Positions 1 through 64,000 of a stretch of DNA of 64,000 nucleotides are shown in pieces. The DNA lies in assembly GCA_030141605.1 (NCBI GenBank), contig JAQGDQ010000004.1, forward strand, positions 186,001 through 250,000, written 5' to 3'. How positions within the stretch are numbered: position 1 is the first letter of the stretch; every line of letters begins with the position of its first letter. Source of the DNA: Tubiluchus corallicola. Its lineage: Eukaryota > Priapulida > Priapulimorpha > Priapulimorphida > Tubiluchidae. Below the pieces are notes generated by a model, which was not told the DNA's origin, searched no databases, and saw only the letters and a list, made by a program, of their open reading frames with translations. The position numbers were made by a program, and so were the translations under genes.

Positions 1-90
1 ACTTAGATGAACAAGCTGATTATGCAAAACATTAATGAAATGTACAAAAATGTTTTAAAATTCTTAAGTAGGAGAATGGTGAAAAATTAC

Positions 91-3000
91 CTTCCTAATG
101 ACATAAGAAGGTTCCAATACACCAATTGTCTTTATGTATTGTGTGATGGCACCTTCATGGTCACCTTTACTGTAAATGAAACAATTTAACACAAGAAAAT
201 TATAACAAATTTTCATATAGTTTTAAATTCTTTTAATATATTTTAACACCTAAAAACAACTTGTACTTAAAAGAACATCTGCAACAGCTGCATATTAACA
301 TGATAGTAATAGTAAGTATTAAATTATACAGATAATCAAGATAGAACAACTCACTCACTCAAATACATGTATGTAATAAGTAAATTCATACCCATACAAG
401 TGATCACCATATTGACGGAAAATATCTACTAAACCATGCTCATCATACTCCTGACTCTTAGCCAAACTGAAAAACACAATTATATATATGTAAGGTATTA
501 GGTCTTAAAATACTAATTATTATAACATACGATCTAGCTTTTATAAGGATAGTTTTTAATGCGATATAAGCTCCTTTGATCATAGACAAGTAATCATACA
601 CATTTTTTTAGATAAATCATAGCATACTGCAGTTCACGCAAACCATCACACAAGTACAATGTATTTATAGGTAATGCAATTTGTAGAATATGGCAATGTT
701 AACTGTAAAAAGCCAAAAGGTAGAGAAGCATAGCACACTGTAAAGAAAGTTTTTAAATGATTAAATAAACATGTTGTGCAATTAAAAATAACTATTCAAA
801 ACCAACAAAGTCATTAATTGAAATGCAACTGTGCCATTTCAATACACTGAGTGAAATGAAACAACTAGTATTCACTATAGTAGAATTAAAGAATGTGGAC
901 AAAAGTGTTGAACATAATAAAAATTTATGTAGACAACAAATTACTTACATTTATGGCATTCAATATAAAAATTTTGGAGTTATTTATATTATAAAAAAAT
1001 TCCCTAGAAGTTATTGATGGCTTCGGTTATTTTATATTCACTCAGTCATGCACACATGACACAGCATACAGTTTTTTCTCTTTGTATCAAAATGTGCTGA
1101 CCCCTTTTAAAACTATGTTTTCATCTCACCATAGAGAAAACCAATAATTTATAACAAATAAAAATTTGTTATTGGCTGGCTAGTTCAAAATAGAATGCTG
1201 CTGATCAAAGAAAAAACTGGGTTTGTCACAATATCTCAATTTTTCTAATACAGGATAGTTATTATTAACCAGACCGCCTGAAATACGTGATAAAAAGTAA
1301 TAATTGCTGAAACTTCAAATTATAATGTAAACATACCTTATAGCTAATACGTAAAGATTCTTCTTGAAAAGCATGTCGAGTTTTGTCTGAGTGTCTTTCT
1401 CTTGCAGAAGAAATAGCTGGGTGAAAGTACACAAAATATTCTATATGAAATTCGATGAGCAACTGCCCTTTACAACAACATTTATGCACATACATTGCTA
1501 CTGGTTTCTTTGCAGACTACATATTCAGACTTTCTTAATAAACTGCTCAAAGTAGCATTTACAAATTATATTTCTTACAGCTTATTAATTGAATATTTTT
1601 TTGCTAATAAAATCAATTCTCATACTATGAATAGCCTGGATTACTCGGTGTCAAACTCGGTGTCTTTGGTTCGAATCGTGGTTTCTTAGGTCCTATTTAA
1701 CAAATAGGAAGCAAAAGTTTCTTTACAAGGCAGTACATCATCTTGCTCCAATCTAGAGTTTGGTTCCCCTGGGATCAATGTTGGGCCGATTTTATAGAAT
1801 ATTTATATTGCACACCTCAGTGATATTATATCAAAAATAACATCGATTTTCACCTATATACTGATGACAGTACTTACCTCCTAAACCTACAGTGTCTCAT
1901 TCTCAAAAAAGAGTAGTAGACACTACTGTATATCTGATATTAGAATTTGAATGAATGCTAACATGTTGAAACTAAATAATACAAAAACTGAATGTCTAGT
2001 CATAGGTTGGAATTCACAGTTAAATTTTATTATTCTTGATGACATATGAGCTAATGAACAATTGATAGCTCCTAGTCAGGCCACAGAGAACCGGGGTGTA
2101 ATTCAATGTTTGCAAAATTGCATTTTACCATTTACATAACCTTTGTCATATTAGAAAGTATTTAACTAGATCATCTGTTGAAATACTTGCATACACATTT
2201 ATATCACTCAGGCTTGATTGTTATAATAGCTCTCTAGTTGTATTACCTGATTATCAAATTATTAAATTACAACTAGTACAACATTCTGCAGCTTAACTTA
2301 TTACTGACACCAAAAAATTTGATTATATAATGCCTGGTTTAATTAATCTTCACTGGTTTCCTATTAAACAGAAAATAATATATCAATTTTATTACTGACT
2401 TTCAAGCTCTCGATAAACAAGTTCTTGTCTATATGTAACTAATTTGTCGCCTTCAACAAACTATAACCTTAACTACATAATTAACTACATTCCAACTAGA
2501 TCTTTGATATCACCAAATTCCGTGTTATTGAATACACCTAAATCTTGTCTGGTTTCTGCCGGGGGCAGGGCTTTTTTGGTTGTAGCTCCAAAATTATGCA
2601 ATAAGCTGCCACTGTAACTACGTGTTACTGACAACATTAATATTTTTAAACAAAGTCTTTTTGATTGGTTATTACCTTATAATGAATTTGTATCTGTTTG
2701 CGTTTGAGATTTTATTGTTTAGATAGTAGGTCTTATACACATATTTCTTGTAATGCACTTAGAAAGTTTTATTGTAAAAAAGTAATATAAATAAATTTTG
2801 TTTTTCATTTTTCTTTTGAACGCTGATAATTATAATATGGTCAATGAAAAATGGACACAACATCTAACGGAAGTTTAACATTGTATCTGTATTAGCCAAG
2901 TAATTAACTTAAAAGCAGGATTGTGTAAAAAGCCTAATTACAAAACAAACATGCTTACTTTCTGATCACCGGCTAAAATGTATAATGATCCCCATTCAGA

Positions 3001-6000
3001 AACTACATCAATCACCGAGGGAAAAGGAGCAGAGTATGCTAAAAATACATAATTATATTTTATAAACTTATTTCTTATTCCGTTTTTATATAGCTACTTT
3101 AACATTTATGTGCCGTGTTGAAAGACTTACATTTATGCAATTACAGAAAATAGTTATTTTATTTTTATTCTGATTTTATATAATAAACTATAATAAAAAG
3201 TACAAAAATGATAAAATAAATTGTTACAGAAAAATAGAATTACTCACCAATAAATTTGTTCTTGATATCATAAATTGTAACGATATTCATCTCCCTCGAA
3301 TGTCCATCTCTAAAATAAATATATGTTCATTCAGTTTAAAAATATTGCAAATTATATGCATAATGTCTTTAAACAAAGAAGATGTGATAAAACAAACGGA
3401 CTTCAAACAAAATTTTGTGTTACTGAATAGTGTACAATAGTCTATAAAAAACAACAAGTATAGTAGCACTGCTTAAGATAGAAAAACAACACTTTTTGCG
3501 TGCAGCAAACATTCAAGGAACTAAACCAATTTAACAGTGAGAAAGACATTTTATTGTCTAGGTTTGCTCATAAAAACTAGGACATTAGTCCAATCCATAT
3601 CTGTAAAGTAGTCTAAGCTGCACTAGCATTATCATTTTAATGCTTTCAAAACTAATGCAAATGATAATGCTTACAAGGTAGAAACTTTGGAAGCAACTTT
3701 TGTTTCTTTGGATACCATGATCAAATAACCTCGAAACCAGTGAAGCTGCACTTTTTCGCCATCAAATGCCAAACATGCACCTCTACCCTCAGGTTGGTAA
3801 AAATAAACTGCCTGTAATTAAGCATACGTCATGATAATGGCAACTATAACAGTTGTATAGTGGTATAGTATATACTGTAATGACCACTATGCCATATACA
3901 GCATAACAGGAACTGTTTAAATGTACATTTGAATAATTACACTAACTTGATAGAATTTGACATGATATTATTTACACCTCAGAGAAGACAAAAAGAATGC
4001 ATGTATATGAAATATTACCATAAAGCATTAATAGTAACAGGAACTGCAACTGGTTTTTGACATATAATCCACTTCGAACTTAAAATTAATTCTTAACACA
4101 GCAAAATCTGTAGCTACACATTTTGAAATCAGTCTTAAAACTCAATTTACTTTTGACAGTTTTCCAAAAAAAATGTTGAAAGATAAAACACATTATACAT
4201 CATTCAGTGCAATTACGTCTCTAAAGCAAAAAAAAACAATGACCTAATCGGTTATCATAGTCAAAGTCACTTAATCATCAGTAATTACACATCACTCACA
4301 GGCAACAAAACATGCCTCACTGTAAAATGATATCTAAGCAAATAATAATAATAATATAGTCTTACATCAGGTCTACCAATGATGAACTGGTAATCCTGAG
4401 AGTCATCACTCATTGTAGAACATTTCAAGTTGCAACCGTGGTGGTCTAGAGTTTGCTGAAAGTAAAATAAGAGTTTTCTTAAAACCACTTACTTAATATT
4501 ATTATTTAATTTTAAAAGTTTAATTATAGTCTAAGTCACATCGTCATATATGAAGTAAAAATGTAAAGTAACTACAAAAATTTTCACAAAATGGCTAGTA
4601 CATGTAGTTTGCCAAAAACTAAATTCAAAAATAAGAAGAAAGAATGAATAAAATAACAAAAAGTAAACAATAAACAAAGTTATCAAAACATGACTATGTT
4701 ATTAGCCTAATTTTACTTTAAGTACTAGTTTACAGTAAGTTAAGACTAAGCAAACCAATAACAGTAAAACTGTGTTTGCTTTCATTCATTGTTATATGTT
4801 TTTGTTGGACAATTATAAAGTTCGTCCCAAAAAACACTTGTGATGTATTAAGCTGATAACTTTTTTGCAGTGCGTTTGATTTACACCCCTACACCCCTAT
4901 GCCTCTACTAGAAGCCATTAAACACTGTAATGAAGCAAAGCTGTCCAGTAAGATAAATCTACTAAACACCTCAAGTGGGGGGGGGGGGGTATGTTATGGC
5001 ATGGTGGCAGTACATTAGACAACTACTAGACTGAATGTATCTTAAGGATACAATACCATGACAACAAACCAGTGGTGGCTTATAGGTAAAATTAGTGGGG
5101 GTGCTGCTTCAGAAAATTTTTAGCCATTGCTTTAATATTGTATAAAATGAAACAAATATGTAAAACAAAAATTTACACATAAACTCCGAAAAATCCTAAA
5201 CAAAAAACCTACCTTACACTTACGTAAAAGGGTCAGCACTGCGTGACAGTGCTCTCCCTCTACTTAGCGTGCAGCTTCTTATCTCAGACGGCCGCACGCG
5301 CACAACAGCCAAACACCGAGTCTTTGTAACTGTGATGCGCACAGTTCCATACAAGGATTTTTGAAATTTTTTCATGAACTAGGACATGGCTACTGAGATT
5401 AAGCTTAAGAATTATATAATGTACAAGTATAAAGGAAGAATTAAAGAAGAAAGACTCAATATTGAGTAAAAATAGGGGGTGCTGCAGTTCCGCAGTGCCT
5501 ATACACGAGCCTCCGTGTATAGGCACTGCAACAAACTCACCAGCATTCCTAAAGGTAAGCTTGCATTTATTCATCAGGCTGCTTGGTCAAATTAATCAGA
5601 TAACCTGATATTTCACAAGAGACAAAAACAACGTGGATAATTCATTACGATATCACACACCCTAGCTTCTTTATCCTTTCCAGTTACATTGTATGATAAT
5701 ACCGTGTCCATCGTAGCCACATAGAGTATAATGTTTTTACCCAGTTGTCGAAAGGCCAGACCAGTAACAGGATGTGGAGACTGATGTAAAATTTTTTGTT
5801 TAGTATGCCTGCAAAGAAAAATACACATCTATTTATATTTTAGTAGCAACAAAATATGAAAAATTGAAAAAAGAATTTTGACAAAATGTTTGTTTAGACC
5901 CAGTTTGTCCAAAAACAAAAATTCACACTGCTTCTTTTGTCAAAAACAGTTCTGCATTAACATATAAATTTGGCAGAATACAAGTTATTGACGAAAAACA

Positions 6001-9000
6001 TTATACCTGTCTCTCGTCACATCACCCTTGAACAAAACCACGCTACCATCTGCAAAACCCACAGCCATCATATTAAGATTTTCTGCAACGACAAGACAGG
6101 ATACCTGAAATACGAAGAATTGTTTTATTTTACACCTTGCTTTATTTTTACCTCAAGCCCACCAAATGCTCTAAAATCAGTATTCTGAAACACGAACAGC
6201 ATTTCATTTTAATGTATAAAGGATTCTTCATATAAACATTACCAGTTTATGAATTCTCACTAAAATTAGCTGTGCTTTACAGCAAAACACCACTAGCCTT
6301 AAACCTAATTAAAGCTATTTTTTTTAAAAAAAAGACCATATTTATTTGTGAAACCAATTCTGACTGTTCTTTAGTGCAATTAATTTCCAAAAAACAAACT
6401 AAAGAAAGTGTATTATAAAAAATAGATAAATCACTTTACGAGACAGATAAGTTGAGGTAGAACAAATAATTCTTACTGGGGTAGGCTTATTGCCTGGAAT
6501 GGCTCGTTCAATTCTGGTGCACATAGGATTCCCCATTCTGTCTAGCTGTAAAACAAAGAATGCAAGAATCAACATTATGATAGTAGAGAATTTACATCAC
6601 ACATTTCTCAAGTTCATGACAAAATCCACGACTTAACATAAAAAAACAACAGGGCACATGATCAATCAAAGGTAACTTGGCAGAGCTCAGAGGGTGATCA
6701 ACTATTCATTATAATTTCTGCCTTGAAGTAATTAAGAATTTAGCAAGTTTCTCACAGGCTGGGAAATAGCTCTGAGAATAGGTGCAAAATCAGCATACCT
6801 AGTTTTATGATATACCTAGGTTTGTAAACTAAATAGATAATTGACACAGATACATAAATAGACAGAAATTGAACAAAATGAGTAGGATAGGAATTCAAGT
6901 ATGAAACATATAAACATACTTGTATTTATTACATACACATACTTACTTTATCTAAATTCCAAACTTTGACCCGTGGATTAATACCAACCTCATCTTCCTG
7001 AAATACAGATCACAGTTTCAAGCTAAAAAAATATTTCATCTAAAAAATTTAAATTTCACCTATAGTAAAAAAATGAATAAATGCATGCATAACATTTAAC
7101 TTGCTTCCAAGGCACTCTGAGTAAATTTTTTTTTGTTAATCGAACAGGCTCTCATTTATTTATTCTACAATTGCAGCTTACAGAGTATTTACTATTTAGC
7201 AGCCGTTATACTAAAATTTGTGCAGTCTATGATTTAGTTTTTATGTGACAGAAGCCTTATGAATTATCAACAGATAATCAGTAAACAATATTAATTACAA
7301 TAATTGCTGTTACTCACCCCAATAGAAATAAGAATATTATGCTGCTTCATCTGAAAGAGATGTGTAGTTCGCAGCACATATGCTTTTAGGCTGTGAACAT
7401 TAAACTGTCTGTCAACAAAATGAACGTTTCCATTAAAGTCTCCAAAAATCATCTGTCCACGTCCACTTGTACAGCAAGAGATTTCATAATCCTGTAAAAG
7501 AAGAAAAAAATCAGAAAAACACCAAAAAATGCTGATAGTCGAACCGGATAAGCCAAGCATATCTATCTATTCAAATTTACTTTAATTTGTTGAAGAACTT
7601 GCGAAACAAAATATATTCTTTCAGTTTGTTTCAGAAATACAGAATTATAGTAAAGCAATGCTAATTTTGGTGAGTCCACCCAGCCTTTACATTAACCTAG
7701 CCAGAAAACCAAGACATAATTGAAAAAACTCGGACCAGTTAGACTGCTGCATCAGTATTAATGGCTTTCAATAACTATATCCATGGCTTCATTGGCATGC
7801 TGCTTTAGTCTTATCTTGCCATGTTCAACTAAAAATGTACAAAAATTCTAGTCATGGAGCCGTGCTTCAAATCAATTGTTGATTTCTGCTGTTTTAGGGC
7901 ATGAACAGCAGAATGGTAAAAATGTAGTTGTTACACAAAAGCATAATGTAACTTATGCAAATCATTGAATGTGGACTAAAAAGGTTCTCTTTGCTGTAAC
8001 CTCACGTGAACTACAGATTGCATTTCAGCCTGCTATCCTTCAAACAGCTCACCCTTGAAAATAAGAACCTGTTCTCAATAAAGTTAAAATTATGCAGATG
8101 TCGACATTACTAAAAGTAGGTGATAAGCGCAAAGGACAAGAAGTTGAATGGTGCACTGCTAATATACATAACTATAATTATACTGGCAGAGGTGCATAAA
8201 AAGAAACCTCGATTGACAGGCTAAGTGCAAAACACATAAAACAAATAATAACGATCATTGAAAACTAGTGATATGGTAAAAACTCACCTTCAGATAATCA
8301 AAAGGCTGTTCAGAATCCGGAATTTTCACAAGTTCTTTGTCAAAAAAGTTAAATCGTCTCCACTGTAAATGAAGTGTATATTTTCATTTTACTTCCAGGG
8401 TACACGCAAGGTGCTAAAGTAATCACTGCTTAAACTTATTGTTTCAGAAATTCAGATTGCTGGTGGCAACCACACATTCGTTTACATGGAATGACACATT
8501 TATTAGAATTGTAGGTTAATACTACTTTGAGTGCCTCTCTTTGCAGGTTATTGGGCTAGACTCAAAAGTTAAGTTTGTAAGTACTTTTTGTAGAATTTGC
8601 ATTGATCAGAGGGTTATCAAATGTCCTGTTTTTTCACAGGTTGTCTCTTTCTTAGTCCATTACCCAGGTTTGCTCAAAAGCTTTTCACAAATAAAAATAG
8701 TGTAATATAAACCAAAGACATGTTTCTCAGCTTCCTCAATGTTGATGTCATCAAGTGTGGATGCATTGTGTATCGAAGGAATGATTTGCTGTTCAGTTGC
8801 CTTTTAGTGTGATTTGGTGAAACATCTACCAGAGCATATAACATTAAATTATCATTATTAGTCTTACTCATATCTACGTGCACTTAGTCTGATTAATTAA
8901 ATCTTGTTGAATGTAGTGAGTACCCTAGGATGTTGGTGCTTATGACAGGGCCTTTCCTGACGACCTAGCTGATTTGTCCCTTTTTTTTTGATTCAGCACA

Positions 9001-10098
9001 TTTGATAACCCAGCAGACTCAATGCTAAAATTAATTGAGAATTATTTCTTTAATCACATTTAAAACAAGATTGTGAATAAGTTATCTAAATTTAACAGTG
9101 TTGCTGCTCATATATGCCCAAGAAAGATAACTAATAATTATGATAATTACGAACAGTGCACTCAACCCTGCCCTGCTCCTAGAATATATAAACAATTTGC
9201 CTGATAGAAGAAATGCCACGGTATGCATGTTTGCCGATGACACAAAAATGTTCAGTCATGTCAATTAGGAAACTGATTGTGATCTGCTGCAGAGCAAAGT
9301 CAATAAAATGTGGAGTTCAGCAAGGTGATCTATGACATCAGTCTTTCTTTCTTGATATTTGTTGAGAAAGTTAAACTTCCTAAACTGGTTGTGAATGCTA
9401 AAGATGATTTAAGCCTTGGAGGATTATGTTTTGCAGATTATGTTATTTTACTAGCAAATAGCACTTGGGAAGAATATGAATTTTTAAGAGTCATTAAAAA
9501 AGTATATAGGAACTATATTAAGAGTAGAGCAAAAAGATGGTTGGAAAGAGAATTTGCCAGATATTACAAGAAATATAAGAGCTATGAAGTATGCAGCAGT
9601 GAGATCTAATACAAGAAGAAAATTGGTCATATTGGTTGGAAACCTGTTATTGTACAAGCATGAAGAAATGAAATGTTATAAAAGGATGCAGAGGGAATTT
9701 AGCAATTTAAAGAAAATTGATAGTGGTCAGAGGGAAATTTGGTTGATCAAGTTTTGAAGCAGGCAAAAAGCAAGAGCCAAAAGAAAGATTGAAGTATTGT
9801 ATTATGAGTGATGAAAGAATTTTAAAAAAAATGATGCCTATTGATCCAGACAATGTTACGTGATTAGATGTGCTCACATGATTCGTCGGCTAATGGTACA
9901 TTAACTTTTGAAACTTTGTAATGCATTAGGCACCCATGCAAATTTACATTTCGGGGAGATGAAGATCTGTCTTAGATTCTTGCCACATGTACTGTGCTAA
10001 ATTTCATGAACATGGAATGATTTTTAAGGTGGAATACAAGCTTCGAGTGCTTCGCCTACTGAGATTGGACATTAAAAACATACCTGCAGAAATGCCAT
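91..10098 (-). CDS. VPS11: VPS11, N-terminal portion (partial, runs off left edge)
   Basis: VPS11 is a core subunit of the HOPS and CORVET complexes, which tether membranes at endosomes and lysosomes/vacuoles. Fourteen coding exons, all phase-consistent, give 411 codons: 10084-10098, 8288-8362, 7318-7491, 6947-6997, 6477-6545, 6007-6104, 5661-5808, 4366-4455, 3675-3811, 3248-3309, 2959-3038, 1337-1416, 392-466 and 91-169. The start is a 15-nt exon encoding MAFLQ, followed by a GT donor, which joins in frame to WRRFNFFDKELVK, the family's characteristic N-terminus. Later exons carry SGRGQMIFGDFNGNVHFVD, HPVTGLAFRQLGK and QEKDTQTKLDMLFKKNL, then QYGDHLYGKGDHEGAITQYI, the start of the alpha-solenoid. 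The part seen is therefore the N-terminal beta-propeller plus the first helical repeats; the remaining solenoid and RING domain lie outside the window. The last visible donor is just below position 91. No frameshift or stop was seen. The assignment rests on recalled similarity to animal VPS11. Confidence 0.95.
1740..2790 (+). mobile_element. Degenerate CR1-like LINE, reverse transcriptase C-terminal part
   Basis: The fragment sits in the VPS11 intron between the exons at 1337-1416 and 2959-3038, on the opposite strand. Broken frames match the usual order of a CR1/Jockey-type polymerase. A decayed 'GxPxGSxLGP' block lies near 1765-1795 and a YADD-like core near 1850-1870. RLDYCNSLL-like and LPDYQIIKLQLVQHSAARLI-like blocks fall near 2210-2300, INLHWFPIKQK-like near 2340-2370, and a GGRAFLVVAPKLCNKLPL-like block near 2560-2610. 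Several stops and frame changes show it is dead. The endonuclease half was not seen, consistent with 5' truncation. Confidence 0.75.
4977..4989. repeat. Poly(G) tract, 13 nt
   Basis: An uninterrupted run of 13 G residues on the plus strand in a VPS11 intron. It is isolated in otherwise AT-rich sequence, so assembly length error is possible here. Confidence 0.9.
5070..5528. mobile_element. Non-autonomous hAT-type element with 8-bp target-site duplication
   Basis: The 459-bp element starts CAGTGGTGGCTTATAGG and ends CGTGTATAGGCACTG. It is flanked on both sides by the identical 8-mer CAACAAAC (5062-5069 and 5529-5536), the duplication length typical of hAT transposons. The right end holds a perfect 16-bp hairpin (5492-5507 pairing with 5514-5529, six-base loop); the last base of the right arm lies in the duplication. 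The phrase GGGGGTGCTGC occurs near both ends in the same orientation. No transposase reading frame was found. It lies inside a VPS11 intron and interrupts no exon. The exact duplication suggests a fairly recent insertion. Confidence 0.78.
9150..9305 (+). mobile_element. CR1-like reverse transcriptase fragment
   Basis: A frame through this stretch reads YINNLPDRRNATVCMFADDT, then an MFSH block, a stop, and ETDCDLLQSKVNK. This is the catalytic FADD region of a CR1/Jockey-type LINE polymerase followed by the usual 'TDC..LQ..LN' block. It lies in VPS11 intron 1 on the opposite strand to the gene. Only about 50 residues survive, and it stops being recognisable near 9305, where a different polymerase relic begins. 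Confidence 0.6.
9302..9757 (+). mobile_element. Second, distinct reverse transcriptase relic
   Basis: Starting at the end of the CR1-like piece, a frame resembles 'CGVQQGDL...LIFVEKV', then LGGLCFADYVILLANSTWEE and LRVIKKVYRNYIKSRAKRW. This is the order of a GVxQGD...GGLxFADDxxLLA polymerase, with the second catalytic Asp changed to Tyr. The style differs from the upstream CR1-like block, so this looks like a second element abutting or nested in the first. Frame breaks near 9330 and 9550 show it is non-functional. Confidence 0.5.
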
Positions 10099-10683
10099 AA
10101 TTCAACAAAAAAGTATGTAAAAAGCTGGAACTGATTTCTGCGTAATAAACAGAGAACGGACTAGCTGGAAAGACAAGATATGCTACGAGAAAACTTGCAA
10201 ATTTGACAAAATCGATATTATTTGACAAAAACAAACTAAAACATCTGTGCAACCAAGCACATTGTGTATTTGCCAACGTAGTTCGACAAATATTGAAAAA
10301 GTAATAGCAAAATTCTAGAAATTTGTTTAAGCTACCTTTTCAACGTTTATTTTTTGCGAAATTGCTCGCGCCGCCTCGCGGTGTCCGAGTACATTCTAAC
10401 TACGTTTTTTCTTTTGTGCATCTTTAAAAATACATACTACGAGACATGATAAACCCGGCACGTTTGCTCTCTCATATTTGGCGTTATTGGTTTGGAAGGT
10501 GAATAATATTTTACTAATAGAGTACTACTAATTTTTCAATTAAAGCAACTGCTAAGCTTGCATTCACTATTCATAATATTTGTTATCATGGGTTACCATG
10601 ACGACGGATCGAAACAAGTACAATGACAATGCAGCGGCCTTTAACTTGTCTTAATCACAGACTTGTTAACTTTTTGCGTAAAA
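10099..10683. promoter_or_regulatory. Probable divergent promoter between VPS11 and the coiled-coil gene
   Basis: The gap lies between the VPS11 start codon (minus, 10098) and the candidate first codon of the plus-strand gene (10684). It contains a locally GC-richer patch near 10365-10395 with CpGs, unlike the surrounding AT-rich DNA. No TATA box or initiator was identified with confidence. The call is by position and depends on the tentative first exon at 10684. Confidence 0.35.
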
Positions 10684-10740
10684 ATGAGTGTGACATTTAA
10701 GAAGGGTCCGGAAAAAAATAAGATCCTGGTGCACTCTCCT
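10684..10740 (+). CDS. Candidate first exon of the coiled-coil gene
   Basis: An ATG opens 19 codons, MSVTFKKGPEKNKILVHSP, immediately followed by GTAGGG, a possible donor. It lies 586 bp head-to-head from the VPS11 start. The next confirmed exon (15818) begins GSPNTPQS in a phase that needs one base from upstream, whereas this donor is phase 0. Either a small exon is missing between them, a different donor is used, or this is not the true start. The sequence looks coding and the position suits a first exon, but the join is unproven. Confidence 0.3.
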
Positions 10741-10774
10741 GTAGGGTCCTAGATGACTAGGTCATCCCCACCCC

Positions 10775-12320
10775 AAGAAATGTCGGCAGTCTTTTACAAT
10801 TCAGGTCCCACTCGATTTTCGCTGAGCGATTGCCGATTTCAATATGATCGTTTAGCGCAATATGACGATCTGCGCTGTGCATACCGATACGATGATTGAT
10901 CAGCCCCTGAGTTTCACTTATGGCAGAATAAGTCCATTAAGTTACCATTTCTTTTGATAAAAAACAAAAAAAATGAGATTTGACCCAATTTTTGATGCAC
11001 TCGATCGTATAAAATGTATTTTAACTTGAATAAATAATTAAATTACTACAAGCAGTGTTAAGCATTTTTGTTTCTAGAAGTGTGTTCATGCTGAAATACC
11101 TAAGTGATTTTTCATAATAATAATTATTATTATTCGGCATTATTATTAATAACTAAGCGTGCCACAGTTACATTTTAATTTCCACAGTCGTCATGTTGAT
11201 AAACATTTCATTTACATATCTTGGAACTCTTCATACCTAATTTTTGGTGTTATGCTCCCGGACGATTTTTTTAGCCTCTCGCGTTGTCTGGCACAGCAAG
11301 TTGTTTACATTAAATTTTAGTCGAGGAGTGGACTGAACGTACACATAACAAGTAAATTTACATTGACAGACGCGACGGAAAAAAGTTAAAACGCAAATCT
11401 TTCCTGTTAAATTTTAGTCAGAGTTGGGCTGCGTACAAGTTAAAATAACCATATAGCAAATTAGTTTAGGTTAACAAAAATAATGGGAAAATGTGTAAAC
11501 TTTTGAGTGGATGCTATAATATTTTTATTTTGCTGCTCAGTCCAGTGGTAACAACAATTAATCCTTTGTTGAAACAAAGTTTGTTGGAGTGACCAGTGGG
11601 CAGCATATGGTGTCCCTGGTGTATCTGGAATTTCACAGGTACCGCAGAATTATGCACACAGGACAGTCAATCATAAAAACAACTTCGTTGACCCGAGGAC
11701 TGGCACACACAAAAACAACGGTGAGTGCATGTGGAAAAATTGCCAATCAAAAATGAAGGCAATGCATGGATGTGCATCCTCCACACTCTCATCGCACCTC
11801 GACGAGTTTATGCGGCGGCAACTCCACAAACGAGAAGCAATGGAATGTATTTTACTTTATATGGTAGAGTGTTTTCCAGTAGAATAAACAGATACAACTT
11901 GCGTTTTTACCAAACCAGCCTTTTTCAGGGCTAGGTCCTAATAGGGCCAACAAGCATTTCCAAAAGAAAATTGTGATCTGTTATACAGTAATAGTAATAT
12001 AAAAACCACTGAAAAATGTCATTTAAGCCAACAATTTATTTAGTCAGTAAATTAAATAACTAATGAAGTCATTTTCAGCATTTTTACTGTTTCAGCATTA
12101 TCCTAATTGTTAAATAAATAATAATGTCTCTTTTTACAGTATTTTATGCACAAAGTCACAAAAGTTCCAGGCATAGAAACACTGACTGCTCGCTGATGGT
12201 CCGCTAGCAATCGTGAGAGCAACACAGATTGTCATATTGCGCTAGGCAATCATATCGATTTGGTTATCACTCGGCAAACATCAAGCGGGACCTGAATTGT
12301 AAAAGAGTGCCGAAATGTCT
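10775..12320. mobile_element. IS1595/Merlin-like DNA transposon relic with long inverted repeats
   Basis: Two arms of about 145 bp, 10775-10918 and 12174-12320, are imperfect reverse complements. Shared stretches include ACAATTCAGGTCCC against GGGACCTGAATTGT, and GCGCAATATGACGATC against GATTGTCATATTGCGC. They enclose a decayed transposase (11582-11887). Outer ends and target duplications were not resolved. The element probably lies in the first intron of the coiled-coil gene, close to the shared promoter. Confidence 0.7.
11582..11887 (+). pseudogene. IS1595/ISXO2-type transposase remnant
   Basis: An open frame of about 100 codons ending at TAA 11885-11887 reads SDQWAAYG, then TVNHKNNFVDPRTGTH, then a Glu in GECMWKNCQSKMK, then SSHLDEFMRR. 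This matches the C-terminal half of the DDE nuclease fold of IS1595/ISXO2 transposases, the family that includes eukaryotic Merlin. The pattern is SDxWxAY (catalytic Asp), VNHSxNFVDPxTGAHT and a downstream catalytic Glu. The first catalytic Asp and the N-terminal zinc-binding part were not found between 10920 and 11580. It is therefore a fragment inside an otherwise recognisable inverted-repeat element. Confidence 0.72.
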
Positions 12321-13517
12321 TACATTTTTTGGTGTCAAAATATTGAAAATAACTACTAAAAGCCATTTTTGGGTACTACTTAACTTCTTGTATGTATACA
12401 AAAGACCATAAAAGGCCTAAGATTCGAAATAAACTCAAGATGGATTAAGACATAATTGATTGTTGAGTCTAAAACGATAATATTTTATTTAAAAATTATT
12501 AACGGTTTCCAGTTTCTGAGTATGTTCTCTCTCTCACATATTTCAGAGAAGCATCATAAACAGTATGCAAGATGATGTACATATTTGTATTATGTATAAC
12601 TACATAATACAGAATGTGTAATTATTTGTTAGTTCTAAGCAAAACACACATTAGATTCAGTTTTGAAATCAGAAACTTAGGATTTGTGTAATAAAAATGA
12701 CCATCTGCTAATAATACAAGCACAAAGGAAGCTAAGATAAATTAAATCAAGCAAGTAAGCCGTCAAAATTCAACCCGTTTTGCCTTTATTAGAAGCCTAA
12801 CACCATTAAGCTTTCCACACTGCAGATGTGTTCTATGTGTTATGTGTTAATTATTCTAATTCTTGTCACTAAAAATTATTTTGAACACTTTTTGTGGTCT
12901 GAAATGTAAGTTAAATCATTTATTAAAAGTTTGAAATGAAATTGCCATTTTGCATGAGGTCTGTCCACTCTTTCTACACAAATCAGCTTCGACCTTATTC
13001 AAAGCACAAAACAGCTTCGTTCTACTTATTGCCTTTACATAAATAATAAAAAAATCTTACAGTATGAAAAGACAGAAACAAGATGAAAAGATACGATGTT
13101 TTACTACATCACTGTATACTCACTTTCTGCAAAAACAAAAAAGAGATTTGTTGGGATTTTATAATGGTAGCAGACTACTAAGTAATTATGGGCGGAATAA
13201 ATCACAGAAAAAAATACACGGAAAACACAAAAAGCAAAAAATACTACAATTAAAATTGTACTTACTACTAAGTGAGAACACCAGTTACGTGGCAAATAAA
13301 TTTGTACTAAAAAGTATGGGCCTACTTTCCCATAATTGATGTTCTTGGCTTCTTGCTACCGTGCCTTTTTTGGTGTACATAATTTTCTAAGGGATGAGGG
13401 CCTGCATTAAATAATAATGTTTCATCTGCCATGTTTTTTCTGGTGCACAAGCCCTGCTAATTGACATGTACTTAACAGATGCATTTTAACTGATACACAT
13501 GCCATACTAATTTTGAA

Positions 13518-13935
13518 TGGGAAGAAAATGAAATTTTAAAGTATATTCCAAAAAACTTTCCTTACAAAATTATATTGCTTGGTATGTTTACCTGTTTGAA
13601 AGCTTTATGTAATTGGAAAAGAAAATTTTTTAATAATATTCATACCACCTGGCTTAAAATAGCACTGCACTGCCATCCTACCACTAATTCACCAAAAAAC
13701 ACATTATTTTTCTTATTAACAATATAAAGCAATTTAAACTTTTGCTTAGTTAGTGATGAGTTTGCTTCGAATGCACTGTTCATTTTTTCAAACTTGTGTG
13801 ATGTTATCTAAACTTGTTTCAAACAAAATACCTTTAAAATAATTGTGCCAAATGGTCATCGTGGAAATTTAAATTTACAGGTTTATATAGCATTACTGCT
13901 AATGCAAGCCCTGTATGCAATAAGACTGCATGTAA
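13518..13935 (+). repeat. Unnamed dispersed repeat, copy A
   Basis: Shares an ordered series of blocks with the copies at 32097, 43845 and 46456: CCAAAAAACTTTCC, a TTACCTGTTTGAAAG-like block, TTTTGCTTAGTTAGT, an ATGGTCATCGTGG-like block, and GCAAGCCCTGTATGCAATAA. It lies in the first intron region of the coiled-coil gene. No transposase or polymerase signature is visible. The rest of 12321-15817 shows only AT-rich intronic sequence. Confidence 0.6.
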
Positions 13936-15817
13936 ATTTTCAAATGATTTTTTAAGTTTTCTTTCTCACTAAGTACTCTTGTTGGTGTGCAGAGATTGTT
14001 ATGAAAAGATTGGCATCATCTAACAATTTTTTGATTGCCACATTTTGTTGGTACTCGTCAGAGCCTTTAAGCGAAGATTTGCTATATTTTATTATAACTT
14101 ATAAAACCAAAAATATCGAATTTCTGTCATTTTCCTCATTTTCTCCATGTGTTCAATTCCGTGGCTAAATCATCCTAGCAGTTTTAAAATTTAAAATCAT
14201 ACCAACCGATTCTTCGGTCAAACATGTGCATCCTTAAAAAATGTACAGGGTAAATTTTATCTCGATAGATGGTGTAAACTACCCAACCTGTCTTAATATT
14301 CAGCCTTAGTTGATGGCAAAAAGTTATTTAATAAACTTATGATGATTTATCCAGATTGTCTGACAGATTTTTGTGTAGTGATAATGATATATTTCACTAT
14401 GATGATGCTATGTATTGAAACATGTGCATGCTAGTAAATTTATATTTTCTTTTAAAGGAAAACAGGATGCCTTTTTATATGTCATCCTGTTTTGAAGTGC
14501 GGTAAAGAGTATGCATTTGAATACCTATTAGTTATGCCAAACGATTTCTGATAACTAAATACAAGTAAAAATGGTTTGCAAGCACAACAAGTGATGACAT
14601 CTTCATTGAACATAATTTTATAATGACACAAACATTCAATGTGCATTCAACGTGTTTGAGAAAGCAAAATTGAAATACAGTGTTACTGTACAACATTCAG
14701 TGTGATATGCAAAAACTTGACAAATTGTTTAAAAATCTAAATTTCAAGTTTAGTACTTGAGTTCTTGAATGTGTGCCACATCACAACTGAACTAAGAGGT
14801 ACAGCGACTGTTTTTGGTGCAAACCATTTCCAAGGTCCCAGCACTTTTGTCCATCTAACAAGAGGATGTCAAAATGTCCGTAAAGCGAAAAACAGATAAC
14901 ATGAATTTGAAATTAAACTGCCATTTTGATTAATTATTCTTACATGTAAGCCATTTTTGAAAAAAATTCCCATTCAATATTTATATGTTAGCTTAATAAG
15001 CTACTGGTATGGTTTTGCACTGGGTCTCTGGTTGCATGGGATGTGAGTAATTTTTTCAAAATTTTTATTTGCACTCGTTTGTTATAAAATATAAGGTGCT
15101 GCTCTCCTCACGTGCATTGTCAAAATCAAATCTGTAGTATGCCTTGTAGGTCAATTTGAACGAAAAGGGTGTAATTATAAGGCAATTGATTCTGAAGTAA
15201 ACCTGTGATACAAATAGTTTTTATTTATTAAAGTGTTGGAGTAAATTTAAGTACAGCTAGCATTTGTTATGCTACAGTCTACAGCATCCAATAAAAGAAT
15301 AATGTAACCTTCTTTTCCACTTTATATAATTGCATTGTATAATCAATAATTATTGCAACCAATTATTACATTACAACTCTGCCATCGTTAGACTGGCCTT
15401 TATCATCATTACCTTTGATGATTGAATGTGAAAGATTGTTAATGTTTAATTAATGAGCTTATGATTACTGCAACCCACTTAATGAATGCTAGCCAGCTAG
15501 TAGTTACAACCATACAGGTGCAAACATTGGATGAGACTGCTCAAAGGTAGGCCCATATGTCACTTTATTTCTATTGGTTGTGGTAACAATAACTTATGTT
15601 AAATATTAATCACCCTTTCTTTTGGATTTGGACTATTTGTGTTGCGACAGTACGTCATACTCATTGTGATGTGGAACATGCTGCAACCGAAATTACGTGC
15701 TCTGAAATCATCTAAAGATGACAGCTGTAATTTTTAGCTTTTCTACGAAAATTATGTTCTTAGTGTGACACATTGCTAACATTTTTTAGCAATTTTTTTA
15801 CATATTGTTTGTTTTAG

Positions 15818-18800
15818 GGAGCCCCAACACACCGCAAAGTACTACCTCAGATGACAACTTAAGTTTCAAGCATCTGATACCAACAAAGATGCCTCGTGGA
15901 GTAGGAAAAAACATTGCTGCTAATTTTCCTGCTACTAGTAGCCAAAGGTTTGTTACTTTTATTTTACACAGTTGCAGTGCTATATGCATAAATAGGTAAC
16001 TAAAGAGGATATGATAAATTTATTTGGAAATTTGGGTTTTAGAAATCGAAATTTGCAATTTTTGTTTGCTTGAATTTGACTGTAAGCCAGAATTTTGGCA
16101 CTAAAAGTGAGTTTTCCTTTTTTTAGGTTTTTCAATATAATAATAATAATAATAATAATTTCGTTTAGAACACAGTCCAAGATAACATCGTAAGTAACTC
16201 AATACTTATTTCCACCACAGTGGTCCTGATTATTATTACTCACACGTAACTTCGATAAACCCTATCGTGCTTGGTCGAAGAACCAGCGGTACCATTTTTC
16301 AAGTCTTTGGTATGACTTTGTCGAGAATTGAACCCACGACCTCCCAGGTGGTAAGCGAGCATGCTACCATTGAGCTACGCCACCCGGTATAAATATGAAA
16401 TTTGAACAAATGGGACATTGGGAATAAGTTTGTATATGAACCTATTTATATCTGCTACATACTGTAGCCAAACTTATTAACTATTACGAAGACTTTAATT
16501 TCATTAGCTTTTTTATTGCACTAGTCCATCATTGTACTTTCTGCCACTGAAGCCTGTAATTAAGTTACATGTATGCCAAACTGATGATTGTGCTTAAGTT
16601 CATGTATTTATCCCATTTATTTCGAATATATAGTTTACTGCAATAAATTATAAGAAATATAGATATATAGGAAGAAATTTACAGTTTATATATTTATATA
16701 TGCCATTCATTTTGAACATATAGTTTGCTGCAATAAATTGTAAAAAATACAAATATGTAGGAAGAAATTTACAGCATTAGTACCTGCACTAGCACACAGA
16801 AATATATACATAAAAATATTAGTACATAAAACCAAATGGAAGAAAAAAATCACAGTACAAATATATTTATCTTCCACAAACATAGTTCTAACAAATTAGT
16901 TGTCTGTTTGCTCATTGGCTAGCGCAGCTTTTCAAGAAATTTCAGTTTTACTAAAAAGTGGTCCAATAAAAGTCATCTAAATTGCTTGAAAACAACTTAA
17001 CAAATTTGCATGTAATTTTATAAATACATTATGAAGCACAATATTATAACGGAAACCCGGTCCGAATTTACTGTGGAAAGTTTGCATAGCAGTAAGTGCT
17101 ATGCTAAGAAATTTGCGTAGTAAGTGTTGTGCTATGCAAATTTAGAATTGTGTAGCAATCTCATAGTTTTGGTTAACATTTTGTAACTATTGTAAAAACA
17201 AAAACACCTAAAATTAGAGGTGTTTAAATCTTGCCACGTTTTTGACTCGATCTTTACTATCTATTGTTCACATCAAATTTTCATAAATACACCTTAAGGT
17301 TTAGCTACCAAAACATTTATCTGAACAATTCAATACTACAAGTAATTTTAGAGATGAGCATGTAAGTTTAAACTGTGTTTTTTACAGAATGAAATAACTC
17401 CACATAAATTATTTTATTTTAAAAACATTTAATTTCTTGCAGTTGCTTTTTTTTGCTTAGCTATTTAGTTACTTGTATAGACATTTTAAATGTTTTTAGG
17501 GGCACATGATAGTTTTTCATTTCAAAAATCTATTTTTATTATTTAGGAAGTAATGCAACCTCACATATGAGCAATACATGCTGTATAATGTTTTTTTTTT
17601 CATTTTTTAGTAAATTGGCTATAAGTAATATTGATCCCAGCAATGTTGAGGTAGAGTACATAAAAAATCTACAACAACAGATTTACTTCCTAGAACTTGA
17701 AGTCAGCTTTTTATATCCTTTTGTAATTTTTTATGTATTTTGATAAAATGTTCTAACAAAAACATAATATTTGTTAGGTTCTGTTTTAGCTTATGTTGTT
17801 GCTGCTCTGTGCTATTATGTTGATATTTCTAGATGTTTAATTTTCATCACTTGATACTAGATGGCAGCAGCACGACGTGAATCATGAGCTTCACACTTAC
17901 TGGCTCTTGATGTGCGTCTAGATGCGTGGCTTGTGTTCGCGCTTGAATAACGTACGCTGTGATTGATAAAATTGATATTAGCAAAACAAGTTAAACTCAT
18001 TCAACGCTTTTCTTCGTGATGTCTACCACAGTTAAGAGGATTTTGGAAACGTGTTATGTTGTCTACGGCCATACTACGTTGAAAACACCGGTTCTCGTCT
18101 GATCACCGAAGTTAAGCAACGTCGGGCCTGGTTAGTACTTGGATGGGTGACCGCCTGGGAATACCCGGTGCCTGTAGGCTTTTTCATTTTTTGCATAATA
18201 AAAATTTATAACAATTAAGTTGGTCTGACTTAAAATTTATGAGAATACATGATAAGAAAGTTACAAAATTCAGGTACGAATATTATGAAAAAAGTGGTCA
18301 ATAAAATGTTTTGTATCAAGGTTTAATTCAGCAAAGCTTAAAAATATAAAACTTATTGAAATTTCTGTACTTAAGCTATTTTGCTATTGGAAGCAAGCTT
18401 TTTAAATAATTGTCTGCCAAGTTTGAACTACTTCTTAGTGGTCAATTTGTCCGAAAACTCTACTGTTTTAATATACTTTACCTTACATATGTAATTCTAA
18501 TTGCTCTGTTAAATGTTAAGTAAAACAGTTTGTGATGCAGCCAGTTTGTCGGAAAACTCTTATGTAGTGTACATAATCACACTAAATGATAGCTGCATAC
18601 CTAGCTGTATTTTTATATTACTTCTATAGGTGGCAGCCCTGTAGTGTATTGTAAAATGTGTTTTGAATTCCTTACATCATGTACAGTGTTTTAGAATTAT
18701 TTTTATTTTGTTCTATTTTCATTAGTTTGTCGGAAATAGTTATTGACTAATGTTGCTTTTTTATAAGTTTCAGCAGCAGATAAAATTTTTACTACTGCTT

Positions 18801-21800
18801 AAAAATAATTTATCACTTATCCTCCATTTTAGACATGGTTTATAAACCACAAATAGCTAAAAGGTTTTGTGTACATATCATTGGCAGCATCTTTACTGAA
18901 ATGTTTCAAGCAAACAAAAAAGAAACTGCAATTATAAATCCCAGATGTAGTCTGATTTTACTTTTATATTCATGTAATAAACTGTAATGCAAATTGTAAA
19001 AGTACGCTTTCGGAAATACTTGAGAAATGATTGATTAACATTTGAGATTGAACATTTGTAGTTTTGAGTTTAAGTCAGGATTTGATCCTACTGGTGTGAT
19101 ATAATGGTGCAGACTGTATGTCTAGGTATGCAGTAATAATTATGTTTGACTTCATTATTTCTCTATTTTCTCATAACCTGTCTAACAGTTATATAAAAAT
19201 GCTTTCAGATATGTCTGTGATCTAATTCGTATTTAGCAATGTAATCTAAAGTCGCATAATAAAAATTAACGTACGTAAATGTAGTTGACAGTAATAATAT
19301 ATTGAACAGAGTTGAGAACTAATAAAGAGAGGGCTTTGAGAAGTCAAGTGACTTCCAGTTACAATTGCCATTTTACTGACCATAGTAGCAGAACTTCATA
19401 AGTGCAAAAATTAACCTTATGCTGGCAAAGAGTTTGGTAGAAAAGCACCTTTGTGGAAATAGTGATTGATGTTCCTATTATGATGTTTTTATTATGCCTT
19501 AACTTATCACTTACACGAGAGCTGGCGAAGAAGACATCAGATCTTCATCCGGCTATGACGGTAGAAGCTGAAAAAATGCTCTTGAAGTTGCGGGTAAGAT
19601 TTGTTGAAAGGATACTGCCATTATACTTGACTTTATACTACACCTGCCTTGTTATGAAAGCAAAATTAAAAGAGTTATGTGTGTCATGGTTTTCCAAGTT
19701 TTGTGAACTGATGTTTGTTGGCCAGTTTTCACTTTCCTTGCAAATAATGGCTAAGGTTAATGGTGGTAAGATGTTTGCAAGGTTGTAGAATTTTTTACAG
19801 TCTAATCACATTTATTTTAATAATTTAGAGCCTTTTGTTTACCCAACATGTAAAACTGCTGTTTTATAGACTCACAATTTTTTTTAATAACATTAGAAAA
19901 CTTTCTAGCATCTCTAGTGATTTGTTATGAACATAATTGTTTTATTAAATACCAACATTCTGTAGGAATTGCAAACTGAAGTGGATCACCTTCGAGCCGA
20001 ATTACGGAAGAAGAATTCATTGCTGGAGGTAGCAGAAGCAGAGAAGTCAAAGTTCCAGGATAAACTGAGGCATATAGATGGTATGATGTGATTAAAACTA
20101 AAGAGTGACAGAGAGATGATGACGATGACATGAACATATAAACATGCTAATACTGTTTCTGTTGCCATCATTTTTAATTATCATTTCTGGCTTATCTCAA
20201 TCTTAGCTACTCATAGCAATGTATTCTGCCAGCAAAACTTACAGTTATATTGTACAGAGTCTTTTTGTTAGACTAGCATAATGTATGAGAACTATAATGC
20301 AAGGCTTAACTTTAACTTTAATACATTTCTGCTGAAAATTATTAACATAAGAAAACTGTTTTCCCTATGTGAAGTAGTTTAAAAACTTGGTTGCTTTCCC
20401 TTTGTTTCTGACTAGCCAACTTTCATGGAGTTATTCGATTGCACATTTCTAGATGAGAAAAGTCGAAGCAAACGAGTGATGGTTGAAGAATTAATTGACA
20501 TGAAAAAGCAAATTGAGAGTTTAAAGAAAGATTTAACATCAAGAGATGTTGAAGTGCGAGACTTACAATCAGAACTTGAAGAAAAAGATGTTGTCGTCAG
20601 AAATTTGGAGAATAAACTGAAGGATGCTCAGAAACAGGTGATTAAATTGTTGTGCAGCTTTTGATTAAACTAGAAGTAATGGCTTTGTTTCCCCCTGGCT
20701 GTAAATTGCACATTGCTCTTCTGTCATAGAAAGAAACTTTGCTAACATTTGGTTATTAATTTTAATGCAAGAAAAGGCAAAGCTGCAAGGAAGATGAATC
20801 TTTGAGTGGTTTCTGTCTGGGGAAGGCCACATGAATAACAGCATTCTAAAATTTTACACCTGTATTTATGGATCCATAAACTGTAAATTCATGTCAACTA
20901 CAAAAGCATACAAAATATTTAAAATTTTGGGAAATTGATTTTGCTAATCGATTTACAGGTACTAAGCAAAAATTTGTGAGCTTTGTAGCTTTGTCATTCT
21001 GCAATGAAGAAAGAAATTTTATTTTAGATACATTATTCAGAGGAACATCACAACAAGATGCTAATGCAACTTGAAGACAAAAAAGTAGATGCTCTCCGAA
21101 AAGAATCAGCACTAAAGGAATTAGAGGATAAGTACTATAGTAGCACAGCTTCTGTGCAGGAAGCTACAATCAAAGGTTTTAGGGTGAGTATTTTGTCACA
21201 TCTTTAATCTTTTTATCTTACTCTTAAAGTGTTTTCTCAAATATTATTTTTCGTAGAAACTCGATGAATAATCAGCTGCTTGATATTGGTTTATGTTACA
21301 TGTCGTAAACTTATGTAATTTTTGTCTATTTGTCGGTATAAAAACATTGCAAATATAAATTATCTTTTTTAAGATAGTAATTCAAATGAGGCTCAAAATA
21401 TTTTACTAATTGTTGGTAATGTGACTGAGCATTACTACTGACTTTTTCTTTACTTACACGTAATACTTGCCCAGTTTTGCTGAAGTTATTACCGAAACAA
21501 AAATTTTCTTTCGGTTTCCCAATAATTGCACTTTCGATTCAGTTTTGTTTTCTCCAAAAATTATTAACTTTTGTAGTTGAAACTTTCGGTAATGCCGACG
21601 ACTGTGAAGCTTTACAGACACAATTAACCAAAATGTAAAAGTGTAATTTGAACAAAATCAAGTTTCATTTTATAATTACCATCATTATCTTTAAGCGAAA
21701 GCATTGTTCTACCTTTACTTATGTCAGTTTTGATAATAATTGGTTTCGATAACATCCCTGACTTTTTTTTGCGACTGTCTCTTTAACTGAAATTACTTTC

Positions 21801-24800
21801 AATTGTATATCACTCGCAAGTATTTGATCAGAAAGCTAGATATGCAAATGTGTTTTTGTGCGAGAATTGTGCGTACTGCAGCTATGCATTTTAAACAATT
21901 TATGTGATGTTAAGGAGGAGATTCGAATATTGAAACAACGTCTGAAGGAAACAGAAATGAATGCAGATCATGATCGCTATCTTAGGAGCAAGGTATGTCA
22001 TACTTTCACTGCCAGAAACTAATAAAAAAATTTTATCCTCACAAAACAGTGTTCTACATAAGTAAATTTAACTTTGATGCTAACACTACAGCAACTTTGT
22101 GTTGGTACATACAATTTATTGCAATTATAATATTTCAGTCAAGCTGATAAATTAAATTGCACTTTACACAACTTGAAAAAACACAAGTTACAGTAACATG
22201 CTCTGACACTAATCATTAGTATGTAGCCTTGTTAGAACAAGAGTTGCCTATATTGCGATTACTCATAATTATTCCGTGTGTTGTGCCATTTCACAATATT
22301 TCTTGGTCTGCACTAAATCAGTCAGATGTGTGATAAAACTCATACATCTATATATTATACTTATATTCAATAATACAATTTTTAATGTGAGAATTATTTT
22401 ATAAAGAAGTACTTATTTTTGCTCATCTTTACGGATAACCCTAGAAGCAATTAAATGTACTGCATTGTTGTGCTATTCAGTTTGCAAAAAATCAGTCAGT
22501 CTCAACAAAAGCGAGAATCCAAATTTTTATTCACAAATGGTATCACTGAGGTACTTATGACCAGGATCAATAAATTATTCCACTATCATTTTATTGTACA
22601 CAGCTTATTTAAAAAACGAAATTTTTATTAGCTCTTCCATATCCAGTGTCTCCTTGATTTCTTTTTTATTTTTTGCATGTATTTCTTGCTTTCTATGTTT
22701 ATTTATTTTTTGTGAAAAAAGGGTGAGAAAAAGATACAAGGTGAGAGTACAAGAAAGATACAAGGAAAAAAGGAGAAAGCAGATAATAGAAAGATAGAGA
22801 GTGGAGAGAAAGAGGAAAAGGAACTAGAAAGAAATTGAGGGCATTGACTGAGCTTGACAAATCAGAGTTTTCAGTGTGGCGGTCTTTTGTGTTTTTTGGA
22901 GCTGCTCTTGTTTAGGATTGATTTTGGACTTGAGCATATTCAGGTCAACCATCAAGAGATATTTTTTAAATTTTATTTTAATTATAAGCTCCCACGTTGT
23001 CATCTTCAGCTCTTATTATTTTGTCAACTATTTTTTACTGTTTTTTCTAATGTAACCTTTTATACATTTTGGCCAGCTACTTTCTGGTCACTTTTTGTAA
23101 AAAAAAAATGGAAATTTGTTAAAATTTCGCTGGTGTACCAGTTTCCCTTGACCCTGTTTTGTGTAGCTTTGGGTGTGCGACACTAAGTGTAAACACTGAA
23201 AGCACAGTCTCTTTCTGTCTCTCCTTGTAGACAATTTTTCCAAGAAATGCCTTTGGCTATACTTGGTGTTAGCCATAAAATTTTATGAGTTTTAAATACT
23301 TGTGCTAATAAAAGCTGTATCAAATTTCAGAAATATCAAATTTTTAAAAACAAACCATTAAAATTGATTAATTAAATGATTTTTTTCAATGTTTATATTA
23401 ATATTTTATTTACCTGTTATTTGACAATTAATCAACATTTTTCTGTAACTGCGTGTAACATGAAACTCAAGCTGGCTAATATTTGTAATTAGTGTTGTTA
23501 TTAACTTTAATTTTCAGTAGAATCATTTCAGGGGAGCTATATAACTTGTACAGTAGGATCTCAGTTACCCGGATAGTCCAGTTCTGAGAGGTGGAAAAGC
23601 TTGAATAACCGAGAAAGTCCATATAATCAGACTTATCTTAGTTTCGCTTAATCAAAAACTTGCCACTGGACAAATTGTTAAATGAAGTCTTTATGATTGA
23701 TTGATTACTAAAATTAACTTTGAATTTCAAACTTGTTGAAAGTTCCTAACTAGCCAAAGCCTCTATTTTAAGTTTTTATTCTGCCTTGTTGGCATTATTA
23801 CTCAGCTATATGCAGTCAGTCACTCACTCCTGTTTCAAGTAATGCATTCCCTGATCATTTTTTCTAGCACTGTAGATGAGTGATTCTATTTTGGGCAAAG
23901 GTACGATCCTCACTGCAATCGCATTTTGTATAATGTTTAGCAATGAGGTAACAATTAATGAGAATTCGGGAGAAGTATTTCAAGACTGGGAGAAAGAAAA
24001 AAAGAAATTAGGAGGCTACCATTAAAATCGGAAGTCTCCCAATTAGACCTGAGAGTTTGAATGTCTGGCTTAATACCCAACAAACTTTCATGTTGTTGCA
24101 CAGTATACTAATTTAGTTAATTCTGCATCTTAGTTTTAGAAATCATTCCTTTTTTGTGATGGTTCAGGTCACAGAGTGCAGTTTTTCCGGTTCCTGCAGA
24201 TTTAAGGACCCATAATAAGTAATTTGGACATAGTTTCTAGGTCTGTTGCTGGCAATTTTTGACTCTTACAACTAATTGACGACAGTTTACACATTCACAC
24301 TAAACTGAAGGTCACAAGAAGAAACCAGCATTATCAAATTGTTTTCACAGTCATCAACTATGTAATACAACAATAAAATTAACTTTTATTTTCAAAGTAA
24401 AAGGATGTCAGCATTTGTTGCTCTGTGCACTATATATTCATTCATAACTTTGTTAAAGCTGTTTCATTGCTTTTTGGTCATCGTGTATGATCTCAAGCAT
24501 TTCACTACAACCATTTGCCCACATATAATAAAACGGTAAACGCATTAGTCTCATTACTTTATATGTGCTTCTTTGGTTCTTTAAGCTATGGATGAGCTGT
24601 TTATTTCTGAGTTTGTAAACTAGCCACATTTTGGCTTTTTCTTGACATTGTGCATGATGTTTATGATTTTTATTTGATTTAGTCATTTCTTTTTGGAGTG
24701 CCCTATTTTTTAGGTTTTTTTCTTTAGATGGCTGATGACAAAGGTTCACTTATTAGGGAAAATGCTGCATTAGGTTCCCAAGTTGTTGAACTTCAGAAAC

Positions 24801-25064
24801 AATTGGACATGGTAAGTTTTTACAGCTGTCTCTGTGTGTTATGCATGCTCAGATGCAGTAACAACACAACTGTCAATCAGTTGTTAAATATAAGCACAGA
24901 ATGACTAAAGATCAGCTGTTTTTTATACAATTTGACACACTGCAAGACAGAATTCAGTATTCAAAGGTGAGTCGTGCAACATGATATATATGGCGTGCTC
25001 GGAACCTGGCTGTTCCTGTAAGATGAGCCGTTGAATCAGCAGAGGTATCTCAGCTACATTTGAT

Positions 25065-25133
<69 letters not shown>

Positions 25134-27577
25134 GTATATGTATATGTATATGTATTTTTCATTCTGTGGGGCAAAATTCAAGGTTTTTATTGGTGATGCC
25201 ACCCAGGGCGAGTATAAACCATGGCGGCTACACACCATTTAAGTGAATTGCACACATCTGTCCAGTCTACCAACTCTGTCATAACCCTTTCCTCATTTTG
25301 AAGAATTTTGGTTAACTGGCTATGATTTGACATAGTTGACACAAACCTGAACAAGCCTGAATTACATCCTGGGTAGAAGTCCTCTGTTTGTTCACAATTA
25401 ACCTTCCTGTATGGTTTAACCAGTATATCTTATATTGCTTGTTATTTTAAGTTGGTCGTTGTAATTAGCTTAGTAGAGGACACATAGCAAACATTTTGAT
25501 TAACAACTTGTCATTGACACTTTGACATTGTAAACTCTGCAATATATATCCTGTATATGTTTCAAAAGTTCAGAAATGATTAGAATACCACATTGTCTTA
25601 GGAACGAGCTTTGAAAGAGAAGCAGGAAATCAAACGCACTGCCGAGATTTCGGAGCTAGTCACACTGAGGGACAAGGAAAAAGAACTCCAAGACAAAATT
25701 ACTCATCTTTCATTGTTGCTGGATGAAGAGCGAGCAAAAAGTGAGAGATTTATTGGAGAGGTAAAGCCTTCTTTATGTGTATTAAATAAAGAGACTTAAG
25801 AAGTATCTATAACAATAAATAACTTTGCAAAACATTTTATATAGATTCACTTTCAAAAATCTGCAGCCTTCACAAAATCTGCAAAAATCCGCAACTGAGC
25901 TTACATGAATTTTTGTAATTTTTAGTGATAATAATCAGATTTTTTTATTTTCTTGTTTTGTTTTAATTCACTTATATGAATTAGCATTTTTAAATAATTG
26001 CACATAATAATTTTGACATTATTTCTTTTCGAAAATTCATTCAAAGGAAGACCAGACGATTGTCTAGACTCAATCTCATTTTAATTTACTGTCCAAAATA
26101 TACATTTTCTTGCCTATAAAAGTTAACAATTGTTCCTTATATTTGAATAATTAGCTTAGAAAGTTAATTAATGGCAACCGAACACAGCTATTGCTTGCGT
26201 CAGAAAATAACCACAGTTTGTTCAATGACAGGCATCTTCGCTTGCGTGTGTTACAGTATTGTTTAAACTCATGATGTCACAAAAAATACGCTTTACATCA
26301 TATGATGTCATGAAACTAACACAGCAGTTCATGATCATGGTTATCATGGTACCGCCTTCTATTTGTCAACCACGCGCACGTGACAAAAAGGCGCCGCTGC
26401 CAATCTTAGTAGATTCACTGAGCCGCGCGTAGGTTTGAAAGTTTAACGAAATTTGAGTATCCAAGGTAATTATTATTTAAACTAAGCTTTGATTTAAAAT
26501 AAGCTATTGTAGTTTTCAATATTTTAGAGCATTCTTTATTCTGAACTTGTGTTTACACAATCATCCGGTTTTCCTTTAAAGCCTTGTAGTGCATACTAAG
26601 CTGAACAGTGATAACTCATACTTCTACAGTAGTAATATGCTGCACCCATCGGCTAATTGAATCAGTCGGTTAATTGGGTCAAAACACATCCATACCAAAG
26701 TGAGTCTATTAAGCGGCGCCTTTATGTGTTTGCATTATGGTGTTTATTTTCCTGATTTTCCTAATACTGTTTTGTTGCTGATAAAATGACCATTTTATTT
26801 AAACTGATTTCAGTTTTTTCTAAAATTCGGTCGTACTTTTTCCTACATTCTCATTTAGATTGTATTATCAATTATCATCAAATGAATGTTTGTGCATTTG
26901 TTCAGGTTTCCAAACTGGAACAATTGAGCAGTAGTCAAACCGTAAAGCAGTCATCCTTAAAAAGTAAGCTCAGTGACATAGAGAACCGTCGAATGGTAGC
27001 TGAAAAAGAGGTTGAACGCGTAAAAAAAGACAAAGCAGTTTTAAGTGACCACGTGTCAGAATTACAAGAAAAGGTAAGTGTGCTTATTAAAACCTTGCTT
27101 CACTTTTCAAACTTGCACTGCATGCGTATTGGAATATTCCATGATTTAAATGAATATCAGAATTCTCAATTGTATTTTTGTCAACTGTTTTGAAATATGT
27201 TGGTATGTGCATCGGTTCTTTGTAATAGACATTTAACTTGTTTATCATATCCTTCTATCTTAGCGTATCTGACTAAATACTGTCATTTTATAAGCTAATA
27301 TGTTTTTTTGTATGTGCTATTAAGTGCTAACAAAATTTGTTGACTTATTTGTTCATAGTTAAGGCAAAAAGATGATCACATCTTACGCCTGAAAGCAGAG
27401 TTACATTCAATGCAGACTCGCATCAACTCTCTAGAAGAGGATAGTCATATGCACAGATCTCTACAGAGTCAAAAGTGGGAGGAGTTTGAGCGATTGGCAG
27501 AAAGTATGAAGAATCTGAGTAGAAGTATGAGCGTGAAAGCTGCAACTGCTGCTGCCAAAGATAAACATTTTATTTAG
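15818..27577 (+). CDS. Long coiled-coil protein of unknown name, 11 exons
   Basis: Exons: 15818-15947, 17611-17712, 19515-19593, 19966-20080, 20453-20637, 21028-21183, 21915-21992, 24728-24811, 25602-25760, 26906-27073 and 27359-27577 (stop TAG). All junction phases agree, giving about 491 codons. A polar Ser/Thr/Pro-rich N-terminus (GSPNTPQSTTSDDNLSF) is followed by VEYIKNLQQQIYFLELEVSF and then almost continuous heptad-like Lys/Glu/Leu-rich sequence to the end. The C-terminus is QKWEEFERLAESMKNLSRSM plus an alanine/lysine tail. No catalytic domain, signal peptide or membrane segment is visible. The exons look conserved and coding, but I do not recognise a named orthologue; a cytoskeletal, centrosomal or ciliary scaffold would fit the composition, which is inference. 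The intron after exon 2 is AT-AC. The 5' end is incomplete: exon 15818 needs an upstream partner ending in phase 1. Confidence 0.85.
16137..16388 (-). mobile_element. tRNA-derived SINE with (TAA)n tail
   Basis: Read on the minus strand from 16388, a tRNA-like head carries an A-box-like block GTAGCTCAATGGTAGCATG and a B-box-like block GGTTCAATTC. It resembles a full tRNA up to the T arm but lacks a matching 3' acceptor strand. A body of about 150 nt follows, then a (TTA)n microsatellite tail (16137-16160 on the plus strand). It lies in the intron between exons 15818-15947 and 17611-17712, antisense to the gene. The tRNA head, unrelated body and simple tail together make a SINE far more likely than a tRNA gene. 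Confidence 0.7.
17713..19514 (+). other. AT-AC intron of the minor (U12) spliceosome class
   Basis: The intron begins ATATCCTTTT directly after ...AGCTTTTT, matching the U12 5' splice-site consensus ATATCCTT. It ends ...TTATCACTTAC, giving a terminal AC. A branch-site match CCTTAAC lies at 19497-19503, with the branch A 12 nt from the end, the spacing typical of U12 introns. Splicing these sites joins ...LELEVSF to LRELAKKTSDLHPAM in frame. No GT-AG alternative near the exon end gives a good donor. The intron is 1,802 nt and contains a 5S rRNA gene. Confidence 0.88.
18061..18180 (+). rRNA. 5S ribosomal RNA gene
   Basis: A full-length sequence of about 120 nt starts GTCTACGGCCATACTAC and ends GTGCCTGTAGGCT, whose ends pair to form helix I (GTCTAC with GTAGGC). 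The internal RNA polymerase III control regions are present: an A-box-like AAGTTAAGCAACGTCGGG and a C-box TTAGTACTTGGATGGGTGAC. A T-run begins at 18180, the usual Pol III stop. Eukaryotic 5S genes are normally clustered; only one copy is visible here. It lies inside the U12 intron on the same strand as the host gene. All expected conserved blocks are intact, so it may be functional, though a retro-derived or dispersed copy cannot be excluded. Confidence 0.93.
22715..22835 (+). repeat. Purine-rich tract
   Basis: An intronic stretch made almost entirely of A and G on the plus strand, with repeated GAAAGATA-like units. It is low complexity, and the open frames through it are not credible genes. 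Confidence 0.7.
23551..23660 (+). repeat. Possible pogo/Tigger-like terminal repeat
   Basis: A block beginning CAGTAGGATCTCAGTTACCC directly after a TA dinucleotide, followed by GGATAGTCC and GAATAACCGAGAAAGTCC. This resembles the 'CAGTxxxxCCC..TTATCCGGA' ends of pogo/Tigger elements, which insert at TA. The opposite end was not located and no transposase was seen. It lies in the intron between exons 21915-21992 and 24728-24811. Confidence 0.35.
25064..25155. repeat. (TA)n / (TATG)n microsatellite
   Basis: Alternating TA units interrupted by a short GTGTGTG and ending in TATATG repeats. The YIYIY-type open frames over it in four frames are artefacts. Confidence 0.95.
26590..26720 (+). repeat. 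Possible fragment of a Tigger-like repeat
   Basis: Contains ATCGGCTAATTGAATCAGTC followed by GGTTAATTGGGTC, reminiscent of sequence just inside pogo/Tigger ends. It adjoins an unusually GC-rich patch with CpGs at 26360-26440. It lies in the intron before exon 26906-27073. Evidence is weak. Confidence 0.2.
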
Positions 27578-28151
27578 TGTTGGAATACTCCTGCAGGGAC
27601 TGCAGATGGATAATACTGGGAAAGGTGACATCTATAGGAAGCAGTGTAAAATGTCATTATCAGTATTGTTATTTTGCCTAAAGAAAGTTTTCTGTTATGA
27701 TATGGAGATACATTAATGATGCTCATGACTTGCTTAATGTGCAGTACTGCTTTGATAGATCAAAATGGTCAGCGACAGTTTTTGATGTTGAGGCAATTAA
27801 TCAACAACAAATGTTATCTGATTTTGGTTATTGATGAGTCTGTGACCAAGCTGTTCAATTTTGCAACAGAAACTGATATCTGGTGCTCTTTGTCTCTTAT
27901 ATGTGTACTTACAGTTGACTCACAAGTGCTGTTTACCATTTTTGCTAATGATTCGCATTTTTGGTAACTTAAAAGTACAAGCCTAGAAACCAGTCCACCC
28001 ACATAACAACCACAGCAGGATAAATAACTAATAATTCAAGTAATTAAACTGACTGTTCTGAGTTCTGACAGCCATATATGTCAGGTTCCATTATTTGGTC
28101 ATACTTGTCAGAAATTAACTGCCATCTCATAATTTAGCTCAAGTTATCAGC

Positions 28152-28157
28152 AATAAA
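28152..28157 (+). terminator. Candidate poly(A) signal of the coiled-coil gene
   Basis: First AATAAA after the stop codon at 27577, about 575 nt downstream. No transcript evidence is available, and later AATAAA copies exist. Confidence 0.3.
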
Positions 28158-30053
28158 TTTACCACCTGCTGAATGACTTATCATAGTTTTTACCGTCCAT
28201 TCATGTCTACCTGGCAAAGCTCCAATCAAACTGTAAATCGTAAGTGCGGCTTGACGTTGTGCAATTGTGATAGCATGGTATGATAACTGCCAAATATTCC
28301 CCCATCATCTCCTTAATCATGAGAAGACTACATGTGCCTAGATCTTAATAAATTTATGATCGTCTTTGTTATGTGTATTATAGTTGTGAAGAAAAATTGT
28401 TTATTCCAATCATGTATTGTCTTAATATGCATTTATCATTGTTTGTTTGATGAGTTTTCCTTACTCATATTTCATTTTTAGTCTTTTTAGTCTGGAAGTA
28501 AGCTTGCTCAACCTTTGTTTTCTGTGTGAGGTGGAAAACGATTCCATAAACACTGTGATCTCATTTTTGTTGTGTTGTGTTATGTAGACTACTCAATGTC
28601 GTATGTTGCATAATAATTAATTTACCAACTCATATTTTTGCCAGGGTTTTAATTCTAAAGCAGTAGTGACTTAAAATAGAAAAGATAAAAGTTGAAGGTT
28701 TAAAAATAACTAGTCATTTTAGTGCTGCACATAGTCAAAAATTGTAATTTTTGTACTGCATTCCAATTTCCATATTGCAGTTAAAAGCAGCTGTTATTTT
28801 TTAACTGAATCCTTTATCAGTGAAGTACGGTGAACTTGTGTAAATACCCAACTCTTAAAATTTTTTATGCTTCCGTTTTTTATAATTATTGAACTACAAT
28901 TCTCACCGTAACTCATGCATCTTAAAAAATGTTTTATCGGCCTAAGAAATCTCTAGACATTATTAATTAATGATGATTTGGATAATGATTATATGCCAAA
29001 AAAACTAAATCAGAAATTCTAAAATTTAGAACAAATGGAATCGAACCATGATCTTATTTTTAATGGTTTTTCTAACCTGCTAAAAGCTGTTAAGTCTATG
29101 TCAATCCAAGGGCATATTGCTGTAACTTAAGAGGGCACGAGCTTAAATTGCTTTGATATTTTTTGGAAATAGGTGGTCCCACATGCTTTAGTGCACTGTG
29201 TAATCTGAAAGTGGCTCCTCTTTACAATATGCCTTATTGTTGGGTAAGTTATACTGCGAATAGTGTTCTACAAATATTTTGTCTAGTCTATACTAGTCTG
29301 TAATGTTTAGTACTTTAATAAATATTGTTTTTTATTGAATTGCTGTTAAGTATTATATTAGCGTCAGTTTATCGCTAAATTTTACAGGTAATAAAAACAG
29401 GAATTTTATGCACAAATATAATAAATCATAAATTCAATTTTACAGCTCTCCCAGTGAAATGTAATAATTATTGGCTGTGAAAGTTATGGTGTTTAAGTGT
29501 GCTGTTACACCACCTGCTTTTGACGGGATCTAACATTCAGTGCCAGAGCTGGCAGGAACTACTTAATGTGGATTGTGGTGGAACTGGAATTTAACATATT
29601 GTCAAAGCTAATTATGTAAGATGACAATGAATTGGCAGAGGTGTCTCAGCACTTTCAGATGCCATTGTCTCCTCCTCAAACGTTGTGAAGAGCAAGAATC
29701 TGTAGTGACAAATGCAACATCCCAGAATGAGCGTTGAACTATCCATTAACTGACTAGGACTCGGCATTTCTCAGTTTCTGTCATTAACCACACACTGTGA
29801 CAGCTGTCTACTTTTTTCTTGCTCCCAAAATTTAATGATTTTATTCTTTAAAGAAATAATTAACACCTCTGATGTTTTATCTTTCTTGTCAATGAGTTGC
29901 CTAATTTACAACAGCACTGGTTTTACTATCTAGCCTACATACATGCATACACAATTCTTGTGCCGCCATTTACAAAAGTTCTAACTACTACTGAATTAAT
30001 AAAACCTGCGTCAAAAGCTTTATTATCTAGTGGCCTTTATTTAATGTTTTACC

Positions 30054-30081
30054 GTGTGTGTGTGTGTGTGTGCGTGTGTGT
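30054..30081. repeat. (GT)n microsatellite
   Basis: Run of GT/TG units with one GC interruption; it encodes nothing credible. Confidence 0.9.
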
Positions 30082-32096
30082 CTATGCAAAATGATAGTTT
30101 AGAGTAAGAAACTGTGTTCCTTTAAAGTTTAAAGCTATAACAAATTAAACGTTTTGTTTAATCAAACTTATTAAACGCTTAAACGAAAATCAACATCGTA
30201 ATGCAATAACTGGCAAAACAAGTTTTTGAGCGGATAGCTACAGCTCGGGCAGCACCTGAAGTATGTAACTACGTTCCGCAAAGTTCATCGTTCGGCGTAC
30301 AGAACAAACACCATAAACCAACCCATATCTTGCTTCATTATCTTATGAAGCTTTGAAGGTTGGGCAGGAATGTATGTACGGAATTTATATTGTATTCTGC
30401 CTAAGCGAGTATAAGGTACAGGTAAAGGTAAAGTTATAGCTGTAGGATGTAGGTTCAGTCAATTGTCACAAGATCGACTACAGTGGGTCACTGACTCGCT
30501 GTCACCCACGCATTCACGTTTTTGACTTGAACATCCAGCGTGAGTCCGTGTCTTGACTCGTGACTTTTCATGCACCAAATGTGTTTAAATCGTAGGAGCT
30601 TGATGCCTGTTTCTAACGTACAACTATCTAGAACATGTTACAAAGTACAACTACTTTTAATTGCGTAGCAATGTTGGAGTGAACACATAGATTCCTAATT
30701 GTAGAGAAGGCTTGTAGGGCACATCAAAGAGCATGTGATGATGTGAATTATTTTATGTATTATTATCTGAGTTGTCCATTTTTATTTTTCCCTTCATCAT
30801 CACCTGTGCGACATTTCTTTACTATTTGTCTGCATTTCTCTTTTCACAGCGTTAAGACTACATGTATCAAAATGAAAATGTGTGTAAAGGCGCAGCCTAG
30901 ATCAACGGTAAAAAAACGTAAAGGTTAACAAATTCTGATTGAAAATTATTTTTTGCGCAAAATGTTAATAGTTAGTAAAAATATTTTCAATGCGTCTGCA
31001 TTAATAGAAAGAAGAGAATTCGTATAATCCTAGTGTAAAGTCACAGTGGTTGCTACCACTAGTGTGCGAGACGGAAGTTTGGGGTTGCCTCCCAAGGTAA
31101 ATGAATTGTACGTTTTCAGGGCAAAAGCTGCTTATTTTCAGAACAGACAGCCAAGACAATTCTAATGTAAAATTCTAAATTTAAGATTTTAATATTCAAA
31201 AAGTGCACCACCTATTTTTACTGGCTACAATTAAAGTGTTTGTTTATAATTGCACAGCGAATTGTTTTTAACTTTTAATAATTTTAAAGTTAATAATAGT
31301 ACGCGCTATTATTAAGTGTATACTTTATACATTTTTTAAGTACATGTTTGTCAATGTACCTTTGGATCACAAATACTCATCCAATACAGTGATCATGAAA
31401 GGCCATATTTAGTCAAATATTAATTTAATCATTTAATAATTACTAACTAATTAGATTAATTTTTTATAATTAATTTAGAACCTGAAACAATCCTTGGGCA
31501 ATCAATCATTTATAATCTTAATTTGAAGAGTCAGTAACGATGGAATTAACTCACAAATGTTACATTTTTAAACTAAAAGTCAAAATACGTTTTCTCATAA
31601 CCTCCGAAAATGCCTGTATATCATATTATCTTAACAGAAGGTTTAGATATGGTTTTAAGGTGTTGCTTGACACAAAGATTCTGAGCAATGGAACTATAAC
31701 CATGTGCTTGATTAATTTTATGTACTTTTTTAGTTAAAAGTGTATTTACATTCGAATAATTAAGTTTACGTTCTACATGGTATTAACAACAGTTCTTTAT
31801 TATTTTCGGTAAATTTAGTGAACTTATGTTCACAGGCAACAGTTTTTCATTTTAATTTTTAGTTGGTCCAAAGTAGAAAGCGAAACGATTTGGTCGAAAA
31901 AACAATCCAAAAGCCATCACCTTTCTTTACAACTGTCAGACTATTATAGTAAACAACAATGGGTGTCACAAAATTCTGTCATTTCGAGCACCTGTGCTGT
32001 CTGTTGAACAGGTGCGAAGGCTATAAAGCTCGTCTGTCAGTTTTATGTGAGCTGCCGAAGTCAAACATATTTCCCGCCAATAGCGTTCATATAAAA

Positions 32097-32506
32097 GGGA
32101 AGGAAAGGTAATTTTAAAATACGTCTCAAAAAACTTTCCATACTTAGCATCACGCTTAGCTGGTTGAAAGACTTATTGTAACTGGAAAAAAATATTAATT
32201 TAAAATATTCGTGACACCTGGTAAAGTCATCTAGTGTGAACAACTGATTCACCAAAAAAGTACATTACTCCTCTTATTGATAACATGAAGTAATTTATAC
32301 TTTTGCTCAATTAATCTGAGCAACTACTAAGGGTGTGCTACTAATGTTGTGATTATTTTTCAGACTCTGCGCAATGTAATTTAAACTTATTTCAACGACT
32401 TGCCGTTAAAATGGCTGCGCCTAACGGTCATCGAAGTTTAAATCTACAAGATGTATACAGCGCTACTATTAACGTAAGCCCTGTATCCAATAAGACAGCA
32501 TGTAGG
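32097..32506 (+). repeat. Unnamed dispersed repeat, copy B
   Basis: Same block order as copy A: GGAAGGAAAGGTAATTTTAA, CTCAAAAAACTTTCC, a GGTTGAAAGACTTATTG-like block, ATGGCTGCGCCTAACGGTCA, and GTAAGCCCTGTATCCAATAA. Divergence from the other copies is high, so this is an old copy. A 20-plus-codon frame opens at ATGGCTGCG but is not conserved intact between copies. Confidence 0.55.
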
Positions 32507-32989
32507 CCAAGTGATAAAAATTTTCATGACAAACTTTTCAACTTTATGAAGAGTGTTTTCTTGTGCTTTGAAACCTTCTTTTTGTACATTACAGACTTAC
32601 ACAAGCCGGCGTATTTTTATTTTGTATTAGTTTCGAGTAATCGAATGATGAATTTTTTAAAAAATATATAATAGTAATACTTTTATAGCAGTATAATAGT
32701 AATAATAATAATAGTCATTTTCCCCATGTAATCACAAACCTTATATGGTCGCCCCACTTCATTTGTTACGTCAGTGCAGTGCTTTATATCAAGATTCTGC
32801 TTGTTACAGTTAAATTATGTGTTCTGGCTTTTTTAATTGGATGTAAATTTAAGTAACAATTCGCATGTAGTATGATCTGTATTCTTGAATTAAAATAAGT
32901 GCAGAGACATTGATCTTGAAGTTTTGGTGGAAAGCGTGCAAAGCCACGTACTTTAAGATACAGACTGCATTAATATACGCATTGTATAC

Positions 32990-33068
32990 GACACCGCCCT
33001 AGGAACTGAACCCAGAACATTTAGTGTTCAGGACAGGCTTGCTAAATAAAAATATTGCACCACCGGAT
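32990..33068 (-). mobile_element. tRNA-like SINE head, degenerate
   Basis: Read on the minus strand, the stretch carries TTAGCAAGCCTGTCCTGAAC, then AATGTTCTGGGTTCAGTTCC. This resembles the anticodon and T arms of a tRNA with a B-box GGTTCAGTTCC. The A-box half is decayed, and the body and tail are not clear. It is a weak match to the tRNA-SINE class. Confidence 0.35.
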
Positions 33069-33833
33069 GACCCCGCAACAAGTGCACGTCTAACCAGTTT
33101 CATGAGGTCATTCAATGCCTGGCTTCAGTTTCTGATGAGGAACACCAGTTCTTTTTCTGTTGACCTCATAGTAATAGGTAACTCTTCTGCGCAGCAGTAG
33201 CTATAAAATCCGCAAATTCACAGGTGATAAATAACTAAGTCAGTCTAGATGTACAGACACTGGGCTTCAATAGGCCAAAAAGCGGATTAGTTCCAAATAT
33301 CTGTCCTCCAGAGTAGGAAGCAAATACAGTGGAGTAAGGCTTTATATCTAACTTAGAGAGACTATTTGAAGGAAAATAAAGTCATCCGGTGTAAGTTACG
33401 AATTTGTACAAGTTGCAAAATGAACGTTTTAACAACAGCATAGCATGCATGTATTGTATGTAATACATAGACTTACATAAACAGTCACGCTTAGCATTAG
33501 ACATTATTTAGCAATAATGTAGGCCTGTCATAGATTACCATAACAATTAATGATGCTCTCGGCTTTTGATAAAAAGCTTTTGTTTTCACTTCACATTGGC
33601 GCATACAATAAGTGAAACTTGTAAAATAGTGGCGCAACTTTTGATAAAATTAATCCTGTCAAACATTAAAAATTAAAAAAAATTGGTAAATCACTGTCAT
33701 AGTAATGACTAATGTTTGTTGGGTTACTGCTACCTTTACCTCTCTTGAAGTCACATATATTATGCGGCTTATTTATGTCTGCTCAATATTGCTGAAACCG
33801 TGAAATAAGTTCTCATTTAATTTTGCAGTAGTG

Positions 33834-34127
33834 TTAAGTAGAATTGCAGTTCCGTGTTCGGCATCGAATGTTTTTGGAATGAAGGGGCCTCGAAGGCACA
33901 AACTCGACTACATTGTTAATGGCTGATGCAATGTAATCTTGACTGATGTAAACTCCATTGGTCTGCGGAATTGGGATAAATGGTAACTTAGGAATTATAT
34001 TGTCAATTGCTTGGTTTGCTTCTTCCCACCAAAATAATCAAGCAACGAAGTTTGGTTGTTAAAAATTCGTTGATTTTTTATTAATATATCGAGCTGTATC
34101 CTGTTTTCAGGATCACAATAAACATTG
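33834..34127 (-). pseudogene. Coding-like exon with two overlapping frames; product unknown
   Basis: After an acceptor-like TTTTTCAG, frame 1 (34127 down to a stop at 33995-33997) reads NVYCDPENRIQLDILIKNQ and continues through LLDYFGGKKQTKQLTI. A second frame from about 34031 to a stop at 33834-33836 reads WWEEANQAIDNIIPKLPFIP and continues through TNGVYISQDYIASAINNVV. The two would join at LLDYF/WWEE with a one-base shift near 34030, suggesting a frameshifted gene or element. A diverged inverted copy lies at about 34160-34310. I do not recognise the family, and no other exons were found. Confidence 0.35.
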
Positions 34128-34310
34128 CTGAAAAACAAGAAAATTTGTAGTGTTAAAATATCTGTTTTTTAGTAATGTTTTTATCCGGAAGATGGGAAAA
34201 ATCCCGAAAGATTTAACGAATAATTATTTTTAACACACACAACTCCGTTGTTTGATTGTTTTTGGTTGGAAGAAGCAATTGACAGTAGAACCACGAAATT
34301 AAACAACACA
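33990..34310. repeat. Imperfect inverted repeat
   Basis: The minus-strand reading of about 33990-34135 resembles the plus-strand reading of about 34160-34310. Matches include GGTGGGAAGAAGC against GGTTGGAAGAAGC, AATTGACAATA against AATTGACAGTA, and GCAATGTTTATTG against GTAATGTTTTTAT. The arms are therefore nearly contiguous and head-to-head, as in a foldback element or an inverted exon duplication. Confidence 0.5.
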
Positions 34311-35330
34311 AAGCCTATTGTATAAAGCAGGCTAGTGCCTTACTTTTGAACTCTGGCATAGAGCTTTTCAATAACCTTGTATAAGTTTATATACACTTTG
34401 CACAACACTGTTTACCAGCAAAGTCCACTTAGTTCAGCTTTGCTTCGCCGCATGTTTCTTGTGAAATATAATTTCATCGAGAACGTTTCTGAGTGTTATA
34501 AAGTTGTAAAATAAAAACTACTGTAAATACAAATTACTCAGACGACAATGCCCTAAGTACACGGGATTCGGGCTTAACTTGGGCAATGATTTGTAACTTG
34601 AGAATACGAATTCAAACAGTGAAGGCTACAATAATCATTGCTTTTTATAAGATCTACAAGCATAAACATATTAATGATATCTATACATTATTTATACATA
34701 TTTCATACTGTTGTAGTGACATAATGGCATTCGCTTCTAAGTGCAGTACTTAATTTTTTACACCAAACAGTGCACAACACTAAAACTTCATAAAAGATGA
34801 AATGAATTCCGTTCTAGTCTACATTCTGTATTAAGTCTACATTTAGCAAAAACAGTAATTATAAATGGAAACACATCCTATATACCACGTAATTCTACAA
34901 ATATAAATGACACATTTAACTTAGAACGTTGCAAGTAAACACCGAATTTTCTCAGCAAACATACATGGGAGTCTGGCTGAGAATTACATAGTGGTTCTAG
35001 GCTAGATAGGTCCTATATATGCGAAACTATAAGGTTATGTGTATATATAACACAAGCTACCCCGTATAAGCAAGCCTATTAAGCCACCTAATGACAGAAC
35101 ACAAATGTACACAGAATACAATTCGACGTGCCAAGAGAAATAATTTCGCACACAACATTAATAAACAGCACAATTTAACTTTATTAGAAAACTATATGCA
35201 CACAAACTATATCTACCTTGCTACAAGCATTACCTTCCTGAAAGCAGCGAAAACCACTATTATGCAATCGGTAAACATGCACCAGAACTAATACATTTTA
35301 ATTGTTAGAACAGTAACTGAGTCCATTAAA

Positions 35331-35432
35331 CTAGCAGTCATCTGGCAATGTTCCGGCTCTCTTCTTTTTATATTCGACTGAAACAGTGGGGTCGATCATT
35401 TTCTCACCATTGATGAGTGTGGATCTAGTCAT
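35331..35432 (-). CDS. Small open frame, uncertain
   Basis: A 33-codon frame: MTRSTLINGEKMIDPTVSV, then EYKKKRAGTLPDDC and a stop. It also contains a good donor match, AATG/GTGAGA, after codon 8, so it could be a first exon truncated by that splice site rather than a microprotein. No partner exon was found on the minus strand. The composition is more coding-like than the surroundings, but there is no family match. Confidence 0.2.
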   Translation of the reverse strand: MTRSTLINGEKMIDPTVSVEYKKKRAGTLPDDC

Positions 35433-38400
35433 GATTATTCAAACACATGGACTCAGAAGCACACACATCAACAGTAAATCTTGTCACGGTTGTGTGATGC
35501 AGAAGTTTGGAAAAAATCCGGGTCGTAGTTGATGTACGTGTTCAAACGCCATGCAGCTCATATATACTTGTTGCTCCTACAAACTTGGAACGCCGCCAAC
35601 GTTGCGAAAATACACGAAATTCCTTCATGACTTGATAACTATGCAGACGATTGAGATGTCTTGCGTTCGGTAAACTTCCGATAACTGCAAACAACCGAAA
35701 ATGTTGATTTCAGAAGGTTCTAAAAGCAGTTCTCGCTGTATTTTCAACGCGGTAATAGAATAGATTAAAACCTCAGAGAAAACGAAAAAAATGCGCGCAT
35801 CGTTTCAAGAATCTTCGTCCAAAAGCTGCCTGCCACACCTATCTTATCTCACCAAACAGGCTACCAAACAGAATAGCGCCCAAATGCAGTCAGTTGAAAC
35901 CGTGCCTGTTCAAAGAATGAAATGACGCCACTGCGCATGTCCACGATGACTTTTACCCGCGGAATAGCAGCGAAGCAGGTCACGGATATTTGCATCACAA
36001 ACGCTTCGAATTTTAAAATGTCCAACTAGCGTGAAGAAGCAACCTGACGTCCATGCTGGTCTACTGTAGAGCGTAGATTACTAAGACTAGCATCCATCAT
36101 CGTTCTCACCCGAACTTGACCCTATCACTTGCACTCGATGCATGCTTTGTAACGTCCCTTTAAAGTAGCCTAACTTTTCAGTTAATTCGGGGTAATTTGA
36201 CTAATTTCCTTAAATATTAGTCAAATTTCAAATCGATTTAACTTATCACGATAAACAAATGTATGAAATCTAATTGAACTTGAACTCCCCAAAGTTACAA
36301 TTACAAAGGAACGAAAATTGTCACAAACAGGGTAGGATATTTAGGGGGCTTAAGGGGCCTTTGCCCCAACTCCCTGCCAGAGGGGCCCCAGGCTAAAAAA
36401 TTGACTAATGTCTTCAGAAGCGTTCTTATACCAGGAACCTGTTCTCGACTTGCTGTAGGGTATACTGTTACGCATTTTTATCAAGTGTGATTCATTTTAA
36501 ACTTTTTTTACTGATCGTGAATAGAAACATGTAGGCCTAAACTGAACTTTAATATTTTTGGCTCTGCTGTTATTTGAAGTGATTACAATAATAGCTTATA
36601 CAGCAGTATAAAAGAAGAAAACATAGCTAACCTATTTTTTCGAAGAAATGCGATTTATCATTCATTTTAGTTCATTTCTCATTAGCCATGTAATTTTTAT
36701 GTTGAGTGTCACCCCATCTTGAAGTGCCCCAAGCCCCCAAGGTCTAAGTCCGGCCCTGGTTACTAAACACCTTACGCATAATCTAATTTCTTTTCAATAT
36801 GATTATGGACGAAGTAACAGCGTGTCATAATTATGTGCAACAATTCACGCAATTTGTTGATTAACTTTGTTGATATTCATAATTTTACTGTTGTTATGCT
36901 AATTTGCTATTTCAGTAACATACAAAACTTAATAAGTTAGCCGAATTCTATATAATAACAACGGAGACTTTTTAATTTAGAAACGCACAGTAACTAGATT
37001 TTCATGAATTTCAATCGATTAATAAATTTCATTTTAATGCTTGACTCCCCTGTTTAAGGAAAACTTGAAAAGGCATGTAACCTCACTTTATGTAGTTAAG
37101 GCCAAGAAAACTGGCTTAAGCTTTCGCTGCAATCATAAACTGTTGCTGATTAACCAATAGGCTATTAAGGCTGTAGCCCTAGGCCCACAGACTAGAGTAG
37201 GCACTCGAGCCCAGAGATTGACAACAAACCTGAACAAAAAAACGATGACAGATTAAATCGGAATAGAAATTTGATCTCTGAAATAAATTCTTTTGTATTT
37301 TTAATACAGACTTAAGGCTACATTTTCAAAATAAATTTTAAGCAATGCCTATGCTAATGACTTAAAAACAAAACTATTACAGTGGTGGCCTGTGCCTTTG
37401 ACATTAAGCCAACAAAAAGGGCCAAAGAATTACTTTCAAATGTACTCTGCAATCAAGATTCAAGATTTCATGATTGTTTATTTCGCATTAACACAAATGC
37501 AATGAATACATTAAAAGAAACAAAATGCTTTCAATAATTCAATGGGTAACAAAGAGTAAGATACATACTAAAAAGAAAATTTTGAAAAAAATAATAATTA
37601 GATACTCCAACTTAACTGATTTATGTTGCAGGGCGTTAAAGAAGCCAAGCTTGTAAAAATGCCGTGACTGTAAAATTTCGAGCAATAGGATACGTTTAAA
37701 TAAAGAAAATGAGTGGTAAGGATGTGAACAAGTAAGTGAGGGTGAGCATTAATGATGATGGATGAAAGATGACGACATGATGAAATGGAAATAAAAATAC
37801 AAATAAAGAGACAATTATACAAAATAAGAATATACATTTGTTCAAGATTAAATGATAAATCAAGAGCGCAGACCATTCCTGCGAAGGTCGATGAAAATGG
37901 ACAATCGGAATGCCCAAGTTTGACCTTTTGGCTATATTTTGTGACCATCTAATTAGGTGTAATAATGTAATAAATTACGTATTAAAGATGTTGGTTTTTT
38001 TGAAATCTGTTTATACTAACACTTTGTTTTGTAGTGATGTCTACATATTCCAACATGAAAGGTAATAAATGTTTGGCGAAGCTGGTTTTCCAAAATGGAA
38101 TGCTGTATGTATTAAAACGAGTGTTATGAACTTTTTGTGCTAGAATTATAGAATTAGCAAAAATTTTTAGAAAAGCCTGTTATTCGTTTTATACATGTAG
38201 ATAGCTAAAGCTAGTTAGTTTAAGTCGCTTTTAAGTCGTTTAAGTCGCACCAACAGTATACCGCATTCACGATATTATGTAAATGGCATTTCCGCTCGTT
38301 TAGATAGACTATAAATTAAACTTAAAGACTCTCGTTGTAATGCATTTAAGGGTGATACTTTTGTATAATAAATCGAACCCCATAAGTTAATACAACACGT

Positions 38401-40692
38401 TAAATAAAGCAACACAAGGCTATTATGCAGAGTTAGTAAGTGCGTTTTTGACAATCACTTATTATACCCAATTCCAAATAGGCGTGTCTACAACAATTTT
38501 AAAATGTTACCAGGATTGTAATGCATACTTTTAGGCTCCTGTTTCTTGACAGCTTTAGGCCATGATACCGTTAATCCGCCCATGATCATAAAATTCAAAA
38601 ATCTGATAGCTGCAACATTATAAAGCGGACAAAACAAAATAAGTCAAATGTGTATTTTAAATAAAATTCATAGTTACTTTGGTCTTCAATGTGTTGTTAC
38701 TAAGGTTAGTTTTCAAAACATTCTGTGATTAACATTTCGATTTGCGTTTATTATGCTGAGTAATGGCCATAATGTGTAATCAGCCAAATCTTATACTTAT
38801 AAATAAATTCGTGGAAACGAGAACAATCTGTTTACTACTTAATTAGTCTAACTTTTTCCAACTAACAATAAAAATGTACAAGAATTGATGAAATTCAAAA
38901 GACGACACTATTTTTGGCAAAACGCCAAGGATCGGACGTCCTACTAGCTGTAGGCTGTGTTCGCAGGCAGGTGGGTAATAATCACCCATCCCAACAATAG
39001 CGTAAACTATTTAGATGCAGAACACAGCCATTATATGACAGTCATTGACGGGATTTGCCACGTCATAACAATAGTCAGCAGTTGACTATACAGTTTAGTT
39101 ATTTTTATTGTCACAAAAATCATTCATATCTATTATATTATTCTAATAAACTAATCTAAGCCCGGGTTACGGTGCATACAGGTGGAGAAGGTCTCGGTGG
39201 GGCGGACTCGCCGTTTCACCTTGAAACTTAAGTGGTTAGAAAAACGCGCCTTTCCTCTGGGGGCCAGCAGCCTTGCCTGCTCTCTCAGGAAGATTTGGAT
39301 TAAAACCGGTTTAGTTAATAGCTTCTCTCGGTTCCCTTCGCATAGAATGCCAAAATTGTTCGGAATTTACCCATAAATGACCCAAGCCGTCTGGAAACCG
39401 GTTGTAGGTCCAAAGACCCCAAAATCTGATCCACTTAGGAATGGCGCCAATGATTCGCCATGCGCACAGGACATCTTCATAAACCGAACAATAGAAAAGA
39501 ATAGTTACTATTGTTCATGACTTGCACAAAATCAGAGAACCAAATCAGAAACTTTACAGCTATTGAAAGCATGACATTATAAGCTTATAGCTTGTGACAA
39601 TTTTCGGTAGTCATAACTTTACAAGGGTGGCTAAGATGGACAAATTAAAATTTCGAAAAGGACTTTGAATTCTGGTAAAAGTGTACTTTATCAGTGCAAT
39701 GACTGCTCTTGTTTTTGTATATTTACAGTTGAAAAATTTGCTACAAACAAACGTTGAAAGTATTTATCAAAGATTAGGGCACCCTTATTAAAAAAAGTGA
39801 AACCTACCCTATATCACCAAATCGTGCGAAAAGGAATCGTAATCTCGTCTTTTGTGGTTGTTGTTTATCCATTGAAGCTGGCTCTTTCGTATATTTGATT
39901 TGGCTGATGCTTTGAAAGAGTTTACACTTAACTTAAAGACAGTACGGGTTTATACAAAAAAAATTGAAATGTGCTAAGTAAACAGGGCAGAATCAGAATC
40001 GATCTATAGTTCAAATTTCAAAGCTTTTAGCCCTCATGCATTTTAGCAAGCATCATGCACCTGCAAATCAATTTCACGCATTTTAAATCAGGTAGTGAGG
40101 CTCCTTGTTTTTCGAAAATATAATAATTATTAGGTTGTAGTTATAAAATACTTTTATAAAAAGCTTAGTATAAATTTTCATAACTCGTTCTAATTTAGGC
40201 ACTGGTAATTGGGTAGCAGGTACTTCACCTCTTCGTCCATCACCGTGATCTTTGGTTGAGCCAGATTGCGTGCACATTTTTCCTTTCGGCTTGCTTGAAT
40301 TTTACATGTAAAGACTCAGGCTATAAGATGTTGTAAGAAAACAAGCGCCGCTGGGACGTTTTTCATAAAGGCCAGAGAAAAAGTTGTACCAGTTTCTGAC
40401 GTAAGGTTATGTTTTCATCTTTTTTATCAATCGCCTGTACTACACGTAAACCTAGTCAGAATGTTGGATTCATTTGGTTACATGTTCCATGCTGCCATGC
40501 AGTATTTGTTACTATCACGGACCTAAAATTTTTATAGCCCTTAAATGAATTTGATCTATCCTATTTTAGGCTGTAATTTAGGATACAAAAGTAGCATGAG
40601 ACTGCAATGTCAATCTGGATAATGCGCATTGGTAAATACAGCCCTATTCCCTAGTAATTCTGCTATTCTTTCTTTGTTCAGCAAAGCCGTGC

Positions 40693-40926
40693 ATGATCTA
40701 CTTTATATTGTCCATTAGCGCTGAACTCGGGTTGGCTGCCCACCGTTTTACCAAAAATTCTAAAATCAAAGATCATGGTATTAAGCAAACAATTGTTTAC
40801 AACCTTGAACTGCCTTCTGTGCACTCAGCTTGGCTTATTTGTGGAGAAGAAGCCGCAGAGAGAATCCTGATTCCTCGAATTGCAGCCCATGGAAACTTTT
40901 CAGTAAAATCTGTGAAACCAAACTAG
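40693..40926 (+). CDS. Unassigned coding-like open frame
   Basis: 77 codons from ATG to TAG, directly preceded by a TTTGTTCAG acceptor-like sequence at 40674-40682, so it could be a terminal exon. The second half (residues 35-77) has a balanced composition unlike AT-driven spurious frames. I recognise no domain. No upstream exon was identified. Confidence 0.25.
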   Translation: MIYFILSISAELGLAAHRFTKNSKIKDHGIKQTIVYNLELPSVHSAWLICGEEAAERILIPRIAAHGNFSVKSVKPN

Positions 40927-41393
40927 ATAAGCAGCTCCTCTGTTTCTTGTAAAGTGATTAACTTCTGCCAAATATGCAGGTGGTATCACTCTTTTCGCGT
41001 CTCTGGTAATGTGTCATCGGTTGGCCTTTTCACCAAGAACATGAGTGTAGTATGACTTTAGAACGCTTAAGCAGCACCATTTTAATACCTTTGATGTGTC
41101 TTAAACTTTTAATAATGAGGTCTGGCGCAATGGCCTACACCGTAAACTTCAATTGTGTGTGTCTGTTATACAATCGATCGCAATTTCAGACTGAAAGATG
41201 TTTTTGAGAGATAATTGTTTGTCTGGCTTGTTGTTTGACTGGTCAGTCAGTCAGCCAGCTAGTTGGTTCATTGGCTGATCAGTTAGTTAATTTGTTTGGT
41301 AAATAGGTATAGACAGATCGATAGCTTCATCAAGTCTTTTCATTTGACGTACTACAAGCCAATATTGCTCGACACTGGATGATTGATCGATCG

Positions 41394-41560
41394 ACTTCGG
41401 CTTTGGTCCTCTAACAGAAAATTTTCCCATACGCAAATGACCCACAGTCAGCCATGCGCAAAATCTAGATCCGACTTAATCGTATACTAACTTGTGGCCG
41501 TGGTTCAAAAACTGTAGGAGAAGATCCGGCCTAACGAAAAAAATAAGCTGCGTGATCTTT
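41394..41560 (+). repeat. Dispersed repeat, shared with 47350-47510 (copy 1)
   Basis: Shared ordered blocks with the second copy: TTCGGCTTTGGT against TTCGGTTTTGGT, ACGCAAATGACCCA against ACGCAAATGGCCCA, CAGCCATGCGCAA against CAGCCGTGCGCAA, and CTCAAAAACTGTAGGAG-like blocks. Same orientation, non-coding, unknown family. Confidence 0.6.
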
Positions 41561-41985
41561 TGACATGTGGGTCGCATGTAAAAATAAATCTCTACTACCC
41601 ATCATTAGTAATTAGTTTATTTTAATTTTCCCAAACACTTTCATGCACCAGCCACTTCTTATTAAAATTCGTTATTTTAATAAAATTTATTAAATTAAAC
41701 GTTTCATAGGTAAATTCATCATTAAGATTTTAGGTCTTCTCCAAAAGACAATGTAATTATACTCCAACAAATAAGAAGTCTCCAACAAAAATTCATGTTT
41801 CAAACATACGCAGCTTGGGAAAAAATACAAGATGTTTATTATTGTTATTATGTTTATTTGCATTATTAGTGGCATTTAAAAGTCACAATTACGCTCAAGC
41901 GAGCACCGGTTTAATAACCCTGCTATCAGTACATCTATCACCTGGTAGTTAAAGAGAGAAATAGACTTAGTGAGAAAAAGAGAGC

Positions 41986-41987
41986 GA

Positions 41988-42027
<40 letters not shown>

Positions 42028-42039
42028 GAGAGAGGGGGG

Positions 42040-42080
<41 letters not shown>
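41986..42080. repeat. (GA)n array
   Basis: GAGAGA repeat with short G-rich interruptions. The serine/leucine-rich and arginine/glutamate-rich frames through it are artefacts. Confidence 0.95.
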
Positions 42081-42084
<4 letters not shown>

Positions 42085-42966
42085 GAAGAAGGCGAGATGG
42101 AGAGAAAATACAAAGAGCAATTAAGAGAGAGACTGAAAGAGATGGAGGGGAAGGTCGGAGATAAAAGTAATTAGAGAGAGTCAACAGTTTGAAGTGAAAC
42201 TATAATATGGAATTGAGATTCCGTCTGCCTCCAATTTCCATTATCTTAATGCTACTTTCTTTAACATGAGAAAATTATTTGGCGAAAGAGACGTCATACG
42301 TCACGCATGCCAGTGTAAATTTTCGCTAGAATCGGAAATATTGGCCACTTAGATGATGTCTCCTTGGAAATAATTTTCTTACATTATCCTAGTTATGTTT
42401 TACGCAAAATTATTGAATATACTGAATAATATACTAGTTGTTGTTGCTAAAATGTCAAAAAATGGTAAATGAATGAGCGAATCCATAGAATGTGAAAATT
42501 AGAAACATCTTTAGTCTCTAAATTTAACACAAGTTTCTATATTATGGTCTACGCACAAAACATAGTACTATACTATATTAGCAGTATTATGTCAATCAAA
42601 AATAACATTGTAATCTAAATTTCCTGTTTGCTAGAGATTTATTGGCTGGTCTCATGTCACATTTTTGCACTGACATCGTTCTAAAACATGTTGTAGTTCT
42701 ATAATTACTCATATAAGCTCGTGCTGCTATCTGGTGTTCGCTTTGTAGTTGTCAGCGATGTGCAAATTCTAGTAGAATGCCTTAAAAAGTTAACCGCCAT
42801 TATTGAATGGGACACGGGTAACGACCTATGTGAATACTAACGTAACACATTCGTCGGGCCAGGTTGAATCTTATAGTACACCACATTTGAGGACGTGTAT
42901 AAAAGGCACGCATTAAAAGGCATGAATCTTACATGAAGCTTAACAGCTAAATAACTGAACAGGGAC

Positions 42967-44496
42967 GTACTGAAAAACTTGTATTTGAACCAAACCAGCA
43001 TTTGAACCGAGCACATGTTCTGCCAATTGATCTATTTGGCTCAGGACGGGAATGAGATGGATGGTGGGGAGAAGGAGAGAGAAAGAGAGAGAGAGAGGGG
43101 GGAGGGAAAAAGGGAGGGAAAGGGTAGTAGTAGAGTAGTGTGCAGTAAAAACGTTCGATTTTCTTAACAAAAATGTAATAAAACTTATTACACGGTGGGT
43201 TGTTTATGAAATGGATATTGTTCTTGTTATAAAGAATTTGAAAATTTTACTTTAAGTAAAGGTGTTGAAAAAATTCAGCACCCACCGTGAAACATAACAT
43301 CCTTGCATTGATGAAAGTTCCGTATCCGTAAAATAAAGCATCCAGAAAGAGGCATATCCACGAAATATCGCACCTAATAAAATATTAAATTACAACAACC
43401 AATCGAAATGGGAAAGTTGCTCTCAAAGCTTTACTTATCGGACCGTCACGAGTAGCAAAGCCGTTGTCTAGAGTGTGCGAACTTTGAGATACCACACCAC
43501 AGTCAGCTTTAGGAAATCGTAAAATTTAACAGAAATTTCTGTTGAAAAAATAACATCACTTTTGTTTAATTTTCATGATTGTCCGCTTTACATTATTTTC
43601 CTTATCAACTTGGCGTTTCTTTTTCCCAGTCATTAAATTTTAAAACAGTAGATAGATCTTAAAAGACAAGAAAAGGGGTACCTGAAGTAGGTTTCAAAAA
43701 AGTCACCTTAAGAAATTATGTTACTTTATAGGCAATTTCATGCGTACATCGTACTCGTCTTTTTTGTCTGTTTTCATTTTAAATCTCCCACAATATTGTT
43801 CCGACAGCGCCATTACATGAGTCACATATGCACAACACAAATGAGGGGAAGAAAAGGAAATGTTAGACTATGTCCCAAAAAACTTTGCACGCAAAGTTAT
43901 ATTACTTAACATTACGCTTACCTGTTTGAAAGACTTGCGTAATTGGAAAAGAAAATTCTTAGTATTTTAAAATGTTTTCACCAAATGGTAAAATGTCGTT
44001 GACTCACATCCGGGGTGCGCCACTCACTAGCCAAAAACGTATTTTTAATCTTATTGACAAGTACAGGCAACTTTAAAATTTTACTTAGTTAGTAATATGT
44101 ATGCCACAAATGCTCTGATCATTTTTCAAAACTTTGCTCAGTGTTATCTAACCTTGTTTCAAATGACCTACCTTCAAAATGGCTGTGCCTAACGGTGATC
44201 CCGGGAGTTAAAATTTACACGTTTTATATAGCGTTATAGCCGATGCAAGCCCTGCATGCAAAAAGGCAGTATGCAAGTGGTATAAAAGTCCAAGACGAAT
44301 TTTTAAGCTTTATGTAAGTGGAGGATATTTTTGTGCTTTGAAGGACAAGAAACCCTTTGCTTACTTAAAGCTAAAAAATCGTCTTGAAATTCTGTATCGC
44401 TTACAGCCTTACATACTGCCTTGATGTGCATTCTAGCATGATGTCTATGCCTACATTACCTAAATAAAAAGTCTCGTAGTAATATCATTGTATACT
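42967..44496 (+). repeat. Segmental duplication, copy 1
   Basis: Runs from GTACTGAAAAACTTGTATTT to ATATCATTGTATACT and is nearly identical by eye over its full length to 44947-47098. The second copy differs by an insertion and GA expansion and by scattered substitutions. Contains repeat copy C. No intact gene is visible inside. Confidence 0.9.
43845..44276 (+). repeat. Unnamed dispersed repeat, copy C
   Basis: Family member within duplication copy 1. Blocks: GGGGAAGAAAAGGAAATG, CCCAAAAAACTTTGC, TTACCTGTTTGAAAGACTTG, ATGGCTGTGCCTAACGGTGA, and GCAAGCCCTGCATGCAAAAA. Confidence 0.6.
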
Positions 44497-45071
44497 GCAC
44501 AAAGTTATAACAACCAAACCTGTTATACGTTCAGCGCAAGGTTATAGAACTGAAATATAAGTGTAAAGTGACCTAGTTTCTCGCACCTACTTTCTTGTGC
44601 GAGTGCTAAATTTCTTCCCAAGATCTTTGTATTAAACTTAAATCTTTGAAATAAACGCACAGAGTAGAAAACCTGATTAAATCAATCACACCGCTCCTGC
44701 CACCATCTGTAATGGCCGTGCATACAGGGGCAGACCATAGGGGCCAATTAATGGTAGTCGCTGCTAAGTTCGATCAGTTCCTTGGCCGAGCTAGGGGCAC
44801 TAACCGACTGCCCACTAAAGAAACAGACAATAGCTGAGCCTAGGCAGACTCTACTGGGGCTCTACCTAAATAGCATGGATTCTTTTGTGGTGGGATTGAT
44901 TAAAAACAGGCGTTCCATCTATACCCCCAAAACCAAACTGTAACCAGTACTGAAAAACTTGTATTTGAACCAAACCAGCATTTGAACCGAGCACATGTTC
45001 TGCCAATTGATCTATTTGGCTCAGGACGGGAATGAGATGGATGGTGGGGAGAAGGAGAGAGAGAGAGAGAG

Positions 45072-45707
<636 letters not shown>

Positions 45708-46455
45708 GGGGAAGGGAAAAAGGGAGGGAAAGGGTAGTGGTAGAGTAGTGTGCAGTAAAAACGTTCAATTTTCTTAACAAAAATGTAATAAGACTTATTA
45801 CATGGTGGGTTGTTTATGAAATGGATATTGTTCTTGTTATAAAGAATTTAAAAATTTTACTTTAAGTAAAGGTGTTGATAAAAAATTCAGCACCCACCGT
45901 GAAACATAACATCCTTGCATTGATGAAAGTTCCGTATCCGTAAAATAAAGCATCCAGAAAGAGGCATATCCACGAAATATCGCACCTAATAAAATATTAA
46001 ATTACAACAACCAATCGAAATGGGAAAGTTGCTCTCAAAGCTTTACTTATCGGACCGTCACTAGTAGCAAAGCCGTTGTCTAGAGTGTGCGAACTTTGAG
46101 ATACCACACCACAGTCAGCTTTAGGAAATCGTAAAATTTAACAGAAATTTCTGTTGAAAAAATAACATCACTTTTGTTTAATTTTCATGATTGTCCGCTT
46201 TACATTATTTTCCTTATCAACTTGGCGTTTCTTTTTCCCCAGTCATTAAATTCTAAAACAGTAGATAGATCTTAAAAGACAAGAAAAGGGTACCTGAAGT
46301 AGGTTTCAAAAAAGTCACCTTAAGAAATTATGTTACTTTATAGGCAATTTCATGCATATATCGTACTCGTGTTTTTTGTCTGTTTTCATTTTAAATCTCC
46401 CACAACATTGTTCCGACAGCGCCATTACATGAGTCACATATGCACAACACAAATG

Positions 46456-46886
46456 AGGGGAAGAAAAGGAAATCTTAGACTATGTCCCAAAAAACTTTCC
46501 ACGCAAAGTTATATTACTTAACATTACGCTTACCTGTTTGAAAGACTTGTGAAATTGGAAAAGAAAATTCTTAGTATTTTAAAATGTTTTCACCAAATGG
46601 TAAAATGTCGTTGACTCACATCCAGGGTGCGCCACTCACTAGCCAAAAACGTATTTTTAATCTTATTGACAAGTACAGTATTTTAAAGTTTTACTTAGTT
46701 AGTAATATGTATGCTACGAATGCTCTGATCATTTTTCAAAACTTTACTCAGTGTTATCTAAACTTGTTTCAAATGACCTACCATCAAAATGGCTGTGCCT
46801 AACGGTCATCGCGGGAGTTAAAATTTACACGTTTTATATAGCGTTATAGCCGATGGAAGCCCTGCATGCAAAAAGGCAGTATGCAA
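46456..46886 (+). repeat. Unnamed dispersed repeat, copy D
   Basis: Family member within duplication copy 2, almost identical to copy C because of the duplication. The ATGGCTGTGCCTAACGGTCA block is conserved. Confidence 0.6.
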
Positions 46887-47139
46887 GTGGTATAAAATTC
46901 CAAGACGAATTTTTAAGCTTTATGTAAGCGGAGGATATTTTTGTGCTTTTAAGGACAAGAAACCCTTTGCTTACGTAAAGCTAAAAAATCGTCTTGAAAT
47001 TCTCTATCGCTTACATACTGCCTTGATGCGCATTCTAGTGTGATGTCTATGCCTACATTACCTAAATAAAAAGTCTCGTAGTAATATCATTGTATACTTG
47101 GAACCCATACATAACCTATCATATAATTAGCCTGACCAT

Positions 47140-47310
47140 CACGCCCAATATTGTAATACAGAGAAAAAAATTAATGTAATAACGAATCGGTAGTGTAATA
47201 AAAAACTAACGCATAATGCAATACCCGAAGTTAAAGCTTATTGTAACACCACAAAATGCATAACGTAATAACAAAAATTTTAACAGATAACGCAATACTG
47301 CAAGCCACTG
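47140..47310 (+). repeat. Array of short phased TAATGTAATA-like motifs (left)
   Basis: Recurrent, imperfectly spaced units such as TTAATGTAATAACG, GTGTAATAAAAAAC, CGCATAATGCAATAC and GCATAACGTAATAAC. The same motif family reappears right of the fibulin-like gene, at 49780-49950 in the same orientation and at 50305-50462 in the opposite one. No coding content. Confidence 0.5.
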
Positions 47311-47349
47311 TTTCTCGACACAGGAAACATTGGTGCCCCCGACTCCCCG

Positions 47350-47510
47350 ATTTCGGTTTTGGTTATCTAGCTGAAGAGTTTCCCAAACGCAAATGGCCCA
47401 TATTCAGCCGTGCGCAAGATTTCGATCCCTTCTAGTCACATACCAAAAATTATGACCCTAGCTCAAAAACTGTAGGAGGGGATCAGCCTAATGAAAAAAC
47501 AAGAAACCCC
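47350..47510 (+). repeat. Dispersed repeat, shared with 41394-41560 (copy 2)
   Basis: Second copy in the same orientation; matching blocks include ACGCAAATGGCCCA and CTCAAAAACTGTAGGAGGGG. Non-coding. Confidence 0.6.
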
Positions 47511-47817
47511 GCTTGCCCGTGACCTTTTTTGTGACAGTTATACGTAAACATGGTAAAGACAACTTCATCAGAGCTCTAAACAATGCTGATGTAACATGGT
47601 ACTGATAATGATGACATCTATTAACTAGAAAGAAATAATAATAAACAAACGTCTTTTTATGGCACATTAACTGCTATTATTTCAATAATAATGTTATCAT
47701 GGATGACGACACAAGTGCTGCAAAGATTTCTGGCATAACATTATAGTAGTGGCATCATTTGGCAATGAAAAAGAAACGAAAACAGTCAAGTCATCACAGT
47801 CACTTAACGCACCAAAT

Positions 47818-49128
47818 TTATGCAAAATTGTATCTACTGACATCAATTAAGATTCTATGAACGTGAACGTAGTCCACTTTCGGAAAATGTATTGTTACTT
47901 TAACATATAAGCGTATGGTCTGCGGTCCGTCAAATCCTTTTCTTACCGACACGCCACCATTAATAGCGCCTTTCAACACTGCTGTAAAATCTGAACTTGT
48001 TGGACGAAGTTTTCCAGAACAGTTTTCACAGTCAACTTTTATAATTTCAACATCTGTAGGCCGGGAGGTCGGCTGCGCAAGCCTGCCACCAAAGGTGTAA
48101 AATTCGAATCCCTTATGTGGAAGATTCTCATCTTCTGAGCGAAATGATATGTAGTTCACAGTGTATGAGTTTTCACATACAGTGTCAGCGCCACACCGTC
48201 CTGAAGCTACATCTCTGTTGCAGCGAAAGAAGATGGCATTGTTTGTGGTACTCTTTTTATATCCAGCAGAACACTGATGACGTTCGCAAGAAAACCCTCC
48301 AAACTTGTTGAAGCAGACTTCATCTGGCTTACATGGGTTACTCTTACACTCGTCTACATCCTCGCAGCTGCGGCCGTCTGCCCGAAGATGGTATCCCGTT
48401 GGACAAGTACATTTCCAAGTACCCGGTATGTTTTCGCAACGCCACTCACAGTCAGTTACCAAGTAGTTTCCCAGATTACATTCATCAATATCAACACAGA
48501 CAGCCTTAGATATGTGTTTGTCGTTTTTATCAACCGGGTTTTGAAATTTGTAACCATTTGGACACGATAGTGTTTTTTCACTCCTTATATCTAAACACTT
48601 TATGTAGTTGGCTCCAGTTCTACACCTTGGTAAATTACGTTCAACTACATCAACATCAGTAAGTGGCGCTGCAAAAGCAACATTGTTCTTTTTCTCGTGC
48701 AGTTCATTAATCTTTGTGGTTAATTCTATATTTTTCCTTTCAAGATCATTGTTCTCTTCTTGTAACTGTGATATTCTTGCCTCTAATAACTCCGAATTAT
48801 CAGTTAGTGAGTATTGGTTGAATGCCTGAGTGGCATTGTTTCTTTCATGCAGTTTTCTGATTTCTTCATACAGTTGAGCATTGAGAAGTTGAAGTTCTTC
48901 TTTATCCTCTTGCAGCTTGGATATTCTTGTTCTTTGCATTTCAATAAATCCCACCACTAAATCCCCATATATGGGACAATGAGTTTTGGAAACAGTAAAA
49001 TCAAATCTACACTGATCTTGTGGCAACACCCGATTATCAACAAGAATTATTACCAACAAAACCAAAACGCTGCTGGCTAAACTCATGTCGATTAAATCAC
49101 AAAGTAGAAGTTTTCGAACGTAAGGCAC
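47818..49128 (-). CDS. Secreted coiled-coil/EGF/fibulin-C-like protein, intronless
   Basis: A single uninterrupted frame of 436 codons. The second Met (residue 15, 49086) gives a cleaner signal peptide, SLASSVLVLLVIIL, so the mature product probably starts there. Residues about 60-150 form a Leu/Glu/Lys-rich coiled coil. Residues 213-256 (DIDECNLG, then CENIPGTWKCTCPTGYHL) and 257-282 (DVDECKSNPC) are two calcium-binding EGF-like modules with the DxDE calcium motif and a CxNxxGxxxC pattern. The remainder, from HQCSAGY to the end, resembles the fibulin C-terminal module: a cysteine cluster followed by beta-rich sequence ending VHRILIDVSRYNF. Possible N-glycosylation sites are NAT near 98 and NCS near 368. 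The order fits a matrix protein, possibly oligomeric through the coiled coil. Typical fibulins have more EGF modules and many introns; this is short and intronless, so a retrocopy or lineage-specific family is possible. Its neighbours are repeats. Confidence 0.88.
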   Translation of the reverse strand: MPYVRKLLLCDLIDMSLASSVLVLLVIILVDNRVLPQDQCRFDFTVSKTHCPIYGDLVVGFIEMQRTRISKLQEDKEELQLLNAQLYEEIRKLHERNNATQAFNQYSLTDNSELLEARISQLQEENNDLERKNIELTTKINELHEKKNNVAFAAPLTDVDVVERNLPRCRTGANYIKCLDIRSEKTLSCPNGYKFQNPVDKNDKHISKAVCVDIDECNLGNYLVTDCEWRCENIPGTWKCTCPTGYHLRADGRSCEDVDECKSNPCKPDEVCFNKFGGFSCERHQCSAGYKKSTTNNAIFFRCNRDVASGRCGADTVCENSYTVNYISFRSEDENLPHKGFEFYTFGGRLAQPTSRPTDVEIIKVDCENCSGKLRPTSSDFTAVLKGAINGGVSVRKGFDGPQTIRLYVKVTIHFPKVDYVHVHRILIDVSRYNFA

Positions 49129-49779
49129 TCAAGCACCAATACAGTGAAACAAATCTGTCCGACATATTTTTGCGCAATTCAGAAAATTACACCTAGGTTT
49201 TCTAGTCATCGGTGACGGCTGTTGACTATTGCACACTTCAGTGAGGGCCAATAAAGCAAGCACCTACGTCAGTACCTCGAGAAAGGTAAATAAAAACCGT
49301 CTACTGCGTATTGTGACCATAATAATTTATATCCTAGGTGTTGGTTGAACTCATCTGAGAAACGAATGTTTGTGAATTTATATGCGCTTCTGCAGTGCCG
49401 CCCCAGGACATATTCTAATATCTTAGCTTTTCCAAGTTAGACCTTTAGGTCAGAGAGCGCAGTTGATTCAAGGCGCTTCTTAACATTATCTTTATAACAT
49501 TGCTCTATTGTTATACTTTGTAGCTTACTCATTATTAAGCCTTTAAGTTAATACATGTAATACAACTTTTTGTTTATATGTAAACAAATTGCAGTTCAGC
49601 CAATAGCTACTTTTCAACATCAGGTTAGTCCTATGCATTTCCGATTATTTTTATAATCGATATAAGCAAAGGTATAGAACTTTCGTATTTGATAAAGAGC
49701 AGTATATTATCTTGCCTCCTAGCGGAAGACCTATGTTGAGCGTTTTAAAGCTGGTAATAGTAAACGCCCCATTTGTAAT

Positions 49780-49950
49780 GCCAAAAAAATTAGGGCGCGT
49801 TGTATTAAAAATCAAAGCTTATTGTAATAACGATAATGTAATAAAATTAACGGATAATGTAATAACAAAAAAACGCATCCCCAAAAGTTCTCCTAAATGC
49901 AAAATGTAATTATAACCTGAGGTTTAACGCATATTGTAACAGCAGGAAAG
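49780..49950 (+). repeat. Phased TAATGTAATA-like motifs (right, direct)
   Basis: Units such as ATTGTAATAACGATAATG, GTAATAAAATTAACGG and TAATGTAATAACAAAAAAAC, in the same orientation as the left array at 47140. Confidence 0.5.
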
Positions 49951-50304
49951 GTATATCTTTCTCTCTCTCATATATATATAAGAAATACACACATATAACA
50001 AAAATTTTAACCAACATTTAGTAAGTAGTAGTAAGTAGCAAAATTAATGTTGCGTGGTACAAATTTTTATACATGTATGTAATAAAATAATTTTATCTCT
50101 CTCATTTTGATTTTTTAGATATTACGTTAAAATCATTCTTAAAACTTCGTGATAACCTTTGATAATGATTCGTCATGAAATATGATCATATTGCCGTTTT
50201 AATTTCTGTTACGAAAGTTCCAAAACTTTAAAAACTTTTGATAAAATATAGTTACAAATTTACACACCTAAAATGAATCGCATTCAAAGCAGTGATTGGC
50301 TGAC

Positions 50305-50462
50305 AAACTTCGGGCTATTACATTATGCGTTTTCGGGGTCTTACATTATGCGTTATGTTTTAGATGTTCGGTCAGTTGTTCCATTAATTGCTGAATTTTA
50401 TTACAATATGAGTTCATTTTTTCTATGTAACAATATCGGAGGTTTATTACATTATCAGTTGT
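50305..50462 (-). repeat. Phased TAATGTAATA-like motifs (right, inverted)
   Basis: The plus strand reads CTATTACATTATGCGTTTTC, GGGGTCTTACATTATGCG and GGTTTATTACATTATCAG; these are the same units as the 47140 array in reverse complement. Confidence 0.5.
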
Positions 50463-51094
50463 AAGAGGGCTGTTAATTTTTTATTTAACCTTTAGTATAA
50501 ATAATCCAAAGAAGGTCAATGTGTTCTCATCAAGATAAGGCTGGCTAGTTTTTTTCTTTTGATTTCCTAACATTTTTTGTATTATATGTAATCATTCGTA
50601 ATTACAAATTCACAAATTTACATGACTGACTACATCCATCAAACTGGTTTTCTACGCAGCAGCATCAATAAGTTACAAGTTATTAGGAACTCGAACAACA
50701 AACTGTGGCAACAAATCAACAGTGGTGGCGATGGCAGCGACAGCGGTAAATGTGACAGACAGTGCAGCAAAGGAGTCACTCCGTTCCTGGTTACATGCGT
50801 ATGACCTTTTCCAAGTGTGGAATAATGTGGAATTAATCTGGGAACTGAGACGGTCGTAATACGGTATCGTATGACTGTTTGAAGCAGATAGAACGGCTAA
50901 ACTACGCCTCATTACATTGATTTTTCCTTTTACGCCATAAACATTGGTCTGCACGTTTCTATAGAAACACACACTTGCAATAAGTCACCGGCTTAGTAAG
51001 AATATTTTGTGAAGCCGTCCAAATCAGAAAGATTAGTTCAGCAGTTTCCATTTGTGGTCTTTAGAATTGCGCTGCTACTGTATGTGTTCAATTA

Positions 51095-52488
51095 ATGGTC
51101 AGTAAAGGAAAGGATAAAGTTGCGACATTCGATCATAGTTATGTGAAGTATTTTCAATTATTAAATACGTTAAGCCTACCAATAAAGGAAAAATATTGGA
51201 GAATTTTCAAGAAATATGGGTGTAAATTTGGTATGAATGTTAACAAACGAAGAATGATAGATCCATGTTTAAAGGTACGCATTATTCTAAGCCGCTACAC
51301 GTTTAATCGTTTAGTAAAGCTCATATTGAATCCAAATTCTTCGTTACGAAATCGACTAATAGTGCTCTTTGGAATGTACTATACAGGTTATAAATTAAGA
51401 AATAAAAAGCCAGTAACCTATTAGTCTATTTTGTATGATTTTAGACATTGGTTCTTGCTAGCGATCTTTTCAGAACGCATTATCAATACCATTTTATTTG
51501 ATGTTTTGGACTCTTGTGCCTGAACAAATAATGTAGTATAATATAAAATTATATAATATAATATCATAAAATGTGTAGCTCACACCACGATGAAAGGTAA
51601 ATGCGCTTTAGCATTATCAATTTCAGTGTTAATCAAAACCTTGAAAATAGTGAAATTCTGTGAATGTGCGAAAAATTGAATTTGTTTTCGACATCTACTG
51701 AAACTACGCAACTTTAAGCAGTGAGTACCAGAAACATTTTGCTAAGCTCAAATAGATATACTCATAATTATAGGAAACTGAAACTTCTTATTTGACAAGC
51801 CAAATGACCCAAAATCCCAAACAAGGATAAATGGAAAATAAAAAGAAACCTTGGAGAAAACATGAAAAGGTGCAAATGTCATGATTAGACATTTGCCAAT
51901 TGATAAAAAAAGAATTTCCGATTTTAAAATTGTGTAGCATGAAAAAAATCGACTTAGCTTATTTCGTGTGGGTAAAACTTGTTAACAAGAAGAATAGATT
52001 TTCACCCACGCTTTACACCATCATTTTGAGCTAGAGGCTGTAAATTTTGGCTAGTAATTAATTCAGTCACAGGGCGTGCCGTTTTTGCTCCGAAGTAGAA
52101 TTCCGCCTTCATTTATCAAGTTGTCTAACGACGCTATACATTTCAGATTTTCCGCAAGGAGGCGGAGGAAAAGGAAGAAATTTCTTTGAGTTCAAAGCCG
52201 AAACCTGTACATTCACCACTTCATAAAGTGATCATGGTTGGGAGTGGAGGAGTAGGAAAGTCAGCTCTTACTCTACAATTTATGTACGATGAGGTAAAAT
52301 GACGAAAATACTCCAAAAACAAGCAAATCTGTATCTGTAGAACTATTTAATGAAATTTAGAATAATACCAAATATTTACCAAATAGTATATCAAATATTC
52401 CCCCAATACAATAACATATATATATATATTGTATTGTATGTATTTTTGGCAATAATGAATATCAACACGACATATGAATGTGAATGTG

Positions 52489-52520
<32 letters not shown>

Positions 52521-52543
52521 CGTGCGTGCGTGTGCGTGCGTGC

Positions 52544-52578
<35 letters not shown>

Positions 52579-55500
52579 CTTAGTCACACTTTGCAATGTT
52601 TTATGTGCTACGTTTTAAGTAATATTGCACCTTGCAATGTTTTATGTGCTACGTTTTAAGTAATATTGCACTTTGCAATGTTCTAAAGACTACCTTAAAG
52701 GAAGTTATTATTACACTTGTTAAGCATGTAAGAAACCGACGAGGCAAGATTGACTAAAACAGGTTGAACAAAAAAGTTGAGCAAGCGATTAGGTAAGTTT
52801 ATTTCAAAAAGATACCCACAGACCAATCAACCCGGTGCGCCATAATGATACTATACTGTATCAAAAATTTTAAGAATGGTCACAGATTGCCTTCCTCTTT
52901 TGTTTGGAGGGAAAGAACCCTAAAGCTGTTGAAAGGTGTTCTTATGCTATATTGCTGTTTCTTAGCACAGGAGGCATTTTGTACTAGACCTGCAGAGAAA
53001 TAATTTATCCAGACAAGAAGACGCATTCAAAAGACGTTTCGCTCGCAACTGAACAAATGAGCGAGCCTTCAGATTTAACTTTTCATAATTGTCTCTTAAA
53101 TTGGCGACTTTTTGTGAAGTGTCTTGTACGTTCGTCTTTTTCCTAAGGTTTAATATGTGCCTCGCTAATTCACTGCTAGATTGACTGTACCTCTTAAATT
53201 TTACCTTTCTGTGTGGGTATGGATCATACGATCTGTGATCTAGATTATGACCCGCAATCTTCCACGTTGTTTCAATGATCATTTGGTGAGGTACAACAAT
53301 GTTTCAGGGCGCCAAGTTATTGCTTTCTATCCTAAATAACGTTTAAAACTTTGACTGAAAAACAAATAAATTCGTCAAGCTACACTGTATCAAAATTGGT
53401 AAAAAAAATCGTCTTGCAGTTTACAATTTATTTATTATATATCTATGAAACGTTATAGCAACTTTGACTAACAGTTAAGATTGTAGTGTCCATCAAAATT
53501 TTATGCTTTTTGTGTATTAACAGCCAAGCCATACTAAATTTAACTTAAATTGAGTTAGCAATAGAAAAGTTATGTCAACCATGATTGATCACCTCATCCA
53601 TCAACAACTGGGAAAACAAATGAATGTACAACAACAATTGTACCATTCGCAAAGCAATTCAGATGCAGTAACACCAGATGAAATTCTTTCTAGTTTGTAG
53701 AGGATTATGAACCAACTAAAGCTGATTCTTATCGCAAGAAGATATCTCTAAACGGCAACGATGCCCAGATTGACATTCTCGATACTGCTGGACAGGAAGA
53801 CTACACTGCCATCCGGGATAACTACTTCCGGTCGGGAGAGGGTTTTCTCTGTGTTTTCTCTCTCACGGAACGAGAATCGTTTGCAGCAACTGATGACTTA
53901 CGGTAAGCAGAAGTACCCAGACGAACATCGAGGCCTTTCTCTGCCAGTCTTGGCATCTTCTCACGCCTTAATCATACGTGCGTCCTTCCTTGTAGAATTC
54001 CTGTTAACAATACGTTACCTAGGAATTCCAGTTGTGCTTGATTTAGCAATAATTGTTTAAATTGTGGTAAACAAGGCTTTTGAAAATCGTGGCCTCTTCA
54101 GATTATGCGCTTACCTATCCGTTACTTAATAACTACATCTTACCCAGATTTGCTACTAAGTGCATTCACGAAACATTTATTGGCATTACCAAAATTTGTC
54201 TTCATAGTTTTTACATTTTAGGTTTTTTTGGTAAAATTTTGTGTTTTTAGCTCTGCGAAGCAGTTTAGTTATGTTAATCCATAATGAAACAAAATAGTGA
54301 TTTAATGTTTAAAATGATCTTTTAATGAGCGTCTAATTAATTTGTGCCGCTTAATTTGAAATGCTTATTAAATTTTTAGTTTAAGTGAAGTGTTTATTTA
54401 TTTTAGGCTAAATCAAATGTAAACAAGAAAAATGATTTGGCCTGGCGGGTCCAGTAGAGCTAATTTATCCATCACAAATGCTTGACCAAAGTTAGACGAT
54501 ATTTATAAAGTGCGTCGATGTATCATAGTGTATCACAGCAAATTTCTGTGCATTTTGTTTTTTTTCTGGGCAAATTTCTTGACATTTTGACACTTATTGA
54601 TTGTTGACTACTGGTCGTTGATCAGTAGGAGTAGTCTCTTGTCCTTTAAACAATTTCGTTTCTTGGCTGCCCAACTGTCCGGAATACAATTACGAATAAC
54701 TACGCCCTTTATGGGTAACTTACCCTCTTGTACATCTCTTGTTAGGGATGTTTAATGGATCTTATTTCACAGCAGATAGAGGCTGTATCATTATTTAATA
54801 ATATCAATAATTTTTTTTTCAATAATAAATAATTGATTAATCATTGATAAGTTGAATTTTTTAGTCGGCCTACTTTGTTTTTTCACATTTATTACTTGTA
54901 GTGCTTCTGATTTGGTTAGTGATCGCGAATTGATTATTTAAAAAGTGCCCTGTATTTGGTCTTGCGACTGTGCATTACCATACTACGTATTTTTTACGAA
55001 TTAATGTAAGAGGGGCTGGTACGAGAATAATGATAATTTTTTTATTTACTCCTCTATTAACAGGCCATTGCTGCAACTATGATGAGAGAATATCTATGTC
55101 GTTCGTTGCAAAGCTTCATTTTCTCTGAAACAAGGCAATAAATCGGATATTCTGATTTGATTTAGGGATCAGATTCTTCGAGTGAAGAGTGAAAGCAGTA
55201 TACCGTTCGTCCTTGTTGGCAACAAATCTGATCTTGTAGACGCCAGGCAGATAACCATGGAGGAAGCCCAACAGCTGGCAGATAAATGGAAAGTTCCTTA
55301 CATAGAAACCTCTGCGAAAACAAAAGAGAATGTGGACAAGGTAACAGAAACAGGACTGAATCCTTTACTCATGTTAGATAACCATCACTAGTTAAAAACG
55401 TGTACGTTTGAAACAACTGTTGCACTCTGCCTTCATTAATTATAGCTAAACAAAACTACATTTATGTTTAGCCCTGTAGTAGATTAGTACATACGTATGC

Positions 55501-55899
55501 AAAATTGCAATTCATAACTAGACCAGACGTTTTTGAAATTTAGATGCACAAAACAAGGATATATTTGAATCAAATTCAAATTTAAGAGTTATTGGTACTA
55601 CACAATACAGTTATTGCTTTGCTGTTATAAATGACAGCTAAATCACACAGTTGGGCAATCGTGATGCATAGGAGCCATCCGTCAATGCCTAGAGGTGTGT
55701 TATATAGGCTAACTGGCTGCCCACGTTTTTTAGTTAGTGTAGTTGATACCAATAATAAAGCTTCAATGCCTATTCTGCTTGAATTTTTCAGGCATTTTTT
55801 GACCTTATGGGGATCATACGCACACAGAAAGCTGATACTCTTAGACGCGGGATGGAGAAAGCCGAAAAAAGTTCTCATAAATATTGCGCAATTCTTTGA
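51095..55899 (+). CDS. Ral-like small GTPase with N-terminal extension
   Basis: Exons: 51095-51274 (tentative), 52147-52293, 53694-53902, 55166-55340 and 55792-55899 (stop TGA). Phases agree and give 272 residues. The G domain has the P-loop [14 protein letters not shown], the effector loop [12 protein letters not shown] identical to that of Ral, switch [26 protein letters not shown] and ETSAK. The last exon gives [17 protein letters not shown] and ends KYCAIL, a CAAX box whose final Leu predicts geranylgeranylation. Ral proteins act on exocyst and membrane traffic from the plasma membrane and endosomes. The exon at 52147 starts in frame without any Met before the P-loop, so an upstream exon is required. 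The ATG frame at 51095 ends CLK at a GTACGC donor of the right phase, giving about 87 residues before the core instead of about 11. The C-terminal tail is shorter and less basic than usual. The first exon is about 45% likely; the rest is firm. Confidence 0.9.
52492..52574. repeat. (TA)n/(TG)n microsatellite
   Basis: TATATA followed by TGTG/CGTG units, in a Ral-like intron. Valine/cysteine-rich frames here are artefacts. Confidence 0.95.
52587..52682. repeat. 41-bp tandem repeat, about 2.3 units
   Basis: The unit starts CACTTTGCAATGTT and ends AAGTAATATTG; starts fall at 52587, 52628 and 52669, with the third unit partial. It lies directly after the TG microsatellite. Confidence 0.85.
52962..53282 (-). 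CDS. Candidate intron-nested small basic protein, uncertain
   Basis: A 106-codon frame on the minus strand wholly inside the Ral-like intron 52294-53693. It begins [20 protein letters not shown] and has a helical, Lys/Arg/Leu-rich second half ([20 protein letters not shown]), ending CLLC. The length and composition are better than most spurious frames here. No domain is recognised and no regulatory or splice evidence supports it. Confidence 0.3.
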   Translation of the reverse strand: MIIETTWKIAGHNLDHRSYDPYPHRKVKFKRYSQSSSELARHILNLRKKTNVQDTSQKVANLRDNYEKLNLKARSFVQLRAKRLLNASSCLDKLFLCRSSTKCLLC

Positions 55900-58279
55900 C
55901 AGATGGCAGCAGCATGGCGTTGGTGCGAATACACACTACGGTCCGAACACATTAAAGTCCCGCTTTCTTATTAGTCCTTTAGAGCATCAGTACATGGCTT
56001 CTTAAAGCTTGTTTCCCCTAAATCTGTGTGTCATTACCTGTACACTTATTACATAGTCCGTGCATTTGCATGGTGATAAAACTTACATACTCCTAAATGA
56101 GATTTCCAGAAAAAGACACTAGAATAGCCTATTGGTTACAGCAAAAAAAAGTAGACACTTAGATTTTTCTGCAAAAAAACATTATAATATCAGGCGATAT
56201 TATGTTTCTAGCTTTATGAAGCATTTTATTAAAAAATCAGACAAACTTAAACGATAATTAAAAACATAAAAAGTTTTTTTTATTTGTAGTACTGCAATTA
56301 CACTGCAACAAGTTGTACGGCTACCTTAGAGCTGCATCCTTTGATGAGCACAATAGTTTGCTATAAACTCATTAGAAAGTAACTAACTTATGGTCATAAG
56401 AATTTGTTAAAAGTTTTCGTTTTAGCTTTTTTACAGAAAACTTGATACACAACAACCAGCAAAATAAATTTTTAATTGTTTTTTTGTAGATTTTTTCTAA
56501 CGTGTTATTTAGTCAAAAACGATTTTGATTGTGATTTTGATGCATTTATTGTTTCTCTCAAAATGATTTCTTTAAATTAAAATTATAATTGTTCTATATT
56601 TGTTGGCTTTTTAGTTTTATTATAATTACTTTGCATTGTGGTCATAACGTGTTCAGAATGTATAATCTGTTTAGCAATAGTGAAAACACGATGCCCAGTT
56701 TAAGCTGAATCCGCCCGGTTCGAGTGCCTTTATAAACGATAGTGAATTTACCGTGCAGACTGCATGCATAAATTATATATATATATATACATACACATAT
56801 ATACACAGAAAAAGATTCTCTCAACACCACTTTTTGTCAATTTTGCCACTAGTTTCGTATATTTATTATAACCATTTCGTATACTTATTATAATCATCAG
56901 GTGGCGGAAACAAAAAAGAATTCAAATGTAAACAATTTTTTTGCTCATTAAGCTATAAAATTCCAATGATAAGTGAAGTGTTATTGTACTTACATTAATG
57001 TGTATCTGATCAAGCTTTTATTTATACGTGATCTCCATGATTACAATGAACACAATTAAAATGTTTACACATAGCTTTCATTTTATACGTCAATAAGCCA
57101 GCTGATCACTGTGCTAGCCCCTAGTCATGCAGTTTATCAAGGCAGTGCTGCCATCTATCACTGATTACTTTTCAGCTATTTAATTTTATGAGATCAGGCA
57201 TGTCTGCAGAGCCCAAGAATAGATGCAATAAGAGATGTAGGTAAACCAACCAGTTGCGATGATGTTAAAAGTTTCCCGCAAGCCTATCAGTTTAATACCA
57301 AATGTTCGATTTTGACACAGCCTACACATAAGTATCTCACCAAGAGAGATGCAAAATTTGAATGGAATGATGAGTGTGAGCATGCTTATGCTGGCATTAT
57401 GACCGAGACCCTTCAACCCCAACAAACCAACAGTGCATGTTTCTGATGCTGGACCTGAAAGAAATAAGCTTTGTAATATTCCAGATCAAAGAAGGTTGTA
57501 CGTGGGTTCCCAGTGCTCATTCTGGCAGCCATGCTCTAACACTGTGTGAACAGCGATACCCACAAACTGAAACGGAGTCACCCGCTCAGTCATGGGAAAT
57601 GATCATATGAGTTATTTATATTTATAATGTAAATGCTTTAGTTCATATTGGTGTGACTTGGCTGATGGCTGCACACGTTTTTTTTCGCCACCCCTTCTCT
57701 CTTTGCATTCATGGTATAATCGTACATTAAAACGCTAAAGCCTTGAATGAGACAAATAAATGAACAGAACAGAATTAAATGATGTGTCTGATCTTTATAT
57801 CTGATAATTAGTTAGCATCTTACAGAAAGTTAAACTTTGTTTTTTAACGCAGTTACTGTTTGTAATTTTCAATAACTATACAGTTTATGCATGGTATTAA
57901 AAAATAATGCGTGTAACACAATTTCTATTTTAAGTACTTTCACAGTTTAAAGAAAACAGCAATACTGTTGTTAAAAAAATTGTAGGTGACTATTGATTTT
58001 GATATACGAACTGACAATCATTGATTTACAAAATTTCCATCTTCCCCTTTGGGAGGCAAACTTTTGATGACCGTCGCGGTTTCAACTCTAATAAACGTGT
58101 TACTAAGATGACATCATGATCATGCTAGCTGTGTTAGTCGAAATGACCGATTTTTCCGCCTAGACTACCACGTGTGAATTCAACTAACATTTATGACAAA
58201 TTGAAGGAAAAGGTCAAATAAAGCAATATAATTTGCAACGTTCTTAAAGCAATAAAAACAGCGGAGCAATTTAATAATG
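55900..58279. other. Intergenic, between convergent Ral-like and dehydrogenase genes
   Basis: AT-rich sequence with an AATAAA at 56463-56468 and a decayed Ty3-type fragment at 57190-57640. No other exon is seen. Confidence 0.5.
57190..57640 (+). mobile_element. Ty3-type LTR retrotransposon polymerase relic
   Basis: A frame near 57330-57390 reads LTKRDAKFEWNDECEHAYAG, the connection between reverse transcriptase and RNase H (typically 'FxWxxECexAF'). After stops, a shifted frame near 57516-57580 reads HSGSHALTLCEQRYPQTETE, resembling 'SRxLxxxExxYxxxExE' of the RNase H region. Stops and a frame shift make it inactive. No long terminal repeats were found. Confidence 0.6.
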
Positions 58280-61200
58280 TCAGTTTTTGTTATTTTGTTC
58301 ACAATAGACGGGAGGTACATTATCTAGTAAGCTGAGAAGATAATCAAAGACCATGTCTGGCATAAACTGAATGATAACTTTGGCGATCCAATCAGTTGCG
58401 CTGGGTTCATAGTGATATCTTGGTGCAGCGTCTAGCACAGCATTTACTACAGCAACACAAACCTAAAATATGTAAAAGACAAGTTTTATTTTCTCCCAAC
58501 CAGAAACAATTTTTACACCCATATTATACAAACCATATTGATTCACAGAAATTAAAGTAAATAAAGTAAATGACAGATGTAGATAGATAGGATCTGACTT
58601 TTACACAACTTAGTGGAATTGCAGTTTTAACAATAACTTATCTTTAATCTTTTATAACATAAACTTAATTTTCTAGTTTTGTTGTCTAGAATTTCAAAGT
58701 CAATAATTTTTCCTTGGCACATACCTCGCCGGTCTTCACACTAGCCTGATTTTCAAAAGTTCTGTTATATCGTTTCTTCACATTGTTACAATATTTGTCA
58801 CCGTACACTTGTTTTATGTCTGGTTTTTTAGGATTGTTGTACAAAGCATCAATATTTCTTAACACGGCACTCGCCTCACTCATAGGCGTTCTACGAAAAT
58901 ATAAAATCTTTAGGAGCAGTAAGCAACAAAATTATCCAGTATCTTTGTATGGTGGGAATATCTTTACCAATCACGAGTACTATCGTTACTAAGTGGCACA
59001 CATTGTGCTATACTGTGCTTTTAGACTAGAAAAATTCCCAAAAACGTACTTCTATAAAGTTCTAGATGCGTTTTTTCTTAGAAGCGGACAACATAACTAG
59101 TCTTATCATTATGCTGAATCCGAAAAAAGTGTTTTCCCTTGAAAAATTAGCAGAAAGGGCAGAGAAACACAAAAAACGAAATTGTTGTCAATTTTTTACA
59201 CAAACAGGATAAATCAACAGAAATTTCCAGAAAACTAATATTAAGAAGCGATTATGACATTTATTTTAGTGAAGATCTATTCCAAGCCATCTTTTATCTC
59301 TCTCTGTACATGCCGAGGTCTAGTTGCAACCAGTACTGTGATGCAATGGGATGCAATGACGGACCTGACGCTTTTTAAGGGCCTATGGCATTCACATTAT
59401 CATATGGCCTGAGATATGACTTCAAACTCTAGCAACAGCCAGTTTTTTTTCTATCTTGAAAACTGCTTCCATATCAGATGCTGCTCTAAATCCTTGAGAA
59501 TTAAAGCCTATTAAAATCCTTATCCTATTTGCCAAAAAATATGCAAATAACTCGGACATTAACCAAGCAGCCATATTTTAGCATCACTCACAGATAAGAT
59601 TACTTGACCTTGCAGTTCTATATTTAGACACCAAAATCGTCATCTCCTGTGCTTTAACAGCTAATATGCGGCTTTTAAAAACTAGTAACAGCCATCTTGT
59701 TGACCATTTGAAAATAGCTGCCATGTTACTGATGTTAGACGATTTTCGATTTTTCTCATATTCAAAATAATCGCCTTGATGAGTTCTAGCTTTGTGCAAA
59801 GTTTCATAACTTTTAGGACAAATCAGGCAGTTTTTCACTATTCTGGTAGATTATAGAATATCAGAAATCCGGCAATCCTTTGGCTTTTTGCTTATTGGAC
59901 TATTTTGAGATCCGTTTTGGGATCCGATTCAGCTTTTTCGATTCACCAAGGTCGAATAAATAGAAATAAGTTTACTTTTCGTTTTATAATAAAGATTTAG
60001 GTGAAAAATTTAATACAATGACACATTTGGCATAATTTCCTTTTGCGTGACTGCCATTTTTGAAATAAAAGTGAAAGAAATGAATTCTTCAGTTCCGCGT
60101 ACCCAGGAGCACATGTCTTAATTACCCCTTAATTTTAATGTACTCCGAATTTCTTTTCATTTCTATTGTTTGGCCAAAAACGTTAATTTTTGCATTTTTG
60201 ACCCTTTTTCGCCAATATTTCAAGCTGGCAACGTTTTTTTCGGGTTCTTCATAGTCAAACTGATGGCTATATTGCCCACTTTTGGAAACGCCCCAAGGTT
60301 CCACTTCTCTGAAGAGTTGTCTTGTCTATTTGTCAGCTTTTTTATTTTTCTTATTTCAATTTTGCACGAAAACGATCCTATCTTTCATTGTAAAAAAGAC
60401 TTTCGGTTGTTCAGAAAAACGAGGCAATCTGTTTTTGGCTTACTCAAAAACAAATGTATTTCGCCATGTACGTGACATAGTTTTATACGCCCCGATGCTG
60501 AAAAATTGTCGCCATGTGTAAGAATAAAGATAAAGCACCTATTTGTTTAGCAACCGATGCTTAATATCATATATGAACATCGTGTAAAAGAGAAAATGTG
60601 TAATAATTTTCCCAAAGCATAATAAAATCGACTTATTATATAATAAATTAAATGTAATAAGAAAGTTGCCTTTTTGTAATAAGCCTTTCAGTGATCGTAT
60701 GTGTCTTCAATACAGTTCTGTTTGGGAGTAGACTTATTGAAGATCGTTGGTGGTAGTTTACTTATCAGCACTATTTTTACGACTGTTCAATGTGAAAATA
60801 AACTGAAAAAGAACTTTAGTTAATGAAATCGCACGCTTCTATGCGTCTGTTATGTTATAATAAATTAATAAAATCTCATCAAAATTAATGTGAATAAAGC
60901 AAAAACAACAAATGGCAAATCGTAACAAATCATTAAAATGTTAAAACTTAAATGGCATGCTGAACCCAACAAAAAACGGTTGCAGAGTGGGAAGAAATAA
61001 GAATAGGTTATTTTATATTGTGCGAATATTATGCTGCAGCACGATGACCCGCGATGGATTACTGTGAAATACATAAGACCTACCTGTACAGTTTTGGTTC
61101 TATACTGATGACATTTATTCCAAACGGCTTGAGTTCTTTGCGAAGTATATCATTATACGCTTTGGTAGCTGCTTTTGACATAGAATAAGATGCAGTTAAA

Positions 61201-63770
61201 GGCATATGGAATCTGGCTGAAAACCGTGAAAATTTATTGAGAAATTTGTAAATCATTCTTTGAAACTAGCTCTCTAGGTGAAAAATTTCTTCCACGAAGA
61301 AGAAAAAGTTTTATTGGTGAAGTACTAGTAATAAGCAAAACAAAGTATCATGCAAATGGGTCAGATTCAGAACGGTATAATGGTATTAATGAACTGAACA
61401 TATTTTGTGGGAGAAACATATATTACAGTATGGTCCGGCAAATTTAGACATATAAGGCTTTAGCGTAAGGAGGTCCTAATTTAATTGAGTAAAGGACGAA
61501 AGTTCAATGATGGAGTCCCTGAGCAGGGACATGTTCTGGAAATATTGTTAAAATGAAAATTATTGGCCACTCACTTGCGAAGTAAGCTATAAAGAGGTCT
61601 GTTTCATCGTGATATTGTTGGTTTTTCGTTCTTGTTCATATAATGTTATTTTGAATGACTTAACAGCACCAACGGAAGGACATTACCCGAAACAATAGCA
61701 TTTTACTAAAGGCGAGCAAAATGTACGTTCATACATATACATAAATGCGTGCATATGTACGTCCGTGTGTGCATGCGCTTGTGCTTAGGTGCACATAATT
61801 CAATGCTTCGTATTCCAGATCTATTTTGTTAACAGTGCAATGATTGGAAAACATTTGTTCCATCCATTTACTAACCAGGCCCAGTAGTGACTAATTTCGG
61901 TCGTAAAATGTTCAACACTTACCTGCAACACTAATAACGTTCACTATTCGTCCTTTGGATTCACGTAGCAACGGCAGAAAATGTTGAGAGACGTTCTGAA
62001 CACCAAGCGTATTAACTTCTAATCATTTTCTAAAATCATTGGTATCTATCCATTCTGATGGTGCCAACAATGCAATCCCAGCATTATTCACAATTGCATG
62101 AAGATCTGTAATATAAACAAGCATTGATCATTCACTTTAAGTGACTAGACAGTTAGCCACACAGGGAATCAGCCAGCCACTCACGCCTCTGCATGCTATT
62201 TGGTGAAAACATTGTGCATAAAGTTTAAATACTTGTGTAAATCACTTCTGCCTGCAAAAAGAGGCCACTTGTTACATATACATAAGTGAAACCATAGATA
62301 CATAAAATTTGTCATCATCATCAAGTAGTCAGTCATCAGTCGATCACCAGATACCCAAACACAGTGAGCAAAATAGACACAAAATTGGTAGTCACTCTGA
62401 CAATTAGAAGCGGTTCCTGGGCTCAGTGAAATAAGTAAGCATAATTAAAGTTTTTTATGTATTAGCTTTCCTGTAAAATATTAAATTATATGTAGGCATA
62501 TTTCAACATTTGGAAAGACACAATATACATATGTAATGATTATTTAACAAACTTTGCAGATCTATGCAAAGATAAATCAAAAATCACGTACGCTTTCCGT
62601 TTAGATTCTCCTTTACATAAGCCAATGCGTTCCTAATACTTTGATCAACTGTAACATCAAGCTGTACGATATGCAACGAGCTTGAACATTCCCTTTTCAA
62701 TTTCAGTGCCTCATCCTTTTCTGAAAACAAGCATCCGGCAAAAACTGTAAGGCCGAGTTCGTCGAGTTTCCTAGCTATTTCATTGCCGAAGCCTGTGTCA
62801 CAACCTGGCAGAAAGAAAAAGTTGGTTAATTATTTGAGAATCGGAGAATTTGCCGTTTATTTACTTCTCTTTAGATTTTAAATTCTTTCTAATTTTCCAC
62901 CTCACACTACTCGCGATATAACTTCGAAAGACATTAAGTAATGACGCATAATATATGCAGTATGTGTAGTAGTAGTAAAAATCTAAGAGAAGAAAATTAT
63001 AAGTCATCAGCTCATCATCAACAGCAGCATCGTTATCACTCCTATCTCCACCGTCATAGTTGGCATATCATCATCATCATCCTGAAAAGCTAAACAAATA
63101 GGGAGAAACACCTACTTAAAGTTATAAAGTCAATTGCAAATTTACATTTTTTTACATTGCAAATTCTGTTAAAATTTTTGTAGTAGGCATTCGTTACTTA
63201 CGCTTAATATCTCTGCTTTACTCGTCTTTACTTTATTTACTTTTATGCAAGTTTAGTACATATACAAATCGTAACAAATGCATGGATTGCAGAAGCCGTC
63301 AATCTTCTACTAGCTTATAATGTTATTAGATACATATGTCCAAGGTAGCTCTTATACAGTCGTTATATACACACATAATTGGAGCGCGAATACAATAAGA
63401 AGATATCATTTCTTCCCATTTAGCAATCTAAGATACCTGTTACAAAGACACATTTCCCCGGCGATGAGACGTACTTTATCTTTCTTCGTCGTTCATAAAT
63501 CTTGCAAAAAACGTAGAATATTGAATAAGAAATAACAAGTTTAAATATCAACGTAAGAATCCAGTGATCAAACAAGAGTGTAACAAAAAATATACTAGCA
63601 AATGCAAAAAAATACGCTACTCTAGTGTGTTTATCTTGTTGATTCATTTCAGCGGTGTTGCTTGTGCCCATACAAGAAAATTGTGTAGTTTTATAGCTTG
63701 TGCGTACTTTGTGCTTGAACTTTGCACTTCGTGAATAACATACTAACAGGGTACACCGGGGCAAGGACAT
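58280..63770 (-). CDS. Short-chain dehydrogenase/reductase (SDR9C-like) with an in-frame TGA
   Basis: Exons: 63437-63770, 62592-62804, 61923-62105, 61084-61216, 58725-58890 and 58280-58462 (stop TGA). All phases agree, giving about 403 codons. A hydrophobic N-terminal segment (AYFFAFASIFFVTLLF, then LVISYSIFYVF) precedes the Rossmann core VFVTGCDTGFGNEIARKL, the cofactor-binding TGxxxGxG. NNAG, then NVISV, and the catalytic YSMSK (YxxxK) follow, then INVISIEP. The C-terminal half resembles the retinol dehydrogenase/17-beta-HSD/BDH1 group, NAD(P)-dependent oxidoreductases of lipophilic alcohols, probably membrane-attached. In exon 3, TGA (62023-62025) replaces a residue in DFRK-x-LEVNTLG, where family members have an ordinary hydrophobic residue. 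Everything else is intact, so this is a recent nonsense allele, a sequence error or a young pseudogene. Met34 (63671) or Met42 (63647) are alternative starts. Confidence 0.85.
59280..60530. other. Intron of the dehydrogenase gene with likely repeat DNA
   Basis: Part of intron 58891-61083. Internally related phrases recur (CAGCCATATTTTAGC, AACAGCCATCTTGTTGACC, ATAGCTGCCATGTTACTG), suggesting an old repeat. The open frames 59584-59838, 60122-60304 and 60170-60521 show no recognisable family. Confidence 0.35.
63066..63081. repeat. Short (ATC)n run
   Basis: ATCATCATCATCATC within the first intron of the dehydrogenase gene. Confidence 0.8.
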
Positions 63771-64000
63771 AAAAGTAACACCTAAGAAAAAAGTAGCACC
63801 TCGCCTGACCTAGGTAACACTTATAATACACTATTTACTGAAACAAGATGCTGAAAAACGCATGATACTCCATCTACAAAGTTCATTTTTGTAAAAATAA
63901 ATTGGAAGCCTTTCCCTTTGGTTTTTATTATTGCGGTTTGATCAGTATCCCCATCCACTTGCATCTGTAAAATCACAACTTGGAAAATTACGCCATTTTA
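63771..64000. other. 5' flank of the dehydrogenase gene
   Basis: AT-rich sequence with no coding exon or clear core promoter recognised. Confidence 0.4.

Follow-up and report, generated by a model that had tools for sequence, protein, structure and literature searches.

A very probable U12-type AT-AC intron in a predicted coiled-coil protein gene, and minor-spliceosome genes in the same genome

The analysis indicated that positions 17713..19514 of the window (the whole 64-kb stretch of DNA analyzed here, C1024:186001-250000) are very probably a functional minor-class (U12-type) AT-AC intron within a gene that encodes a long coiled-coil protein. The window has the cis signals and a joined frame that stays open, and the genome carries the four minor snRNA genes and pieces of CENATAC; it is the exact cis signals together with the minor snRNAs and the CENATAC pieces that make a working U12-type AT-AC intron very probable; we infer that transcripts are spliced at 17712/19515 by the minor spliceosome. 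The points against it are a mismatch in the branch region, 44 other in-frame stop-free junctions and pairing energies that are only modestly unusual.

Intron signals and exon join

The preceding exon closes with ...CTTGAAGTCAGCTTTTT and the intron opens with ATATCCTTTTG (Table 1), the donor agreeing with the U12-type AT-AC donor consensus ATATCCTT(T/C). The branch word lies inside the region TGCCTTAAC, which matches eight of the nine bases of the U12 branch consensus TTCCTTAAC, an element located a short distance ahead of the 3' splice site; the second A of the word (19502) lies 12 nt upstream of 19514, where the intron ends, and after the terminal AC the next exon starts with ACGAGAGCTGGCG. 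The intron is in phase 2, and the predicted spliced junction, ...CAGCTTTTT + ACGAGAGCTG, is open in only one of the three frames, in which TT/A encodes Leu and the peptide reads LELEVSF-L-RELAKK (KLAISNIDPSNVEVEYIKNLQQQIYFLELEVSF-L-RELAKKTSDLHPAMTVEAEKMLLKL). The sequence-only reading had described this donor, the CCTTAAC with its A 12 nt from the end, the AC and the join of LELEVSF to LRELAKK, and its coordinates were right to the base; its label of a textbook intron is slightly generous for a branch region with one mismatch to TTCCTTAAC. Phase 2 is also consistent with published work in which minor introns are biased against phase 0 (PMC10639083, PMC7367187).

Table 1. Positions in the window of the predicted intron, its flanking exons and contents, and the neighboring genes
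Feature	Position	Strand	Basis
VPS11 piece, neighboring gene	5985-7566	-	Pfam
Upstream coding exon, ends in phase 2	17611..17712	+	Open frame after TTTTTTAG
Predicted U12-type AT-AC intron, 1802 bases	17713..19514	+	Motifs, simulation, junction listing
5' splice site ATATCCTTTT	17713..17722	+	UCCUUUU could pair with U11 5' end and with GAAAGGA of U6atac
Full-length 5S rRNA copy inside intron	18061-18180	+ (host strand)	RF00001, 109.8 bits
Branch word CCTTAAC, branch A 19501 or 19502	19497..19503	+	Could pair with UGAGUAAGG of U12, one A bulged
3' splice site AC	19513..19514	+	Sequence read
Downstream coding exon, then GTAAGA	19515..19593	+	Open frame, splice-like edge
Calcium-binding EGF domain protein piece, neighboring gene	47818-49128	-	Pfam
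Ras-family GTPase piece, neighboring gene	53694-55391	+	Pfam
Short-chain dehydrogenase piece, neighboring gene	62584-62829	-	Pfam

The motif set at the AT-AC intron is uncommon by chance. On the + strand of the 64 kb, the donor word occurs twice (17713 and 27247), and so does CCTTAAC (2467 and 19497). In 100 simulated 64-kb strands generated by a second-order Markov model, the donor word had a mean of 0.82 and the branch word with AC a mean of 0.69 per strand, while the pair, counted where CCTTAAC lay no more than 5 kb downstream of a donor and an AC ended 10-13 nt beyond the branch A, was found in three strands, a pattern that was chosen after the match was known. The simulation ignores the placement of the signals on two open in-frame exons, and the real coincidence would thus be rarer.

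The number of stop-free in-frame junctions near both edges was 45 (21 GT-AG, 5 GC-AG and 19 AT-AC, with 17712/19515 counted), so that frame alone is weak evidence and it is the motifs which mark out 17712/19515. If the true intron instead belonged to the common U2 type (GT-AG or GC-AG), with its edges shifted slightly, any of the GT-AG and GC-AG junctions would keep the frame open, and the nearest GT donors past the upstream exon, GTAATT at 17723 and GTATTT at 17735, are close at hand. Measured against the U2 consensus GTRAGT, however, both are weak donors. The AG acceptors listed within the downstream exon (ends at 19521, 19530 and 19533) have purine-rich surroundings without a pyrimidine tract, and acceptors further upstream (e.g., 19440) would make the branch word and the AC coding. 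A U2-type intron would moreover leave the U12 signals as a coincidence, and we consider it highly unlikely.

Minor-spliceosome genes in the genome

The genome (343.5 Mb in 2344 contigs) was searched for snRNA families, which were scored against the Rfam cut-offs. The sequence-only reading had suggested looking for U11, U12, U4atac and U6atac, and all four families were found above their cut-offs: U12 with one match of 105.9 bits, aligned across all 151 positions, U6atac with two matches (112.4 and 74 bits), and U11 and U4atac with one match each (101.7 and 86 bits, respectively). CCDC84/CENATAC was represented by three pieces on one contig (C2008), with scores of 54, 34 and 31.4 bits for a cut-off of 25.3; in human cells, this protein promotes splicing of the AT-AN class of minor introns (PMC8280824). 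No match for U12, U6atac, U11, U4atac or CENATAC was obtained in 14 control genomes, which is a weak control since at least 11 of the 14 are prokaryotes. The cis signals and these predicted minor-spliceosome genes together support the U12-type AT-AC class that the sequence-only reading had assigned.

The U4atac sequence CCGUCCUU is complementary to AAGGACGG of U6atac, and the candidate partners of the donor and of the branch region are given in Table 1. Random words of the window (n=5000) paired equally well in 6.0% of cases for U11, 3.1% for U6atac and 2.5% for U12; these pairing energies are modestly unusual, and are therefore supporting rather than strong evidence. By the established mechanism of minor splicing, the donor's CCTTTT would base-pair with U11 and the branch word with U12, U6atac, once released from U4atac, would take the place of U11 at the donor, the branch A would attack the donor, and the exons would then be joined at 17712/19515.

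The weaker of the two U6atac matches (L003, G000:C1024:835508-835631; the 74-bit copy) has its donor-pairing word altered and is perhaps a pseudogene.

Host gene and place among known introns

Downstream of the intron, open exon-like blocks encode a coiled-coil-like protein. The best Pfam match of the hand-joined exons, a Centrosomin N-terminal motif, was rejected at 21.9 bits, below the cut-off of 28.5 (E 0.0002), other Pfam matches were weaker and all under cut-off, and a search of PDB sequences gave no match at E <= 1; the host gene is left unnamed because of these sub-threshold Pfam matches and the lack of a PDB match. A crude codon-score scan for upstream exons yielded no convincing chain. 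The same missing family and PDB matches would fit a decayed or mispredicted gene with no intron at 17713..19514, as would the codon score of the exon ahead of the intron, which is the lowest of nine (4.9). Against this, the open blocks have splice-like edges and run on to a stop near 27577, and codon scores were positive in all nine exons, although the scale was partly trained on the same exons and the positive scores are thus circular. We regard such a gene as extremely improbable.

The U12-type AT-AC intron shares with animal introns of this class the donor ATATCCTTTT, CCTTAAC near the 3' end, the AC terminus, a phase other than 0 and minor snRNAs in the genome, and differs from them in the one branch-region mismatch to the consensus and in the 5S rRNA copy that it contains. 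With U12-type GT-AG introns, which are removed by the same spliceosome, it shares the donor core and the branch word, while the terminal dinucleotides are different. Among human minor introns, about a quarter are of the AT-AC subtype (PMC10639083, PMC8280824; about 26% according to PMC10639083), and an AT-AC intron is on this account ordinary here: it is a correct example of a known intron type and raises no new biological question. What it adds is one well-supported AT-AC minor intron in a genome that also carries pieces of CENATAC and the full set of four minor snRNA genes. This is of use in annotation, since a gene finder that accepts GT-AG introns alone would fragment the host gene.

5S rRNA copies in the intron and elsewhere

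The 5S copy inside the intron, to which the sequence-only reading did not refer, is followed by a T run. It spans 120 bases, the only such length among at least 47 5S places scored genome-wide, the others spanning 119, and it carries six substitutions and a one-base insertion relative to the majority of 20 compared copies. Several of the substitutions also occur in the L012 copy on C2123, which is also the closest genome match among the matches listed, self excluded. In the 20 compared loci and 50 other listed 5S matches, similarity covers at most query positions 342 to 491, i.e., the 5S, the T run and short extensions, and this confinement argues that the intron copy is a dispersed one of many in the genome, perhaps a pseudogene. 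For a possible origin as a retroposed RNA, the two flanks were compared and no direct repeat of 6-12 bases was found between them. There is only a very slight chance that it is an active polymerase III gene, sitting within a U12 intron that is spliced slowly, and that it affects host expression. Among the titles and abstract openings listed for intronic 5S copies or nested 5S genes, none dealt with 5S inside a U12 intron, although this does not prove that no such report exists.

Elsewhere in the intron, positions 18431-18769 have 74% identity to one place (C1738:484917-485242) and may be an old dispersed repeat. For the remainder of the intron, no other copy was among the matches listed, in a search that skips very common words and scores the best candidates only.

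Three of the 20 compared 5S loci (L021, L022 and L025, from about 1501) belong to a dispersed family in which a 5S-like head leads straight into a shared body, and which looks like a 5S-derived SINE. L021 aligns with L022 over 558 columns and with L025 over 482, about 86% alike with the head included, and 22 of the 52 listed 5S matches end at query 469, where the body is expected to start (a hand count, most by end position alone). Membership of the intron copy in this SINE-like family was rejected, as its next 520 bases matched the L022 and L025 loci at chance level (best E 0.11). The family body begins with TTGCGGGATGCCC, a 13-base word also present in the 3' part of the U12 snRNA gene (L001:1618-1630), which may be chance.
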